A stretch of 64,000 bases of DNA. Source: Acidobacteriota bacterium. GTDB taxonomy: Bacteria > Acidobacteriota > Vicinamibacteria > Vicinamibacterales > UBA823. A model generated the notes under the pieces. It was not told the DNA's origin and ran no database searches. It was given only the letters and a program-made list of their open reading frames with translations. The stretch spans positions 188,275 through 252,274 of the forward strand of contig PCAU01000008.1 in the NCBI GenBank assembly GCA_002730735.1, read 5' to 3'. The position numbers and the translations under genes were made by a program. Numbering within the stretch: position 1 is the stretch's first letter; each line of letters begins with the position of its first letter. Shown one piece after another: positions 1-64,000 of the stretch.

Positions 1-1
1 G

Positions 2-2020
2 TGGGCACTAACGTTCGTCGTCATCTGGCCGACTACCAGTGGGGCACAACCAGAGATTCGCAAATTAGAACTGGCAACCTATCTCGAGTTGGAATCGGTC
101 GCTGATCCCAAGCTGTCACCTGACGGAAGCCAAGTTGTCTACACACGGCAGTGGTTCGACAAGATAAACGACTTGCGTAAATCGTCTCTCTGGATAGTCA
201 ACCGTGACGGAAGCCGCAACCGCTTCCTAGTCGACGGTTCTAGTCCGAAATGGTCGCCGGAAGGTGACCGGATCGCGTTTATAAGTTCAGGAGAACCCGA
301 AGGGCGACAAATCTTCGTGCGCTGGATGGATGATGAGGGAGCCGTGACTCAAATCACGCGAGTGGAAAACGCGCCGGCAAACATCACCTGGTCACCCGAA
401 GGTTCCCGGATCGCCTTTAGCATGATGGTTGACCAAAAGAACCGCTGGCCCATTGATCTGCCGAGTGGACCAGAAGGGGCAAAATGGACTGAATCACCAA
501 AAATCGTGGAACGACTTCGGTATCGACAGGATCGCGTCGGTTATATCGATGAAGGGTGGCAACACCTCTTCGTTGTGCCGACTGAAGGAGGCACAGCGAA
601 GCAAATCACCAACGGTAACTACAATCACACCAACGTTGAGTGGGTACCCGATGGTAGCCAACTCGTCTTCAGTGGATTACGGCTTGAGGACGCCGAGCAC
701 CATTTCCGCGAGTCTGAGATCTACTCGATCGACATTGCCAGCGGAGCTGTCACGCAACTTACCCACCGCCACGGCCCCGATCAACAGCCCAAGGTATCAC
801 CAGATGGCAACAAAATCGCGTACACCGGTTACGACTGGACGCGCGACTCATGGATCGACAGTAAGCTCTACGTCATGAATATCGACGGTTCAAACTCGCG
901 CCTAGTTTCCAGCGACTGGGATCGCTCGCCACGCGGGTTAACCTGGAGTGCAGACAGTTTAACGGTGTACTTCACGGCACAGAATGAGGGCACGCAGAAT
1001 CTTTACGCGCTGTCGGTTGAAGGTGCGACTGCAGGCCGTGTTTCGTCAGTAACGGAGGGCGTACACACTCTGACTGTAACGGACATTAATAGCGAAGGAC
1101 AGGCCGTTGGCACCTTAACTGACTTCTATAAACCCACCGACGTAGTCGCCTTCGATATCGGCTCTTCGTTAGTAATGGATCAACTGACACATGTCAACGA
1201 CGACATTCTGAACGGCATTACCCTCGGTCAAGTAAAGGAGATTTGGTATAACGCACCCGATGGCGTGCGAGTCCAAGGTTGGTACATGACACCACCGGAC
1301 TTCGATGAGTCCCAGACGTATCCTCTCCAGTTACACATCCACGGTGGTCCGCACAGCATGTACGGCGCCCGGTTTAATTTCGGCTGGCAAGAACACGTGG
1401 CTAACAACTACATCGTGCTCTTCACAAATCCGCGTGGCAGCACCGGATACGGCAGTGCGTTCGGCAATATGATCGCTGACGCATATCCGGGTCCGGATTA
1501 TGACGACCTGATGGCTGGCGTCGATACCATGATCGCGAAGGGTTTCATCGATCGGCAGAATTTATTTGTGACTGGCTGCAGCGGTGGCGGCATCCTCACG
1601 GCGTGGATCGTTACGAAAACCGATCGATTCGCGGCGGCATCCTCAAATTGCACGATCGTTGACTGGTTAAGTACAACCGGCACCACCGACATCCTCCCCT
1701 ACTATCGTTTTCCACAACTGCCTTGGGAGGACCCGACCCTGTGGATCAAGCACTCTTCGATCTTTCACGTTGGTAATGTCAACACGCCGACGATGCTAAT
1801 TACCGGTGAAGAAGATCTGAGAACACCGATTGCGCAGGCAGAACAATTTTATCGAGCGCTGAACTTCCGGAGAGTGCCAACAGCGCTCTTGCGTTACAAG
1901 AACCAATCACACGGTACTGGTTCACGGCCATCAAACTTTATGCGCACCCAGCTGTACCTTCGTCATTGGTTCGAAAAATATGGGACAACACGTGATCAAA
2001 TGACTAAAGCTGGGCAGTAG
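2..2020 (+). CDS. S9 family prolyl oligopeptidase-like peptidase, 5' partial
   Basis: Secreted serine peptidase of the S9 (acylaminoacyl-peptidase/DPP-like) family, expected to cleave short peptides in the periplasm. The reading frame is open from base 2, and the first residues look like the end of a signal peptide (hydrophobic run, then SGAQP), so the true start lies before the window. An internal TTG at 89 is not a convincing start. The N-terminal part is a PD40-type beta-propeller with repeated SPDG/SPEG motifs. The C-terminal alpha/beta-hydrolase domain has HGGP, NPRGSTGYG, the nucleophile in GCSGGG (Ser codon 1580), an Asp in GEEDLRTP (codon 1814) and a His in QSHG (codon 1910), so the triad is complete. 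The next gene follows closely on the same strand. Family call is firm; substrate is unknown. Confidence 0.93.
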   Translation, partial: WALTFVVIWPTTSGAQPEIRKLELATYLELESVADPKLSPDGSQVVYTRQWFDKINDLRKSSLWIVNRDGSRNRFLVDGSSPKWSPEGDRIAFISSGEPEGRQIFVRWMDDEGAVTQITRVENAPANITWSPEGSRIAFSMMVDQKNRWPIDLPSGPEGAKWTESPKIVERLRYRQDRVGYIDEGWQHLFVVPTEGGTAKQITNGNYNHTNVEWVPDGSQLVFSGLRLEDAEHHFRESEIYSIDIASGAVTQLTHRHGPDQQPKVSPDGNKIAYTGYDWTRDSWIDSKLYVMNIDGSNSRLVSSDWDRSPRGLTWSADSLTVYFTAQNEGTQNLYALSVEGATAGRVSSVTEGVHTLTVTDINSEGQAVGTLTDFYKPTDVVAFDIGSSLVMDQLTHVNDDILNGITLGQVKEIWYNAPDGVRVQGWYMTPPDFDESQTYPLQLHIHGGPHSMYGARFNFGWQEHVANNYIVLFTNPRGSTGYGSAFGNMIADAYPGPDYDDLMAGVDTMIAKGFIDRQNLFVTGCSGGGILTAWIVTKTDRFAAASSNCTIVDWLSTTGTTDILPYYRFPQLPWEDPTLWIKHSSIFHVGNVNTPTMLITGEEDLRTPIAQAEQFYRALNFRRVPTALLRYKNQSHGTGSRPSNFMRTQLYLRHWFEKYGTTRDQMTKAGQ

Positions 2021-2060
2021 GCAGGTAAACTTTCTTCACTCGTCAACCTTGGAGGGGTCC

Positions 2061-4574
2061 GTGCTTAGACAAACCTTCGGTTTCATCCTCGACGCCATTG
2101 TGTTCACGGCGTTTCTACTCATACCTATTGTTTCGGTGGCGCAAGGTTTGCCAACAGTCGAAGAAAAAACAGCTGGTATGCAAGCAATTGAGGGCCATTT
2201 CCCGATGTATTGGGACGAAAGCACCGGGGTGTTGTGGTTGGAGATTTCTCGTTTCGATACCGAGGAACTCTATTTGTCAGGCCTCTCCGCCGGACTGGGG
2301 TCGAATGACATCGGCCTTGACCGCGGGCAGACGCGGTCTCGGTTAGTCGTCTTCGAGCGAGTTGGCCCAAAGGTCTTTATGGTGCAGCGGAACTACCAGT
2401 TCCGCACTGAGAGTGATAACCCTGATGAGCGACGCGCGGTCGAAGACGCATTCGCCAAATCAATTCTCTGGGGATTCACGGTCGCTGCCGAAACTGCCGC
2501 TCGGGTGCTGGTGAACACAACCGACTTCTTACTGCGTGACGCCCACGGTGTGATCCCCAGGTTACGACAAGACGGCCAATATCGGGTGGACCAGTCGCGG
2601 AGCGCGGTCTACCTACCTCGTACAAAGGGTTTTCCAAAGAACACAGAAATCGATGTCACCGTCACCTTTACGAGTGAACCTCAACCTCGCGGGTTTGGTG
2701 CCCGAGACGAACGGCGCCACGGCGTCGCTGACGTGACACCAGCGGCTGATGCCGTGACCTTGCGACAGCACCACTCGCTGGTGCAGCTGCCGGATCCCGG
2801 TTATGAGCCACGTGCCTACGACCCACGGTCGGGGTTCGGGAGCGTGGCGTGGCAGGATTACTCAACACCGCTCGGTGACTCAATGACCAAGCGGCTCATC
2901 CGCCGGCATCGGCTCCAGAAGCGCGACCCTTCAGCCTCGGTGAGTGAGGCCATCGAGCCGATTGTGTACTACCTCGACCGTGGCACACCTGAACCAATCC
3001 AGTCAGCCCTGCTGGAGGGGGCACGCTGGTGGAATCAGGCATTCGAAGCCGCCGGCTTCCGCGATGCGTTTCGCGTTGAGTTACTGCCCGAGGGAGCAGA
3101 CAATTTTGACATTCGCTACAACATGATTAATTGGGTACATCGATCGACGCGCGGTTGGAGCAGCGGCGGCTCGATCACCGACCCTAGAACCGGGGAGATC
3201 ATGAAGGGCGTTGTGACCCTGGGCTCGCTCCGTGTACGGCAGGATTTTTTGATCGCCGAGGGGCTGCTCTCGCCTTACGAAGGCGGTGATGAGATGCCAT
3301 CGGCGCTGTCCGAGATGGCACTGGCGCGTATCCGACAACTCTCGGCGCACGAGGTCGGTCACACACTCGGGCTTGGACACAACTACTATGCGAGCACTAT
3401 GGGGCGGATCTCTGTGCTCGATTATCCGCACCCATTGATCACAATTGACGATGACGGCGACCTTGACCTGTCCGATGCCTACGATGTCGGCATCGGCGAG
3501 TGGGACAAGGTGGCAATCAGGTATGGCTACCAAGACTTTCCGCAGGGCACAGACGAGCCGACGGTACTCGAGCAGATCTTGGACCAGGCGTGGGAGCGCG
3601 ACCTTCTCTACTTGACCAATCAGGACCTGGACGCTAACCCCCGAGTCCATCAATGGGCAAATGGCGTCGACCCGGCCGTTGAGCTCGAACGTATGCTCAA
3701 CGTTCGGCGGGCGGCGTTGGACGACTTTGGGGAAGCGGCAATCCGCCGCGACATGCCGCTAGCGACAATGGAGGAGGCATTTGTACCGCTCTATCTTCAC
3801 CACCGTTTCCAGATCGACGCAGCGGCTTCGGCAATTGGCGGGATGCACTACATCTATGCGATGCGGGGCGACGGTCGAGAGCCGGTCGAGGCCGTGTCAG
3901 CCGCTGAGCAACGTGCCGCGCTTGACGCACTCATGAGGACAATCAGCCCAAGGGAACTAGCAGTGCCTGATGATGTTCTCTACAGACTGCCACCGCGTCC
4001 GGCCGGCTTCGGACGTCACCGGGAGCTCTTCCCACGCTATACGGGCTTGATGTTTGATCCGATCTCGCCAGCGGTCGTGGCAGCCGACCACACCGTGGGG
4101 ATGATCCTTCGTAGCGACCGTGCTGCGCGCATGGTCACGCAGCATGCAGTGAATTCAGCACTGCCAAGTCTCGACGAAGTGCTCGATACACTCGTTGCCG
4201 CTAGCTTTGACCGCACTCCCGAAAGCAGTTATGAGGCAGAGATTGGACGTGCGGTCGAACGAGTGGTGGTCGACCGCATCACCCGACTAGCCGGTTCAGC
4301 CACGATGCCGCAGGTGCGTGCTGTGGCGTCACTGGAACTCAAGCAACTCGCGGGTCGGCTTGAACGAGAGGCCGGCACCGGTGATCTTGATGACCAAGCG
4401 CATAACACGCTTTTAGCCCGGGATATCACGCGGTTCCTCGAGAGGCCGGCCGAAGCATTTGGCCAGCCATCGGTGCCCCAAGAACCACCGGGTGCACCGA
4501 TCGGTGACACGGGAATGGCCTATTTGGTCCCTGACCCAGTTTGCTCGGTCTGGTGGTGGAATAACGGGCGCTAA
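2061..4574 (+). CDS. Secreted zinc-dependent metalloprotease (HExxH, DUF5117/DUF4953-like)
   Basis: A large exported zinc metallopeptidase of about 837 residues. The metzincin-type motif HEVGHTLGLGH starts at about residue 430. The N-terminal region, with a phrase like 'Y.DESTG.L.LEI', and the overall length match the DUF5117/DUF4953 proteins common in Acidobacteriota and Bacteroidota. The frame can be read from a TTG at 2049, but GGAGG at 2051-2055 sits 5 nt before a GTG at 2061. That start gives a clean signal peptide (hydrophobic FLLIPIVSVAQG), so 2061 is preferred. It lies 40 nt after the S9 peptidase on the same strand, probably in the same transcript. It would degrade extracellular or periplasmic protein. 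Assignment to the zinc protease family is strong; the exact subfamily name is from memory. Confidence 0.9.
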   Translation: MLRQTFGFILDAIVFTAFLLIPIVSVAQGLPTVEEKTAGMQAIEGHFPMYWDESTGVLWLEISRFDTEELYLSGLSAGLGSNDIGLDRGQTRSRLVVFERVGPKVFMVQRNYQFRTESDNPDERRAVEDAFAKSILWGFTVAAETAARVLVNTTDFLLRDAHGVIPRLRQDGQYRVDQSRSAVYLPRTKGFPKNTEIDVTVTFTSEPQPRGFGARDERRHGVADVTPAADAVTLRQHHSLVQLPDPGYEPRAYDPRSGFGSVAWQDYSTPLGDSMTKRLIRRHRLQKRDPSASVSEAIEPIVYYLDRGTPEPIQSALLEGARWWNQAFEAAGFRDAFRVELLPEGADNFDIRYNMINWVHRSTRGWSSGGSITDPRTGEIMKGVVTLGSLRVRQDFLIAEGLLSPYEGGDEMPSALSEMALARIRQLSAHEVGHTLGLGHNYYASTMGRISVLDYPHPLITIDDDGDLDLSDAYDVGIGEWDKVAIRYGYQDFPQGTDEPTVLEQILDQAWERDLLYLTNQDLDANPRVHQWANGVDPAVELERMLNVRRAALDDFGEAAIRRDMPLATMEEAFVPLYLHHRFQIDAAASAIGGMHYIYAMRGDGREPVEAVSAAEQRAALDALMRTISPRELAVPDDVLYRLPPRPAGFGRHRELFPRYTGLMFDPISPAVVAADHTVGMILRSDRAARMVTQHAVNSALPSLDEVLDTLVAASFDRTPESSYEAEIGRAVERVVVDRITRLAGSATMPQVRAVASLELKQLAGRLEREAGTGDLDDQAHNTLLARDITRFLERPAEAFGQPSVPQEPPGAPIGDTGMAYLVPDPVCSVWWWNNGR

Positions 4575-4657
4575 GACAGTCGCTCTGGGTAATCCGCGTT
4601 CAGACAGAGGGCCGTGCTGCCGTCGGCATCGAGTTTACTGAGAACCTTGTACTCGAA

Positions 4658-5200
4658 TTAGAGCTTCGCTCTAGTCTTGAGTGACACACTAACGAACGCC
4701 TTGACCTCGTCGAGCGTCTGATACACGGATACATCAGGCGGCAGCTTAGGAAGGTCACCTAGTTCGGTTGCGAATGCGGCCAGTGGTTTCTGGTATTCGA
4801 TGGCAAGGTGTACTTCGCTCGCCGTACCGGCGCCTCCCGGCAGTACGATGATCGCGTCGGCACTGAGTACGTTGATGTGATTCCGCGAGCGCACTTCCGT
4901 GCCCCGCTCGCCAGAAAAGGGAAGGTGCGTCGCGATCGGAATTTCCACCCAAGGATTGGGATAGCCTTCGGGTGGTCGACCCGCCTCGCCAGGTAACACG
5001 CCAATCACGAAACCGCGCCGATCGGATACCGAGTGAAACGCACGGCTAACAGACTCCATCACACCACTTCCACCTCCAGTAAGCAGGTGTAGGCCTTGCC
5101 CGGCGAGCCATCGGCCGAGTGGCCGGGCAAGCTCATCGTGTTCATCAACTCCCGATCCGATGACAGCAACAATAGGGAGCCGACCCATGCGCGTGCTCAA
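4658..5200 (-). CDS. LOG/TIGR00725-type nucleotide-binding protein
   Basis: A 180-residue cytosolic Rossmann-like protein of the SLOG/LOG superfamily. It shows VAVIGSG near the N-terminus, LTGGGSGVMESV, and the diagnostic PGGAGTASE motif, with RSRNH just before it. Relatives include cytokinin-activating LOG phosphoribohydrolases and molybdenum-cofactor-carrier-like proteins; the sequence alone does not say which. The TTG start overlaps the stop of the upstream oxidoreductase gene (TTGA, 4 nt), suggesting translational coupling. An internal ATG at 5188 is an alternative start that also keeps the whole domain. It is the last gene of a four-gene minus-strand operon. Confidence 0.82.
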   Translation of the reverse strand: MSTRMGRLPIVAVIGSGVDEHDELARPLGRWLAGQGLHLLTGGGSGVMESVSRAFHSVSDRRGFVIGVLPGEAGRPPEGYPNPWVEIPIATHLPFSGERGTEVRSRNHINVLSADAIIVLPGGAGTASEVHLAIEYQKPLAAFATELGDLPKLPPDVSVYQTLDEVKAFVSVSLKTRAKL

Positions 5201-6444
5201 AAGCGTGCCGGTGCCAGGGCCGTAACTTCAGGAAAGGGTGTTGCGCCAGTGACGAGGTCTGCCATCAGGGAGCCAGTAACCGGCCCCAGCGTCAGCCCCG
5301 TCATCGCGTGGCCCGTTGCGGCAAACACCTTAGTCTGACCCGGTAGCCGCCCTACCACCGGCAAACCATCAGGCGTGCAGGGTCTCAGCCCGCACCATTC
5401 GGAGGTTACGCGGCTCGGGCCGATACCGCTGAGATACTGCTCAGCAGAGGCCGTGAGTTGCGCCAAGCGCGATGGACGTATCCGGTGGTTCAACCCAGAA
5501 AATTCCATTGTACCCGCCAAGCGAAGCCGACCTGACATCGGCGTACAAAACACGGACGTCTCGCCTAAGACGCAAGCGGCCTCAAGTGGCGGCCTGCTAC
5601 CTTCTCCGAACTCAAGGTCACGGTGATAGCCCTTCCCTGGCTGAATCGGTAACCGACAACCGAGTTCCCGCGCGAGTTGCAGACTGTACGCGCCCGTTGC
5701 AAGTACAACAGCGTCAGCTTCGAACCGCTCGCCCGTTGCCAAGCGCACCGCAGGATGAGCGCCTCCTTCGACCTTGGTCACGACCTGTCCGGCCTCGGTA
5801 CGCCCCCCGGCGCGACGTACACGCCCCGCCATCTCAATTACGAAGCGATAGGGATCACAAGTTGCCGAATCCGGAAAGTAGGCTCCACCCCTAACGTCGT
5901 TCTTGAGAGATGTCATCCGGGCTCCGATTTCTTCACCGGTGAGCACTTCGGCATCGAACCCGTGGGCGCGCATCAGCGCAACGTCTCGACCGGCTTGCGC
6001 TGTACCCTGCTCAGTCCGACAGACCTCGTAGTAACCGGACGCCTCATAGTCGCAGGCGATCTCCTCTTCCGCGATCAATTGCGCAAAGAGTTGAAGCGTT
6101 GCATGACCTAACGGCCCCACTACGTTCATGTTCGCTGTGAGCTTTCGATCAGTGCAGTTAGCACTGAAGCGCCAGAGCCACGCGGCGAGCGCGGGGTCGA
6201 ATCGGGGCGCGATGTAGAGCGGTGTCGTCGAGTCAAGGACCTTCTTCAATGCCTGCCTCACCCGGTCCGGCTTGTTCATCGGCGGATGCCCAGCGGCGAT
6301 GACACCAGCGCTCCCGTAAGAAGCGCCCTTCCCAATGGCGTCGCGCTCAAGAACGATGACGTCGACGTTCTGCTTCGATAGATAGTAAGCGCAGCAGACC
6401 CCGATGACACCACCACCAACAACGAGAACTCGAGGCTTGCTCAT
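5197..6444 (-). CDS. FAD-dependent D-amino acid dehydrogenase-like oxidoreductase (DAO family)
   Basis: A 415-residue flavoprotein of the DadA/DAO family that would oxidatively deaminate D-amino acids or related amines. The N-terminus has the ADP-binding motif VVGGGVIGVCCAYYL and the conserved acidic residue in VIVLERD. The C-terminus has the typical WCGLRPCTPDGLPVVG and GHAMTGLTLGP segments that bind FAD. No signal peptide is seen, so it probably works on the inner face of the membrane. Its ATG overlaps the stop codon of the upstream phosphatase gene (ATGA at 6441-6444), and its stop overlaps the LOG-family start. This tightly packed arrangement implies one transcript. Substrate range is not decided by sequence. 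Confidence 0.88.
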   Translation of the reverse strand: MSKPRVLVVGGGVIGVCCAYYLSKQNVDVIVLERDAIGKGASYGSAGVIAAGHPPMNKPDRVRQALKKVLDSTTPLYIAPRFDPALAAWLWRFSANCTDRKLTANMNVVGPLGHATLQLFAQLIAEEEIACDYEASGYYEVCRTEQGTAQAGRDVALMRAHGFDAEVLTGEEIGARMTSLKNDVRGGAYFPDSATCDPYRFVIEMAGRVRRAGGRTEAGQVVTKVEGGAHPAVRLATGERFEADAVVLATGAYSLQLARELGCRLPIQPGKGYHRDLEFGEGSRPPLEAACVLGETSVFCTPMSGRLRLAGTMEFSGLNHRIRPSRLAQLTASAEQYLSGIGPSRVTSEWCGLRPCTPDGLPVVGRLPGQTKVFAATGHAMTGLTLGPVTGSLMADLVTGATPFPEVTALAPARF

Positions 6445-8087
6445 GTACTCACGATTGCAGTAGCAACCCCTTCCTTAGCACCAACGCCGCGATTCGCCTG
6501 CGGAGCGAGTCTGGCTGGAAATTGCCGCGTTGCCACAGGTCCATCGGCCTCAATCAAATGGTTCTCGCCATCACGCGTGTAATACCCAGCACTGAAGCGC
6601 TCACGGGTTGACCGCTGGGAGATCGTATCGACAAAGAACCAGTCAGCCTGTGCCCGTTCAGCTGTGATATCTAGAATGAAATACCCTCGGTGAACCTGAT
6701 CGACGAACTTAAGGTGAGGACTCGACGTCATCCGCGCCGCGCGCGCCGCGTCAGCCTCATCCGGACGATCAGTGAACTGACTCGGCGAGGTCACGGCCGG
6801 TGTTACATACTCTACTGCCAGAGAACCTCGACCGTTTGCCGAATCGTAGCCGGACCATGGGTCGCGCGGAACGTCAAGCGCCCAGGAGCTGTGAATGTCA
6901 CCAGTGAGTACGACAACGTTATTAATCGCGTGCGTCTCGAGAAAGTCAAAAATTCTACTCCGATTCGCTTGATAGCCATCCCAGACATCGGAGTTTCTGA
7001 TCGCATCACTCGGAGCCTGCGCACTAAAAAAGACCTGTTGGCCGAGCACCCGCCAGCGCGTGCCATCATCAATCGATTCCTTGAGCTCCCCGAACAACCA
7101 AGCCTCCTGCGAGCCACCGAGCAGTGAGCGTTCGGGAGCGTGCACAGCAGCGCTGTCTCCCGGGTCCACCTGTTCATCCCGTCCGGTGAGCCGAGTATCA
7201 AGCATGATGAGATCAACGAGGTTTCCATACCGAAAGCTGCGATAGATTTGGAGTTGACGCGCTGACCGGTTCTCGCGAATCGGCATCCACTCGTAGTAGG
7301 CCTTCACCGACGCGGCGCGACGCGTGGGCCAGTCACCCTCCCCTTCGTCGGGGTCGTGGTTCTCAGCACCCTCCATCCACGAGTTATTGGAACTTTCGTG
7401 ATCGTCCCACACAGCAATGAGTGGGTGTTGTTGCAACATCGCTTGAGAATCAATATCAGCTTTGTACTGCGCATGCCGGATCCGGTAGTCCTCAAGCGTC
7501 ACCATTTCCTTGTCTGGTAGAGGGACTCGGTCGAGTGCCCGACCATCACCATACTGACCGTTCCGGTATTCATAGAGGTAGTCACCAAGATGCAGCACCG
7601 CATCGAGATCCGGACGTTGGGCAAGACATCGGTACACGTTGAAATACCCGAATGGTAGGTTTGAGCACGACACTGCCGCCAGGCGGACACGGTCGACGTC
7701 ACCCACCGGAAGGGTCTTGGTACGCCCGATTGGTGATGGAACATCGAGCCCCGAGAATTGGTAGTAGTAGGTCGTGCCCGGGCGTAGGCCGGACGCATCG
7801 ATCTTCACCGTAAAGTCGCGGGCAGCATTCGTCACAACCGACCCGCGCCCAATGACTGTCCGCATCTCCGGTTCGGTCGCGACCCACCAGTGCACCTCAA
7901 CATCCCCGCGACCGCCCGATACGCGGGTCCACAATATGACCCGGTCTTCCAGTGGATCGCCGCTCGCCACACCATGCGTAAACACGTCACGCGATGATTG
8001 TGAGGTCCCCGCAACACGGTCCGGAGACGCTAACACCAGAGACCCGCCCGCGACTCTTCCCAAGAAACGTCGTCTGGACACTGCCAT
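6441..8087 (-). CDS. PhoD-like alkaline phosphatase/phosphodiesterase, Tat-exported
   Basis: An exported metallophosphatase of the PhoD family, about 548 residues. The N-terminus carries a twin-arginine signal (SRRRFLG) followed by a hydrophobic stretch. An N-terminal beta-sandwich domain (THGVASGDP...ILWTRV) precedes the calcineurin-like core with HLGDYLYEY, DDHESSNNSW, MLDTRLTGRD and LTGDIHSSW metal ligands. Family members release phosphate from phosphodiesters or phosphomonoesters with Ca/Fe cofactors. A TTG at 8091-8093 is possible, but GGAGG at 8094-8098 is spaced 6 nt from the ATG at 8087, so that start is chosen. It sits 29 nt after the DUF885 gene and overlaps the DadA-like gene by 4 nt. 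Confidence 0.92.
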   Translation of the reverse strand: MAVSRRRFLGRVAGGSLVLASPDRVAGTSQSSRDVFTHGVASGDPLEDRVILWTRVSGGRGDVEVHWWVATEPEMRTVIGRGSVVTNAARDFTVKIDASGLRPGTTYYYQFSGLDVPSPIGRTKTLPVGDVDRVRLAAVSCSNLPFGYFNVYRCLAQRPDLDAVLHLGDYLYEYRNGQYGDGRALDRVPLPDKEMVTLEDYRIRHAQYKADIDSQAMLQQHPLIAVWDDHESSNNSWMEGAENHDPDEGEGDWPTRRAASVKAYYEWMPIRENRSARQLQIYRSFRYGNLVDLIMLDTRLTGRDEQVDPGDSAAVHAPERSLLGGSQEAWLFGELKESIDDGTRWRVLGQQVFFSAQAPSDAIRNSDVWDGYQANRSRIFDFLETHAINNVVVLTGDIHSSWALDVPRDPWSGYDSANGRGSLAVEYVTPAVTSPSQFTDRPDEADAARAARMTSSPHLKFVDQVHRGYFILDITAERAQADWFFVDTISQRSTRERFSAGYYTRDGENHLIEADGPVATRQFPARLAPQANRGVGAKEGVATAIVST

Positions 8088-8116
8088 GTTCAACCTCCGT
8101 CGTCGGTCAACCTACA

Positions 8117-9817
8117 TCATTCGTTTAGGAAACGCTCCAGCGGCACCATCCGAGGGATTTGGCTGTCGTCACCGGTCAGTTCCCACCAAACGAGCGAGAC
8201 TGGTATGACACCAGCAGCACTTAACTCGTCCATGAAACCCTTGACGGTGAACTCGTCGCCTAACTCTCGAGCACGTTCCGCCATGAGCTTTTCAATCTCG
8301 ATTTTCCCTATGATGTAGCTGGTCCCGTATCCGGGTTGCTGGAGGTAGAGATGCTGTTCCGTGAGAACAGTGTCACTATCGGCCGGCATCCATCCCCGTG
8401 GTGTCCACTTGGCGGCAAACTCCGAGGCCTCTTCGATCGTAAAGCCTTCGCCATGCATCATCAGTCCACCGAGTGCCCGCGCCGCTCTTTGTGCGAGCAT
8501 GATTTGTATGATCTCCATGCCACGAGGTCGGTTCGCAAATAGACCAGCATGCATCATCCACTCCTCCATGCCGGTTGCGAGTCCCTCGGACCGCTGGCCC
8601 CAGATATTAGACAGAGACGGACCACGGCGGATTGGACTTGAATGCGGCTCATGTTCCATCCGAGCGATCTCGGTCCAGTGAAAACTGTGGGTCCGCATGG
8701 CCACTGGGTCCCGATAGGACACTTCGCTAAAAAATCCGCGTGGCCCAACGGCTGGCACTGGGGAAAAACTCCCTATCTTGGCCCGGAGCGCTGGGGCCAT
8801 GTAGTCACGCACGGAAATGACCTCTTCATCATCAAGAAACGACACGAACTCATCAACTGAGGCGTTGAACCGCCGATCGTATTCCTCAGCAGAGGCCACA
8901 ACAGGCAGTGGCGGCAGGTCGCGGTTCCGGTGTTCTATCAAGCGCAGCGTCGTATGAGACCGCGCCAGTTCATGTTCCATGAGCGCTACTTCCTCGTCCC
9001 AGGTGTAGTTCACGAGATGCACATTCTGGAGATACCAGTTGAGGTTCTCTTTCCCAACACCCGACGGGCCATGCTTGGTGGGCAACTCGTCCTCGAGCCA
9101 AGCCGTAAACTGAACAGTGGCGTCGTGCGCTTCGCGAATGGCTGCATCTAACCCCGCGCTCGTGCCGGAAACGCGTTCAGCGAATGCTTCAAGAGTCGAG
9201 GCTTGTACCCGCATGTCCCTGATCCCACCAACCCACAGGTCTCGAGCATCCTCGACCAAATTCGATTGAGCCTGCAGAAGCAGCAGTGGAACCGTCTGTA
9301 ATTGAGCCTCGAGGCGTTCCGCATCGCCGTCGGCCAACGGGTAATCATAAGTCCAAAGATTGATCATCCAACCGTCGGCACCCGGGCCCTCGCGTGCGGG
9401 TGTATCACTCTGTGCTGCGAAGACTGTCGCGTAGAACGCCGGAATGCTAGCCCAAGGTCGACGAATGCGGTGGTCAAAGTCGAGCCCATTCATTTCGGCT
9501 TTCACGAGAAGATGGTCGACCCGTTGCGCGACCGGCCAACCGCTTGAATCGATGGCCTCAAGGCGCTGCTGATACCTCGCAAGTTCCGCAAACTGGGCGG
9601 TCATGGCCTCAGCCGAGTAGTCGGGGGCCTCAGGAACCGCAAAGGCCCGCCAATCCTCAAAGAGTGTGAGGAGATCCTCGTAACTAGTACTACTGGGTAC
9701 TTCCGCACGAGATCCTGAAGCGTCCGGACGAGGGCCTTCCGATGAACAACTCGCGGTCAAGAGAAGCACCGCAGCAACACCAGCGAGAGACGGGAGCGGG
9801 AACCATCGTGACAACAT
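8117..9817 (-). CDS. DUF885 family protein, probable lipoprotein
   Basis: A 566-residue envelope protein of the DUF885 family, thought to be related to metallo-carboxypeptidases. It ends in a helical domain rich in His/Glu motifs such as RMEHEPHSS and MEEWMMHAG, seen here. The N-terminus has a hydrophobic signal ending LTASCSS, a plausible lipobox with the Cys about 24 residues in. A longer frame begins at 9856, but GGAGG at 9823-9827 lies 5 nt before the ATG at 9817, giving a proper signal peptide. It is the first gene of the minus-strand operon that continues with PhoD-like, DadA-like and LOG genes. The function is likely peptide hydrolysis, but this is inferred only from the family. Confidence 0.85.
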   Translation of the reverse strand: MLSRWFPLPSLAGVAAVLLLTASCSSEGPRPDASGSRAEVPSSTSYEDLLTLFEDWRAFAVPEAPDYSAEAMTAQFAELARYQQRLEAIDSSGWPVAQRVDHLLVKAEMNGLDFDHRIRRPWASIPAFYATVFAAQSDTPAREGPGADGWMINLWTYDYPLADGDAERLEAQLQTVPLLLLQAQSNLVEDARDLWVGGIRDMRVQASTLEAFAERVSGTSAGLDAAIREAHDATVQFTAWLEDELPTKHGPSGVGKENLNWYLQNVHLVNYTWDEEVALMEHELARSHTTLRLIEHRNRDLPPLPVVASAEEYDRRFNASVDEFVSFLDDEEVISVRDYMAPALRAKIGSFSPVPAVGPRGFFSEVSYRDPVAMRTHSFHWTEIARMEHEPHSSPIRRGPSLSNIWGQRSEGLATGMEEWMMHAGLFANRPRGMEIIQIMLAQRAARALGGLMMHGEGFTIEEASEFAAKWTPRGWMPADSDTVLTEQHLYLQQPGYGTSYIIGKIEIEKLMAERARELGDEFTVKGFMDELSAAGVIPVSLVWWELTGDDSQIPRMVPLERFLNE

Positions 9818-9989
9818 CGTGACCTCCAAGACAACACGTGAAATGACGCTGATCAAAATCCGTAACCATCCTTAGCCGCAGACCTGTGGCCTGTCAAACG
9901 TAAACCGCTACTCAGAATAACCCCGCTATCGCACGACTTCCTAACTATGCCCGATCTTGGCATATGATGACCGCTACTAGGAGGGATGT
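9818..9989. promoter_or_regulatory. Divergent intergenic region
   Basis: This short region separates the minus-strand DUF885 operon from the plus-strand alpha/beta hydrolase gene, so it should hold two divergent promoters. On the plus strand TATGAT at 9963-9968 is a reasonable -10, though no good -35 lies 16-18 nt upstream. AGGAGG just before the ATG at 9990 is a strong ribosome binding site for the hydrolase. No obvious operator palindrome is seen. Confidence 0.35.
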
Positions 9990-11000
9990 ATGAATAGCTT
10001 TGGGTTTCGTCTACACCGCGTCTGCATTTCGATGACCTTCTTGGCACTGCTAGCGGTGCCTGGCTCGATAGAAGCCCAACCCGCAAGTTGGGGCCCGATG
10101 AGCCCGTCTATGGAGGACGTACCGTATCCGCATCCGGTGTCGTATCTGTCGTTTAGGATGTACGGCCAAGACGTCCGAATGGCCTACATGGACGTCTCAC
10201 CAGCCACCGCGGCGAATGGACAGACGGTTGTGCTCCTCCATGGTGGAAACTTCTTTGCAGAATATTGGAAGGGCACCATTGAGGTGTTGCGACATGAGGG
10301 GTTTCGCATCCTAGCAACTGACCGGATTGGTTACGGGCGCTCGTCAAAACCGCTCGTCCCTTACACGCTGCACGACATGGCTCTCCACATCAAGATGCTG
10401 CTTGATGAGAAGGGCATCCCCGAAGCTGCCATTGTGGGGCACTCGATGGGCGGAATGGTAACGTCGCGTTTCGCGTTTTCGTATCCTGAAATGACAACTC
10501 ATGCGGTGATGGTCAACCAGGTCGGACTAACCGACCCGCGTCTGGGTCGTCCATGGCGTGATCCCGAAGAACAGTACCAGGGCACCTTAAATCGAAACTA
10601 CGAGTCGATCCGACGTGGAATCGAGAGGTACTTTGTCACCTGGAGTTCGGAATATGAGTATTTCATTCGTTTGCAATACGGCTGGACGCAAAGTGGTGAC
10701 TGGCCGCAGTTCGCGATGGTGCGCAGTAGAATCTCACAGGTGTTCTACGCTGATCCGGTCGTCTATGACTGGCCCCACATTAGAGCTAAGACGCTGGTCA
10801 TCGGTGGAGCCGAAGATGGACCAAACTTTCCCGCCTTGGCGAAAAATGTTGCCGACACAATTCCGAATGCTGAGTTGATACTAATTGACAATGTTGGACA
10901 CATTCCACACCTAGAGGCACCCGAACAATTTCATCCTGCACTGATTCGGTTTTTGAAATCAGACCCGATCCCTTACACAGAGGAACAGGGACAGCCGTAA
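9990..11000 (+). CDS. Secreted alpha/beta hydrolase
   Basis: A 336-residue alpha/beta-fold hydrolase with an N-terminal signal peptide (hydrophobic segment ending GSIEAQ, about residues 13-30). The oxyanion HGGN is near residue 84, the nucleophile Ser is S152 in GHSMGG, an acid lies in GGAEDGPNF and the catalytic His in VGHIPHLEAPEQF. This layout resembles epoxide hydrolase or haloalkane dehalogenase-like esterases, but the substrate cannot be read from the motifs. The ATG is preceded by AGGAGG. The VWA-domain gene begins 10 nt after its stop, so the two are probably co-transcribed. Confidence 0.9.
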   Translation: MNSFGFRLHRVCISMTFLALLAVPGSIEAQPASWGPMSPSMEDVPYPHPVSYLSFRMYGQDVRMAYMDVSPATAANGQTVVLLHGGNFFAEYWKGTIEVLRHEGFRILATDRIGYGRSSKPLVPYTLHDMALHIKMLLDEKGIPEAAIVGHSMGGMVTSRFAFSYPEMTTHAVMVNQVGLTDPRLGRPWRDPEEQYQGTLNRNYESIRRGIERYFVTWSSEYEYFIRLQYGWTQSGDWPQFAMVRSRISQVFYADPVVYDWPHIRAKTLVIGGAEDGPNFPALAKNVADTIPNAELILIDNVGHIPHLEAPEQFHPALIRFLKSDPIPYTEEQGQP

Positions 11001-11009
11001 CAACAATTT

Positions 11010-12080
11010 GTGAAGCAGGCTTTGAATCAGGACAACATGATGAGCCCTCGTCAAGGCAACATATGGCGATTGGTGTTCGGAGCGTACACCGTCCTTTGGT
11101 TCACTCCGCTACTCCAGGCACAACAACTACCGCGCTTTACCGAGCAGGTCCAAGTCACGCGTATTCTGATTGACGCACGGGTGATTAACGATGCAGGAAC
11201 ACCAGTCCTCGATCTTGGCACTGACGACTTTGAGGTCAAAATCGGTGGAAAATTTGCACCCGTCGAGTCGGTATCTTGGGTTTCGGGTCACATCGGCACT
11301 CCGGAAGACGCCTTTAGACGTTCAGCGGTAAACGACCCCGGCCCGCTGCCACAAGGCCGGTTGATCATCTTCTTTATTCAAAAAGATATGGAACAGGGAC
11401 GTATTCGTGGGCTCGTCCGGTTACTTGTCGAACTGCGGAAGTTTCTCGACACATTCACATCCAATGATCGGATCGCGGTCCTCTCATTTGATACCCATCT
11501 GAAAGTGTGGAGCGACTTCACCAATAACTTCGATGACATTCGTGCCGTGCTCAAGGATGGCGTCCTATTTCACAGTCCCGAACCAATGCAGCAGGGCACT
11601 TTCCCATCACTACTCGCGCACTTGGACCTCGCCCGTACGCAACGCACTTACAGCGTGGAAAAAGCGCTCTACCTCCTCGGCGAGGCGCTAGAACCATTAC
11701 CGGGTTCAAAGGCCATCGTCCTCGTTGGGCACGGCTTTGGCTTCTTAACCCGCCATGGCGTGTTGATGGTAAACCGTTACGACAACACGAGTAAGATGCT
11801 CCAAGCCGCCCGCGCTTCGGTCTTCTCACTGGACATCACCGACGCCGATTTCCACGCGCTCGAGGTGGGTTTACAGAACGTGTCTGATGAAACCGGCGGG
11901 TTTTTCGCACGAACCAATGTCTTCACAGCGCGTCCACTCGAACGCCTAGAAGGCGCCCTCACAGGCCATTACGTACTGTTAGTGGAACGTCCCCCGATCT
12001 CGCCTGGTGAGCACCGAATACAGGTAAAACTCACTCGGGTAAAGGGCACCGTGCTAGCACGAACCTCTTTCGTTGGTTGA
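11010..12080 (+). CDS. VWFA-related acidobacterial-type secreted protein
   Basis: A 356-residue protein of the VWFA-related family named for its abundance in Acidobacteria (TIGR03436). After a long N-terminal region with a signal peptide (ending TPLLQAQQ) comes an Ig-like strand region (ILIDARVINDAGTPVLDL, with DDFEV). A von Willebrand factor A-like fold follows, containing LIIFFIQKDME and RIAVLSFDTHLKVWSDFT. The canonical DxSxS metal site is not obvious, and the DTH sequence may be a divergent remnant. The start is a GTG 10 nt after the hydrolase stop; Met codons at 11037/11040 are alternatives. The molecular role of the family is unknown, and binding or adhesion is only a guess. Confidence 0.82.
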   Translation: MKQALNQDNMMSPRQGNIWRLVFGAYTVLWFTPLLQAQQLPRFTEQVQVTRILIDARVINDAGTPVLDLGTDDFEVKIGGKFAPVESVSWVSGHIGTPEDAFRRSAVNDPGPLPQGRLIIFFIQKDMEQGRIRGLVRLLVELRKFLDTFTSNDRIAVLSFDTHLKVWSDFTNNFDDIRAVLKDGVLFHSPEPMQQGTFPSLLAHLDLARTQRTYSVEKALYLLGEALEPLPGSKAIVLVGHGFGFLTRHGVLMVNRYDNTSKMLQAARASVFSLDITDADFHALEVGLQNVSDETGGFFARTNVFTARPLERLEGALTGHYVLLVERPPISPGEHRIQVKLTRVKGTVLARTSFVG

Positions 12081-12142
12081 CAACTAGAGTTTCGCCTTAC
12101 CGTCTCAATTGAATCCGTTTCCGCTGCTCGCTGTATAGTCCA

Positions 12143-13306
12143 TCAAGGTCGTAATTTTAGGATGCCAAAATCGGAAGCCCCGCTGCTTGCCCCGAAGGCC
12201 CCAACCAGTAAATACCCGCCGTCCGAGGCCCGCAGAATGCCAATTCCCCGGTCCTCTCCAGGGGCGTTCAGTGTGCGCTCAGATAGCCGGCCCCCGGTCG
12301 CGTCGGTCTCAATTAGTAAGAGGTTCCAATCGCCATCCACATCCGTGGACCCAATCGTGAGAAAGCCACTACCGACACGTTGGACGGTCATCGTTGCACG
12401 GTCATCACCAGGGTGACCAACCTCAGTCCGCCACTCGATGACTCCATCGTCTGCGAGATAGATAAGATATGCGTCGTTGCCGCCTGTCCCAAATGAACTG
12501 CCATAACCTGTAACTACAAAGCCACCGTCACCAACAGACACGATGCCTCGAGCAACGTCATCCGAATCACCACCGTATGCACGCTGCCACACCGGCATCC
12601 CTAGGGAATCTACTCGGATGAAATAGAGATCGCGAGGGGCTTCAAGCTCGGACGTCGTCGTCCCGACGAAGACGAACCCCCCATCATCAGCCACAGCAAC
12701 GTCAAACGCGCGGTCGACACCATCGGCACCAAGGACCTGAGCCCACATTTGGTTGCCGCCCGGACCCAGACGTAGCATGTAAACATCCCAGTCCGGCTTC
12801 CCGACACTTTGCGTCTGCCCGGCGATAACCATGCCTCCGTCGGGAGCCCGTTCGAGACTCCAAGCCCGTTCGTTCCGATCACCTCCAAACCGCCGGCGCC
12901 ACCGGAGGTGACCGCTGGGGTCAATGGCAAGCAAGAGAACATCTTCATCGCCAGTCGGGGTCGAGGTCGTATACCCAACAACGACGATCTCACCGAAGTC
13001 ATTCTCCATGAGGTCCCAACCGTAGTCGTTTCCCGATTGCCCATAGGCGTTCGCCCAGAGGACTAACCCCATGGAATCGAGTTTCACCACGTAAACATCG
13101 ATTCCGTTCTCCACACCAGCACTGGTGTATCCCGCAACGGCATAGCCCCCATCTTCCAGCTCAATGACCGCATTGGCAACATCCAGGCCAGAACCGCCTA
13201 ATCGTTGCTCGAACGTAATGGAATCTCGAAAATCTTGAGCTGAAATGGTGGTGGCAGCTACCGAGGCGATACTCAAAAGAACCTGCCAGACTTTAGAACA
13301 GAGCAT
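12143..13306 (-). CDS. Secreted seven-repeat beta-propeller-like protein of unknown function
   Basis: A 387-residue secreted protein: signal peptide (hydrophobic LLSIASVAATTISAQ) followed almost entirely by tandem repeats of about 50 residues. Each repeat has the pattern G-G-x-x-x-D (GGSGLD, GQSGND, GGDRNE, GADGVD, GGDSDD, GHPGDD, NAPGED), then an acidic DGG segment with a hydrophobic strand such as YAVAGYT, and a W or L near the end. Seven such units can be counted by eye, which suits one closed beta-propeller. Similar repeats occur in proteins annotated as delta-60 repeat or hypothetical. No enzyme motif is seen. The stop is convergent with the VWA gene. The role could be binding or surface display, but this is not known. 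Confidence 0.75.
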   Translation of the reverse strand: MLCSKVWQVLLSIASVAATTISAQDFRDSITFEQRLGGSGLDVANAVIELEDGGYAVAGYTSAGVENGIDVYVVKLDSMGLVLWANAYGQSGNDYGWDLMENDFGEIVVVGYTTSTPTGDEDVLLLAIDPSGHLRWRRRFGGDRNERAWSLERAPDGGMVIAGQTQSVGKPDWDVYMLRLGPGGNQMWAQVLGADGVDRAFDVAVADDGGFVFVGTTTSELEAPRDLYFIRVDSLGMPVWQRAYGGDSDDVARGIVSVGDGGFVVTGYGSSFGTGGNDAYLIYLADDGVIEWRTEVGHPGDDRATMTVQRVGSGFLTIGSTDVDGDWNLLLIETDATGGRLSERTLNAPGEDRGIGILRASDGGYLLVGAFGASSGASDFGILKLRP

Positions 13307-13720
13307 CGTTCTTTCGACAGAGTTAATCAGCGTTGCGTGTCGTGGGGGTGGGTCTCGTAATGCTGCCGCAGCAAATCCTTACCATAGTCATTGCCGTTCG
13401 GCGTTCTCACCAGCGCATGAATGTGCTGCTTGTTGGGCTCATTGGGAATAATGTGGCGAAGCAAACGCGTGTCGTCATCGTGTCCTCCCTTGAAGGCTCA
13501 GGCGATTTCGTCATTAGAAATCGTTGTGAAAGAAAGCCTCTGCTGAGTGCCAATCGCTACAAGGCTAACCGCTTCGATTCGTGCTACGACCGTTTCCCAA
13601 CAATACGCCATGCGCTAGCGCTCTCAGCCAGCAAAATCGGATACTTGGCGGCACCAATTATAATCGAGCAACTCGTCCAGAAGTGACGAAACTGGAAAAG
13701 GCGGAGAGAGCGAGCGCATC
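13307..13720. other. 414-bp intergenic region with possible decayed small gene
   Basis: No intact gene of family type is recognised here. On the minus strand, 13327-13497 has a protein-like open frame without its own start (see the candidate pseudogene at 13327-13478). On the plus strand, TATAAT at 13659-13664 could serve as a -10 for the M20 gene starting at 13721. An overlapping minus-strand TATAAT is at 13657-13662. Neither has a recognisable -35 at 16-18 nt. Confidence 0.4.
13327..13478 (-). pseudogene. Candidate frameshifted small gene (about 50 residues)
   Basis: On the minus strand AGGGAGGA (13483-13490) is followed 4 nt later by an ATG (13476-13478), a very good start. That frame quickly gives an implausible short product. 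The frame one register away reads well down to a TGA at 13327-13329, with protein-like composition ([14 protein letters not shown], then [14 protein letters not shown]). A 1- or 2-nt change a few codons after the ATG would restore one small gene of about 50 residues, ending 20 nt before the propeller gene. No family is recognised. It may be a decayed gene, an assembly error or chance. Confidence 0.3.
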
Positions 13721-14974
13721 ATGAATGACCGACAGAACACGCTACGAATCAATGCTGACCGATTTCGCAAGAGATTCGACGCACTTGCAAACATCGGTGC
13801 AACCACCGACGGGGGAGTACATCGGCCGGCGCTTGGCCCTGAGCACCTCCGCGCCAGAGAGTGGTTTTTAATGGAAGCCACGGCCGCAGGATTAACGACC
13901 CATGTTGATGGTGCGGGTAATCACTCAGCCGCCTTGTCCTGCGGGCCAGCTGGTGCGCCCGTCCTCCTATTGGGGTCGCATCTCGATTCGGTGAGATACG
14001 GTGGACGGTTCGATGGTGCGCTCGGTGTGCTCGCTGCCCTTGAAATACTACAGGTCGTCAAGGAAGCCGGTGTTGCCCTTGAGACCAATCTCGAAGCCAT
14101 AGACTTCACAGACGAAGAGGGAACACATCTTGGGTTCCTCGGTAGTCTGGCTTTGGCGGGAGCGATCACTCCTCAAGAATTACGTCACCCCGGGAGCGAC
14201 CTAGGGGTATTTCAGAAGGCACTCGCTAAAGCCGGTTTGACCGAGAACTCAATCCTCAACGCGAGGCGTGCCCCCTCGACCATAGCCGGCTATCTAGAAT
14301 TACACATTGAGCAAGGCAATCGATTAAACACTTCGGCAGATGATATCGCCGTCGTCACATCGATTGTTGGTCTAAGGCGACAGAAGGTCACCTATATCGG
14401 TCGCGCTGATCACGCCGGCACGATCTCCATGAAGGAGCGGCGCGACGCTGGACAGGGTGCCGCAGCACTCATGCTCTCCTCACGTCGCCTAGTGATGAAA
14501 GAGTTCCCAGAGAGCGTGGTGAACACTGGTGCTATCGAATTCTCGCCAGGCGCAATGAACATCGTCCCTCAGCGTGCACAGCTGACCCTTGAATTCCGTG
14601 CCCCGAAACCGCATGACCTCGAGCAGTTAGGCGTGGCTCTGCAACAACTGGTGTATGCCGAGGCGCGTGAACGGGAGTTAGATGTCACCATTGAGGAAGT
14701 TGACGGCATCCAGCCCGTACAAATGAACGGGCAGGTGCAAGCGGCGTTCGTTGCCGCCGCTGAGCAACTTGGCCTCAGCCACAGACGAATGGCCTCTGGA
14801 GCGGGCCACGACGCTCAGGTGATGGCGAAGATCTGTCCCGCAGGAATGATCTTCGTCCCTTCAGTCGACGGGTGTAGTCACTCAGCGCGCGAATTCACAG
14901 AGTGGGAGGACTGCATTAACGGCGCAAACGTTCTCCTACAGACCGCTGTTGCTGGCATTCCTAGTGCAGATTGA
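13721..14974 (+). CDS. M20-family Zn-dependent amidohydrolase (allantoate/N-carbamoyl-L-amino acid hydrolase type)
   Basis: A 417-residue cytosolic dinuclear metallo-hydrolase of the AllC/HyuC group within the M20 superfamily. Motifs include GSHLDSVRYGGRFDGALGV (metal ligands His and bridging Asp), DEEGTHLGFLGS, HIEQGNRL and the C-terminal GAGHDAQVM and SVDGCSHSAREF. The insertion domain with QKVTYIGRADHAG is the dimerisation lid. Family members hydrolyse ureido groups of N-carbamoyl amino acids, allantoate or beta-ureidopropionate; these motifs do not decide which. No signal peptide is seen. No hydantoinase or allantoinase gene is visible nearby. Confidence 0.9.
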   Translation: MNDRQNTLRINADRFRKRFDALANIGATTDGGVHRPALGPEHLRAREWFLMEATAAGLTTHVDGAGNHSAALSCGPAGAPVLLLGSHLDSVRYGGRFDGALGVLAALEILQVVKEAGVALETNLEAIDFTDEEGTHLGFLGSLALAGAITPQELRHPGSDLGVFQKALAKAGLTENSILNARRAPSTIAGYLELHIEQGNRLNTSADDIAVVTSIVGLRRQKVTYIGRADHAGTISMKERRDAGQGAAALMLSSRRLVMKEFPESVVNTGAIEFSPGAMNIVPQRAQLTLEFRAPKPHDLEQLGVALQQLVYAEARERELDVTIEEVDGIQPVQMNGQVQAAFVAAAEQLGLSHRRMASGAGHDAQVMAKICPAGMIFVPSVDGCSHSAREFTEWEDCINGANVLLQTAVAGIPSAD

Positions 14975-15003
14975 CCAAGAACCGGGTAGTTCGGGCTCCA
15001 ATG

Positions 15004-16560
15004 TCAATCACCAAACTTGATCCCTTGCGCAAGCGGAAGTTCAGTGCTTCGGTTGATCGTGTTGGTTTGGCGGCGCATGTAGGCTCGCCAGGCGTCCGTT
15101 CCTGACTCTCGCCCACCACCCGTTTCCTTCTCTCCACCGAAAGCTCCACCAATCTCAGCTCCGCTGGTGCCGATGTTGACGTTAGCGATCCCGCAATCAC
15201 TGCCACACGCCGACACGAAATATTCCGCTTCTCGAAGATGCTCGGTAAAAATGGCCGACGACAGTCCCTGAGGCACGGCGTTGTGAAGGGTCACCGCTTC
15301 CTCGACCTCCTCGACCGACTGCGCTAATATCGCATCAGCTGAACCATAATCGATGATGTAGAGTATCGGTCCGAAGGTTTCTTCCTGTACGATGGCCAAG
15401 TCGTTTGTCGCAGTAGCCAGACATGGTGTGACGTAGTGTCCACCAGGGTGGGCCTCATCCTCCAGCCGATCACCACCACAAAGAACCTCACCACCTTCTG
15501 CCTTGACCCGCGCTACTGCCTGCATCAGATTCTCGACGGCATCCAGAGTGGCCAACGGTCCCATCAACGTTTCCGGCTGCCGAGGGTCGCCGATCCGCAC
15601 ACCGGCGTAGGCACGCTTCAATCGATTTACTAGTTCACTACGTACCGAACGGTGACAGATAATCCGGCGTGTACTGGTACACCGCTGCCCAGCCGTCCCA
15701 ATCGCACCGAACAGAATGGCCGGCAGGGCCACATCAAGATTGGCGTGGGCTGTGACAACAATTGCGTTGTTACCGCCCAGCTCAAGGATCGTACGACCAA
15801 GGCGTTGGCCGACGACTCCGGCCACGTGGTGCCCAACCTCGCAACTACCGGTTACGGAAATGAGACCGACTCGGCGGTCTTGAACTAATCGCTCGCCGAT
15901 TGTCGAGCCACCGCCAATGGTCAGTGAAAAGACGGCCGGGTCCACGTTGTTAGCACGGCAGACCTCTTCGGCGAGCCGGGTAACAGCAATCGCGGTTAAC
16001 GGGGTTCGGCTCGCCGGCTTCCACACTGTGCTGTTACCACACACTGCACCGAGCGCCGCGTTCCAACTCCACACTGCAACCGGAAAATTAAACGCGGACA
16101 CCACACCAACAACTCCTAATGGGTGCCACTGCTCGTACATCCGATGGTCGACTCGCTCGGACGGCATCGTTAAGCCATAAAGCTGCCGTGATAGCCCACA
16201 CGCGAAGTCGCAGATGTCGATCATCTCCTGCACCTCGCCCTCACCTTCAGCCGCAATCTTGCCCACCTCAAGCGTTACAAGCGCACCGAGATCCCGTTTG
16301 GCAGCGCGCAAGCGATCGCCCAACTGACGCACCACCTCACCGCGCTGAGGAGCCGGCACGTTACGCCACGCATTGAACGCGTGCACCGCCTGACCAACGA
16401 TCTGTTCGTATTCGTCCTCAGTTACTGTCTTAACCGACGCGATACGGGAGCCATCGATCGGTGTGACCACTTCAACCTCCGGCCCTGAACCGACCCAGTC
16501 GCCACCAAACCCCCCAGAATTAATTGGTGCAATACCCAGTGTGTTAAGTAAGTCAGACAT
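15004..16560 (-). CDS. Aldehyde dehydrogenase, ALDH7 (aminoadipate-semialdehyde) type
   Basis: NAD-dependent aldehyde dehydrogenase of about 518 residues, most like the ALDH7/antiquitin group, which oxidises alpha-aminoadipate semialdehyde in lysine catabolism. Diagnostic segments are AFNFPVAVWSWNAALG, the ELGGNN active-site Glu (about residue 260) and GTAGQRCTSTRR with the catalytic Cys (about residue 294). A GSTIGE segment for the cofactor follows the KPAS strand. An earlier frame opening at 16590 adds 10 residues, but the ATG at 16560 gives the typical ALDH7 N-terminus. It is on the same strand as the small membrane protein and M28 peptidase genes upstream. Lysine degradation is inferred from the subfamily only. 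Confidence 0.9.
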   Translation of the reverse strand: MSDLLNTLGIAPINSGGFGGDWVGSGPEVEVVTPIDGSRIASVKTVTEDEYEQIVGQAVHAFNAWRNVPAPQRGEVVRQLGDRLRAAKRDLGALVTLEVGKIAAEGEGEVQEMIDICDFACGLSRQLYGLTMPSERVDHRMYEQWHPLGVVGVVSAFNFPVAVWSWNAALGAVCGNSTVWKPASRTPLTAIAVTRLAEEVCRANNVDPAVFSLTIGGGSTIGERLVQDRRVGLISVTGSCEVGHHVAGVVGQRLGRTILELGGNNAIVVTAHANLDVALPAILFGAIGTAGQRCTSTRRIICHRSVRSELVNRLKRAYAGVRIGDPRQPETLMGPLATLDAVENLMQAVARVKAEGGEVLCGGDRLEDEAHPGGHYVTPCLATATNDLAIVQEETFGPILYIIDYGSADAILAQSVEEVEEAVTLHNAVPQGLSSAIFTEHLREAEYFVSACGSDCGIANVNIGTSGAEIGGAFGGEKETGGGRESGTDAWRAYMRRQTNTINRSTELPLAQGIKFGD

Positions 16561-16676
16561 CAATGCACACCACCCATCGTAAACCGCCAAACGTTAGAGT
16601 TCTGCTACACCTACCATCACGAAACTTGCATCAAGGATTGCGAACGCACGGTGAGCTACCCGACCCCGGTGCCGGT

Positions 16677-17042
16677 CTATGTTACCGCGTAGAACAGTGT
16701 CGCACCGATCACCACGACGAAAAGTCCGGCGAGTCGGACGAGAGCGTGTGGCCGATGACTTAACCACTGCGAGAACGACCGAATCCGTTCGCGGCCGACC
16801 AGTAACATCATGACCCCCGAAAAGAGCACCAGCGTACCGAAGAACCGGAGGAACATCGGTAGTCGTGTTTCTGCTGCCACCATTAGCAGAACTAGCCCAA
16901 CGACAAGCCGAACCGCAGCGATGGCAAAATGCAGCCTGCCCTGATGCAACAACGCCAGCCGTGTCACGCCCCAGGGAACCACCATGACAACACTACCAAG
17001 GACAATCATAAACAGGCCAAAGACTGCTACGACTGTCGCCAT
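16677..17042 (-). CDS. Small multi-pass membrane protein of unknown function
   Basis: A 121-residue integral membrane protein with four predicted transmembrane segments. They lie near residues 3-22 (VVAVFGLFMIVLGSVVMVV), 38-56, 64-82 and 102-120. A short basic loop with GRERIR separates the third and fourth. GGAGGAG lies a few bases before the ATG, supporting translation. No known family was recognised. It lies between the M28 peptidase gene and the ALDH gene on the same strand, separated from the peptidase by a 94-nt gap with a hairpin. No function can be proposed. Confidence 0.75.
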   Translation of the reverse strand: MATVVAVFGLFMIVLGSVVMVVPWGVTRLALLHQGRLHFAIAAVRLVVGLVLLMVAAETRLPMFLRFFGTLVLFSGVMMLLVGRERIRSFSQWLSHRPHALVRLAGLFVVVIGATLFYAVT

Positions 17043-17086
17043 TGAACTCCTCCGTTAGGTAAATCACTCGGGTTCCACAGTCCTGA

Positions 17087-17122
17087 CGGAGGCGAGCTCG
17101 GCACGTCAGGGGTCAGCCTCCG
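17087..17122 (-). terminator. Hairpin downstream of the M28 peptidase gene
   Basis: CGGAGGC (17087-17093) and GCCTCCG (17116-17122) form a perfect 7-bp stem with a 22-nt loop, 14 nt beyond the stop of the M28 gene on the minus strand. There is no U-tract, so it may be a processing or stabilising hairpin and not a true Rho-independent terminator. Confidence 0.35.
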
Positions 17123-17136
17123 CCTGTGCGTAGCTA

Positions 17137-18972
17137 CTAGCGACGAGCGGTGGGAGTCATGGTGATCTCGTGACGTTCGCCGTCGCGTAAAAACACCACA
17201 GTAATGACCTCATCAACCTTCACGGCATCCAACGCGTAAGTGTAGTCATAGATGTTGGCAATCAATTGACCTGCAAACTCAATGAGCACATCGCCCTCTT
17301 GGAGGCCAGCCTTCGCCGCCGGACCACCTTCGATAACACCACCTAGTAATAGACCCTCGACCTCAGCAGTATAGTCAGGAATCGTTCCAGTGAACGCCCG
17401 CAAGCTCGCACGTTGGCCCTGCTGCTCTACCTGCTCGACCCGTACAAAGTCCAATGGAGTGTTTCGATTGGAAACGTTACGCGCGATGATCGTACCTAAC
17501 CTGACCACTCGGTCAAGATCCTCGTAGTTAACAGCCGAAGTATCATCACTCGGCCGATGGTAGTCCGAATGGCTACCTGTGAAGAAATTTAGGCTCGGAA
17601 CCTCCGCACCGTTAAAACTCATCACATCGGTCGGCAAATACGGATCGTGTTGGATCTGCACGTTGAAACCAACAGGTACGTTCGCCTGCTCGATCAGCCC
17701 CTCCCATGCCGTGCTAGAACCCACCGCCTGCAACGCAAGCCTGTTGTCACGTGCGCGTCCGACCATGTCAAAGTTTAAATAACCCGAGATGTCCGGCATC
17801 GGTACTGGTTCTGTATCAGCAAAGTTCGCAGACCCAAGGAGACCCAACTCTTCACCTGACCAAAACGCCAGGATGACGCCTCTCCGACGGTCAGTGCCAG
17901 CAAGTGCACGGCCGATTTCAATGACCGCCGCCACACCAGATGCGTTATCGTCAGCACCGTTATGAATTTCACCACGCTCGTTATCACGTGCTAAAGAATT
18001 GCCTTGGAGGCCGAGGCCCAAGTGGTCATAGTGCGCACCCAGTAACACATACGGCTTTTGGTCTGCAGTGACCGAAGGCATGGCCAACGGCGGCAAATAT
18101 CCGACAACATTGAAGCCGGTACGCTGCTCCCTAGTCACCCTGACATCGAGTGTCAGTCGTACGTCGTCGATAGAAAATCCCGCCACGTGAGGGTTACCGG
18201 TGTCCAGTTCAGCCTGAATTTCCTCGACAGTCCGGTTCGGCACATACTCAAACAGTGAATCCCCCACAGCTGCACTCATGGTCGCGGCGACAATCCCCGA
18301 CCCGGAAATGGCCGTATCAAAGGTCATCGGAATCGTCAGGCCAGCGTTCGGTGAGCGCGGGCCAGTTAACACGAGCAATGCCTTTGCCCCACGTTGGCGG
18401 GCAGCCATTGCCTTATAGCGGAGGCCTGAATACCGCGCGAGGATGTTACGTAGTTCCTGATCTACATCCTCTGGAAAATAGCGAAGCACCACAACAATCT
18501 TGTCGGTGACGTCGAGGGTTGCATAGCTGTCATAGCCGAAGTCTTGCGAGTCTGGCACGACTAGGCCGTAACCAGCGAACACCACCTCACCTTCGACTTC
18601 GGTCGAATCAGAAAACGACAGCGCTTGCACGTCGTCACTGCTATTCCAGCTGGTATCAAGGTTGAGTGTCAGTGACGTGCCAGCATCGTTGACACCGGCC
18701 GTGAACTCGAAAGGTAGCCGGAAATCTGATTGGCCTGGAAGGACTGTCGCTCCGATCGTGCGAAGTTGCCCGACAATGTAGTCTGCTGCACCCTGGGCTC
18801 CTTCAGACCCAGTCAGGCGTCCCCCCAATGCATCTGCCGCCAGCGCCTCAACATGCGATTGTGTGCGCCATCCTTCTTGGGCAACAACCGGACCTACGAA
18901 TGCACTCACTCCCACGACGAAAACTGCCACGGAGAATTGAACGCGATATCGCTTCGTCATATCGTTACTCAT
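17137..18972 (-). CDS. Secreted M28 aminopeptidase with PA and PDZ domains
   Basis: Exported zinc aminopeptidase of about 611 residues. After a signal peptide (MTKRYRVQFS..., ending VVAQ) comes a PA-like insert (VVFAGYGLV...GAKALLVLTG). The M28 catalytic core has GAHYDHLG, NGADDNASG (bridging Asp), WSGEELGLLGS, DMVGR and the last ligand His in SHSDYHRPSDD. A C-terminal PDZ domain (about the last 90 residues, GGVIEGGPAAKAGLQEGDVL) may recruit substrates. Two starts are possible: ATG 18972, which overlaps the upstream stop, or ATG 18960 four bases after it. A longer opening to 19083 would bury the signal peptide. It is co-transcribed with the PD40 protein. Confidence 0.92.
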   Translation of the reverse strand: MSNDMTKRYRVQFSVAVFVVGVSAFVGPVVAQEGWRTQSHVEALAADALGGRLTGSEGAQGAADYIVGQLRTIGATVLPGQSDFRLPFEFTAGVNDAGTSLTLNLDTSWNSSDDVQALSFSDSTEVEGEVVFAGYGLVVPDSQDFGYDSYATLDVTDKIVVVLRYFPEDVDQELRNILARYSGLRYKAMAARQRGAKALLVLTGPRSPNAGLTIPMTFDTAISGSGIVAATMSAAVGDSLFEYVPNRTVEEIQAELDTGNPHVAGFSIDDVRLTLDVRVTREQRTGFNVVGYLPPLAMPSVTADQKPYVLLGAHYDHLGLGLQGNSLARDNERGEIHNGADDNASGVAAVIEIGRALAGTDRRRGVILAFWSGEELGLLGSANFADTEPVPMPDISGYLNFDMVGRARDNRLALQAVGSSTAWEGLIEQANVPVGFNVQIQHDPYLPTDVMSFNGAEVPSLNFFTGSHSDYHRPSDDTSAVNYEDLDRVVRLGTIIARNVSNRNTPLDFVRVEQVEQQGQRASLRAFTGTIPDYTAEVEGLLLGGVIEGGPAAKAGLQEGDVLIEFAGQLIANIYDYTYALDAVKVDEVITVVFLRDGERHEITMTPTARR

Positions 18973-20140
18973 CACCACCCGCCTCGCTGGTCCCGCCAGA
19001 ATCTCTTGGCCCAGCGGCTTCAAGCGCTTCGAGCGCCTTGGCATGATTCCACTGTCCAAGAAAAATCTGTCCGGCTTGACCACCAGCGCGATTTGACGTC
19101 CATGTTAGAACCTCGCCATTTGGTGACGGTACAGGCAGTCCATCGAACCCATCGGTGTAAGTGATACGTATCGGTTCCTTTCGACCATCGGCATCGACAA
19201 TGTACACCTCAAAATTCGTGAAGCCCAGTTTGTTCGATGCAAAGAAGATGTATTCGCCTGATGGATGGTAGTACGGCGCCCAACTCAACGAGTTAAAGTC
19301 AGTGATCTGCTGCTGCTCGGTGCCGTCGAGATTCATCGTCCAAACATCGGCGGTCAAACCTGCCTCGTCAAAGCGCCGCCAAACGATTTTTGAACCGTCG
19401 GGGGAAAAGAACGGACCGCCGTCGTACCCCAAAACATCGGTAAGCCGTCGCTGCCCTGATCCATCAGCACGCATAATGTAGATTTCAGCAAAGTACGACG
19501 GGTCTAGTTCTAGTTGCTTCCGCTCATCCTGACTCAATTCTCGGTTGTAGGCGTCACGCATCGACGTAAACGCGATCCATTCTCCATCTGGTGAATAGCC
19601 CCCTTCAGCGTCGTACCCGTAGACATCTGTCAATCGCGCATATTCACCAGTGTCCTGGTCGAATGTATAAATCTCCATCTCCGGGTCGTAGTCCCACGCG
19701 TATCGTCGTTCTTGCCCAGATTCGCGAAAAGCCATCTCGGCAGCCTGTAACGCCTCGGATTCGGAATCGTGCTGAGTTGAGGCATACATGATGAGCGCGC
19801 TGCCAGGCTGGAAAAAAGCGCAGGTCGTCTTACCATGACCTGGTGAAATCCGGCGCGAGTCACCCGTCTCCATATCAAGAACGTAAATCTGATAGAAGGG
19901 GTTCTCGGGCTCTCGTTCACTTTGAAAAACAAGCATGCCACCGTCTGGTCGAAAATAGCCCTCTCCAGCCCGCTTGCCTGTGATGGTCAGCTGCCGGATA
20001 CGCGTCACGAAGTCAGATTCAGAGTAACCATCGTCATTCTGACTAGCAACGAAGGTCCCCGACAGCCCTAGAACCAGCACCGCCGCCACAATTACTACCC
20101 TGCACATCCGTGTCCCAACGTTTGTCATATTCCACATCAT
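18965..20140 (-). CDS. Secreted TolB/PD40-repeat beta-propeller protein
   Basis: A 391-residue exported protein with a signal peptide (hydrophobic VVIVAAVLVLGLSGTFVASQ) and at least five PD40-type repeats. These carry the phrases YFRPDG, YSPDGEWIAFTS, FFSPDGSKIVW, YHPSGEYIFFAS and PSPNGEVLTW. It resembles the propeller of TolB but lacks TolB's N-terminal domain and the pal-tol neighbourhood, so it is not tolB itself. Two further Met codons (20137, 20128) are possible starts; AAGGA lies close upstream. Its stop overlaps or abuts the start of the M28 peptidase gene, so the two products are made together. It may serve as a substrate-binding partner of the peptidase (inference). Confidence 0.85.
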   Translation of the reverse strand: MMWNMTNVGTRMCRVVIVAAVLVLGLSGTFVASQNDDGYSESDFVTRIRQLTITGKRAGEGYFRPDGGMLVFQSEREPENPFYQIYVLDMETGDSRRISPGHGKTTCAFFQPGSALIMYASTQHDSESEALQAAEMAFRESGQERRYAWDYDPEMEIYTFDQDTGEYARLTDVYGYDAEGGYSPDGEWIAFTSMRDAYNRELSQDERKQLELDPSYFAEIYIMRADGSGQRRLTDVLGYDGGPFFSPDGSKIVWRRFDEAGLTADVWTMNLDGTEQQQITDFNSLSWAPYYHPSGEYIFFASNKLGFTNFEVYIVDADGRKEPIRITYTDGFDGLPVPSPNGEVLTWTSNRAGGQAGQIFLGQWNHAKALEALEAAGPRDSGGTSEAGGDE

Positions 20141-20422
20141 CCTTAACTCTCTGGCCGTCAGAGCCCGCCCTCACCATATTATCGCGCTCGCCCAGAATCG
20201 CGGGAACTTTGGTATCTAACCATTAAACGCTCCGTCCGATGTGTCCTGCGCCGCCACGATTTGACTGACCGCATGGTAATTCACACCACACTCCCTGTCA
20301 CTGTAGCTATCCTCTCAAGACGAAAGCACGGTAGTAATACACTATAAACTGCACGCACGCAGCGTCCCTAGTCCAACATCTACCTCACTTTTTACTCCCA
20401 ACTCCTGTATTCTTGTGCCGGT

Positions 20423-21004
20423 ATGACCCGCACTGCCTCCACGATGTTGCCTCTGGAGACACCAGCGCCAGATTTCGTGTTGCCCGACCCGCGTGGAGAC
20501 GTCGTCTCGCTGTCTCGTTTTTCCGATGCACCAGCACTCGTGGTCATTTTCATGTGCAACCATTGCCCCTACGTGAAACATCTGAAGCCGGCACTAGCCG
20601 TGTTCGCCCGCGACTACCTCCCGAAGCATGTCGCGGTGGTTGGGATCAATTCAAATGACACAGCTGAGTTCCCCGAAGATGCCCCTGAACGAATGGTAGA
20701 GGACATCGAAGCGTTTGATTACCGCTTTCCGTATCTCGTGGATGGAACACAGGAGATAGCCAAAGCATATGGCGCGGCCTGCACACCGGACTTCTTTTTG
20801 TTCAACGTGGGTCGGCGGCTTGTGTACCGAGGACAGTTCGATAACAGTCGACCGAACAATGGCCTACCCGTTACCGGCGAGTCCTTACGAACGGCAGTGG
20901 ACGCCATCCTCGCCGGCTCACCGGTCCCTGGACCTCAAACACCAAGCCTTGGCTGCAACATCAAGTGGAAACCAAACAACGCACCGGATTACTTCGCCGG
21001 TTGA
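20423..21004 (+). CDS. Thioredoxin-fold AhpC/TSA-like protein
   Basis: A 193-residue cytosolic thioredoxin-family protein of the type often labelled 'thioredoxin family protein' or peroxiredoxin-like. It has the typical opening (P-APDFVLPDPRG) and the active-site motif MCNHCPYVKHL, a CxxC pair at the start of helix 1. The TPDFFLF cis-Pro loop and the C-terminal LGCNIKWKP segment are also present. It probably acts as a thiol oxidoreductase, but the partner is unknown. The stop codon overlaps by 16 nt with the 3' end of the convergent aat gene. No strong Shine-Dalgarno sequence precedes the ATG. Confidence 0.9.
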   Translation: MTRTASTMLPLETPAPDFVLPDPRGDVVSLSRFSDAPALVVIFMCNHCPYVKHLKPALAVFARDYLPKHVAVVGINSNDTAEFPEDAPERMVEDIEAFDYRFPYLVDGTQEIAKAYGAACTPDFFLFNVGRRLVYRGQFDNSRPNNGLPVTGESLRTAVDAILAGSPVPGPQTPSLGCNIKWKPNNAPDYFAG

Positions 21005-21657
21005 GATGATTTAGAACCGACCTTGGACATAAAGCGCCCTTGTTTACTGGGCGCTCCTCGCTCATCACAAACGCCCTGCCCTGTAACGAACCCTGGGTCG
21101 ACCTGCATAGCATCCTCCAACAACTCTAGGTAATGGACGCGGGGCACCCCCACCGCACCTAGACGTGCCAAGTGCGGTGTGAGCCATTGGACGTCGAGTA
21201 AGCGGAACTCGCGGGTCCGCAGGTGGTCTGTCAAGGCCGAAAGTGCTACCTTCGACGCGTCGGTCACACGATAGAACATCGACTCGCCAAAGAACGCTCC
21301 CCCCAAGGCAACGCCATAGAGTCCACCAGCCAATTCTCTACCACACCACACCTCGACCGAGTGTGCGAAACCCGCTTCGTAGAGCGCCGAATATGTTTCG
21401 ATAATTTCGCCATTGATCCAGTCACCCTCAACCCCGCGAGACGCGCAGCCAATAATTACCTGATGAAACGCGCGATCGAATGTTATGTCGAACTTGTGAC
21501 TCCGCAGGACACGTGCCAGGCGACGCGAGACACGAAACCGACCTATCGGTAGGATTCCACGCGGGTCGGGCGCGTGCCACACCATGGTTCCAGATGGCCC
21601 GGGCATTGGGAACAAACCCGAACGGTAGGCCGTTAGCAGGACCGGGAGCGAAATCAT
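20989..21657 (-). CDS. aat: Leucyl/phenylalanyl-tRNA-protein transferase
   Basis: Transfers Leu or Phe from tRNA to the N-terminus of proteins with basic N-terminal residues, marking them for the N-end rule (ClpS/ClpAP) pathway in the cytosol. The product of about 222 residues begins ISLPVLLTAYRSGLFPM and has WHAPDPRGILP, GDWINGEIIETY, HSVEVW, GGLYGVALGGAFFGESMFY and DVQWLTPHLARLGAV, all typical of Aat. It belongs to the short class that lacks the FPP...LLA.GGDL stretch before the AYR segment. A longer frame extends to 22002 but overlaps apaG, so the ATG at 21657 is chosen. It is convergent with the thioredoxin-like gene and divergent from apaG. Confidence 0.9.
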   Translation of the reverse strand: MISLPVLLTAYRSGLFPMPGPSGTMVWHAPDPRGILPIGRFRVSRRLARVLRSHKFDITFDRAFHQVIIGCASRGVEGDWINGEIIETYSALYEAGFAHSVEVWCGRELAGGLYGVALGGAFFGESMFYRVTDASKVALSALTDHLRTREFRLLDVQWLTPHLARLGAVGVPRVHYLELLEDAMQVDPGFVTGQGVCDERGAPSKQGRFMSKVGSKSSQPAK

Positions 21658-21780
21658 AATCCGTCTAGTAATATATAGTGGTTCATCAGTCGTAGCTGGG
21701 CATTGGTTCCCTCTGGGGTTAGTCTGCATACAATGAAATGATGGACGAGTCGTTCCACACGTCGCACGAAGCGTTTTGCC

Positions 21781-22167
21781 ATGAACGAATCCGAAGTGGT
21801 AACTAAAGGGATCCGGGTCCACGTGACCTCTCATTACTCCGCTGAAAACTCTCAGCCGCAGAATCTGTGGTTCTTTCTTTATACGATCAAGATTTCGAAC
21901 GAGAGTACCGATACGGTGCAACTCGTTAGCCGTCACTGGGTCATCACCAACGCTGAGAACCAGGTTGAGGAGGTTCAGGGTCAAGGTGTCATCGGCAAAC
22001 AACCGGTGCTGGCACCTGGTGAATCATTTGAGTACACGTCCGGCTGTCCACTCACCACGCCTTTCGGCATGATGAAAGGGACCTACCAGATGCTCACGGC
22101 CGACGGTGACAATTTCGAGGTCGAGATCGCTCCATTCGCTCTGACAGAACCCTACACCGTGCACTGA
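21781..22167 (+). CDS. apaG: ApaG domain protein
   Basis: A 128-residue protein with the full ApaG (DUF525) beta-sandwich: TKGIRVHVTSHY, YTIKISNES, VQLVSRHW, GQGVIGKQPVLAPGESFEYTSGCPL and GTYQMLTADG. The protein was named for Co/Mg efflux phenotypes in enteric bacteria, but its biochemical role is not settled. The start is the only suitable ATG; the ribosome site is weak. A -10-like TACAAT lies at 21729-21734 without a clear -35. Below the gene, ACGTG/CACGT (22168-22172, 22181-22185) makes a small hairpin followed at a distance by a short T-run. Confidence 0.93.
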   Translation: MNESEVVTKGIRVHVTSHYSAENSQPQNLWFFLYTIKISNESTDTVQLVSRHWVITNAENQVEEVQGQGVIGKQPVLAPGESFEYTSGCPLTTPFGMMKGTYQMLTADGDNFEVEIAPFALTEPYTVH

Positions 22168-22254
22168 ACGTGCCGTCGGACACGTCAAGCGGTAGGATTT
22201 TTCTTGGTCAAAACGTATTTGTTACTTGAAACGTCGAGGACCTGTGGGTTGGTT

Positions 22255-22304
22255 AGTAGGCATCGGCTGGCCTACTCTCACCATTTAGTCGAGTGCTTCA
22301 CTCG
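22255..22304 (+). promoter_or_regulatory. Two tandem perfect inverted repeats before the MFS gene
   Basis: AGTAGGC (22255-22261) pairs with GCCTACT (22270-22276) over an 8-nt loop. CGAGTG (22290-22295) pairs with CACTCG (22299-22304) over a 3-nt loop. Both lie in the 160-nt gap before the MFS transporter start at 22329. They could be leader-RNA hairpins or operators for a regulator of the transporter. No U-tract follows either. Confidence 0.35.
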
Positions 22305-22328
22305 TTGGTAGACACCCCTCCGTATGTG

Positions 22329-23555
22329 ATGCAACCAGACGTTTCCATCCGCACCAGGCGCGCGGCGATGACGGCACTTTTCATGAGTGCCGGCCTGTCT
22401 TCAAGCGGATACATCGCCGCAATTATCGTGGCTCCTCTCATCGCCGAAGACCTGCTCGGTAACGCTATGCTGAGTGGTCTGCCGTCAGCCTTTACTGTCG
22501 TTGGTATGGCCATTGGCTCAACGGTGCTGTCAACTAGGATGGCCAAGTCTGGACGACGTAGCGGCCTGGTTCTGGGCTACACAGTCGTGGCGGTAGCAGC
22601 AGCCCTAGCCGTGATTGCAACAAATCTCGCGTCCTTCACCCTGTTCTCATTCGCCATGTTCGTCCTGGGTGCTGGCCACAGTGCAAATCGGCTCACGCGC
22701 TATGCGGCGTCAGACCTGTATGAATCGAAACAACGCGGAGCGGCAATCGGCTGGGTGATCTGGGCCGGCACGATAGGGTCAGTGGTCGGCCCAGCGCTTC
22801 TCGAACCAGCGCGCGTATTTGCGATGTGGCTCGGCACTGTCGAAACGTCTGGCGCCTATTTGGTTACCATTGTTGGAGCCCTAAGCGCGATCGGGGTTTT
22901 GCGGGCAAAAATGCCGCGGCTCGCTTCATTCAACGCGTCGACCAGCTCAAAGGCTCAGTATTCCAGCATCAGTCGGTTGCTCGGGGTACCCGAAATGCAG
23001 ATCGCGCTAATGGCATTAGTCATTTCCCAAGGGGTAATGGTGCTCCTAATGACCATGACACCAGTCCACATTCGAGGCGCGGGTGATGGGCTTGGTTCGA
23101 TCGGATTGGTCATCGGTGCTCACGCTTTTGGCATGTACGCACTTTCTCCGCTTACAGGGATACTGAGCGATCGACTGGGACGTGTCCCCGTCATTCTGCT
23201 CGGTATGGCCATGCTGGTGGGTTCAGCGTTCTTGGCCGCCAACACTCCCGGACACGAAACCATGCGGTTGACAGTCGCGTTACTCCTGCTGGGTCTCGGA
23301 TGGAATCTCGGGTTCGTTGCCGGCAGTGCTCTGCTGACCGACAGCGTGCCTGACATTGACCGCCTCCATGTACAGGGCTTCGGTGATTCGGTTACCTGGG
23401 TGACCGGGGCAGTGGCTAGCCTTGCGTCCGGTGTGCTCCTAGCAAGCGGTGGTTTCCCCAAGCTGAGCTTCGTCGGCGCAACGTTCGCGGTCCTGCCGGC
23501 TCTATTGATTGGGTGGCACAGACTCCGTAAGTCGCCAGTCGTTGGCCCAGACTAA
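22329..23555 (+). CDS. Major facilitator superfamily transporter
   Basis: A 12-helix inner-membrane secondary transporter of about 408 residues. The loop between helices 2 and 3 (STRMAKSGRRSGLVLG) and the equivalent loop of the second half (ILSDRLGRVPVILLG, the classic MFS D-R-x-G-R-R type signature) are present. The frame can be read from a GTG at 22293, but that codon lies inside a perfect hairpin; the ATG at 22329 gives a normal MFS N-terminus. Substrate is not identifiable by eye. It is convergent with the antiporter gene that ends at 23577. Confidence 0.85.
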   Translation: MQPDVSIRTRRAAMTALFMSAGLSSSGYIAAIIVAPLIAEDLLGNAMLSGLPSAFTVVGMAIGSTVLSTRMAKSGRRSGLVLGYTVVAVAAALAVIATNLASFTLFSFAMFVLGAGHSANRLTRYAASDLYESKQRGAAIGWVIWAGTIGSVVGPALLEPARVFAMWLGTVETSGAYLVTIVGALSAIGVLRAKMPRLASFNASTSSKAQYSSISRLLGVPEMQIALMALVISQGVMVLLMTMTPVHIRGAGDGLGSIGLVIGAHAFGMYALSPLTGILSDRLGRVPVILLGMAMLVGSAFLAANTPGHETMRLTVALLLLGLGWNLGFVAGSALLTDSVPDIDRLHVQGFGDSVTWVTGAVASLASGVLLASGGFPKLSFVGATFAVLPALLIGWHRLRKSPVVGPD

Positions 23556-23576
23556 GAACTCTAACAGCTAGAAACG

Positions 23577-24845
23577 TCAACCTTCCTCCGGCAGCACCGT
23601 CCGGCGGACAACGCCTTCGATTGTTAAACCTTGAATGATGATCGAAAAAATAACAACACCGTAGGTCGCCGCAAGCAACAACTCCTTGACCGGTGACGGT
23701 GGCAGCGACAACGCTAGCGCAACGGAGATGCCTCCCCGCAATCCGCCCCACGTAAGTACGGGAATCGCGCCTCGTGTAAACGTTCGCATCAAGCCCAGAA
23801 GCGTGATTGAACCCGCCACACTTACGAAACGAGCCACCAAAACCACGGGAATCGCCAAGCCTACGGCAAGGCCAATCTTACCGTTCAAGGAGAGCGCTAC
23901 GACCTCAAAACCGATGATGAGAAACAGAACTGAGTTTAGAATCTCGTCGAGTAACGACCAGAACGTTTCGATATGTTTTCGTGTGTTTACACTCATCGCG
24001 AATCGCGTGCCGTGATTGCCAATGAAGAGTCCTGCGACAACAACTGCAAGTGGCCCTGACACGTGTAACTGAATCGCGATAACTGAGATCGTCATCACGA
24101 GAGAGAGCGTCATCAGTATCTCAAGGTTATGCTCGTCCACTTGGCGCATAACGCGAAAGGTGAGGTATCCCGTCAATAAGCCGAGTGCAATACCGCCGAC
24201 CGCCTCGGTCAACAGTAGCTTTACCACCATCAGAACTGACACATTACCTGGTGAAGTGGCGTCAAGCCCCAACCCAACCAAAACTGAAAAAATGACCACG
24301 CCCACACCATCGTTGAAAAGACTTTCGCCAGCGATCTTGGCTTGGAGTGCTTTCGGCACAGCAATCGTCTTTAGAATGCTGAGCACAGCGATCGGGTCAG
24401 TAGGTGAAATGAGCGCGCCGAAGACAAGGCACTGTAACCATGAAACGTCGAACCCGAGCGCGTGCCAACCTACGTAGGTCAACGCTCCGACAATCAGTGT
24501 TGACGCGAGGGTGCCAACCGTTGCTAGCATCGAGATCGCCCAGCGGCGATTCAATAGATCGGCCAAGTCAACATGTAAGGCGCCCGCGAAAAGCAGAAAG
24601 CCCAACATGCCTTTCATCAGGGTTTCGTACAGGCCGATTTCAAGTAATACACCGTGGACGGCCGCGCGGAAACCAAGTGAAGGGATGAGGCTATCGACCG
24701 CCAGTGCGGCGAGCGAGGTTAAAAGAGCAATGACAACAAGGCCGATGCTATGGGGCAACTTCAGCCACCGGTGGTTCAGGTAGCCAAACGCCGCCGCTCC
24801 GGTCACGAGGAGGGTAGCAAGCTGGAGAACCGACTCTATGCCCAT
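23577..24845 (-). CDS. NhaP-type Na+(K+)/H+ antiporter (CPA1 family)
   Basis: A 422-residue cation/proton antiporter of the CPA1 family in the inner membrane, expected to export Na+ or K+ in exchange for protons. Hallmarks are ALISPTDPIAVLSIL and the ion-binding GESLFNDGVGVVIF, spread among about 12 hydrophobic helices, with an Arg-rich segment near the end (WGGLRGGISVALAL). There is no long cytosolic C-terminal extension. The ATG is at 24845; its leader carries a perfect 8-bp hairpin immediately upstream (see 24849-24870) that contains the only weak Shine-Dalgarno-like bases. It follows a small lipoprotein gene on the same strand, separated by a strong terminator-like structure. Confidence 0.92.
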   Translation of the reverse strand: MGIESVLQLATLLVTGAAAFGYLNHRWLKLPHSIGLVVIALLTSLAALAVDSLIPSLGFRAAVHGVLLEIGLYETLMKGMLGFLLFAGALHVDLADLLNRRWAISMLATVGTLASTLIVGALTYVGWHALGFDVSWLQCLVFGALISPTDPIAVLSILKTIAVPKALQAKIAGESLFNDGVGVVIFSVLVGLGLDATSPGNVSVLMVVKLLLTEAVGGIALGLLTGYLTFRVMRQVDEHNLEILMTLSLVMTISVIAIQLHVSGPLAVVVAGLFIGNHGTRFAMSVNTRKHIETFWSLLDEILNSVLFLIIGFEVVALSLNGKIGLAVGLAIPVVLVARFVSVAGSITLLGLMRTFTRGAIPVLTWGGLRGGISVALALSLPPSPVKELLLAATYGVVIFSIIIQGLTIEGVVRRTVLPEEG

Positions 24846-24848
24846 CGC

Positions 24849-24870
24849 GTCACTCTACTGTGAGAGTGAC
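24849..24870 (-). promoter_or_regulatory. Perfect hairpin over the antiporter start region
   Basis: GTCACTCT (24849-24856) and AGAGTGAC (24863-24870) form an 8-bp perfect stem with a 6-nt loop ending 3 nt before the ATG of the antiporter gene. On the mRNA the arm next to the ATG contains the only GAG-type ribosome-binding bases. It could block translation or serve as an operator palindrome. Confidence 0.45.
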
Positions 24871-24892
24871 GTCTCATCCGAAAAAAAAATTG

Positions 24893-24924
24893 AAAAAATA
24901 CTGCGAGCGCTCAGTTCAGCGCTC
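24893..24924 (-). terminator. Rho-independent terminator after the small lipoprotein gene
   Basis: On the minus strand a 6-bp GAGCGC/GCGCTC stem (24905-24910 with 24919-24924, 8-nt loop) begins at the lipoprotein stop codon. It is followed by T-runs at 24893-24898 and 24881-24889. This is a convincing intrinsic terminator lying between the lipoprotein and antiporter genes. Confidence 0.6.
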
Positions 24925-25324
24925 ATTCCCACGCAACCTCAATTTCATACGTGTCGTCGCCCCCCGTCCCCGTAGCAGTCACGCGTATGCTCTCAGGCCG
25001 ATGCACCCGTTGGTTAAACGGCGTGCCGTCGCTTCCGCGAAGTTCACCCAACGAGAAGCGGTTTGTAGCCTCAGACTCCAAGCGGTATATCGTCGCCGAA
25101 AAGACCATCTGTCGTCCGACAGGAAACACTTCCAGTTTGAGGTCGTTCAGCCCGGTACCGGAGTGATTACTTACGCTTATGTTGAGTTGCGATCGTTCGA
25201 TTTCGATCGGCCCTCCGGTCGGCGAATCGTATTCCCTACCTGATCCGCACGCCGTCACAACCACCATGATGCCTAAAATGACCGCCGCGGCCGCAATCTT
25301 ATGAACATCTCCGCACTTCTTCAT
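24923..25324 (-). CDS. Small lipoprotein of unknown function
   Basis: A 133-residue predicted lipoprotein. The signal peptide has a basic start (KKCGDVHK), a hydrophobic run (AAAAVILGIMVVV) and a lipobox-like VVTACGS. The mature part is beta-rich (LNISVSNHSGTGLNDLKLEVFP, with a C-terminal IRVTATGTGG segment), resembling small Ig-like or DUF domains. The first in-frame start at 25339 is a TTG inside the ribosome site, while GGAGGG precedes the ATG at 25324 by 7 nt; that is the start used. No family is recognised. A terminator follows at once. Confidence 0.75.
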   Translation of the reverse strand: MKKCGDVHKIAAAAVILGIMVVVTACGSGREYDSPTGGPIEIERSQLNISVSNHSGTGLNDLKLEVFPVGRQMVFSATIYRLESEATNRFSLGELRGSDGTPFNQRVHRPESIRVTATGTGGDDTYEIEVAWE

Positions 25325-25646
25325 AGTCTTACCCTCCAAAGAATCTATAGAAGACTAATGGCCGACCGGGGAATCAAGTTGTATGAGCCGAACTGACACA
25401 ACGGCCTTAGGAAACGGAACGACAAGCCAGTAGACTCTGGACCTGGGCCGGTTCTAGGAAAACCAAAGAGTATGACGCCGAACGCCGAAGGTCTCATATT
25501 CACCACCGGGAACGGAACGCTGACCGTCTCAGAAAAGCAAACCTACACGGAAAGGCCGAGTCTAGCCCGATGAGACCGGGCATGCAAGGTTGGACCGGGT
25601 GGGGCCGAATCGCTCATCGCGTCGAGGTGACGGCCACAGTGGTGTC
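25325..25646. other. 322-bp intergenic region without a recognised gene
   Basis: Lies between the S9 peptidase stop and the small lipoprotein start, both on the minus strand, so it should contain a terminator and a promoter. An imperfect repeat GG(A/G)AACGGAACG occurs at 25410-25421 and 25508-25519. The stretch is unusually purine-rich with several GACCGGG-like words, which could hint at an RNA structure, but no known RNA family is recognised. Minus-strand short frames here lack good ribosome sites. Confidence 0.4.
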
Positions 25647-27662
25647 CTAGAAATGCCGCTCGTACCAAGCAATTGAACGTTCAAGTAGGTCTACTTGGTG
25701 GGCCGCCTCGCGAATGCCGTGACCCTCGCGTGGGTAGCGTACCATCACCACCTCCACGCCGACGTCTTTGAGTGCGATATAAAACTGTTCGGCTTCAGCA
25801 ATCGGTACATCATTATCGTTCTCGCCGTGCACAAGCATTGTTGGAGTCGTCACGCTGTGTGCGTAACGAATGGGTGACCGTTCCCAAAGCAAATCAATGA
25901 TGCCATTTTCGTGGGGGTAAGCACCAAATTCTACGGCGAGATAATCATGATAGTAAGCCATGTAGTTGAAGCTGATGAGATTTGAAATGCTCGCTCGCGG
26001 AATCGCTGCCCTAAAGCGCTCTGTCTGCGTAATAATCCAATTCGTGAGCTGCCCACCATAGCTCCCGCCCTCGATCACCAACCGACCACCGTCAAGCCAC
26101 CGGTACCTGTCGAGCGCTGCATCAACACCAGCCATTACATCTTTCGCTTCGCCACCGTTTTGATCCATAAAAATGGCGTCGGTCAGCTCCTGCCCATAGC
26201 CAGTCGACCCTCGGTAATTCACCATGAGTGTTGCCCAGCCGAGTCCCGCATAGACCTGTGCAGTTAGATTGAACGCCGCCCCTTGCTGACCGTGGGGACC
26301 ACCATGGATCATGACCACCAGTGAATGACGATTTGCTGAATCAAGATCAACGGGTTTAGTAAGGAATGCCTCGATAGGTCGGCCATCGAAACTCGAAAAC
26401 GTGAACGCTTCTACCTCAGCCGTCACACGCTCGGCAAGAAGCTCGGCATTTAGCGACGTCAATGGTTCCGACGAACCGTCGTGTCGCATATAGAGTTCAG
26501 CAGGGCCGCTCGGCGCAGTGAATGTGTAAGCGATCGCGCCATTGTCCGCCACCGACCAAGCGCCGACCCGTCCTCGATCAATAACAGTCATGCGGGGTGA
26601 ACCACCAGAGGTGGGCAGCTGAAACAGATGGACATTGCCACGTGCCTGAACCGTGAAGTAAAGCGACTGACCATCAGAAGCCCACCGCACGCTCCGTTGA
26701 CGATTATCAATGCTGCCGCCGAGCTCCTGGCGGTTACGCCCATCAGCGTCGAGAACCCACACGTGGGTGTCCTCCATCGTCGTCTCGGATGAAGTTAACG
26801 ACCGTCGAGATCCTAAATAGGCGATCAGGCGACCGTCGGGTGACCATGTCGGTTGGTACTCCGCACTCGCCGTATCAGTCACCCTACGAATCGCGCCGTT
26901 TGCAACACGCACTGCATATATATCGTAATTAAAAACACGGTCCGGGTCCGGCTCGCGATTCGAAATAAACACAATCTCATCGCCTTGCGGTGACCAATCG
27001 ATAGAGTGCTCGTAATAGATTCCGCTGGTAAGTTGATTTACGCGATTAGTAATTCGGTCAAATATGAATATATGCACTCGACGATTGTCGTTAAACCGAG
27101 TCATCCCCTCTGAAGCCGTTGGCTTGTAGAGATAACGGGTGATGACCATCGGGTCACCCGCTGCCGCATCCTCTGCCTCACCGGTCGCCGACACGAAAGC
27201 AATGCGGTTGCCATCGGGGGCCCACGCAATTCGCTCGCCAGCTGACGGCAGTGGATGATTTGTACCTGTAATTGGCGTAAGAAATTTTTCGGCCGAGCCA
27301 TCCGCGCGCGCTACTACGAGTCCTGCCTGACCTTCCACCACGCCGAAGTAAGCAATCTCTAGACCGTTAGGTGACCAGCGAGGCCCCGAGGCAAAGCCAC
27401 CTTCACCACCGAGTTTCGACACTTCGCCGCTTGCGATCTCCATTACCCAGACTTCTGAATAGGAACGCCCAGGTCGATCGCTTTTTCTAACGCTGTAGGC
27501 AACTCGCTCCCCGTCAGGTGAAAGTTGAACGTCGCCAACGGCCTGCTGCCGATAGAGATCGGCGGCTTCAAAGGGGCGAACTTGCGCACTCACCGACCGG
27601 TCGGCTCCTACCATCACGCCAATGACAACTAATAGAACAGTGATACACACGCGAGGACTCAT
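25647..27662 (-). CDS. Secreted S9 family peptidase (acylaminoacyl-/dipeptidyl-peptidase type)
   Basis: A 671-residue serine peptidase with a signal peptide (VCITVLLVVIGVMVGADRSVSA). It has a seven-bladed-type PD40 propeller (LSPDGERVAY, WSPNGLEIAY, WAPDGNRIAF, WSPQGDEIVF, WSPDGRLIAY, WASDGQSLYF) and a C-terminal alpha/beta hydrolase. The catalytic residues are visible: Ser534 in GGSYGG, Asp616 in GENDND and His648 in EGHG, with HGGP for the oxyanion. It would cleave small peptides in the periplasm. AAAGGAG lies 5 nt before the ATG. It is a paralogue-type neighbour of the S9 gene at the window start. The MFS gene upstream on the same strand is separated by a terminator. Confidence 0.94.
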   Translation of the reverse strand: MSPRVCITVLLVVIGVMVGADRSVSAQVRPFEAADLYRQQAVGDVQLSPDGERVAYSVRKSDRPGRSYSEVWVMEIASGEVSKLGGEGGFASGPRWSPNGLEIAYFGVVEGQAGLVVARADGSAEKFLTPITGTNHPLPSAGERIAWAPDGNRIAFVSATGEAEDAAAGDPMVITRYLYKPTASEGMTRFNDNRRVHIFIFDRITNRVNQLTSGIYYEHSIDWSPQGDEIVFISNREPDPDRVFNYDIYAVRVANGAIRRVTDTASAEYQPTWSPDGRLIAYLGSRRSLTSSETTMEDTHVWVLDADGRNRQELGGSIDNRQRSVRWASDGQSLYFTVQARGNVHLFQLPTSGGSPRMTVIDRGRVGAWSVADNGAIAYTFTAPSGPAELYMRHDGSSEPLTSLNAELLAERVTAEVEAFTFSSFDGRPIEAFLTKPVDLDSANRHSLVVMIHGGPHGQQGAAFNLTAQVYAGLGWATLMVNYRGSTGYGQELTDAIFMDQNGGEAKDVMAGVDAALDRYRWLDGGRLVIEGGSYGGQLTNWIITQTERFRAAIPRASISNLISFNYMAYYHDYLAVEFGAYPHENGIIDLLWERSPIRYAHSVTTPTMLVHGENDNDVPIAEAEQFYIALKDVGVEVVMVRYPREGHGIREAAHQVDLLERSIAWYERHF

Positions 27663-27734
27663 GGGTCTCCTTTGATAACGAGTACGGTGAGCAGGATATC
27701 AGAGAAAGAACAGAGAAAATGGATGGTGGAAGCC

Positions 27735-27782
27735 AAAAACAAAAATTGCGGGGAAGGAAAAGTCGTCGGTCCCGCTTCCCCG
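27735..27782 (-). terminator. Rho-independent terminator after the MFS gene
   Basis: On the minus strand CGGGGAAG (complement of 27775-27782) pairs with CTTCCCCG (complement of 27749-27756) over an 18-nt loop. It is followed by an interrupted T-tract (complement of A-rich 27735-27747). It lies about 43 nt beyond the MFS stop. Confidence 0.55.
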
Positions 27783-27824
27783 GCCTTGTTCCCGTTGACT
27801 TCTATCCTTTGAATCCCGCTCTGT

Positions 27825-29081
27825 TCAACGCAGTTCCCTGCCCCGTGTCTCCGGAATCCAAATCCAGAAAATGGCAGCCACAATGAAGGCTGCAGACGTA
27901 ATCGAAAGTGCCGGAGCAAAACCATGGGTCTCAGCAAGTGACCCGACAATCCATGGAGCTGCAGCGCTAGCCAAACGACCAATGTTGTAGGTAAATCCCT
28001 GGGCCGTAGCGCGGATTTCAGTTGGATATATCTCCGCAGTCACCGCTCCGAATCCGCTAAACGATCCGGTTCCGAAGAACGCAACAAACGGGCCCAACAC
28101 GAGTAGCGCTATCGGGTTACGGGTAGAGGTGTAGGCAAGAATAAGCGCAGCCGCAATCAGTACGTAAACTATGTAAGTACGCTTCCTTCCAACGCGATCA
28201 CTCACGAAACCGAACATTACGTAGCCAAGCCACATCCCAATTTGCATTGCGATGATTAGTGCGGACATCGCATATGCACTCAATCCAATGCCCCCATCCG
28301 CTACCGATAGCGAGAGGTAGGCTGGAATCCACAGGTTGAAGCCCCACCACGCAAACATGATGCAGGCATTCATCAGGGTCACTGCAACTGTTAGGCTGCG
28401 CAGTTCACGCCGGAACATTGAACTGAAACGGCCTAAAGATTTACTGCTGCGTGCACTGGCCTGCCAGATTTGAGGCTCTTCAAGCCGCCGTCTAATCCAG
28501 ACCGTGAACAGGGCTGGAAAAATGCCAACGAAGAACACTGCCCGCCAGCCCAAGCTTGGTAATACGAGTGCAGTCACGATGGCTGCAGCAGCGTATCCAA
28601 GAGCCCAGGAACTTTGCATGAGGCCAAGCGCCTTGCCTCGATGCTCAGCTGGCCACGTCTCTGAGATGAGCGCTGCACCGCTCGCCCATTCACCGCCCAT
28701 GCCGATGCCCAAGAAGACACGGAACACAGCGAGCTGGCGCACCGACTGTGCAAAACCACAGGCTGCTGTGAACACGGAGTAGGTGAGGATGCTCCAGATG
28801 AGTGCGCGAACACGGCCGAAACGATCGGCGAACACACCGAACAGGATCCCGCCAACCGCGGAAGCCGCCAACGTCAGAGAGGCCAGTGAACCACCCGTTG
28901 CGGTGCTCATATTCAAATCAGCCATGAGCGCGGCGAGCACGAGCGCGTAAAGCATGACGTCAAAGGAGTCCAGTAGCCATCCCATTGACGCGGCGACCAA
29001 CGCACGCCTCGCAATTGGGGATGACTCTCGCCACCAATGTAAGCTCAGGAGGTTCGATGGTTTGCCAGAAGAAGTGGCCAC
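27825..29081 (-). CDS. MFS transporter, AAHS/sialate-like type
   Basis: A 12-helix inner-membrane MFS permease of 418 residues. The first helix SMGWLLDSFDVMLYALVL, the loop FGVFADRFGRVRAL and the G-rich helix 4 GIGMGGEWASGAALISETWP match the aromatic-acid:H+ symporter and sialate/NanT-like branch. WPAEHRGKALGLMQSSWALG and FVSDRVGRKRTYI are also typical. The start is a GTG at 29081; a clear Shine-Dalgarno sequence is not seen. It probably imports an organic acid or sugar acid, but the substrate cannot be fixed. It sits between the M14 carboxypeptidase and the S9 peptidase genes on the same strand, so it might import degradation products (inference). Confidence 0.88.
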   Translation of the reverse strand: MATSSGKPSNLLSLHWWRESSPIARRALVAASMGWLLDSFDVMLYALVLAALMADLNMSTATGGSLASLTLAASAVGGILFGVFADRFGRVRALIWSILTYSVFTAACGFAQSVRQLAVFRVFLGIGMGGEWASGAALISETWPAEHRGKALGLMQSSWALGYAAAAIVTALVLPSLGWRAVFFVGIFPALFTVWIRRRLEEPQIWQASARSSKSLGRFSSMFRRELRSLTVAVTLMNACIMFAWWGFNLWIPAYLSLSVADGGIGLSAYAMSALIIAMQIGMWLGYVMFGFVSDRVGRKRTYIVYVLIAAALILAYTSTRNPIALLVLGPFVAFFGTGSFSGFGAVTAEIYPTEIRATAQGFTYNIGRLASAAAPWIVGSLAETHGFAPALSITSAAFIVAAIFWIWIPETRGRELR

Positions 29082-29126
29082 GACTCAGCTACCGATGGTT
29101 TGAGCAGGCACTCAAGAACCAGACAG

Positions 29127-32100
29127 TCATTCCTCGTTGTTCTTCTCTTTTGGCGGCCTCGGCCGGTGCATCGTCAGTCGCACACCCTCGAAGAACTCGC
29201 TACCATCACGCTCGACCTCGTGCTTGCCGTCGGCGAGATATTGGAGAATTGCCTTGTCCCACTGCAAGCCAGCAGTTGCAACAAGATCCATCCAGGCACC
29301 ATGAGCAGTTTCATCTGGCGCTTCAGTGCTGCCACTCCAAATAGTGACACGTGGGTTACGTGCCATGAAGCTCCGACTCCCCGCGCTAGCCCGCGACCCC
29401 TTGAGTGCCGTGTAGATCAGGACATCATCAGAGAAATCAAGCTTAAAATTTTCGTTGTCGTGATCAAATCCATATCGAGCGTAGCGAGCATAGGCTCTTT
29501 CGTTGAGCGCACGGACATCAGGCGCAGCGTTGATGTACTCGGTAATGAGGTCTCGAATAGCGAAAGCTGCCTCCTTATGGCGTGGATAGCGCGGATCGTC
29601 GAGATAGCTAAACCCCGGAATGAACCAGCCCCGCATCCCCCACCAACCACGTGATTGCGTCACCCGGTTCCGAACCCACCCGGCGTACTCCGAAAAGAGT
29701 TGGACCCATTCGTGTGATGGATACCCATGAGGGTTAAGAAAAATGTCGGGTAGCCAACTGCGCCACAAGTCAACGCGAATCGTCGATTCGGGATAGAGGG
29801 GATCACTGTTCCATTGGCCCGACGCAACGTCAACACCTAGGGCGCCAAGATATCCTGCATGCAACATATGGTTAGGGGTGCTCCTAGAAAGATCGTAGGC
29901 GAGCTGTGCACCGTCGGCGTTGGTAATAGGATGAATGATCACGTTCACCTTATTTAGCCGTGAGTTAAAGGCTTCGTCAGTCAGCAGTAACTCGGCCAAC
30001 TTGAGCACATGGCTGGTCGATGACACCTCATTCGCATGCTGCCGTGCCGAGTAGATGACTGTCGGCTTGAACGTTGTCGCTTTCGCGTGCGACCAATGCG
30101 ATGCTTCGATCGGCGACATGAGATCCATTGCCCAAACATCCTTGCCGAGATAGCTACCGCCAACTCGGTAGGTTGTAGCTTCGGGGTACTCGGCCATGAC
30201 GGCAAGAACAGCGTTCGCTTCGGGTGGCGGAATCGGGGTCTCCCATTGGACGATCGGAGCGTCAGGGTCACGCGTCGGCGCGCCGCTCAGCAACGATCTG
30301 ACGTCTGGAAACGGCGCAGGCCGGCTACCACGGATAAGCGATGCGGTTAGCTGGGTCTCAATATCAATCTCGTGCTCCCACCCAGCAGCAACGCGTATTT
30401 CTCCCAAACCGTGGTAAGCAAGCGCGTCCCGATATAGCCCGGCCTCACGTAGCCGTTCAAGGTTACCGACAAGAGAGATCAACTGTGTAGCGGACATAAT
30501 CTGCTCGTCCACCCGCTCAACACGTGTGCGTTTAACCAGTTCCGTCCACTCGTCGTGTTCCGAATCGACCTTGACGCGCAAATCGAGTCGCTCGATACCA
30601 TCCTGACCATCACGTACGTAAGCGGCTAGTGTCACTGGCTGTTCCAGGGCTACCCTGGGAATGTCACGCCGCAGGTGCCCAGCCAAGCCCCCCTCTTCTT
30701 GATAGCTCACAACAACCGCGGGCCGTGGTGAGCCAAAGCCGGTGAAACTAATCGTGGCAGTACCTGGGGTGCCATCCGATTTCGCCTGTACGATCGGAAT
30801 AACCCGCCCCGGGTAATTGAGCGCTTGCCCACGAGCATAGCGGCCTAGAACATCAAAGAAGTGCAACGTACCAAAGTAGATCTCCTCGTGGAGTGCCTCC
30901 ATTGGTGCAATCTGCTCTTGGTCGATGCCAAGCTGATAATCGGGCTCGCTCAGTGTCACCGCCACTGTAAGCTCACCAAAGTGCGGCGCGTCGGCTGCGC
31001 GGGGTTTACCCTCACTAAGCTCCATGACGTAGTCATAAATTGCTGGGAGCGTGGTCCCCTGAAAGTAATCCCAAAAGCGCTCGGGGTCGGTAATGATCCG
31101 TGTGTTAGCAACCTCGCGGTCGCCAACACGCGCGTCGAGCCAACCGGTGGTGACACGGACCTTCTCGTAATCGGGAAACTGATCGAAATACGACCGCACC
31201 ACTACCGCAGGTTCAAACACCTGCCGCAGCCGCTCGCGACCACGCGCGTCCCAAGCAATCACCTCGTAGGTCGGAGACCCAATCGGCATCTTTTCGAATG
31301 TGATTTTGTCGAGTGCAAGGTCGAGCTCCCGGGCGAGTACTTCATCGATCGGATGCAGTTCAAGCAACCATCGCGTCGGGGTGTACATCGCTTGCTGCCG
31401 CCACCCGGGAGGCGGACCGATTTCGGCGAATCGAATCACAACTCGATCCACCGGCAGAGTTGCCAGCCTCGGCCGGACGGCGTCGTAGAGCCAACTGTAA
31501 CCCTGCTTATAGGCCGAAAGGATCGATACCGATACTTCAGAAAGTGTCGCTCCGGCATCAACAAGCTCTTGAATCACCTGCTGCTCAATCCGCGAACGCA
31601 TCATTGGCGGCTCGCTGAGTCTTGCTGTCACGGTGATCGGTTCATCCCACATAACGGTTGGAATAACCTTGTTGCGGAAGTGTTCCCAGAACTCATCGAC
31701 TTCCGAGGGAATCTCGATCTCATCACCGATAACAACACCGTCTACTTCGACGGGCCGAGCCTCCTGGACATCAAGACTCTCCACCGTTACGTCCAAGTCC
31801 GACACCGCTAGTGATGCTTCGACCGTTCTCCGAACCAAAACCTCTAAGCCCTGCTCGGGCTTCTCGACGAAGACGGTTACCTCAGCCGAAGTTAAAGAAC
31901 GATCAGACAGTTCAGTGGCCAGTTGCTCAAGTTTGTACAGCGCCGTTACTGCCTGACCTGCCGGAGACCGACCCGACAGCAGGTTCCGAGCATCGTCCTC
32001 GACCGTGTCTATCGTGGTGCGATCCTTTCCCCGCTCCCAGATGTGAGGAAGCCGCTCGGTCAACTGAAGGATTGCCCGATCAAGACCGGAGGCGTCACCT

Positions 32101-33365
32101 CCGGTGACAATGACCGCGCTCTTACTCCCAAATGCTGGCCGTACCACCTGAACAAGGCCCTGGCCTGGCATCAAGTCAGGTAATTCCACCTTCCCGTCCT
32201 CAATCAATGCATCGATAAGGGGGTGATCCATGCCGATCAACACCGGCGTCGGCAACGATTCAGGTTTCTCAATCGCTTCGGTAGGCAGCGCTAATGGCAC
32301 TGATAATCCGGTGGTCTCGAGCCCGAGGCGCGCGGCAAGGTCAATTGTGCGCATGATGCCTCCGCCCGATGGCACCAGCACGATGTCCGTCCGGTCTGGG
32401 ATCAGATCGCTATTAGAGTCGCCAAAAAAGCCGTCAATGCCGTACACCGAGGACAAGTCCAAACTGCGCTTAGCCGCCGCCCCCGGCCGGCTGCTCAGAG
32501 GCTTAGGGTCGGGACCACGCACTCGCGGCAGGTCAATCGACACAACGACCCCTTCGGCAACTAGGTTGAATTGAAGCATGAGTGCTCCCGGGTAGGACAA
32601 TGTTGGGTCGTCGTCACTCTCGGGTTCAACATTGTTGGTCGCCCGAGAGGTCAGCAGCTCATTCAGAGAGTCTTCTGCCTGTCGTAGTGCGTCCACCGCG
32701 TCGAAACGAACAATGACCCCCAAGCGGTCAATGCCAGCACCACCCGCCGTAACACGCGCATTAGGAACAGCGATCCTGCCGACTGGCACATCCAGGAAAG
32801 TCCCGGCCGCATCAACAACGTCAGCCAATGCTGCGCCCTTCGGGTCCCACACCTTAGGTAGCCGTCCGGCGAAAAGTTCAGCAGCCGCCCGCGTTCCAGC
32901 ATCGTCAGGACCGGCTAGGACAATCGCGAGTACTTCCCTCACACGTGTCACCGTTACCAGGCCCTCACCCATCGCAAGCTCATTCAGTCCGATCGCCGAT
33001 GGTGAAAGGCCCAGACGCGCCATTCCCGCAGTGCCGATTGCGACGACCGGCGAGTCAGGGTTCGCGTCAGCAAGGGGAAGCCCGATCGCCATTGACTCGA
33101 AACCGAGACGCGCCGCGACGTTAGCTGCCGCCGAGACGTCAGACGCGCTAGGCGAGTCACCTAAAACAAAGCGGACGTTAACGAAATCCGTGACGCTATC
33201 AGCGTTACGATCTTGAAAAATGACACCTTGGTCGAAGATCGACGTGAGAGTCAACGCGGGTAATTCAACCGACTGCGCTCCAGTACGGACCGTGGAAGCC
33301 ACAACCACCACGAACAGTGCTGCAGTGCGAACAAGTTGTCTCCACCAACAATACAAAGTCCTCAC
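29127..33365 (-). CDS. Giant secreted M14-family zinc carboxypeptidase with duplicated N-terminal domains
   Basis: A 1412-residue exported metallocarboxypeptidase-like protein; typical M14 domains span about 300 residues. After a signal peptide (ALFVVVVASTVRTGAQ), residues about 41-178 and 304-447 are a clear duplication (D.N.D...D, AARLG.E, then RLP..W). Residues about 553-630 and 758-845 are a second duplication (FW..F...PA, TVTARLSEP/TVAVTLSEP). The M14 domain covers about 1065-1300, with zinc ligands H1110 and E1113 (HANE), ITNADG, and the third ligand H1213 in NPHGYPSHE. The frame opens at a GTG at 33365; AAGGAG would fit better with a TTG at 33356. The roles of the N-terminal modules are unknown. 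It may act on cell-wall or extracellular peptides. Confidence 0.85.
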   Translation of the reverse strand: MRTLYCWWRQLVRTAALFVVVVASTVRTGAQSVELPALTLTSIFDQGVIFQDRNADSVTDFVNVRFVLGDSPSASDVSAAANVAARLGFESMAIGLPLADANPDSPVVAIGTAGMARLGLSPSAIGLNELAMGEGLVTVTRVREVLAIVLAGPDDAGTRAAAELFAGRLPKVWDPKGAALADVVDAAGTFLDVPVGRIAVPNARVTAGGAGIDRLGVIVRFDAVDALRQAEDSLNELLTSRATNNVEPESDDDPTLSYPGALMLQFNLVAEGVVVSIDLPRVRGPDPKPLSSRPGAAAKRSLDLSSVYGIDGFFGDSNSDLIPDRTDIVLVPSGGGIMRTIDLAARLGLETTGLSVPLALPTEAIEKPESLPTPVLIGMDHPLIDALIEDGKVELPDLMPGQGLVQVVRPAFGSKSAVIVTGGDASGLDRAILQLTERLPHIWERGKDRTTIDTVEDDARNLLSGRSPAGQAVTALYKLEQLATELSDRSLTSAEVTVFVEKPEQGLEVLVRRTVEASLAVSDLDVTVESLDVQEARPVEVDGVVIGDEIEIPSEVDEFWEHFRNKVIPTVMWDEPITVTARLSEPPMMRSRIEQQVIQELVDAGATLSEVSVSILSAYKQGYSWLYDAVRPRLATLPVDRVVIRFAEIGPPPGWRQQAMYTPTRWLLELHPIDEVLARELDLALDKITFEKMPIGSPTYEVIAWDARGRERLRQVFEPAVVVRSYFDQFPDYEKVRVTTGWLDARVGDREVANTRIITDPERFWDYFQGTTLPAIYDYVMELSEGKPRAADAPHFGELTVAVTLSEPDYQLGIDQEQIAPMEALHEEIYFGTLHFFDVLGRYARGQALNYPGRVIPIVQAKSDGTPGTATISFTGFGSPRPAVVVSYQEEGGLAGHLRRDIPRVALEQPVTLAAYVRDGQDGIERLDLRVKVDSEHDEWTELVKRTRVERVDEQIMSATQLISLVGNLERLREAGLYRDALAYHGLGEIRVAAGWEHEIDIETQLTASLIRGSRPAPFPDVRSLLSGAPTRDPDAPIVQWETPIPPPEANAVLAVMAEYPEATTYRVGGSYLGKDVWAMDLMSPIEASHWSHAKATTFKPTVIYSARQHANEVSSTSHVLKLAELLLTDEAFNSRLNKVNVIIHPITNADGAQLAYDLSRSTPNHMLHAGYLGALGVDVASGQWNSDPLYPESTIRVDLWRSWLPDIFLNPHGYPSHEWVQLFSEYAGWVRNRVTQSRGWWGMRGWFIPGFSYLDDPRYPRHKEAAFAIRDLITEYINAAPDVRALNERAYARYARYGFDHDNENFKLDFSDDVLIYTALKGSRASAGSRSFMARNPRVTIWSGSTEAPDETAHGAWMDLVATAGLQWDKAILQYLADGKHEVERDGSEFFEGVRLTMHRPRPPKEKNNEE

Positions 33366-33542
33366 TCCTTAAGTTTTGCAGCGGTGGGGCTGCCAACCAT
33401 TACTCACGCGCTGGGCATCCCCGGCCGCCTTGCCAGCGTAGCCCCTGGTTCCTGATTGATCAAGGATCTTGGTAACTTTCTGCTACGATTGCGGCCGACA
33501 CTTGATTCGGCACGCCTCCAGCTAGCTGAAGGAAGAGAGAAG

Positions 33543-34523
33543 ATGTCAGTTGATTTCACTCGGCGAGAGTTTCTCGGTGCGGTAACCACTGCCAGCCTTG
33601 CACCGAGAGCTATCAAGGCCGTCGGGCAGCCATCAGTAAGCGAGCCGCTCTATAGGATCTCGCTGGCCCAGTGGTCGTTAAACCGGACAATTTTCGGTCC
33701 CCGAGGCGACAACTTTATGTCGCTTCTGCGCACCGACCCTGACGCAGTGCTCCAGGGAACATTGAACCCACTCGATTTCGCAAGGACGGCCAGGCGAGAC
33801 TACGACATTGACGCTATCGAGTACGTGAATCAGTTCTTTTTCGGCCATGCTCGCAATGCTTCTTATCTTCGAGATCTGAAACAGCGAGCCGACGATGAAG
33901 GGGTGCGCAGCCTGCTTATTATGTGCGATGCCGAAGGCAACTTGGGAGACCCTGATGCTTCGGCGCGGACCACGACCATCGAGAACCATCACAAGTGGGT
34001 CGAGGCCGCGGCTTTTCTCGGTTGTCATGCGATCCGCGTGAATGCGCGTAGTGAGGGTGCCTGGGATGAACAGGTCAAGCTCGCGACCGACGGTCTCGCA
34101 CGTCTCGCCACTTTTGCGGACGGGCATGGAATTGACGTCATCGTTGAGAATCACGGTGGGCTTTCTAGTAACGGGGAGTGGCTGAGCACAGTGATGGAGG
34201 CAGTGAATCATCCGCGAGTTGGCACGCTCCCCGACTTCGGCAACTTCAACTTGGCCGATGGTGAGCTTTATGACAATTACCAAGGCGTGACTGAAATGAT
34301 GCCCTACGCCAAGGCCGTTAGCGCCAAGTCACACGATTTTGATGCAACGGGAAATCACACAACGATTGACTTCACTCGGATGATGCGGATCGTCCTCGAC
34401 GCTGGATATCGTGGCTATGTCGGTATCGAATACGAAGGTCAACGACTCAGTGAACCCGATGGTATCCGTGCAACGAAGGCGCTCCTCGAGCGCGTTAGAA
34501 GCGAGTTGGCCGGAGAGTATTGA
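33543..34523 (+). CDS. Tat-exported sugar phosphate isomerase/epimerase-like protein
   Basis: A 326-residue TIM-barrel protein of the AP-endonuclease-2/xylose-isomerase-like superfamily. The N-terminus is a Tat signal (TRREFLGAVTTASL). The barrel has the expected metal-binding segments: YVNQFF, VIVENHGG (Glu ligand), GTLPDFGNFN, KSHDF and YVGIEYEG. In this family such proteins isomerise or epimerise keto-sugars or sugar acids. The frame is open from 33456, but GGAAGAG just before the ATG at 33543 sets the start. The M14 gene is divergent, with about 177 bp between them. Export of this fold is typical of Acidobacteria and Planctomycetes but the substrate is unknown. Confidence 0.88.
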   Translation: MSVDFTRREFLGAVTTASLAPRAIKAVGQPSVSEPLYRISLAQWSLNRTIFGPRGDNFMSLLRTDPDAVLQGTLNPLDFARTARRDYDIDAIEYVNQFFFGHARNASYLRDLKQRADDEGVRSLLIMCDAEGNLGDPDASARTTTIENHHKWVEAAAFLGCHAIRVNARSEGAWDEQVKLATDGLARLATFADGHGIDVIVENHGGLSSNGEWLSTVMEAVNHPRVGTLPDFGNFNLADGELYDNYQGVTEMMPYAKAVSAKSHDFDATGNHTTIDFTRMMRIVLDAGYRGYVGIEYEGQRLSEPDGIRATKALLERVRSELAGEY

Positions 34524-34609
34524 CCACAAAGTCAGAACAACAGGATGCCTCTTTTTGAGGTCCTCTGTCGGTCGCCGCTACCTCAAGACTTGCTTACCCA
34601 ACACCTGTT

Positions 34610-35731
34610 ATGAATCTCCCAAGCTCACGCCTGACCTGGAATTTACTAGCGTATCTTTCCCTTGCAACCACTCCGCTAATAGCGCAGCCACCAACAGTCG
34701 ACAATGTGATTCTTATCACGCTTGACGGGGCCCGAACCCAAGAGATTTTTAGCGGCCTCGACATCGATGTGTTGCAGTCCTCCCGTAACGACGTGCCCGT
34801 CGAGACCACCGCGGTCTATCAACAGTACTGGGCCTCAACCCCCGAGGCCAGACGCAGACAATTGATGCCGTTCTTCTGGGGAACGCTGATGGCCGATTAC
34901 GGGTCGATTGCCGGCAATCGTACGCGGGGAAGTGTTGTTGAACTCACAAACACCCAGAGATTCTCCTACCCTGGTTATTCTGAAATACTTACGGGCGAGT
35001 CACACGATGACGTCATCACGAGCAACGAGAATCGCCGCTACTCATTTCCAACGGTTCTTGATTTCCTAAGAACTGAACTGAGGCTCGACCGTGAGCGAGT
35101 CGCGGTATTCGCCGCGTGGGAAACCTTCCGCTGGATTGTTTCGAACAAGGTGGATACCTTCACCGTCAATGCTGGATATCAGTCTTCGGACGATCCCAAT
35201 CCGACGATTCGGACTCTAACTAACCAGCAGTTCGAGACATTGACACCGTGGGACAGCGTCAGGCACGACTTTTATACGTTCCGCCTGGCGATGGCACACC
35301 TCGCCGCCTACAAGCCACGAGTGCTGTATCTGGCCCTCGGAGAGACTGACGACTGGGCCCACGACGGGAGATACGACAGGACACTCCAAGCGCTCAACCA
35401 GTTCGACGACTATCTACAGGAATTGTGGGAGTGGCTCGAAGCTGACAGCCAATACCGCAACCGGACAGGGATCATCATTACGGTCGATCACGGTCGAGGA
35501 AATACCGCTGCCGACTGGACTGACCACGGTAATGCGACCGAGGGTGCACAGTACATCTGGATGGCCTTCGTCAGCCCGACCGTATCACTGCGTGGGGAAT
35601 GGAGCGACCATGAACCGATCGGGCAGAATCAGGTTGCGGCGACGCTCGCCCACTTTTTGGGCTTCGACTTTCGAACCCAGACGCCTACCGCTGGCCCACC
35701 AATAGAAACACTTTTCATTCAGGAGCATTGA
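34610..35731 (+). CDS. Secreted alkaline phosphatase-superfamily hydrolase
   Basis: A 373-residue exported metal-dependent hydrolase of the alkaline phosphatase/phosphodiesterase superfamily. A signal peptide (NLLAYLSLATTPLIA) precedes the core. Conserved elements are LITLDGAR (first metal Asp), a FSYPGYSEILTG loop in the position of the nucleophile Ser/Thr, ETDDWAHDGRYD with Asp/His ligands and TVDHGRG with DHGNA near the end. Such enzymes act on phosphate, sulfate or phosphonate mono/diesters or are transferases; the present motifs do not choose. It follows the sugar isomerase-like gene by 86 nt on the same strand and may be co-expressed. Confidence 0.85.
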   Translation: MNLPSSRLTWNLLAYLSLATTPLIAQPPTVDNVILITLDGARTQEIFSGLDIDVLQSSRNDVPVETTAVYQQYWASTPEARRRQLMPFFWGTLMADYGSIAGNRTRGSVVELTNTQRFSYPGYSEILTGESHDDVITSNENRRYSFPTVLDFLRTELRLDRERVAVFAAWETFRWIVSNKVDTFTVNAGYQSSDDPNPTIRTLTNQQFETLTPWDSVRHDFYTFRLAMAHLAAYKPRVLYLALGETDDWAHDGRYDRTLQALNQFDDYLQELWEWLEADSQYRNRTGIIITVDHGRGNTAADWTDHGNATEGAQYIWMAFVSPTVSLRGEWSDHEPIGQNQVAATLAHFLGFDFRTQTPTAGPPIETLFIQEH

Positions 35732-35766
35732 CACCTGCGTGCTCCGTCGCTGACACCCACACAGAC

Positions 35767-36702
35767 TTACCGTGATAGCCAGCGGCGAACCCGACGGATC
35801 CAACCCCCGAGCGCATATTGATGGTCAAGGTGATCGGGTGCGGAATTTCCTGCAAAACCGGCAAGATGGAAACCGCCTTGTTCGACCTCGCTGAGTTGCT
35901 GCATTCCGATCGGTCCCTCTCGAAGAACAACTGTGCGCGTCAACCCGAGTTGGGCAAGTAGATAATCGGCGGTTTCCGTCGTACTCGCATAGGTGCCAGG
36001 AAAGACTTCAGAGTGTGTGACCCACATCTGCTTCTCCCCGGCTACAGCATCGGCGGCAAAACGGACAAATACGTCAAGGTCTTCAACCACCACTGGTGGT
36101 GACAGACCGGCTACACGTGGTGGAGTCTCACCTTCCAGATAGGTCGCATGTAGACCGTCAGCTAGCAGGACACCATCGACCCGTTCGTAGTGCTCTGAGT
36201 GACGGAGAATGGCCCGCGTCGCGCCATAGCCCGCACTAAACGAACTGAGCAGGATTTTCCCAACCTTCGTCTCTCCGCCAGACACCCAGCCAAGTGCTAA
36301 CTCAATGTCGTTGATCATTGAGCTAAATGTGCCTGGGTCGACAAACGCATCGTTGTAGACCTTTGAACCAACGCCCAAGGGCACCATCACCAAGGCGGCA
36401 TCAGGCATCAGTTGTGACACGTAATGCTCACCGAGCCAAAACTCATGGTGAAAGTTAACGATGACTGGTACGGTTTCGTTGCCACCGAAGTTACCGGAAA
36501 CGAATAGAGTGCCGACCGATAGGTCTTCTCGTTGACCATCCGCGATGGGAGGCTCAATACGCGGGTGAGGGCGGGTTGAGTCGATCATCGGTGATGGATT
36601 CTGGCGCACCTGTGCCCTAATCGTTGGCCACGCTAGGAAAACACAAAGACCCACTAGAACTGGCAGACGCTTGCGAAACCTCCTGTCCACTGCCCTCAGC
36701 AT
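35767..36702 (-). CDS. Secreted alpha/beta-hydrolase fold protein
   Basis: A 311-residue exported protein with an alpha/beta-hydrolase layout. It has a signal peptide (LPVLVGLCVFLAWPTIRA), a strand with an HHEFWLGE loop, the nucleophile elbow SFSAGYG (Ser156; the motif is Ser-x-Ser-x-Gly in place of the usual Gly-x-Ser-x-Gly) and a C-terminal His-rich DHLDHQYALGGW. The acid residue may be in LLADGLHATY. It looks like an esterase or peptidase-like protein, but no specific family was named. It is convergent with the AP-superfamily gene and lies upstream of the decayed VOC gene on the same strand. Confidence 0.75.
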   Translation of the reverse strand: MLRAVDRRFRKRLPVLVGLCVFLAWPTIRAQVRQNPSPMIDSTRPHPRIEPPIADGQREDLSVGTLFVSGNFGGNETVPVIVNFHHEFWLGEHYVSQLMPDAALVMVPLGVGSKVYNDAFVDPGTFSSMINDIELALGWVSGGETKVGKILLSSFSAGYGATRAILRHSEHYERVDGVLLADGLHATYLEGETPPRVAGLSPPVVVEDLDVFVRFAADAVAGEKQMWVTHSEVFPGTYASTTETADYLLAQLGLTRTVVLREGPIGMQQLSEVEQGGFHLAGFAGNSAPDHLDHQYALGGWIRRVRRWLSR

Positions 36703-36733
36703 CCTAATCGACTCCTCATTCCTTGCTCCTACG

Positions 36734-36963
36734 CTAGCCCCGATAGTCGTTGGCCGATAATTGCACGAGTGTATTGTCCGGGTCCATAAAATAGACCTCT
36801 ACGCCACGATTAAAGGACGGGTCAAGACCGTTACGGCGAAGGGTGTCCGCCGCACGATCAAGATCAAAATTGTCTACGCCGATGCAACAATGATGAGTGT
36901 GGCCCGGTGGGTCAATTGTCGCGACTCGTATTGTCCGACTAGTTGATCGATGGCTTCTGTCAT
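36734..36963 (-). pseudogene. Broken VOC-superfamily (glyoxalase-like) gene, internal deletion and frameshift
   Basis: The minus strand carries a strong ribosome site (GGGAGGGGGTAGGAG) and an ATG at 36961-36963 that starts an N-terminus typical of VOC proteins in this group (MTEAIDQLVGQYESRQLTHR). That frame stops at 36874. From about 36905 a different frame carries the C-terminal half of a VOC domain (HHCCIGVDNFDLDR, VEVYFMDPDNTLVQLS), ending at 36734. Roughly 60-80 residues, the first half of the beta-alpha-beta-beta-beta unit, are missing at the junction near 36895-36910. So an intact VOC gene probably lost an internal segment. What remains could encode a fragment only. Confidence 0.7.
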
Positions 36964-37213
36964 CTCCTACCCCCTCCCATTCCAAAAAAAGACAATACCT
37001 TTAACTACACGAAAACCCCCGTAGCTGCCAATTACAGTTTTCGAGGGTGGCGTCCAAGCAGCCACTCTTCGGGGGGAGGCCCCACGTTTTATCCCGGACG
37101 TGCATTGACAGCCTTGAATTGCCCAGAAACAATGCCTCTGCGATGCGACGAGAGTTGAGCGGACGGTCTATTTGGCGGGCCTCCGGTTCCGCGACGTGAA
37201 TAAGGAGCAAACG

Positions 37214-38320
37214 ATGCATGAGATGGTCGATCGAAGAAACTGGTTGAAAACGGCAGGGCTCGCAGCGGTCGGCGCTGGCCTCGGTGTTCACTGTGCCTCG
37301 CCACTTGAACCCAATCCGAATGGAACCCAGCTACGGCGGGTGCATGTCTCGCGCAACCGTATTATCAGAACGACGGTTGGTCTACGCCCAACACGGCCAT
37401 CTGGCTTCGTGCTTCGCTCAGAAACGTTCGGTGACAAAACGATCATCCACAATTTCGGTCATGGCGGAAGTGGCATGTCGCTCTCTTGGGGGACTGCTCA
37501 CCTGGCCATGGAACTGGCACTTGAGACTGGCGCCTCCCAGGTTGCCGTTGTCGGAGCTGGTGTTGTCGGCTTATCGACCGCACGCCTACTCCAACAGAAG
37601 GGTTATCAAGTGACGGTCTACGCAAAAGACCTGCCACCGCGCACAACGTCAAACATGTCAGCCGCGTATTTCGGCCCTACGGGGGCGTATCGTTCCGCAT
37701 ACGAAAACGTTTGGCATCGGGCAACGCGACTCTCCCATCGCTACTTTCAGGACTATCTTGGCGACGAATACGGTGTCCGATGGGTCCCCTACTACTTGGT
37801 CTCCCAGAACCCACCGAGCCCTCAGCGCGGCCTTGGTCGGCTCATCGAAGACCTCTACCCTGAAACTGCGCAACTGGACCCCTCAGAGCATCCGTTCCCA
37901 ACACCCTATGTGCGACGGCGTTGGACACTGCAGTTTGAACCATCCGTCTATCTCAAAGCCCTCCTCCGCGACGTCCGACTCGCCTCTGGCCCTCGGTCGG
38001 TGATCGTCAGGGAATTCACTAACCTTGACGAACTACTCATGCTTGATGAACCAGTGATAATGAACTGTACCGGACTAGGGGCTAAGCCACTCTTCGGCGA
38101 CGAGGAATTACACCCTGTCAAGGGTCAGCTCACCGTATTACTCCCACAGCCCGAAGTGGACTACGCGGTCGTGGGAGGTGGGCTCTACATGTTGCCACGT
38201 CGCGACGGAATCATCTTGGGTAGTACCCGAGAGGCGAACGATTGGACATTGGAGCCAAGCGAAACAGAAATGGAACGCGTCATGAATGGAAACGCTGAGT
38301 TCTTCGACGCGATGACGTAA
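37214..38320 (+). CDS. Tat-exported FAD-dependent oxidoreductase (D-amino acid oxidase family)
   Basis: A 368-residue flavoenzyme of the DAO family. The N-terminus has a twin-arginine signal (DRRNWLKTAG) ending near GLGVHCAS, which could be a lipobox Cys. The FAD-binding motif is VVGAGVVGLSTARLL, and the C-terminal GSTREAND segment matches the cofactor lid. NMSAAYFGPTGA and the WVPYYLVS segments suit DAO/DASPO-type active sites. AAGGAG at 37202-37207 lies 6 nt before the ATG at 37214; a longer frame from 37172 has no ribosome site. Export of a flavin-bound enzyme via Tat makes sense because the cofactor is bound before transport. Substrate D-amino acid is inferred, and it may be another amine. 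Confidence 0.86.
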   Translation: MHEMVDRRNWLKTAGLAAVGAGLGVHCASPLEPNPNGTQLRRVHVSRNRIIRTTVGLRPTRPSGFVLRSETFGDKTIIHNFGHGGSGMSLSWGTAHLAMELALETGASQVAVVGAGVVGLSTARLLQQKGYQVTVYAKDLPPRTTSNMSAAYFGPTGAYRSAYENVWHRATRLSHRYFQDYLGDEYGVRWVPYYLVSQNPPSPQRGLGRLIEDLYPETAQLDPSEHPFPTPYVRRRWTLQFEPSVYLKALLRDVRLASGPRSVIVREFTNLDELLMLDEPVIMNCTGLGAKPLFGDEELHPVKGQLTVLLPQPEVDYAVVGGGLYMLPRRDGIILGSTREANDWTLEPSETEMERVMNGNAEFFDAMT

Positions 38321-38339
38321 CGCGTTTAGAATAAAGGGG

Positions 38340-38367
38340 GCCTGACCACTAAGCTCCCGTGTCAGGC
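38340..38367. terminator. Hairpin between convergent genes
   Basis: GCCTGAC (38340-38346) and GTCAGGC (38361-38367) form a 7-bp perfect stem with a 14-nt loop, 20 nt after the flavoenzyme stop and 26 nt before the end of the DGQHR gene. It could serve as a terminator in both directions, though no strong T-run is present. Confidence 0.4.
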
Positions 38368-38392
38368 TGGTAGATTTCAGCAGCCAGATGAA

Positions 38393-39523
38393 CTAAACGG
38401 AAGCTCCCTCGGGGTACTGAAGCGCTAGACGAAGTTCCGTCGAGAGCGATTCGACCGTCGCCCCCCTACGCTTCCATGCACCCTCAGTCTCAAACCGCAG
38501 GTCACCTATCCGCCGGCCCCAAGGCGATATGATCCTGCCAATCGCGCGAAAATCCGTCCTGTCGGCGTGCTCCTGGTCAAGCCGGCTGATAACCGACGGT
38601 GAGACTCTGATGAAGGCACGCAGGGCGGTCGCCTTTTTGATGCTATATTTTCGCCCATTCCACGCTGCACCGAATACCTGAGCGACTTGCCGGAAGTAGT
38701 TCACATAGAACTTCTTAGCGTCGTTTCGAAACGACGCCGATTTTATTGGCCCGCCGAAAGACTCCGTGGCGAAAAGCTTCTTGAGTTCCTGTGCCAAAGG
38801 AGCCTGGGCGACATGACCCTTGCCAACCCCTAATAGCTTGATATCACCGCAGAGTGGGGAATCGCTCCGCTCGGCAAGTGTACGGACGATGTCGTGGGCG
38901 GCAGCCAGATTGTCATCGCGATAGAGCTGCCGCCCCGAAAGCGACACGAGGTGCGACGCATTCAACCGGGTGTGCTTCGCATTGATCGTCACAAACATCT
39001 GGACCACGTGATCCTCGGGGAGCCGATCAAAAATGACGGCCGGCACACTGAACAGTTCCGTGCCGAATCGCTCGATGTCGGCGTGCAGTGCTAGTAGACG
39101 GTGTTGCCCGTCTATGGCACGAAGGACGCCCTCGCGCTCGGGCACCTTCAGAATGCCAAGGCTCGAACCCGCCTGTGCAGCTTCAAACCGCAACGGTTCA
39201 TCCGACGAGATGATCACCGCGCCAGGAATAGATGGCAGGTCTCTCGCCTGACGACACTGTTCGTAGTATTGGACGAGCTCGTCAATCTTCCGCTTAATGA
39301 TTTCTCGCTGGTAGGCTCTTTCACTTGAGGCGATCCGACGCTCAAGAAAGTCCCAATTAACCTTCGATTTGCGGCGCTTCCCCCCACGCACCGGTGGCTG
39401 GCTCCGTTCGCCGTAACCGAGCACCTCAAACCTAACTAGGCGGTCAATGTCGTCGGCTGTCAGGGAGGCTTGGTAAAAATGCACCCCGAACTGCTGCATG
39501 CGAATGGCAGCTACGTTAATCAT
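38393..39523 (-). CDS. DGQHR-domain protein (DndB-like)
   Basis: A 376-residue protein with the signature AIDGQHRLLAL (DGQHR at about residues 138-142). This motif defines a family that includes DndB-like proteins of DNA phosphorothioation and various defence or mobile-element-linked proteins. The pattern is supported by INAKHTRLNASHLVSLSG, which follows. No dndCDE, restriction or transposase genes lie near, so this copy is isolated. The region upstream has no clear Shine-Dalgarno sequence; an internal Met at 39499 is an alternative start. The biochemical role is unknown; a DNA-binding regulatory function is only a possibility. Family assignment is strong, function is not. Confidence 0.8.
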   Translation of the reverse strand: MINVAAIRMQQFGVHFYQASLTADDIDRLVRFEVLGYGERSQPPVRGGKRRKSKVNWDFLERRIASSERAYQREIIKRKIDELVQYYEQCRQARDLPSIPGAVIISSDEPLRFEAAQAGSSLGILKVPEREGVLRAIDGQHRLLALHADIERFGTELFSVPAVIFDRLPEDHVVQMFVTINAKHTRLNASHLVSLSGRQLYRDDNLAAAHDIVRTLAERSDSPLCGDIKLLGVGKGHVAQAPLAQELKKLFATESFGGPIKSASFRNDAKKFYVNYFRQVAQVFGAAWNGRKYSIKKATALRAFIRVSPSVISRLDQEHADRTDFRAIGRIISPWGRRIGDLRFETEGAWKRRGATVESLSTELRLALQYPEGASV

Positions 39524-39629
39524 GATGTGCGCAAGGCCCCTCTCAGGCCCACTAGCACCAACGAGATGCCAGCGATTCCCCGCGCGCAGCGGGCTAACGA
39601 CCTACCCCATGTGGGTCGCTAAAGACGCG

Positions 39630-39635
39630 TATAAT
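39630..39635 (+). promoter_or_regulatory. Candidate -10 (TATAAT) for the PD40-CehA gene
   Basis: A perfect TATAAT lies about 70 nt before the ATG at 39706, in the gap between the divergent DGQHR and PD40-CehA genes. The -35 region at 17 nt spacing (39607-39612) does not match the consensus, so a regulator or extended -10 may be needed. A ribosome site AAGGAG is at 39691-39696. Confidence 0.4.
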
Positions 39636-39705
39636 AACGGCTTATCATGCGGGACTCAACGGCTTTTTCACTGCTCAACCTCATTACGACAAGGAGTTAG
39701 GACCT

Positions 39706-42303
39706 ATGTACTCCAGAATCGGCCGTATTCGGTGCCCAAAATGGGGCCATTGGGATAGCTCACAGCGATTCGGCACGATGTTCCTTACCCTAGTCTGTGC
39801 TGCGGTTCTGGGTTCAACGCCTGTGCTAGGGCAGCCTTCCAGCAGGCCGTATCCATCGGCACAGCACGGTGGGAACTACATGCACAACTACTACTTTTCA
39901 CCGGCGCCAAGCTCTACCCCCTGGGCTCCGAGTTGGTCGCCTGACGGCCGCTGGATTGCGGTCGCCATGAACGGGTCAATTTGGAAAGTCGATCCCGAGA
40001 CCGGGCTCGCGCACGAGCTCAGCTACAACAAAAAATATCACTCAGCACCTGACTGGTCACCTGATGGTCACTGGATCGCCTACACCGCGGATGACGGCGG
40101 CACGACCATTCAGCTTGAAGTCGTGAACGTCAACACCCAGAGAGTCCACACACTGACAAGTGATGAGTTCATCTACACCGACCCCGTCTTTTCTCCTGAC
40201 GGCTTCCAACTCGCCTACGTGTCGACTAAGCCGAACGGCCACTTCAATGTCTATGTCAGGCCGATCCACGACGGGCAGTGGGCCGGAGACGAAATTGCCA
40301 TCACCAAGGACAATTCGTTCGGCCGCGACCGTCTGTACTTCGGAGAGTGGGACATGCACCTAATGCCAGCTTGGATGCCGAACGGAAGAGAGTTGCTGCT
40401 TGTCTCAAATCGTGATGTTCCGTTGGGATCGGGCAATGTCATTCGGTTACCAGTTATTCCATTAGGTATCGAGGAAGCAGAGACGATTCTAGGCGAGCAG
40501 ACACTCTACCGAACGCGCCCAGATGTCTCGATCGATGGCAAGCGGTTGGTCTACTCGTCTACCTCTGGCACAGCTGACCAATTCTCGAATCTTTACGTGC
40601 AACCGACTTCTGGAGGTGAGCCGTACAAGATGACCTTCTTCAACCACGACGCGTTCCACCCGAGATGGTCACCCGATGGTGAGTGGGTCGCCTATGTTTC
40701 CAACGCCAATGGCCTACCGCAGTTGGCCCTACTCGAGACGTATGGCGGTGCACAGCGAAGGCTCGAGATTTCTGACCGTCGTTGGAAGCGACCGATGGGC
40801 ATCCTGTCGTTAAACACTCACGACGGTGCTACCGGTGAAGCAACCGCGGTACGCGTTCACTTAACAGCCAGTGACGGTAAATTTTACGCCCCGACAAACG
40901 CTTACGCGAGGGTAACCGGCGAAGGCGACAGGATTTTTCACTCCCGCGGGACCGCTAGGGTCGAACTGCCAGTCGGCACGGTGAATCTGACCGTGGTAAA
41001 GGGGTTCGAATTTTCCCCGGAAGAGCTAACGGCAGAAATCACGGCCGGGGAGGTCACAAACCTTACGGTCGGAGTCGACCCGTTGACCGACATGGCTGCC
41101 AAAGGCTGGTACAGCGGTTCGACCCATGTTCACATGAATTATGCCGGGAACCTACACAACACACTCGACAACCTGATGATGATGTCTGCCGCCGAGGACC
41201 AGGACATCGTCAATGAGCAGATCGCCAACAAAGACAATCGCATTTTGGACCATCACGTTTTCGTTCCCGGCGGTGGTGCACATCCGATATCCACACCAGA
41301 GCGCATCCTGGTAGTTGGACAGGAATACCGGCCGCCTTTCTATGGCCATGTCTTTATGTTCGGTCTCGAAGATCATTTAATTTCGCCGTTCACAACCGGC
41401 TATGAAGGCACGGCGATCGAGAGCCTGTACCCGAGCAACACCGATATGTTCCTTAAGGCCAAAGCGCAAGGTGCCACGGTCGGTTACGTTCACGCCTTCT
41501 TCGGAAACAGTGACCCCCTCGAAGGGGCACTCGGCGGTGCTAAGGGTTTCATGGTAGATGCGGCGTTGGGTACAACTGACGCCGTTGAGTGGTCTGGCGC
41601 AGGGCGAGCAGGATTCTTTCCCGTATACGCTGCGTGGAACAACGGTCTCCGTGTCACAGCCGTTGGTGGCGAGGATTCCATTAGTAATTTGCACGCGAGT
41701 AAACTGGTTGGGTCGGTGCGCACTTACATCCATACCGGTGAACGCGGCCTAACAATGGACGCTTGGTTCGAGGGACTTCGAGCTGGTCACGCATTCGTGT
41801 CAACCGGTCCACTCGTTGAGTTCACCGTTGATGGAGCCATCCCCGGCGAGACGGTGAACCTGCCCGAGCAAGGCGGCACTGTAGAACTTCGAGCCTGGGT
41901 CAGGTCGATCACCCCAATCGAACGCCTAATACTCGTTTGGAACGGTGATGTTATTGAAGAGGTGCTTTTAGAGGGAAACCGGCACGAGGCCGAAATGTCA
42001 CGCACGCTGTCGGTATCCGGCAGCGGATGGTATCACTTACGTGTTGAGGGCCGCTCCGATGAACGTTTTCCTCTTGACGCTGATTTTGCGCAGGCATTCA
42101 CCAACCCCGTCTGGATAACCGTTGGCGATCACCCGGTTCGGTCGCAAGAGTCTGCTGCCTACTCCTTGCGCTGGATCGATAAGCTACAAGGAATGGCTGA
42201 AGCTTGGCCCGGCTGGCGTTCAGTTCGGGAGCGGTCGCACGTCTTCGAGCAATTCGAACAGGCTCGCCAGGTGTATCGCGGTTTCATTGAAGAGTCACGA
42301 TAG
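39706..42303 (+). CDS. Secreted PD40 propeller fused to CehA/McbA-type metallohydrolase
   Basis: An 865-residue exported two-part protein. After the signal (MFLTLVCAAVLGSTPVLG) comes a TolB/PD40 propeller with many SPDG motifs (SWSPDGRWIAV, DWSPDGHWIAY, FSPDGFQLAY, RWSPDGEWVAY). From about residue 375 the second half begins with an Ig-like segment. It then has a PHP-like CehA/McbA metal-hydrolase region (SGSTHVHMNYAG, then HHVFVPGGGAHP and VGYVHAFFG) and a C-terminal beta-sandwich. AAGGAG precedes the ATG by 9 nt. CehA/McbA enzymes cleave carbamates, but the present protein keeps only part of the familiar motif pattern and the substrate is open. The pairing of a propeller with this fold is common in Acidobacteria. 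Confidence 0.8.
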   Translation: MYSRIGRIRCPKWGHWDSSQRFGTMFLTLVCAAVLGSTPVLGQPSSRPYPSAQHGGNYMHNYYFSPAPSSTPWAPSWSPDGRWIAVAMNGSIWKVDPETGLAHELSYNKKYHSAPDWSPDGHWIAYTADDGGTTIQLEVVNVNTQRVHTLTSDEFIYTDPVFSPDGFQLAYVSTKPNGHFNVYVRPIHDGQWAGDEIAITKDNSFGRDRLYFGEWDMHLMPAWMPNGRELLLVSNRDVPLGSGNVIRLPVIPLGIEEAETILGEQTLYRTRPDVSIDGKRLVYSSTSGTADQFSNLYVQPTSGGEPYKMTFFNHDAFHPRWSPDGEWVAYVSNANGLPQLALLETYGGAQRRLEISDRRWKRPMGILSLNTHDGATGEATAVRVHLTASDGKFYAPTNAYARVTGEGDRIFHSRGTARVELPVGTVNLTVVKGFEFSPEELTAEITAGEVTNLTVGVDPLTDMAAKGWYSGSTHVHMNYAGNLHNTLDNLMMMSAAEDQDIVNEQIANKDNRILDHHVFVPGGGAHPISTPERILVVGQEYRPPFYGHVFMFGLEDHLISPFTTGYEGTAIESLYPSNTDMFLKAKAQGATVGYVHAFFGNSDPLEGALGGAKGFMVDAALGTTDAVEWSGAGRAGFFPVYAAWNNGLRVTAVGGEDSISNLHASKLVGSVRTYIHTGERGLTMDAWFEGLRAGHAFVSTGPLVEFTVDGAIPGETVNLPEQGGTVELRAWVRSITPIERLILVWNGDVIEEVLLEGNRHEAEMSRTLSVSGSGWYHLRVEGRSDERFPLDADFAQAFTNPVWITVGDHPVRSQESAAYSLRWIDKLQGMAEAWPGWRSVRERSHVFEQFEQARQVYRGFIEESR

Positions 42304-42545
42304 TTAACTTCGCTCGTGAATTGCGCCACAAGCCGGTATCTGGTAGAGTAGCAAGCACTTCGCGGGATTTGGCCGCCGCGTCGAAAACCTACTGAGTCAC
42401 ATCCGTGTGTAGGGCGCTGAGCGTAGGTGCCTCTTGGCTGCGACGGATGGCTGCCGTTCAGAAACCCCGCCCTACTCTGTCCGTAGCGAGCGAAAGAATG
42501 GTGGAGTTGGAGGGACTCAAGTCGAACACTTAAGGGGGAAGGCTT
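42304..42545 (+). other. 242-bp leader region before the small charged protein
   Basis: Holds a pair of complementary heptamers, GTAGGGC (42409-42415) and GCCCTAC (42469-42475), which could bring together a 53-nt structured RNA with two TGGCTGC repeats inside. No known riboswitch or RNA family is recognised. Its 3' end carries a GGGGGAAGG ribosome site for the gene at 42546. A short frame at 42447-42533 lacks a ribosome site and is not called. Confidence 0.3.
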
Positions 42546-42803
42546 ATGGCCCAACGAGGACGACCGACGCTCCAGAAACGCCAGAAAGAACGCGCTCGAG
42601 TCGAGCGACAAAAGGATCGGATGGCGCGGAAGGAAGCTGCCAAAGAGCGCCGTGCTAACGCGCCCGAACGTTCTAGAGATGCTGATCCAGATCTTGCTGG
42701 CATCATAGCCGGCCCACAGCCGATGCCCGATTGGCAGGCCGAGGCATTTGCCGAACTCGAGGCTGATGCTGATGAGGAACAGAAAGATTTGCAGGACGCT
42801 TGA
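42546..42803 (+). CDS. Small conserved highly charged protein
   Basis: An 85-residue protein. The N-terminal half is extremely basic and helical (TLQKRQKERARVERQKDRMARKEAAKERR) and probably forms a coiled coil or RNA-binding helix. The C-terminal half is acidic and proline-containing (AGPQPMPDW, then LEADADEEQKD). Such proteins occur widely in Acidobacteria and some delta-proteobacteria as conserved hypotheticals. The GGGGGAAGG box 5 nt before the ATG is very strong, which argues for high translation. No functional assignment is possible. Confidence 0.75.
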   Translation: MAQRGRPTLQKRQKERARVERQKDRMARKEAAKERRANAPERSRDADPDLAGIIAGPQPMPDWQAEAFAELEADADEEQKDLQDA

Positions 42804-42889
42804 GGCTCGGCGCATCACTAGTGCTCGCAAAGGCAATTCTCAACGAGCGTGACCAGAAGAGGTGCTGGTAACCTCTTCTTGCCAGTGGC

Positions 42890-43657
42890 CTAGCGTCTAA
42901 CAGCGGTCTCAACGCCGCGCACTCGCCACGATGTATACGCCAACCAACTGACCGGTAATAGCACCAATAGGTAAGTCAAATACTGCCCATACCTGCCGTC
43001 TGGGCCATAGGGCTCAGTCGCCCAGTGGAGCGGTTCGCTATAGGGAAAAATGTTGGCCTCGGTCAACTCGTGAAATCCGTAAATGAATAGCTGTACAACG
43101 AAAACCATCAGAAAGATTGCGGTGACTTGGAAGAACCTCGTCAGATTCACCCGATGGCCATAGCGAGACCAGAGCCAAGCCACAAACGCGGCGCTCAGAA
43201 TGCCAGCTGTCGCCCCCACAACGAGTTGTGCTGACCGCACTTGAAACAGCAGCGCGTTCATCAAAAGCGCTGCCTCCATCCCTTCCCGTGTGATCATTAG
43301 CAGTGTGAAGCCAAAAACTCCAAGGAAAGCCCACACGCCAGGTCTTTGGCTCGACTCCCGCAATCGCTCTTCAATTTCACCCTTCAGCTTCTTCGCGACA
43401 CGCAACATATGGAATGTTAGCGAAGCCACCATCACACCTGCGGCAATTGCCAATACACCCTCCCACAAAGCCTGATTGGAAGCCCGTTGGAAGGCAATAC
43501 CGGCCAAAATACTCAGGGCGATCGAAACAACGATGCCCCAATAAATGGCCGGAATAAGCTGCGCCCGGCCACTTTTTCGCAGGTAGGCCAAGCTAATGGC
43601 GATAATAAGAAACGCTTCGAGCCCTTCCCTGAGCGTGATAACGAAGGCTTGCAGCAT
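42890..43657 (-). CDS. FTR1 family iron permease
   Basis: A 255-residue inner-membrane iron permease with seven hydrophobic segments. The two conserved iron-binding REGxE motifs are present: REGLE at residues 10-14 and REGME at 124-128. These are the ligands for Fe in FTR1/EfeU-type permeases. No EfeO- or P19-like partner, oxidase or ferroxidase gene is adjacent. The leader holds a strong TTGACA -35 (43734-43739) and a Fur-box-like palindrome at 43699-43713, so the gene is probably iron-repressed. The ATG is preceded by TGAGG. It is divergent from the dipeptidase gene. Confidence 0.93.
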   Translation of the reverse strand: MLQAFVITLREGLEAFLIIAISLAYLRKSGRAQLIPAIYWGIVVSIALSILAGIAFQRASNQALWEGVLAIAAGVMVASLTFHMLRVAKKLKGEIEERLRESSQRPGVWAFLGVFGFTLLMITREGMEAALLMNALLFQVRSAQLVVGATAGILSAAFVAWLWSRYGHRVNLTRFFQVTAIFLMVFVVQLFIYGFHELTEANIFPYSEPLHWATEPYGPDGRYGQYLTYLLVLLPVSWLAYTSWRVRGVETAVRR

Positions 43658-43698
43658 GAGTCCTCACGGCTTTCCCACTACCAAATGCACCAATAAAA

Positions 43699-43713
43699 TG
43701 AGATTCAGTCTCA
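43699..43713 (-). promoter_or_regulatory. Candidate Fur box overlapping the FTR1 promoter
   Basis: TGAGATTCAGTCTCA is a 7-1-7 palindrome with one mismatch between arms and is two bases from TGAGAATnATTCTCA, a known Fur-type operator form. On the minus strand the -35 is a perfect TTGACA (complement of 43734-43739) and the -10 at 17 nt spacing is TACTGA (complement of 43711-43716). The box covers the -10 and the predicted start point, about 42 nt upstream of the FTR1 ATG. This is the expected layout for iron repression. Confidence 0.55.
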
Positions 43714-43834
43714 GTATTAACTGGTAAGTCTACTGTCAAGGACGAGAATCGGTCAACTGTGATCGTTGCCCAAGTTGAGGTGCCAAGTTAAAGTTGTATA
43801 GAGCGAAACCACATCTATACGCGTGAGGCCAACA

Positions 43835-45112
43835 ATGTCTTTACGATCTACCACTATTCATCTCGTATTCTGCTGCGTTGCCCTGCCTCTCATGGTTACG
43901 TCGGTCACGGCTCACCCCGTCGCTCAACAAAACCTGGACGAGAGAGCGCGCGCGTTGCAGAAAGAGACACCGCTAATCGACGGCCATAATGACTTCCCGT
44001 GGGCCTTACGGCAGAACGTTGAACGAGATTTGAATCGGTTGGATATTCGTGTTGCACAGCCGTCAATCCACACCGACATTCCACGATTGCGTGAAGGTGG
44101 GGTCGGTGCCCAGTTTTGGTCGGTCTATGTTCCAGCTAGCTTCGTCGGAGCTGATGCGGTCACGGCGACACTCGAAGAAGTCGACACCGTGCACCAGATG
44201 ATGCGCCGCTATCCCGAAGCGTTCGAACTGGCACTCACGGCTGACGATGTTGAACGAATCTTTCGTGGCGGTAAAGTCGCTTCAATGATGGGCATGGAAG
44301 GCGGCCATTCAATCGATTCTTCGCTAGCAACGCTTCGCATGTTCTACCGGCTCGGTGTCCGCTACATGACACTGACCCATGGCAGTAATGTCCCATGGGC
44401 TGATTCCAGCACCGACGAACCGGTACTTGGTGGACTATCGCGATTCGGCGAGGAGGTCATCCGTGAGATGAATTGGCTCGGCATGCTCATCGACCTGAGC
44501 CATGTCTCGCCTGATACGATGCGGGACGCCCTCCGAATAACTGAAGCCCCGGTCATCTTTTCGCATTCCTCCGCGCGCGCGTTGACTGACGTGCCGCGTA
44601 ACGTGCCAGATGACGTGCTTCGCCTGGTAGCCGAGAATGGCGGTGTCGTAATGGTGACCTTCGTGCCGCAGTTTATCTCGCCTGACGTCGCGGGCCATGG
44701 CCGAGCAGCCGAGGTGGAGGAGTTAAGATTGGAAGCCGCGTATCCTGGCAACGCGAACGCCATCGAAGCCGGAATGCAAACCTGGCTAGAAGCGAATCCG
44801 ACGCCGCGCGCAACGCTCAGCCAGGTCGCCGACCACATCGATCACGTCCGCGACATCGCAGGGCTCGAGCACATCGGTATCGGCAGTGATTTCGACGGAA
44901 TCTCAAGTGTGCCGGTAGGTTTAGAGGATGTGTCGACCTACCCGTCCCTGACGGCCGAACTGCTACGGAGAGGTTACACTGATGAGCACGTGATGGGCAT
45001 TCTCGGCGTAAACGTGCTACGGGTGATGCGTGAAGCCGAAGCGGTCGCCGAACGTCTCCAACGTACACGACCGCCATCACCAACGCTTATCGAACACCTG
45101 GATGGGAGATAG
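43835..45112 (+). CDS. Secreted membrane dipeptidase (M19, renal dipeptidase family)
   Basis: A 425-residue exported dinuclear zinc dipeptidase of the M19 family. A signal peptide (TIHLVFCCVALPLMVTSVTAHP) precedes the barrel with DGHNDFPWAL (zinc His/Asp), EGGHSID (Glu ligand), TLTHGSNVPWADS, DLSHVS and FSHSSARAL (His ligands). M19 enzymes hydrolyse dipeptides, often including L-D or D-containing ones, so it may help recover peptidoglycan- or protein-derived dipeptides. The frame can start from GTG 43823, but GTGAGG lies just before ATG 43835, which is chosen. The TenA-like gene begins 11 nt after its stop; they are likely one transcript. Confidence 0.93.
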   Translation: MSLRSTTIHLVFCCVALPLMVTSVTAHPVAQQNLDERARALQKETPLIDGHNDFPWALRQNVERDLNRLDIRVAQPSIHTDIPRLREGGVGAQFWSVYVPASFVGADAVTATLEEVDTVHQMMRRYPEAFELALTADDVERIFRGGKVASMMGMEGGHSIDSSLATLRMFYRLGVRYMTLTHGSNVPWADSSTDEPVLGGLSRFGEEVIREMNWLGMLIDLSHVSPDTMRDALRITEAPVIFSHSSARALTDVPRNVPDDVLRLVAENGGVVMVTFVPQFISPDVAGHGRAAEVEELRLEAAYPGNANAIEAGMQTWLEANPTPRATLSQVADHIDHVRDIAGLEHIGIGSDFDGISSVPVGLEDVSTYPSLTAELLRRGYTDEHVMGILGVNVLRVMREAEAVAERLQRTRPPSPTLIEHLDGR

Positions 45113-45123
45113 CGAGATTCCTA

Positions 45124-45879
45124 ATGAAATTCTGGATAAGCAAGATGTGGGAGAGTCGGTTACTTTCTGCCGCCATGATTGCAATGTGCTCGGCCACACA
45201 ACCTTTGGCAGCCCAAACATTTTCCGACGAGCTGTGGAATGCTAACCAGAATGTGTACGATGCGATCCTCGAACACCCGTTTTTGACCGGAATGCAGGAT
45301 GGGTCACTTCCTCCTGATATCTTCGCCTCCTACGTCGTTCAGGACACCCTTTATTTGCAAGCTTTCGCGGACGCACTAACAACTGCGGCCACCAAGGCTC
45401 CCGACCGGGCATGGGCCAAACAGTTAGCTGCCGATGCACAGGATAGCCTTGAAGAAGAGCGTCGGTTACATAGAGAGGTCTTTGCGAGTCTCGGTATAAG
45501 TGAGGCGGAGGCTGCGAAGATTGATTCGACGCCAAACGCTTTTGCTTACGCTAACTTCCTCATCGTCACCGCTGACCACCGCCCATTTGCAGAAGTGATC
45601 GCAGCCTTATTGCCGTGCTATTGGATTTACTGGGAGGTTGGGAAAGCGCTCCAATCCAGTGGTTCGCCGAACCCACTCTACCAAGCCTGGATCGACACCT
45701 ATATTGCGCCTGGATACGCGGACACCGTTACCGCCGTCATCCAAATGGTCGACTCAGTGGCCGCGACCGCCGATGCAACGACCCGGGAACGGATGCACGA
45801 ACACTTCCGCCGTAGCAGCAGTTACGAGTGGCTGTTCTGGGACGCAGCCTATCGGAGCCAGACCTGGCCATCTAGATAA
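45124..45879 (+). CDS. Exported TenA/thiaminase II-like protein
   Basis: A 251-residue TenA-family enzyme with a 30-residue N-terminal extension that looks like a signal peptide (basic start, hydrophobic LLSAAMIAM run, cleavage near PLAAQT). TenA proteins are otherwise cytosolic and hydrolyse aminopyrimidine or thiamine for salvage. All catalytic positions of the Bacillus TenA set are kept with a constant +30 offset: Asp74, Tyr77, Tyr142, Cys165, Tyr169, Tyr193 and Glu235 (known: D44, Y47, Y112, C135, Y139, Y163, E205). The Cys sits in LLPCYWIYWEVG. It follows the secreted dipeptidase by 11 nt, so both may act in the periplasm. This supports a secreted thiamine-degrading or aminopyrimidine-salvaging activity. 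Confidence 0.88.
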   Translation: MKFWISKMWESRLLSAAMIAMCSATQPLAAQTFSDELWNANQNVYDAILEHPFLTGMQDGSLPPDIFASYVVQDTLYLQAFADALTTAATKAPDRAWAKQLAADAQDSLEEERRLHREVFASLGISEAEAAKIDSTPNAFAYANFLIVTADHRPFAEVIAALLPCYWIYWEVGKALQSSGSPNPLYQAWIDTYIAPGYADTVTAVIQMVDSVAATADATTRERMHEHFRRSSSYEWLFWDAAYRSQTWPSR

Positions 45880-45895
45880 CCTGGATATGGAGCAC

Positions 45896-48787
45896 TTAAC
45901 CCGCCTGACGTGACGGCTTGGTAGGCTTACGCTTACTCTGAGCGAAGAACCGATCACAGGCTTGTGTGAACCGCTTGGTTATACGTTTTCCCTCCTCACC
46001 GTATGGCGGTGGGAGCCGCTTCCACTCTAGCTGAACCCGCTTGGCTTCTTCCACGCTCGCACGACGCTCGGCCGCAGGATCGACCTTGGCACCCATCGTA
46101 TTGGCAGCTAGCGTCTCACGCCAACTGCTGGCTAGAAGCTCGGCTGGAGATAATTCGGTCTTAGTATCCACCTTGTCCGACACGAGCAGACTCTCAATCC
46201 GTTCACACAGCAGCTCCATCCTCTGTCGGCTCACCTCCGGATCGAGGTCCGTATCATGAAATGCCTCGGGAAACCTCTCGACGAGCCTACCGATCGAATC
46301 ATGGAATCTGGAGTTGAGCTGCCGGGCACGCTGTTCCGGCAATCCATCAGCCTGCCCCCACTGACGACGAACGGCTGACACTTGGTCTGCCATATCCTCC
46401 GGTGGGGTTGGCGACGCCTCGCCTTTGGCAACTGATTCGAGAGGAAGAAGTGCTTCAAGCCTTGCGCACAACGTCTCACGAGCAGCAATCTGGTCAGCCA
46501 GCCGCGCTTCTTCCTGCTCGGTCAACCTTTCCGAAACTTTCGTGCAGGCAACTCGAAACCGTTGCCAGATTGCATCCGACTTGCTTCGCTTGACGGGCCC
46601 AATCCTCCGCCATTCCATCTCAAGCCGTCTAACCGTTTTTACTGCTTCAGCATCAGCCGAATCGGCTAACGCTTCAGCTTGTTTGCAGAGCGCTTCCTTA
46701 TGGGAGTAGTTCTTTGCCCAGACCTCCTTCTGTTGATTGAGATTTGCTTTACGTCGTTCAAAAAACTGGTCGCAAGCTCCACGAAACCGCTTCCAGGTCG
46801 CTTGTGAGTGCTTCCTTGGCACTCCACCGATGGCCTTCCATACGGCCTGTAACTCCACGATACGCGCCGCCGTCTTGAGCCAATCGGTCGATGTCACCAA
46901 TGCTTCAACCTGCTCACACAGCGCTATCTTCTTTATTAGATTTGCCTTCCTAGCTTTGGCTTGCTCTGCAAAATATGTTGCGCACCTCGCATAAGCCTGA
47001 TCATGGGCAGTCTTGAAGCGCTGCCAAAGCTCAGCAGCTCGCTCACGAGGCACCGTCGCAACGGTTTTCCACTGGGCAACGACCTCACGCAACTCACGTG
47101 CTACCTCAGCCAAGTCTTCACGGTCGGCTAACGCCTCAACACGTTGACAAAGTTCTTCTTGGACATTTACATTTGCCCAGCGCCTCCAGGACTCGATCTC
47201 ACGAAGCTCATACAGCTTCGGATGGAGCATCTTCTGCAATGCTTTCAACCGCGCCTCAAATGAAGTACGGTCGTGTTTTGTTGGCAAGGCCGGTGTATGC
47301 TCGAGTGCCTTGCGGACGTCTCGGTAGCCGCGCTCCACCTGCTTCAATGTCATCACAGGCGAAACGGTGAGCGCCTCAAGCTGATCGCAACGCTGCGTCA
47401 ACCGCGAGAGATTAATCCGACGCCGTTCAGTTTCTGAAGCGCGTATAGCTTCTTTCTTCGTGCGCAACGCATCGTTGATCGCATGGACCCGACCTCGGAG
47501 CCCCTCTGTCCAAGAACCTTCAAGCCTCGGCCATCCCTTCTTTAAAGACGGCCAGGTCGATGAGACCTCGTCAAGAGCGCCCGCGGCAACCTTCGCTTCT
47601 ATCGATTCGAGATCCTTTTCGACCTGGTGTCGCCAGGAGAGAATCTCACTGAACATTTCATGACGCCTGAGCGCTGAGGCACATCCATCGTCGAACCGTC
47701 TCGTCAGTCCAGAGCTTTCCTCGACGCTTAACAACTCTGCAGCCGGTAACACATCCCAAGCCGTCTTTGCCGACTCCACCTCCGCCGGCACATCTTTACC
47801 CTCAGCGCGCTCGACACACTCGCATAGGGTGACCCGTGGCGCAGCCTGCTCGGCCCGCTTCTTGCGTCGCAGAGCCTCATCCGCCTGAGACCGATGATGC
47901 TCGTCAATACGTTTTCTTAGTACGGTCACCGCGGTCACGAATCGATTCGAGCAACCGTCTTCGGATTGATCGCCTCCGCCTAGATTAGACCAGGCGCTCT
48001 CCGCTTCGCGCAGTCCATCGATAACAACCGACCAGTCTTCAGAACCACTCAGACCTTCAACCCGTTCACAGAGTTCCACACGCTTGGCTTCGCTGTCAGC
48101 ATCAGCACCGGCTACTATTTCTCGTTCCTTGACCACTGCTCTTGCTCGCCGGGCCACAATCTTATTCTTGGCACGCAAGGCGATTGCAGCTAAACCACGA
48201 GCTGCATCTGTGTTTGACGGCGGCGCTTCAGCCAATCGGCTAAACGCAGTAAGGGCAACATCCTTGTGATCGCTCTTTATTGCCACCGCGATAAGTTCAC
48301 CGGTCTCATCGGTGCTAAGCCTTGAAAGCGCTTCAAGGCGTACGCCGTTATAGCCAGCGCGGCGCGCCAACCCACCGAGCAATTTAACTTCGGTCACCCG
48401 TGTCAAAGCTTCGGTGGCAATCGACTCATGGTCGGCGGCACGTGCCACATCAGCAAGGTCCCGTTGATCGGTAAGCGCCCTGAGTGCAGTAACGCCAATC
48501 GCGACATCGTTGGTGGTTGTTACTAGATCGACCAATATAGCGGCTGCCGTCGCGCGCACCATTTCATCCGCTTCTTCACGCACAATCGCCGTCAGCGCCT
48601 CGAGATCGTCCAGACGCTCAACTGCTACCTGACGCACTTTCGCGTCGACATCGCTTCTCAAAATTTCAAGCAGGATTTCGTCCGTATCCTCATCATCAGC
48701 AAGCTGCCGCACAGCCGCAACGCGAACCGCTGGGTCTTCGTGCTTCCACTCTGGGTTAGGCCGGATCTTATCGAGGATGCTCATCAA
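45896..48787 (-). CDS. HEAT-repeat plus DUF349 tandem-repeat protein
   Basis: A 963-residue cytosolic helical protein. Residues about 15-215 are HEAT-type repeats (pattern VR.AAV..L.D). The rest is built from tandem DUF349-type helical units of about 70-80 residues, most opening with an LC..(V/A/I/L)E.L motif (LCERVEGL, LCECVERA, LCQRVEAL, LCEQVEAL, LCKQAEAL, LCARLEAL, LCERIESL) and carrying a W..I..V/RA.LW.RF.A.CD segment. DUF349 proteins are little studied; links to stress or stringent response have been proposed elsewhere. No signal peptide. It is convergent with the TenA gene; both stops are within 20 nt. A role in protein-protein scaffolding is only a guess. Confidence 0.82.
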   Translation of the reverse strand: MMSILDKIRPNPEWKHEDPAVRVAAVRQLADDEDTDEILLEILRSDVDAKVRQVAVERLDDLEALTAIVREEADEMVRATAAAILVDLVTTTNDVAIGVTALRALTDQRDLADVARAADHESIATEALTRVTEVKLLGGLARRAGYNGVRLEALSRLSTDETGELIAVAIKSDHKDVALTAFSRLAEAPPSNTDAARGLAAIALRAKNKIVARRARAVVKEREIVAGADADSEAKRVELCERVEGLSGSEDWSVVIDGLREAESAWSNLGGGDQSEDGCSNRFVTAVTVLRKRIDEHHRSQADEALRRKKRAEQAAPRVTLCECVERAEGKDVPAEVESAKTAWDVLPAAELLSVEESSGLTRRFDDGCASALRRHEMFSEILSWRHQVEKDLESIEAKVAAGALDEVSSTWPSLKKGWPRLEGSWTEGLRGRVHAINDALRTKKEAIRASETERRRINLSRLTQRCDQLEALTVSPVMTLKQVERGYRDVRKALEHTPALPTKHDRTSFEARLKALQKMLHPKLYELREIESWRRWANVNVQEELCQRVEALADREDLAEVARELREVVAQWKTVATVPRERAAELWQRFKTAHDQAYARCATYFAEQAKARKANLIKKIALCEQVEALVTSTDWLKTAARIVELQAVWKAIGGVPRKHSQATWKRFRGACDQFFERRKANLNQQKEVWAKNYSHKEALCKQAEALADSADAEAVKTVRRLEMEWRRIGPVKRSKSDAIWQRFRVACTKVSERLTEQEEARLADQIAARETLCARLEALLPLESVAKGEASPTPPEDMADQVSAVRRQWGQADGLPEQRARQLNSRFHDSIGRLVERFPEAFHDTDLDPEVSRQRMELLCERIESLLVSDKVDTKTELSPAELLASSWRETLAANTMGAKVDPAAERRASVEEAKRVQLEWKRLPPPYGEEGKRITKRFTQACDRFFAQSKRKPTKPSRQAG

Positions 48788-49053
48788 TTCGTGTCAGCGT
48801 TAATATGCCACGTGTCCATAGTTTACAAAACCCCGACGAACTCGCGCCACTGGTCTAAGTAAGCCGGGCTACGCCAGGCGACTAGACAGGTTCGCCGATA
48901 ATTATGCATACTCGAGGTCGGGTTGTGGACTGTCGGCTCCGTCAGCCTAGCCTGATCCCGACCCCTGTGGAATCAGAGGTTTCGGATCGCAATCCAAAAT
49001 ATATGAGTTCAGGCGCCCAGTGATGTTCATCTCGTTAAATTAAGGAGTCCCTC

Positions 49054-49623
49054 ATGCCCCTGCGTGCTGTTATCGGAACTGCGTGTCTCAGTGTCCTGTT
49101 TGCTGCCGTCCCCGCCTCGGCCCAAAACCCGGTCGTCGTCATTGAAACCAGTGTTGGGAACATTACAGCCGAGCTCTATCGAGACAAGGCGCCGATTAGC
49201 GTTGAGAACTTTCTTGGCTATGTGGAGTCTGGGTTTTTTGGCGGCACGATCTTCCACCGAGTGATCAAGGGCTTCATGATTCAGGGTGGCGGCTTCACCC
49301 AAGAAATGATGCGGAAGGAGACCAACGCGTCGATCAAGAACGAAGCGACTAACGGCGTGGGAAACGAGCGGGGCACCTTGGCGATGGCACGTACCGGCGA
49401 AGTTGACAGTGCAACGGCGCAGTTCTTTATTAATACCGTAAACAATCGTGCTCTAAATAACCGAGGTACCGACCCTGCTCAATACGGCTACGCGGTCTTC
49501 GGCAAGGTTACTGACGGGATGAACGTGGTTGATCAAATTGAGAATGCAGCCACTGGGACGAGCGGACCCTATCGGGATGTGCCGTCAACGCCGATCGTAA
49601 TCAACGCCATCCGTCTTCAGTAG
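49054..49623 (+). CDS. Exported cyclophilin-type peptidyl-prolyl isomerase
   Basis: A 189-residue cyclophilin with a signal peptide ([14 protein letters not shown]), so it probably assists folding of periplasmic or outer-membrane proteins. It has the family core: [53 protein letters not shown] and [15 protein letters not shown]. The catalytic Arg is in FHRVI. TAAGGAG is located 6 nt before the ATG. A perfect 9-bp hairpin follows 10 nt after the stop and may end the transcript. Confidence 0.94.
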
Positions 49624-49632
49624 TCACTTCCT

Positions 49633-49665
49633 GCCCTGGGCACCGCAACACGCGACGCCCAGGGC
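49633..49665 (+). terminator. Hairpin after the cyclophilin gene
   Basis: GCCCTGGGC (49633-49641) and GCCCAGGGC (49657-49665) pair perfectly over a 15-nt loop, just downstream of the cyclophilin stop. There is no T-tract, so this may be a Rho-type or stabilising hairpin; it still likely marks the transcript end. Confidence 0.45.
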
Positions 49666-49704
49666 TGCCCCACCCGCTGCCGCGTCGTATCGCTGCTGTT
49701 GCCA

Positions 49705-50364
49705 ATGGATAAGTCCATTTCTCGACTGTTTTTTTCGTTCGGCGCTTTTGAAAACCACGTTCGTGCGGCCCTGTACCGGGAAAAACCCGGCGAGGCGGCC
49801 CACCTTGATATGGCGCCCCGCCCACGCCGGCCGCTACACAAGGATAAGACTTCGTTACGTAAAGCGGCCGGCCTCCTTCTTCTATATCCTCTCGACGGAA
49901 AGCCCCACATGCTCTTAACTGAGCGAGCTGGCACGCTGCCTCGGCATGGTGGGCAAGTCTCGTTACCTGGCGGCACCCTTGAGCCTTCCGAGACTATCGA
50001 GGCTACGGCGTTACGAGAAGCATTCGAAGAATGTGGTGTGCAACCTGATACCGTACGCGTGTTGGGTACACTCACCCCGATTCAAATCCCGGTCAGTAGC
50101 TTTCTTCTATATCCTATCGTCGGTGCCATATCGGAGCGGCCCGAATTTCGACCCAACTCTAGTGAAGTCACCCGGGTCTTGGAAGCTGCGGTCCAAGTGC
50201 TCCTTGAGCCGGGTTGTCTTGGGCGCCGTCACCAGACACGCGACGGCATTGATATCGACGTTCCGTACTTCGATCTCTCGGGGATACGGGTGTGGGGTGC
50301 AACAGCGATGATAATCGCCGAGTTTCTTCACCTGCTCGGCTACGAACCCGACCCGTGGACCTGA
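49705..50364 (+). CDS. Nudix CoA pyrophosphatase-like hydrolase
   Basis: A 219-residue Nudix hydrolase of the NudL/CoA-diphosphatase subgroup. The Nudix box GGTLEPSETIEATALREAFEECGV-like pattern is complete (GX5EX7REUXEEXGU). It is preceded by LLTERAGTLPRHGGQVSLPGG, the UPF0035 element that marks CoA pyrophosphatases. It would cleave CoA or its oxidised forms to phosphopantetheine and adenosine-3',5'-bisphosphate. The frame opens with a TTG at 49699; the ATG at 49705 is more natural. No operon partner is clear; the topoisomerase genes start 117 nt later. Confidence 0.9.
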   Translation: MDKSISRLFFSFGAFENHVRAALYREKPGEAAHLDMAPRPRRPLHKDKTSLRKAAGLLLLYPLDGKPHMLLTERAGTLPRHGGQVSLPGGTLEPSETIEATALREAFEECGVQPDTVRVLGTLTPIQIPVSSFLLYPIVGAISERPEFRPNSSEVTRVLEAAVQVLLEPGCLGRRHQTRDGIDIDVPYFDLSGIRVWGATAMIIAEFLHLLGYEPDPWT

Positions 50365-50481
50365 TCCGTCGGGCCACCTAACGATCCACACCGAACGACC
50401 GAAACAAGGGAAGAGTCCCTGGGTTGTCTCCCTCTCGTAGGTAAACCACCACTCCCCAGCGGCTAAGGAGGTACTCGCAGT

Positions 50482-52914
50482 TTGGCTCGTCGAAAGTCCA
50501 AGAAAAAAAGGGGAGCACTGCTCGATCTCACCGAAGGCGACGATTCACTGTCGCGCGGAAAGCGGAAGGGCAGCAGCGTGCCCGAAGAGCCCAGCGTCTC
50601 TCTGCATGAAGCTGCGGAAGCGCGCTATCTTAATTACGCTCTTTCGGTTATCACCTCCCGCGCGCTACCTGACGTTCGCGACGGGCTCAAACCTGTGCAG
50701 CGTCGCATCCTCTACACGATGTGGGACCAGCGTCTCACAGCTGATGTTAAGCATCGCAAGTGCGCCAAGGTGGTCGGCGACGTTATGGGAAATTACCACC
50801 CGCACGGCGACACGGCCCTCTACGATTCCCTAGTGCGCATGGCACAGCCGTTCTCATTGCGTTACCCCCTCATCGACGGCTCGGGCAACTTCGGGTCACT
50901 CGATGGCGACCGCGCAGCAGCGATGCGGTACACCGAATGTCGTCTCGCACGAGTGGCGGACGATATTCTTACCGAAATCGATCAGGGAACGGTGAGTTTC
51001 CAACCCAACTACGACGGTAGCCGCCAAGAGCCGACGGTTCTTCCCTCGCGTCTCCCCAACTTGCTCATTAATGGCGCGACCGGTATCGCGGTCGGCATGG
51101 CAACCAATATCCCACCGCACAACCTTGGCGAAGTCTGTACCGCGCTACTCAAGCTTCTCGACAGTGATTTCGAGCTGAGCTCGGTCCGACTATGCCAGTG
51201 GGTTAAAGGCCCTGACTTCCCGACCGGGGGTCAGATCTTGAACTCGCCCAAAGAACTAAAGAGTATCTACAAAACTGGCTCGGGTGTTATCCGTCTGCGC
51301 GCTACCTGGAAAACTGGACCCACTACGCGCAGTGGCAAGCTCGTCTACATCACGAGCGTGCCCTACACCGTAAACAAAGCGCAACTCATCGAGCGAATCG
51401 CCGCCGTGGCGTTAAGTCGCAAGCTGCCGCCGTTGCTCGATGTCAGGGACCTCTCGACCGACGAAATCTGTATTGCGCTAGAACTCAAGCGAGAAGCAGA
51501 CGAGAAGATGGTGTTGGCCTATCTCTTCAAGCATACGCCGTTACAAACGAGCATCACCGTCAACCTAACGTGCCTTGTGCCAGAAGAACTCCCAGACGGT
51601 CGAGAGGTTGGCCGGCCCTATCAGCTCGACCTGCATGAAGCGTTGTTTAACTTCCTAAAGTTCCGGTTGGTTGTGGTCACCCGTCGGCTCGAGCACGAGT
51701 TGGCAGCGCTCAAACGACGGATACACATTCTCGAAGGCTTTGCGAAAGTCTTCGACGCCCTCGACGCCATCATCAAATTGATACGTGGCTCCGACGGAAA
51801 AGCCGATGCCGCAAAGAAAATAATGAAGCGGTTCTCGCTCGATGCGGAGCAAACCGATGCAGTCCTTGAACTAAAGATCTATCGGCTAGCACGACTGGAA
51901 ATTCTTCAAATTCGAGAAGAACTCTCAGCCAAGAAACGACGGGCGCGAAAAATCGGTGGCTTACTAAAGGACGAAGAAGCTCGCTGGACGCTGGTCCGCG
52001 ACGAAATTGTGGACATCCAAAAAACCTACGGGAGCGCGAAGGCCGACGGCCGCCGGACTGCCATTGAGCCCGACGAGGACGACGTCGAATACTCAGCTGA
52101 AGATTTCATCGTCGAAGAAGATAACTTCGTCATCGTATCGTGCGACGGTTGGGTAAAACGCCAGAAGAACCCCCCTGACCTATCTACAACCCGTCTACGT
52201 GAAGGTGATTCGGTGCTGAGCGTCCTAGCTGGCAGCACAAGATCGACGGCTGCGTTTTTCACTAACTACGGTACCGCCTACACATGTCGGATCATTGACG
52301 TGCCAGCATCAACCGGTCACGGCGAACCGATTCAACGGTTATTTAAACTGAAAGATGGCGAGCGGATCGTTGCAGCGGTAAGCCTCGACCCTCGAGCAAC
52401 CACCGGCGACATTGTCGCCGCGACGGAGGATGATGTCCCCCCTGTGCACGGAGTCGCGGTGACCAGCGACGGCTACAGTCTGCGCTTTGGTCTCCAGTCG
52501 TTCGTCGAACCAAGCACCCGTACCGGGCGCCGGTTCGCTCGTCCCGCGAAAAGCACCGAGGTCATTGGTGTCGCCACCACGACCGGCGAAGAAATCTTGA
52601 TCGTTGCGACGCAGCAGGCACGAGCACTCCTTTGCCGTGCTGACGAGATTAACTATCTCTCGGGACCCGGCAAGGGTGTAATCCTGATTAAGATCAAGCG
52701 GGACACCGACCGCGTGCTCGGCTTCGTGGCATCGACGGGCGAACGCGACCTGCTGACAGTGGAAACCAGCCGCAGCGCGACACAGACCATTAGCACCGCA
52801 AAATATGAGGTCACTGGGCGCGGCGGTAAAGGCCGGGAACTCCTTCAACGAGGACAATTCATGCGAGTCATTCCAGCCCAGCCCGAGGTGCCGGCCGTAC
52901 CAGTCGACAACTGA
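50482..52914 (+). CDS. parC: DNA topoisomerase IV subunit A (gyrase A-type)
   Basis: Type II topoisomerase A subunit of 810 residues that breaks and rejoins DNA in chromosome decatenation. The N-terminal breakage-reunion domain has [28 protein letters not shown], and the active-site Tyr150 in AAMRYTE. The C-terminal beta-propeller carries a GRGGKG element at residues about 779-784, near the C-terminus and not in the gyrase-type position of the QRRGGKG box, supporting topo IV over gyrase. The start is a TTG with AAGGAGGT at 50465-50472, spaced 9 nt. parE follows 24 nt later, so they form one unit in A-then-B order. Confidence 0.92.
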
Positions 52915-52938
52915 GGCTGACATCTAATAGGCACATTT

Positions 52939-54864
52939 ATGGCACGCAGCTATACAGCGAAAAACATCACAGTTCTCGAGGGACTTGAACCCGTTCGAAA
53001 GCGACCGGGCATGTACATCGGCGGGGTGGGTTCCCCTGGTCTCCACCATCTCGTCTGGGAAATCGTCGACAACGCAGTCGACGAAGCGATGAATGGTCAC
53101 GCGTCATCGATCGCACTGACTTTACACGCCGACGGCGCCTCCGTGACAGTGAATGACGACGGCCGCGGTATCCCGGTGGACAGACACGCCAAGACGAAGA
53201 AAAGTGCCATGGAGGTCATTTTCACTACCCTGCACGCCGGTGGGAAATTCGAACAGGAAACCTACAAGACAGCAGGTGGCCTGCACGGCGTCGGTGCAAG
53301 CGTTGTGAACGCGTTGTCAAAGGAATTCGTGGCAACGTCCAAGCGCGACGGCCATCAATGGCAGCAGCGCTTCAAACGAGGTAAACCGACAGGACCGGTC
53401 AAGAAAATCGGCACCTCCCGCGGTACGGGTACCACTGTCTTGTTCAGACCCGACCCCACCATTTTCCCTAAGGTCCAGTTCGATCCTGCTCTTCTAGGCG
53501 AGCGTCTGGAAATTATCAGTTACCTCCATCAGGGCCTAAAAATTACTTTCGAGGACGAGACCAATAAGACCAAGGTCGTCCATCAGCACAACGACGGCCT
53601 AGTCGAGTACCTGCGGGGCCTTGTTTCGGAACGGTCGGCCAAAGTGGTCCATGAGGCCCCATTCGCGATGCTCAAGGATGCAAACGGCAGCGGGATCCGT
53701 ATCGGCCTCGTCTTACACTGGACGGAATCAACCGAGGAGAACCTACGGAGCTATGTCAACGGGATCCCAACTGGCTCGGGTGGGACCCACGAGAACGGCT
53801 TCCGTGCGGGACTCGGTAAGGCGGTACGCAACTTCATAGATACCCACCAACTGTCACCTAAGGGAGTCACGATTACTGCGGAAGACTTACGCGAAGGGCT
53901 AATCGGCATCCTCAGCGTATTCATGGGTAACCCGCAGTTCCAAGGCCAAACCAAGGACCGGCTTAACAACCCCGAGCTGACAGCCGTCGTCGACTCGACA
54001 GTACGTCCGGTACTCGAGCACTGGCTGAACCACAACAGTTCCGTCGCTGAGGCAATCGTCGCGCGGGTCATTCTCGCAGCGCGCGCCAGAGAGGCAAGCC
54101 GTGCGGCTCAGGAGCAAGTTTCCCGTAAGAGCGCTACGTCGAATCGATTAAATCTACCCGGGAAACTCAGTGATTGTACTCGGTCAGGCGCGACCGATAG
54201 CGAGCTCTTCATCGTGGAGGGTGACTCAGCAGGGGGATCGGCTAAGCAGGGTCGCGATCGGACCCGTCAGGCCATTTTACCGCTACGCGGTAAGGTCCTG
54301 AATGTCGAGAGTGCCACGATCGCAAAAGTTTTGGAAAACAAGGAGCTCTCTGATTTGGTGACCGCACTCGGCTGTGGCCTTGGAAAAAACTTCGATTTGT
54401 CGCGACTGCGTTACGAACGGCTCATCCTGTTGGCCGACGCTGACTCGGACGGGAATCACATCGCAACGCTACTACTGACATTCATCTACCGTCATCTTCC
54501 GCAGCTCATTTCGAACGGCAAGGTGTTTCTCGCGCAACCACCGCTTTACCGGATCGACATCGGCAAGGAAACTCACTGGGCACTCGACACAGCCCAGCGT
54601 GACGCGGTCATCACCAAACACGGCAAGCCGGGTCCTGGAAAAGCCACGCCGGAAATTACGAGGTTCAAAGGCTTGGGCGAAATGATGCCCAAGGTGCTCT
54701 GGGAAACAACTATGAATCCAAAAACCCGGCGGCTCCTTAAGGTCAACATCACTGACCACATCATCACGGACCGGGTGATCAATAACCTAATGGGTAAAGA
54801 TGCCTCAGCACGTTACCGTTTCATTACGGAGCGCGCCGACGAGGCTGACCACCTTGATATCTGA
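52939..54864 (+). CDS. parE: DNA topoisomerase IV subunit B (gyrase B-type)
   Basis: ATPase subunit of the type II topoisomerase, 641 residues. It has the GHKL ATP-binding motifs (EIVDNAVDEA, DDGRGIPVD, GLHGVGASVVNALS), the transducer domain, and the TOPRIM region with EGDSAGGSAKQGRDR, LRGKVLNVE and DADSDGNHIATL (the usual DxDxDG metal site is present as DADSDG). A GATE-type C-terminus ends in RFITERADEADHLDI. It lies directly after parC, so both subunits are produced together. Assignment to topo IV and not gyrase follows the partner subunit. Confidence 0.92.
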   Translation: MARSYTAKNITVLEGLEPVRKRPGMYIGGVGSPGLHHLVWEIVDNAVDEAMNGHASSIALTLHADGASVTVNDDGRGIPVDRHAKTKKSAMEVIFTTLHAGGKFEQETYKTAGGLHGVGASVVNALSKEFVATSKRDGHQWQQRFKRGKPTGPVKKIGTSRGTGTTVLFRPDPTIFPKVQFDPALLGERLEIISYLHQGLKITFEDETNKTKVVHQHNDGLVEYLRGLVSERSAKVVHEAPFAMLKDANGSGIRIGLVLHWTESTEENLRSYVNGIPTGSGGTHENGFRAGLGKAVRNFIDTHQLSPKGVTITAEDLREGLIGILSVFMGNPQFQGQTKDRLNNPELTAVVDSTVRPVLEHWLNHNSSVAEAIVARVILAARAREASRAAQEQVSRKSATSNRLNLPGKLSDCTRSGATDSELFIVEGDSAGGSAKQGRDRTRQAILPLRGKVLNVESATIAKVLENKELSDLVTALGCGLGKNFDLSRLRYERLILLADADSDGNHIATLLLTFIYRHLPQLISNGKVFLAQPPLYRIDIGKETHWALDTAQRDAVITKHGKPGPGKATPEITRFKGLGEMMPKVLWETTMNPKTRRLLKVNITDHIITDRVINNLMGKDASARYRFITERADEADHLDI

Positions 54865-54953
54865 TCGGCTCGAGACCACTGCCCACATGCAACTAGACGA
54901 GAGTCGGCCTAGTTAGTTCTGGTCAACTGAATCGGGAGTCTCCGCGGCGTGCA

Positions 54954-55979
54954 CTATGGCCGCGCGCGGATTAGCAGCCGACTGAGCATCTGATCATCGT
55001 CCTCGTCGAACACATCACCAAAAACTTCTTCAATGATGTCTTCGAGTGTTACAACACCGAGCGGGGACTCATCATGTTGATACACCATGGCCAAATGGCT
55101 CCGGCGTTCCTGCATCACGCGAAGTACTCTTAGCAAGGGATCATTTCGACGCGCAGAAAGTACCGGACGGACAAGCGAGTGCCACTGATGCTCCCCCGCC
55201 AACCTGAACGCCATAAATTCCTTCGTGTGGAGCAGGCCCCTTACGAGGCCGTCCGCCTCACAGACCGGTAGTCGCGTGTGGCCAGATTTGACAACCACCG
55301 ACATCACCTCATCAGCAGACTGCGACAGAGCCACAGAAGTAACGCTCTCCCACGGAAGTGCAATATCACCGACACTCTTGGTTTCAATATTCACGAGGTT
55401 AAGGATGTAGCGCTCATGTGCATCCGATAACTGTTCTGCGTCTCGTTCAGCGTCAGTCCTAGCTGCATTCCGGGCAACCCCAAACAAGCGCATGACGACC
55501 TTAGTGGACCATTCCAGTGTTGTCACAGCTGGTGATAGAAGGCGGTCGAGAGTCGTCAACCAGAATGCACCGCTCAAGCCAATCCGGTGGGGACTGCGCA
55601 ACGCTAGGGCCTTGGGCGCAATCTCACCCACGACGACCGTCAGATATGTAAGGGGCACCACGACAATCGTGATTGCGATGAAATCTGCCCATGCGTTACT
55701 TAGTCCAAACTCACGCTCAAACACCGGGCTTAGAGTCTCGCTCGCGCCGGCGCCTCCAACAGCACCCGAGATTAGCCCTACCATCGTGATCCCGAGCTGA
55801 ACGACCGAGAGTGTCCGTTCGGGGCGCTCACGAAGCGCCAGGAGACCAGAAGCCCCGGGATACCCAGCGTGCGCCATGGCACGAAGCTCAGGACGACCGA
55901 CCGACACAAACGCAGTCTCTGTCGCAGAAAGCAAGGCATTCAACAGTAAACACAACGTGATAATGGCGATTTCCACCAT
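54954..55979 (-). CDS. CNNM/CBS-domain transporter (HlyC/CorC type)
   Basis: A 341-residue membrane protein of the CNNM/CorC family, linked to Mg or Co transport. The N-terminal CNNM unit has several transmembrane segments (LCLLLNALLSATETAFVS, GITMVGLISGAVGGAG, IAITIVVVPLTYLTVVVGEIAPK). Two CBS repeats follow; the first includes MSVVVKSGHTRLPVCE and the second LAMVYQHDESPLGVVTLEDIIEEVFG. There is no CorC-HlyC C-terminal domain, so it is the short class. It is convergent with parE. Transport direction is not set by sequence. Confidence 0.9.
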   Translation of the reverse strand: MVEIAIITLCLLLNALLSATETAFVSVGRPELRAMAHAGYPGASGLLALRERPERTLSVVQLGITMVGLISGAVGGAGASETLSPVFEREFGLSNAWADFIAITIVVVPLTYLTVVVGEIAPKALALRSPHRIGLSGAFWLTTLDRLLSPAVTTLEWSTKVVMRLFGVARNAARTDAERDAEQLSDAHERYILNLVNIETKSVGDIALPWESVTSVALSQSADEVMSVVVKSGHTRLPVCEADGLVRGLLHTKEFMAFRLAGEHQWHSLVRPVLSARRNDPLLRVLRVMQERRSHLAMVYQHDESPLGVVTLEDIIEEVFGDVFDEDDDQMLSRLLIRARP

Positions 55980-56116
55980 AGCTTCTTTGCCTCACCCGCC
56001 CTGGTTGCGATGCGGGTAGTTAAAGGTATTAAATGCGGTAAGAAGGGTCTTACAACTCCACCATCATAGCGCAGCCCTTGCACTTGAGGGGACACTCTCT
56101 CTGAACGAAAACGACC

Positions 56117-56248
56117 TTAACTGCTACAGAGGTCAAAGGTCTGAGGCTGCACGGTCTCGTTGACCGACGCTTCGTTTGCTAAATGGCTGGCAGTCAACGA
56201 TTGAGCGAGCACGCCGAAGACAACAGCAAATGCGGCAATCCGACTCAT
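56117..56248 (-). CDS. Tiny secreted peptide coupled to D-cysteine desulfhydrase
   Basis: A 43-codon open frame that starts with an ATG overlapping the stop of the D-cysteine desulfhydrase gene by 4 nt (ATGA at 56245-56248), as in translationally coupled operons. The product begins MSRIAAFAVVFGVLAQSLTA, a compact signal peptide with an AxA-like cleavage. The mature peptide is about 20-23 residues with one Cys near the end (FDLCSS). No homologue is recalled. Coding is supported by the coupling and the signal-like start but could be chance. It ends at a TAA at 56117-56119. Confidence 0.5.
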   Translation of the reverse strand: MSRIAAFAVVFGVLAQSLTASHLANEASVNETVQPQTFDLCSS

Positions 56249-57288
56249 GCGTCGATTATTCGCCCACGCTTAATAAGGTGTTGCTTGATCTTGTCGTGGT
56301 ACGCGAAGAGAGCCGGCGTGCCTCCAGAGTGGATGAAGACTAGCCGGGTGCCGGACGGCCAGCGACCAGCGGCGTGGTGGGCGAGCAACCCTGAGAAAAC
56401 CTTAGCTGAGTAGACTGGGTCGAGTAAGATTCCCTCCGTCTCAGCCATTAGCATAAGGCCATCGAGACAACCTTCGGTGGCGTCACCGTACTCCTGCCCA
56501 ATGTAGCCGTCGTGGATTTCGTAGCCCTCACGAGAACGGTCTGGATCGACATCGAGTAGTCGACAGATTCCAGCCCACCATTTCACCAAATTTTCCTCGC
56601 ACTTTTGTTGAGACGCGTTCACGCTGATGCCGATGAGAGGACACTCAACGCCGCACTCACGAAGTGCCAGTAAGGTCGAGGTGAAGATGCCCCCAGTGCC
56701 GAATGGAATGTAAACCGCATCGGGCCTAATGTCCTGTAACTCGAACTGGTCAACCAACTCCAGTCCCGCGCGAACATATCCCAGACAACTCGTCGGCGTC
56801 GTTCCGCTGACCGGGATGTAGTAGGGCCGCTCTCCCTTCAACCGCAACTCTTCGCAAAATGCCAAGGCGTGTGATTCCAAGTCCCAGTGGTCCCTAGTCT
56901 CGACAAATCGAACCTCCGCACCCATTAGGTAAACCGTCAGGAGATTGGACTGAAACGCTTTCAATTCGTCACTACTTAGGACGAGCGCGCTCTTAAGTCC
57001 TAACTTCCTAGCAGCAGCAGTCGTCAGGCGTGCATGATTACTCTGCGCGCTACCGCAGGTAACCAATACGGTTGCACCCTGGGAGTTCGCCTTGGCCGTC
57101 TCGTATTCCAGCTTGCGTGGCTTGTCCCCGCCCAAGGCTAGGTCAGTAAGATCATCTCGCTTAATAAATAGATCAACATCCAAACGCTCACTCAGGTGTT
57201 TCAGATGAACTAAGGGCGTCGGCGTTCTGATTAACTCATTCCGGGGGTATTTGGCCAATACTTGCTGGATGGACTTGGTGACGGTCAT
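56245..57288 (-). CDS. D-cysteine desulfhydrase (PLP-dependent, ACC deaminase-like)
   Basis: A PLP-dependent enzyme of about 347 residues that releases H2S, ammonia and pyruvate from D-cysteine. It belongs to the fold-type II group shared with 1-aminocyclopropane-1-carboxylate deaminase. Seen: FIKRDDLTDLALGGDKPRKLEYE (PLP Lys in GGDKPRK), TCGSAQSNHARLT (substrate carboxylate loop), FGTGGIFTS and a C-terminal IHSGGTPALFAY. The frame can be extended to 57309, but AAGG just before the ATG at 57288 supports the shorter start. The exact distinction from ACC deaminase needs active-site comparison. A tiny coupled peptide gene follows. Confidence 0.86.
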   Translation of the reverse strand: MTVTKSIQQVLAKYPRNELIRTPTPLVHLKHLSERLDVDLFIKRDDLTDLALGGDKPRKLEYETAKANSQGATVLVTCGSAQSNHARLTTAAARKLGLKSALVLSSDELKAFQSNLLTVYLMGAEVRFVETRDHWDLESHALAFCEELRLKGERPYYIPVSGTTPTSCLGYVRAGLELVDQFELQDIRPDAVYIPFGTGGIFTSTLLALRECGVECPLIGISVNASQQKCEENLVKWWAGICRLLDVDPDRSREGYEIHDGYIGQEYGDATEGCLDGLMLMAETEGILLDPVYSAKVFSGLLAHHAAGRWPSGTRLVFIHSGGTPALFAYHDKIKQHLIKRGRIIDA

Positions 57289-57367
57289 GGGCCTTGGAAT
57301 TATAGACACAGAAGGGACTACACTTAGGGTTCGAGGGTAATACTAAGGTTATTAGTGAGGGGGGCTC

Positions 57368-58210
57368 ATGTGTGCACCACATGTCATTGAGACAGTTCGT
57401 CGAACAGTGTCGCGACGGGAACTGCTGGGCACCATTGGGACGGTCACCCTTGGCGCGGCGTGTGGGGGAACCGCTCCAGTTGAAACATCAACCGCGGTAA
57501 GTCCTGAGCCGCAATCGGGGAAATTCGACCAGATCTTCGACCTGACACATGTGCTCACAATGTCGATCCCAGTTTACCCGTCACTTACAAAACCACAGAT
57601 GCGCCAGACTGCGAGTCTTGAGGAAAACGGCGTTTACAACAACGACCTGGTTTTCGGTGAGCACACCGGCACACATATCGATGCTCCTATGCACTTTGCT
57701 GAAGGTGGTTTAACCACGGATCAATTACCAGCCGAGCGCTTCTTCGCACCGCTGGTGGTCCTGTCAATTGCTGCACGGGCCAGCAGTAATCCTGACACGG
57801 TTGTGACTATCGATGACATTCTGTCTTGGGAGCAGGAACACGGCCGCCTGCCCGAAAAAGCGTTTGTAGCGATGCTGTCAGGGTGGGGAGACCGAATCAG
57901 CGACGCCGAAGCGTTCACGAACGCAGACGAAGCAGGAGTAACACACTATCCCGGCTTCAGTGGAGAAACGGCTTCGTTCCTTTGTGAAGAACGGGACATC
58001 GTCGGTGTAGGTGTTGATACATTCAGCCTCGATACCGGTAACGCTGAAGGCTACCCAGCCCACCGAACATTCTTGCCTGCTGGAAAATACGGCGTTGAAC
58101 TAATCGCAAACCTCGACACTGTTCCGGCAGCGGGTGCAACCATTATCGTGGGTGCGCCAAAGCATGAGCGCGGGTCGGGTGGTCCAGCGAGGGTTTTCGC
58201 AGTGAATTAA
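57368..58210 (+). CDS. Cyclase-family (kynurenine formamidase-like) lipoprotein
   Basis: A 280-residue exported hydrolase of the cyclase family. The N-terminus combines an RRELLG Tat-like motif with a lipobox-like GAACGG, so it may be a Tat-exported lipoprotein. The family motif HTGTHIDAPMHF (His, Asp, His metal ligands) follows DLTHVLTMSIPVYP. The C-terminal GVGVDTFSLDTG and FLPAGKYGVELIANL are also typical. Known members include bacterial kynurenine formamidase KynB and other cyclic amide hydrolases, but no kyn genes are nearby. AGGGGGG lies just before the ATG. It precedes the Oar-like receptor gene by 29 nt, possibly the same transcript. Confidence 0.85.
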   Translation: MCAPHVIETVRRTVSRRELLGTIGTVTLGAACGGTAPVETSTAVSPEPQSGKFDQIFDLTHVLTMSIPVYPSLTKPQMRQTASLEENGVYNNDLVFGEHTGTHIDAPMHFAEGGLTTDQLPAERFFAPLVVLSIAARASSNPDTVVTIDDILSWEQEHGRLPEKAFVAMLSGWGDRISDAEAFTNADEAGVTHYPGFSGETASFLCEERDIVGVGVDTFSLDTGNAEGYPAHRTFLPAGKYGVELIANLDTVPAAGATIIVGAPKHERGSGGPARVFAVN

Positions 58211-58239
58211 GCTGGTCGGCGATAGGAGCGGACATTGAA

Positions 58240-60579
58240 ATGCGGACCGTAGCGGTTTTCGCGATAATCGCACTGGCGGTGGTGACCGGCCTGACCCAAA
58301 CCCATCTAGGATCCATCCGTGGCACGGTAACCGACTCGACTGATGCCCGTATTGCTGGGGCCACAGTGGAGGTCGTAAACACCTCGACCAACATACGTCG
58401 TGTCATAACTACCAGTGGCGAGAGTGCCTTCGTTTTTTCGCAGCTGCCGCCCGGCGAATTCAGAATCTCAATCGGACGGGACGGATATAAGACCCACGTT
58501 AGTCGAGTGGTGCTCCAAGTCAGTCAGCGACTTCGTCTAGATGCTCAACTTGAGCTCGGTGTGGTTACAGAGCAGGTGATCGTAACCGCACCCGATACAC
58601 CGATTGAGCTAGATTCCTCTGCATTAACGACGGTTATTGATAACCAGCAGATTGTCCAGTTACCCCTCGACGGACGGAATTTCCTCGAACTCGCGTTGCT
58701 CGCAGCGGGAACCTCGCCGTCTCCACAAGGGTCGGCAGCCTCGGTTCGTGGTGACTTCGCCATGAGCGTCAACGGCGCGCGCGAAAATGCAAATGCGTTC
58801 CTACTCGATGGTGCTTACAACGTCGACCCTAAACTGAACACCCCGGCCGTGCGACCGACAATCGACGCGATCAAGGAATTTCGTATCCTGACCAGCACGT
58901 ACGATGCGTCTTTTGGCCGTCATGCCGGCGCCCAAGTCAACGTGACGACAAAGACTGGTGCCAATCAGTTTAGTGGTACGGCCTACGAGTTCTTCCGCAC
59001 AGAAGCGCTAAATGCTAGGAATGCGTTCGCACCAACCGACGGCCCGGCACCAGACTACCGACGGAATCAGTTCGGCATGTCACTCGGTGGACCATTGATT
59101 GAGAACCGGACATTCTTTTTCACCGATTACGAAGGCCTGCGACTCAAAGAGGGGGTCACCAAGATCGCAAATGTGCCGACGCTCGCCGAGCGGCAAGGTG
59201 ATTTGTCAGCCAGCCTGCTTACACCACCAACCAACCCGTTCACCGGCCAGCGTTTTCCAGGCGACGTCATTCCGGCACCGTTCTTGAATCCAATTGGCAA
59301 AGCAATCGCCAACCTCTACCCGCTCCCGAATCGTAATGTTCCCTTCGAAAACTACATCGCGTCGCCTAACCAGCGTGACCGTAACGATCGCTTTGATGCC
59401 CGAATCGATCACACGCTCGGCCCTGGGTCCGGACTGACAGCGCGCTATAGCTTCGGAGATCGGCGGTTATTTGAACCGTTCTCGGGGACAGGTTTCGCCG
59501 AGGTACCGGGTTTTGGGTCAAACATTGAACGCCGAGCTCAGAATCTCATGGTCAGTCAGACCCAAGTCATCTCGCCGGCCGTTGTGAACGACCTGCGGAT
59601 AGCGTTCAGTCGGGTGTCTACTGGCGTATTTCACCAGAATTTCGGTAACAGCCTTAACAGCACTGTAGGACTGCCAGAAATGTCGACTAATCCTCGGGAT
59701 TTCGGCCTTAGCTTTATTAAAGTCACCGGCTACTCACCCATCGGCGACGAGTTCAATAATCCGCAGCATAGCGAGACCAACCTTTTACAAGTATTGAACT
59801 CGCTTAGCTTCGTTCGTGGACGTCATCTACTGAAAGCCGGTTTTGATGCACACTTCACCCGCCAGAAGGCATTCCGTGATGTCCAGTCGCGAGGTTTTCT
59901 AACATTCACCAGCCAACCGTACTTCACAGGTAACGCGCTCGCCGATCTCCTGCTTGGTCTACCCCTCATGACAGGGGGCGCCACACTTGACAACCGCCAG
60001 CAGCTACGCACTGAGAGCTTTAACGCATTCTTCCAGGACGAGATTAGGCTCAACTCTAGCCTTACGGTGTCCGCCGGTGTTCGGTACGAAGTCACTTCAC
60101 CCCCTGTCGACACCAATGATCGTGCAAACGTTTTTGATCCTGTATCACAGGCGGTCGTCCGAGTGGGCACCAAGGGTATCCCTCGTGGTGGCTATGCAAC
60201 CGACTACAACAACATCGCCCCGCGCTTCGGGCTCGCGTGGACGCCCGGTATGAGCAACAACACTGTGGTTCGCGGTGGATATGGGATTTACCACAATCGA
60301 ACGGCCTTAGCACCTGGCGAGGGGCTGTATTTTAATCCCCCGTTCTTCGATTTCAACTTGTGGTATCCGTTACCGGGGGCTCCGCTGACACTAGCTAACC
60401 CATTTCCGACTCAGTTTCCGATAGCGACGCCTCCGTCAGCGTTAGCATTCGATCGCAACCTAAAGACTCCATGGCTACAGCAGTGGAGCCTTCCAGCACC
60501 AGTTCGGCAATCGACGGTCGGTGGAGGTGAATTACGTCGGCTCAAAGGGGCACAATTTGCTCACCGCGCGAGACATTAA
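58240..60579 (+). CDS. Oar-like TonB-dependent receptor, N-terminal part (frameshifted)
   Basis: The first 779 codons of an outer-membrane TonB-dependent protein of the Oar/CarboxypepD-regulatory type. The signal peptide is followed by an Ig-like regulatory domain (GSIRGTVTDSTDARIAGATVEVVNT), the plug (VVTEQVIVTA, LPLDGRNFLELALL) and the first part of the beta-barrel (FFQDEIRLNSSLTVSAGVRYEV). The frame is right up to about 60490 (TPWLQQWSL), after which the product runs into unrelated residues and stops. The correct continuation, FQHQFGNRR.VEVNYVGSKG, is in a different frame. It probably binds large or oligomeric nutrients. Either a real frameshift or an assembly error. Confidence 0.85.
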   Translation: MRTVAVFAIIALAVVTGLTQTHLGSIRGTVTDSTDARIAGATVEVVNTSTNIRRVITTSGESAFVFSQLPPGEFRISIGRDGYKTHVSRVVLQVSQRLRLDAQLELGVVTEQVIVTAPDTPIELDSSALTTVIDNQQIVQLPLDGRNFLELALLAAGTSPSPQGSAASVRGDFAMSVNGARENANAFLLDGAYNVDPKLNTPAVRPTIDAIKEFRILTSTYDASFGRHAGAQVNVTTKTGANQFSGTAYEFFRTEALNARNAFAPTDGPAPDYRRNQFGMSLGGPLIENRTFFFTDYEGLRLKEGVTKIANVPTLAERQGDLSASLLTPPTNPFTGQRFPGDVIPAPFLNPIGKAIANLYPLPNRNVPFENYIASPNQRDRNDRFDARIDHTLGPGSGLTARYSFGDRRLFEPFSGTGFAEVPGFGSNIERRAQNLMVSQTQVISPAVVNDLRIAFSRVSTGVFHQNFGNSLNSTVGLPEMSTNPRDFGLSFIKVTGYSPIGDEFNNPQHSETNLLQVLNSLSFVRGRHLLKAGFDAHFTRQKAFRDVQSRGFLTFTSQPYFTGNALADLLLGLPLMTGGATLDNRQQLRTESFNAFFQDEIRLNSSLTVSAGVRYEVTSPPVDTNDRANVFDPVSQAVVRVGTKGIPRGGYATDYNNIAPRFGLAWTPGMSNNTVVRGGYGIYHNRTALAPGEGLYFNPPFFDFNLWYPLPGAPLTLANPFPTQFPIATPPSALAFDRNLKTPWLQQWSLPAPVRQSTVGGGELRRLKGAQFAHRARH

Positions 60580-61402
60580 TCAGGCCGCGCCGAGCCCACA
60601 ACCCTACAACCTGCGGCCAAATCCGCAGTTCGGCGACATTGTTACATTAGAGTCAACCGCCACATCGCGTTACAACGCTTTGCAGCTAAAGGCTCAGCAG
60701 CGAATGCTCAACGGTCTTACGATGCATGCCGCCTACACCCTCGGTAAAGGGACCGACGATGCCTCGGATTTATTTACGAGTGCAGGCGACCCCAATTTTC
60801 CACAGGACAGTAATAATCCGAAAGTCGAGAGTGGGCGCTCGAGTTTCGACATCAGACATCGTTTCTCGATGAGTTTCTCCTACGCCCTGCCGTTCGGCCT
60901 AGACCAGCGGTTCGTTATCGATGGCCTGGCCTCTCATATCTTCGGAAACTGGACGGTCGCCGGTATCTTCACGGCACAAAGCGGCTCACCATTCACCGTG
61001 GCGCTCCTTCCCGAAGTTGACAACAGCAACACAGGCCGCGCCGCACTCGGGTTCGGGATGAACGACCGACCGAATCTTGCCGGAGACCCAGTCCGTCCGA
61101 ACCCATCGGCCACTGCTTGGTTTAACACCACATCATTTAGTCTCCCTCCGTACGGCAGCTTTGGGAATGCAGGTCGTAATATCCTCGATGGACCGGGATT
61201 CCAAAATCTCAACTTAGCACTGCTCAAGCAGGCGTCTCTCAACAAAGACCTAGATGTACAGATTCGGCTCGAGGCGTTCAACGTCCTAAACCGAGTAACC
61301 CTTGGACTGCCCGATGCATTTCTTGGTTCACCAACTTTTGGACGTATCCTTTCAGCCGGTTCTGCCAGGCGTTTACAACTCGGACTGAAATTGATCTATT
61401 AA
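60521..61402 (+). CDS. Oar-like TonB-dependent receptor, C-terminal part (frameshifted)
   Basis: The rest of the Oar-like protein, 293 codons from a GTG at 60521; the same frame can be followed back to about 60491. It covers the last third of the barrel: VEVNYVGSKGHNLL, YNALQLKAQQRMLNGL, FDIRHRFSMSFSYALPFG, the strands before NLALLKQASLNKD, and ends in the aromatic LQLGLKLIY typical of outer-membrane proteins. Together with the first part it would be about 1053 residues, the normal length. No ribosome site favours 60521, so it is unlikely to be translated on its own. Confidence 0.8.
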   Translation: MEVNYVGSKGHNLLTARDINQAAPSPQPYNLRPNPQFGDIVTLESTATSRYNALQLKAQQRMLNGLTMHAAYTLGKGTDDASDLFTSAGDPNFPQDSNNPKVESGRSSFDIRHRFSMSFSYALPFGLDQRFVIDGLASHIFGNWTVAGIFTAQSGSPFTVALLPEVDNSNTGRAALGFGMNDRPNLAGDPVRPNPSATAWFNTTSFSLPPYGSFGNAGRNILDGPGFQNLNLALLKQASLNKDLDVQIRLEAFNVLNRVTLGLPDAFLGSPTFGRILSAGSARRLQLGLKLIY

Positions 61403-61439
61403 GCACAAGAAACAACAGAGGTGGAGTTCTCCCGCCAAA

Positions 61440-61482
61440 CGTTGGGTAAGGCGCGGTCACCACTCGCAGTCATTGCCCAACG
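61440..61482 (+). terminator. Inverted repeat after the Oar-like gene
   Basis: CGTTGGG (61440-61446) and CCCAACG (61476-61482) form a 7-bp stem with a 29-nt loop, about 40 nt after the receptor stop. No T-run follows; it is a weak terminator candidate. A TTGACG at 61549-61554 may be the -35 of the next gene. Confidence 0.3.
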
Positions 61483-61611
61483 ATTCCTAAGAGGACAGCG
61501 AATCAGAATCGTCAGTCTGCCGACTCAAATGGTCAAGCATTCTTCACCTTGACGGACAAAACATGTGCATACTAAGGTCAGGTTGGCTGTCATTCGGACT
61601 CCTTGAACGAA

Positions 61612-63810
61612 ATGACAAAACTTAGTCCTCGTCACCTCAATCGCGTTGCTCTCTGGGTTAGCTTGACGGCTTTTTCTGTCGTGCCTGCAACGGCGAACGA
61701 CTGGCCCGATTGGCGAGGGCCAAATCGTGACGGCACCTCCCTCGAAACTGGTCTGATCGCAACCTGGTCACCAGACGGTGAAAACTTAGCTTGGAGAGTG
61801 CCCTATGGTGGACGCTCCGGCCCGATCGTTAACAACGGACACGTGTACATCCAAAACGCCGTCGGTGAGGGTGAAAACCTCCAAGAACGACTAATGGCGT
61901 TCGACGTGAGTAACGGAGCACTCCTCTGGCAGCACCGGTTTAATGTGTATTTGAGCGACGTGCCGCCTCACCGGGTGGGTTGGGCATCGCCAGTTAGCGA
62001 TGTCGTTACTGGACACCTCTACGTTTTCGGTGCTGGGGGGAGCTTGCTATCCCTTACTGCTCATGGGGAACTACGCTGGGAGCGATCGTTGAACGAAGAG
62101 TTTGGTCTCATTACCACCCACGGTGGGCGCACCGTGTCCCCAGTTCTCGACGGCGACCTAGTGATCATCAGTGGGCTGTCCTCGGGATGGGGCAACCAAG
62201 CAATTGGACGTCACCGCTTCATGGCTTTTCACAAGGACACCGGCGAGACTATCTGGGTAAGCACACCGGGCGGCCGCGCCTTTGACACAACTTATTCAAC
62301 TCCGATTATTAGCGAAGTCGGCGGAACCCGACTCCTCATCGCTGGCGGTGGCGACGGCACCGTCCACGCACTCCAACCGCAAACGGGTCAACCAGTGTGG
62401 AATTTTTCGATGAGTAAACGCGGTATTAATACTGGTGTCGTGATCGCGGGTGACCGAGCTTTCGTCAGCCACGGGGAGGAAAATCTCGATACCAGTGAGA
62501 TGGGATTACTTGCGGCGATCGACGCCACAATAACCGGCGCCCTCGGTTCAGACGCCGTTGCTTGGCAGGTAACCGGCGTTCTCAGCAGTTACTCCTCACC
62601 CGTCATCGACGGTGATCGGATCTACCAAGTAGACAACAGCGCAAACCTGGCAGCCTTCGATACCTCGTCGGGAAGCAAGCTATGGGAATTAAACATCGGC
62701 ACGATTCAACGTGCATCACCGGTTTTGGCAGACGGTAAGCTGTACGTCGGGTCGGTGACAGGACGCTTTTTCGTCCTTGAGCCAAGTCGAGATGGAGCCG
62801 AGATCCTGTCGGAAGTCCAACTAGGCACTGTGACTGAACCCGAAGAATTGTTGGGGTCACCCGCTATCGCGAATGGACGTGTTTATGTCGTCACAGACCG
62901 AGCTCTATACGCGATCGGCCCCAAGGTGCCACGTGTCGAGCGCCGCCTACCGACACCGGCTTCGCTCCCAACGTCAACCGACCCAGTAGCCCATGTCCGT
63001 GTTTCACCGACTGAACTGGTTGTTGAGCCTGGACAGCTGGTGTCGCTTCGAGTCGACCTATTCGATGCACGGGGACAGTTGTTGCCCCAAAGCGAGGTGA
63101 CCTGGGCACTTGATGGGCTTGACGGACGGGTCACGGCCAATGGCGAGTTCCTTGCCGAACCCACTACGGGTGGCCAAGCTGGGTCGGTAACAGCAACGGT
63201 CAATAACGTCACCGGAGGTGCGCGGCTACGGGTGATCCCAGCCCTCCCCAATACATACGATTTCGAAGGAGATGCGCCAGGCAGTTCGCCAGCGTTCTGG
63301 ATTGCGTCAGCCGGAAAATTTGAAGTCCGAGACGTGGATGGTAGTCGCGTTTTGGTTAAGAAATCAGATAACCCGTTCACTCGTCGCGCGCGGGTGTATA
63401 ACGGCGCTGCCCAACTCTCCGACTACACAGTCGAAGCGGACATCTCAGCAATCCAGAGCCGGCGCCAGATGGGTGACGCTGGGGTCAATGCTCAGAGGCA
63501 TACACTGGTCCTGATGGGCAACCATCAGCGGCTGGAACTCCAGACCTGGCAACCCGAGACCGTGCGTACCGTTACAACCCCTTTTGCTTGGGAACCGGAT
63601 ACATGGTACCGCCTAAAGCTCAGCGTCGAGAATCTTGACGATGGTCGTGTCCACGCACGCGGTAAGGTGTGGCCACGTGCCGATGCGGAGCCAGACGACT
63701 GGACCCTGCAGATGGTCGATGAAAATCCGCATCAACAAGGTAGTCCCGGTATTTACGCAAATGCGCCCTTCGAGATCTTTTTCGACAACATCCGAGTGTA
63801 TGAAAACTAG
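61612..63810 (+). CDS. Secreted PQQ-like beta-propeller repeat protein
   Basis: A 732-residue exported protein. The signal peptide ends near VPATAN and is followed by DWPDWRGPNRDGTS, a common opening for this class. The body is a propeller of PQQ-like blades (LMAFDVSNGALLWQH, FHKDTGETIWV, LQPQTGQPVWNF, FDTSSGSKLWELN) with each blade ending in W. A beta-sandwich with Ig-like and concanavalin/laminin-like features follows (about residues 540-730, YTVEADISAIQ, then WYRLKLSVENLDDG). The frame can open at TTG 61603, but ATG 61612 is chosen. No catalytic acid for a quinoprotein dehydrogenase is evident, so a binding role is as likely as enzyme activity. A similar gene starts at 63850. Confidence 0.85.
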   Translation: MTKLSPRHLNRVALWVSLTAFSVVPATANDWPDWRGPNRDGTSLETGLIATWSPDGENLAWRVPYGGRSGPIVNNGHVYIQNAVGEGENLQERLMAFDVSNGALLWQHRFNVYLSDVPPHRVGWASPVSDVVTGHLYVFGAGGSLLSLTAHGELRWERSLNEEFGLITTHGGRTVSPVLDGDLVIISGLSSGWGNQAIGRHRFMAFHKDTGETIWVSTPGGRAFDTTYSTPIISEVGGTRLLIAGGGDGTVHALQPQTGQPVWNFSMSKRGINTGVVIAGDRAFVSHGEENLDTSEMGLLAAIDATITGALGSDAVAWQVTGVLSSYSSPVIDGDRIYQVDNSANLAAFDTSSGSKLWELNIGTIQRASPVLADGKLYVGSVTGRFFVLEPSRDGAEILSEVQLGTVTEPEELLGSPAIANGRVYVVTDRALYAIGPKVPRVERRLPTPASLPTSTDPVAHVRVSPTELVVEPGQLVSLRVDLFDARGQLLPQSEVTWALDGLDGRVTANGEFLAEPTTGGQAGSVTATVNNVTGGARLRVIPALPNTYDFEGDAPGSSPAFWIASAGKFEVRDVDGSRVLVKKSDNPFTRRARVYNGAAQLSDYTVEADISAIQSRRQMGDAGVNAQRHTLVLMGNHQRLELQTWQPETVRTVTTPFAWEPDTWYRLKLSVENLDDGRVHARGKVWPRADAEPDDWTLQMVDENPHQQGSPGIYANAPFEIFFDNIRVYEN

Positions 63811-63849
63811 TAATCAAGCACCGGGTATTTGGAGTAGGAGTTGGTAGTG

Positions 63850-64000
63850 ATGCGACGACGATTGCCTTGGTTCGGCGCCGTTGGTGCGTTCGTTGGTCTA
63901 CTCAACATTTTCGTTGTGGCGCAGGAGTCATCGTCACAACAGAGTGACTGGCCGATGTGGGGCGGGACACCTGACCGAAACATGATTTCAAACATGGTCG
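63850..64000 (+). CDS. PQQ-like repeat protein, 3' partial
   Basis: The window ends 50 codons into this gene. It begins MRRRLPWFGAVGAFVGLL, a signal peptide, followed by QQSDWPMWGGTPDRNMISNMV. That opening is typical of secreted PQQ-like beta-propeller proteins and matches the style of the gene just before. GGAG-type ribosome sequences precede the ATG at 63850. A GTG at 63847 is a less likely start. It is probably in the same transcript as the previous PQQ-like gene, with a gap of about 40 nt. The catalytic part lies beyond the window. Confidence 0.8.
   Translation, partial: MRRRLPWFGAVGAFVGLLNIFVVAQESSSQQSDWPMWGGTPDRNMISNMV

Follow-up and report, generated by a model that had tools for sequence, protein, structure and literature searches.

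TenA (thiaminase II) is usually regarded as a salvage enzyme that works inside the cell on substrates taken up beforehand. The TenA of Bacillus subtilis (PDB 1yaf, 1yak and 2qcx) is cytosolic and begins at the fold, without a signal peptide. Marine plankton use the thiamine breakdown pyrimidines AmMP and FAMP via TenA_C and TenA_E (PMC10470507, PMC5635689), and these papers nowhere mention a signal peptide or the periplasm for TenA. According to PMC11452348, B1 auxotrophy among marine microorganisms most often takes the form of a need for exogenous pyrimidine. Outside the cell, thiamine is known to be degraded by thiaminase I, an extracellular enzyme whose product has been suggested to feed thiamine salvage (PMC5627462), and which is described as secreted in myxobacterial vesicles (PMC10499793). 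Thiaminase I (Paenibacillus thiaminolyticus; the myxobacterial vesicle form) has in common with the protein described below a catalytic cysteine and, if our reading is correct, export and thiamine degradation, but its fold is unrelated and resembles that of periplasmic binding proteins (PMC5627462), and it carries out base exchange with a nucleophile instead of hydrolysis. Closer in kind is BT_3146 (BtTenA) of Bacteroides thetaiotaomicron, which breaks down thiamin in vitro and for which an enrichment in extracellular vesicles is reported (PMC10277260); the main text of that paper does not mention a signal peptide. In its structures 2a2m and 2a2o, chain residue 34 aligns with residue 29 of our model and the cysteine is Cys164, a numbering that implies some 30 residues ahead of the BtTenA fold as well.

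We analysed a stretch of 64,000 nucleotides from an acidobacterial genome (hereafter the window), in which a tenA gene with a signal-like N-terminal extension lies among the following features:

43823..45112, + strand: M19 membrane-dipeptidase-like protein (PF01244, E 2.8e-122) with its own signal-like N-terminus
45124..45879, + strand: tenA, an intact ORF of 251 aa with an ATG start; thiaminase II, TenA_C-like, nucleophile Cys165
45124..45213, + strand: predicted Sec signal peptide, residues 1-30 (n-region 1-12, h-region approximately 13-22, c-region ending L-A-A^Q31)
45214..45876, + strand: mature TenA domain, residues 31-251, with C165 as its single cysteine
45896..48787, - strand: DUF349 repeat protein of 963 aa (PF03993 in at least four stretches), convergent with tenA

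The product of tenA is a genuine TenA_C-type thiaminase II with a complete listed active site. It matched Pfam PF03070 with an E-value of 1.5e-40 (139.6 bits against a cut-off of 22 bits) and NCBIfam TIGR04306 (salvage_TenA) with 149.9 bits, above the equivalog cut-off of 130. The active-site residues of B. subtilis TenA, which shows 38% identity, we take to be D44, Y47, Y112, C135, Y139, Y163 and E205; in the alignment these correspond to D74, Y77, Y142, C165, Y169, Y193 and E235 of the window protein, at a constant offset of +30. C165 therefore occupies the position of the nucleophilic cysteine by which TenA_C is recognised. An AlphaFold model built on a 51-sequence alignment had a mean pLDDT of 88, with the fold predicted confidently from residue 31 or so onwards and with residues 1-27 disordered (pLDDT below 50). 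Among solved structures, B. subtilis TenA comes nearest (Z 32-33; Z 32.7 corresponds to an rmsd of 1.3 over 218 residues), and the top matches include TenA bound to HMP and to formylaminopyrimidine. UndA (Z 20.0), PqqC (Z 18.8) and the heme oxygenase HmuO (Z 18.1) scored lower, which places this heme-oxygenase-like helical bundle nearest to thiaminase II. BT_3146 likewise has the TenA fold, a catalytic Cys and an equivalent of Glu205 and is found outside the cytosol, but it shows 21% identity to the window TenA and belongs to a separate TenA sublineage. Since its active site is intact, the exported protein is likely to be an active TenA. The first-pass annotation had claimed a TenA fold with all seven positions at +30 and had proposed structure prediction as a check; profiles, alignment and model bear this out.

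The sequence preceding the fold, MKFWISKMWESRLLSAAMIAMCSATQPLAA^QTF, has a positive n-region, an uncharged and moderately hydrophobic core and an A-x-A-type c-region. A home-made signal-peptide rule (n-h-c organisation, A-x-A-type cleavage site) accepts this N-terminus, although among the 43 window ORFs it also passed two apparent false positives with Rossmann-like N-termini. The comparative evidence is stronger than this rule. Three relatives in the same GTDB family, UBA823 (L029), NP133 (L022) and UBA2161 (L023), encode TenAs with their own divergent signal peptides, which end in EAQ, AGQ and TGQ, respectively, and are followed directly by the fold start TF[AST]DELW; the Q at +1 after A-x-A or its equivalent is conserved in all four family members. 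By the rule and this conserved architecture the window TenA has the attributes of a Sec-exported protein, and export, as the first-pass annotation had supposed from the extension, appears likely. A lipoprotein was considered and rejected: the lipobox [LVI][ASTVI][GAS]C does not occur, the sole cysteine of the signal region being C22 in I-A-M-C, with M at position -1. Elsewhere in the window, [A/G]-Q is strongly favoured at the predicted signal peptidase site of the secreted-looking products of the ORFs at 9990, 11010, 12146, 25650, 29130, 34610, 35770, 39706 and 49054, among which the ORF at 39706-42303 joins WD40-like/TolB-like repeats to a CehA/McbA-type metallohydrolase domain behind a signal-like N-terminus.

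The distribution of such extensions was surveyed in 396 genomes of the phylum and by a scan of 84,980 species, from which the best 80 of more than 560 matches were fetched. Among the fetched loci at least 17 species carry a signal-like extension, namely 16 Acidobacteriota and one member of the Nitrospirota (L099); the first-pass annotation had raised the prospect that homologues might all lack it. The active site DYYCYYE is invariant in all 17. In 15/17 of the signal-bearing TenAs the mature chain has the nucleophile as its only cysteine, against 29/80 of the others with one cysteine (Fisher p 1e-4, kinship ignored), a bias that fits an oxidising compartment and could also simply be inherited. 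An unrooted tree of mature domains contains a branch (support 98) that separates the signal-bearing TenAs of the 16 Acidobacteriota, together with that of Bryobacteraceae bacterium SKYG38 (L070), from the rest; a single gain and a single loss of the signal could account for this. A clade of the 16 alone was rejected (p-AU 0.003). The L070 protein is nested in the signal-bearing group and lacks a signal-like extension, possibly reflecting a return to the cytosol. The L099 protein falls elsewhere, on a long branch, and is apparently an independent gain of export; this TenA of Nitrospirae bacterium UBA2233 (L099, 5428-6525) has a Tat-like N-terminus, TLPRRAFLAQTLG... / STLPRRAFLAQTLGAMGAILAPSP... 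Viral carriage was rejected, no relative having been found in viral contigs.

The thiamine pathway was inventoried in G350, a 97% complete genome of the same species whose TenA is 100% identical to that of the window and is its sole match to the A1 model. ThiG, ThiD, ThiE and ThiL are present, while ThiC was not detected. Neither was a thiamine pyrophosphokinase (TPK), which is missing from all 20 panel genomes as well, so that its absence is not specific. ThiK gave no match above cut-off, and G350 contains no TPP riboswitch. From this genotype a need for exogenous pyrimidine is predicted, and the species is apparently auxotrophic for HMP; intact thiamine would perhaps be usable only by cutting. 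ThiC is present in 326/396 genomes of the phylum, including family members G005 and G007, and is also missing from G000, G004, G001 and G003. The latter two belong to the genus of the window (81-85% complete); in these ThiC, ThiG and TenA were not detected and ThiD and ThiE are kept; the genus may have been losing B1 synthesis step by step. Over the whole sample ThiC is missing from 7/17 genomes with a signal-bearing TenA versus 65/385 others (p 0.019, kinship ignored), a modest excess which, the genomes being incomplete and related, is suggestive only. As the remaining 10/17 keep ThiC, the role of the exported protein cannot be solely to rescue ThiC loss.

The neighbourhood of the gene offers no hint of its function. 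The ATG of tenA sits 11 nt past the stop codon of the M19 dipeptidase ORF, and the two genes are probably co-transcribed; the first-pass annotation had given this spacing, which was found as described, and had called the dipeptidase secreted. The link itself is not conserved. UBA823 has no M19 gene between FTR1 and tenA, NP133 and UBA2161 have none beside tenA, and none adjoins tenA in the other exported-TenA loci inspected; a conserved operon partnership was therefore rejected. Within the family, synteny around tenA comprises FTR1, DUF349, cyclophilin and topoisomerase-like subunit genes, the DUF349 gene being conserved downstream of tenA and having no evident functional link to it. No gene family recurs near signal-bearing tenA beyond this synteny in the inspected loci; L027 and L028 share two neighbours beyond it. 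No thiamine gene or transporter was recognised near tenA in the loci inspected, and Rfam models, including the TPP riboswitch RF00059, gave no match in the window.

From these data we infer the following pathway, to which we assign a probability of roughly 0.6. TenA_C would be made with a Sec signal peptide, cleaved at A30^Q31 and set free in the periplasm, where, acting on thiamine or on products of its breakdown, it would liberate the pyrimidine HMP. After uptake through a transporter, HMP would serve ThiD, ThiE and ThiL, making up for the missing ThiC and for an apparent inability to pyrophosphorylate intact thiamine. Among single roles for the exported TenA, HMP salvage fits best, judging by the genotype and by what the family is known to do. 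The species would resemble the plankton in which AmMP and FAMP, pyrimidines from thiamine breakdown, are used through TenA. It would also resemble SAR11 and other marine HMP auxotrophs, in which ThiC is missing and the pathway is otherwise kept; SAR11 imports ready-made HMP, whereas the exported TenA could generate it (PMC11452348 for SAR11).

This pathway presupposes that the protein leaves the cytosol and is released on the other side. Translation could begin within the hydrophobic stretch, one candidate being the in-frame TTG at codon 28, which would yield MAAQTFSDELW..., a near-canonical start for a cytosolic TenA; alternatively, the extension might be translated and not exported. A strong ribosome-binding site before the first ATG is not obvious, and the first-pass annotation had itself named an internal start near residue 32 as an objection. 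That objection retains some force for the window gene because of its TTG, but it fails in L022, L023 and L029, where the codons from the end of the hydrophobic core to the fold include no ATG, GTG or TTG and internal initiation therefore cannot account for the extension. Moreover, 16 acidobacterial species share the signal architecture, while some 80 other TenAs yielded a single candidate start that scored comparably as a signal, a spurious TTG in L052. We consider a cytosolic TenA improbable. Slightly less probable still is an uncleaved signal anchor that would tether the enzyme to the inner membrane, facing the periplasm. Such an arrangement would agree with a hydrophobic core followed by the fold, and the cleavage site comes from the home-made rule; yet this core is short and moderately hydrophobic (KD ~2.3), the conserved Q follows A-x-A or its equivalent throughout the family, and the same [A/G]-Q ending is common to many secreted-looking proteins of the window.

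Even if TenA is free in the periplasm, its main task might be to degrade environmental thiamine or a related pyrimidine, either starving competitors or acting on another compound. The genomes that combine a signal-bearing TenA with ThiC speak for a main role other than salvage for the host itself, as does the packaging of the Bacteroides enzyme in vesicles (PMC10277260), and PMC10499793 offers a parallel, namely a myxobacterial vesicle-secreted thiaminase I that restrains an oomycete by scavenging thiamine. The signal, however, targets the periplasm, with no sign of secretion across the outer membrane, and the apparent HMP auxotrophy of the window species fits salvage. We therefore regard a mainly degradative role as unlikely, and periplasmic HMP salvage as the preferred reading.

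A periplasmic thiamine or aminopyrimidine hydrolase had been put forward in the first-pass annotation as a new location for this chemistry. In the open-licence literature we found no report of a periplasmic or secreted TenA, or of one with a signal peptide. As worded, the suggestion is too strong: exported thiaminase I (PMC5627462, PMC10499793) and vesicle-borne BT_3146 (PMC10277260) precede it, the latter being a case of TenA beyond the cytosol, in the distant sublineage of BtTenA. A tentative extension of the salvage pathway, which we rate at somewhat below even odds, is that an acidobacterial lineage moved TenA to the periplasm and so gained a B1 scavenging step outside the inner membrane, such that thiamine and the products of its breakdown are cut before uptake and the pyrimidine alone is imported, and that growth of species without ThiC, the present one included, depends on this arrangement. 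If the conserved exported branch is real, the periplasm of some bacteria is a site where thiamine breakdown products are processed. A periplasmic TenA would alter which transporters are needed and who can use which B1 vitamer, and would change the view of how bacteria lacking ThiC meet their need for B1.
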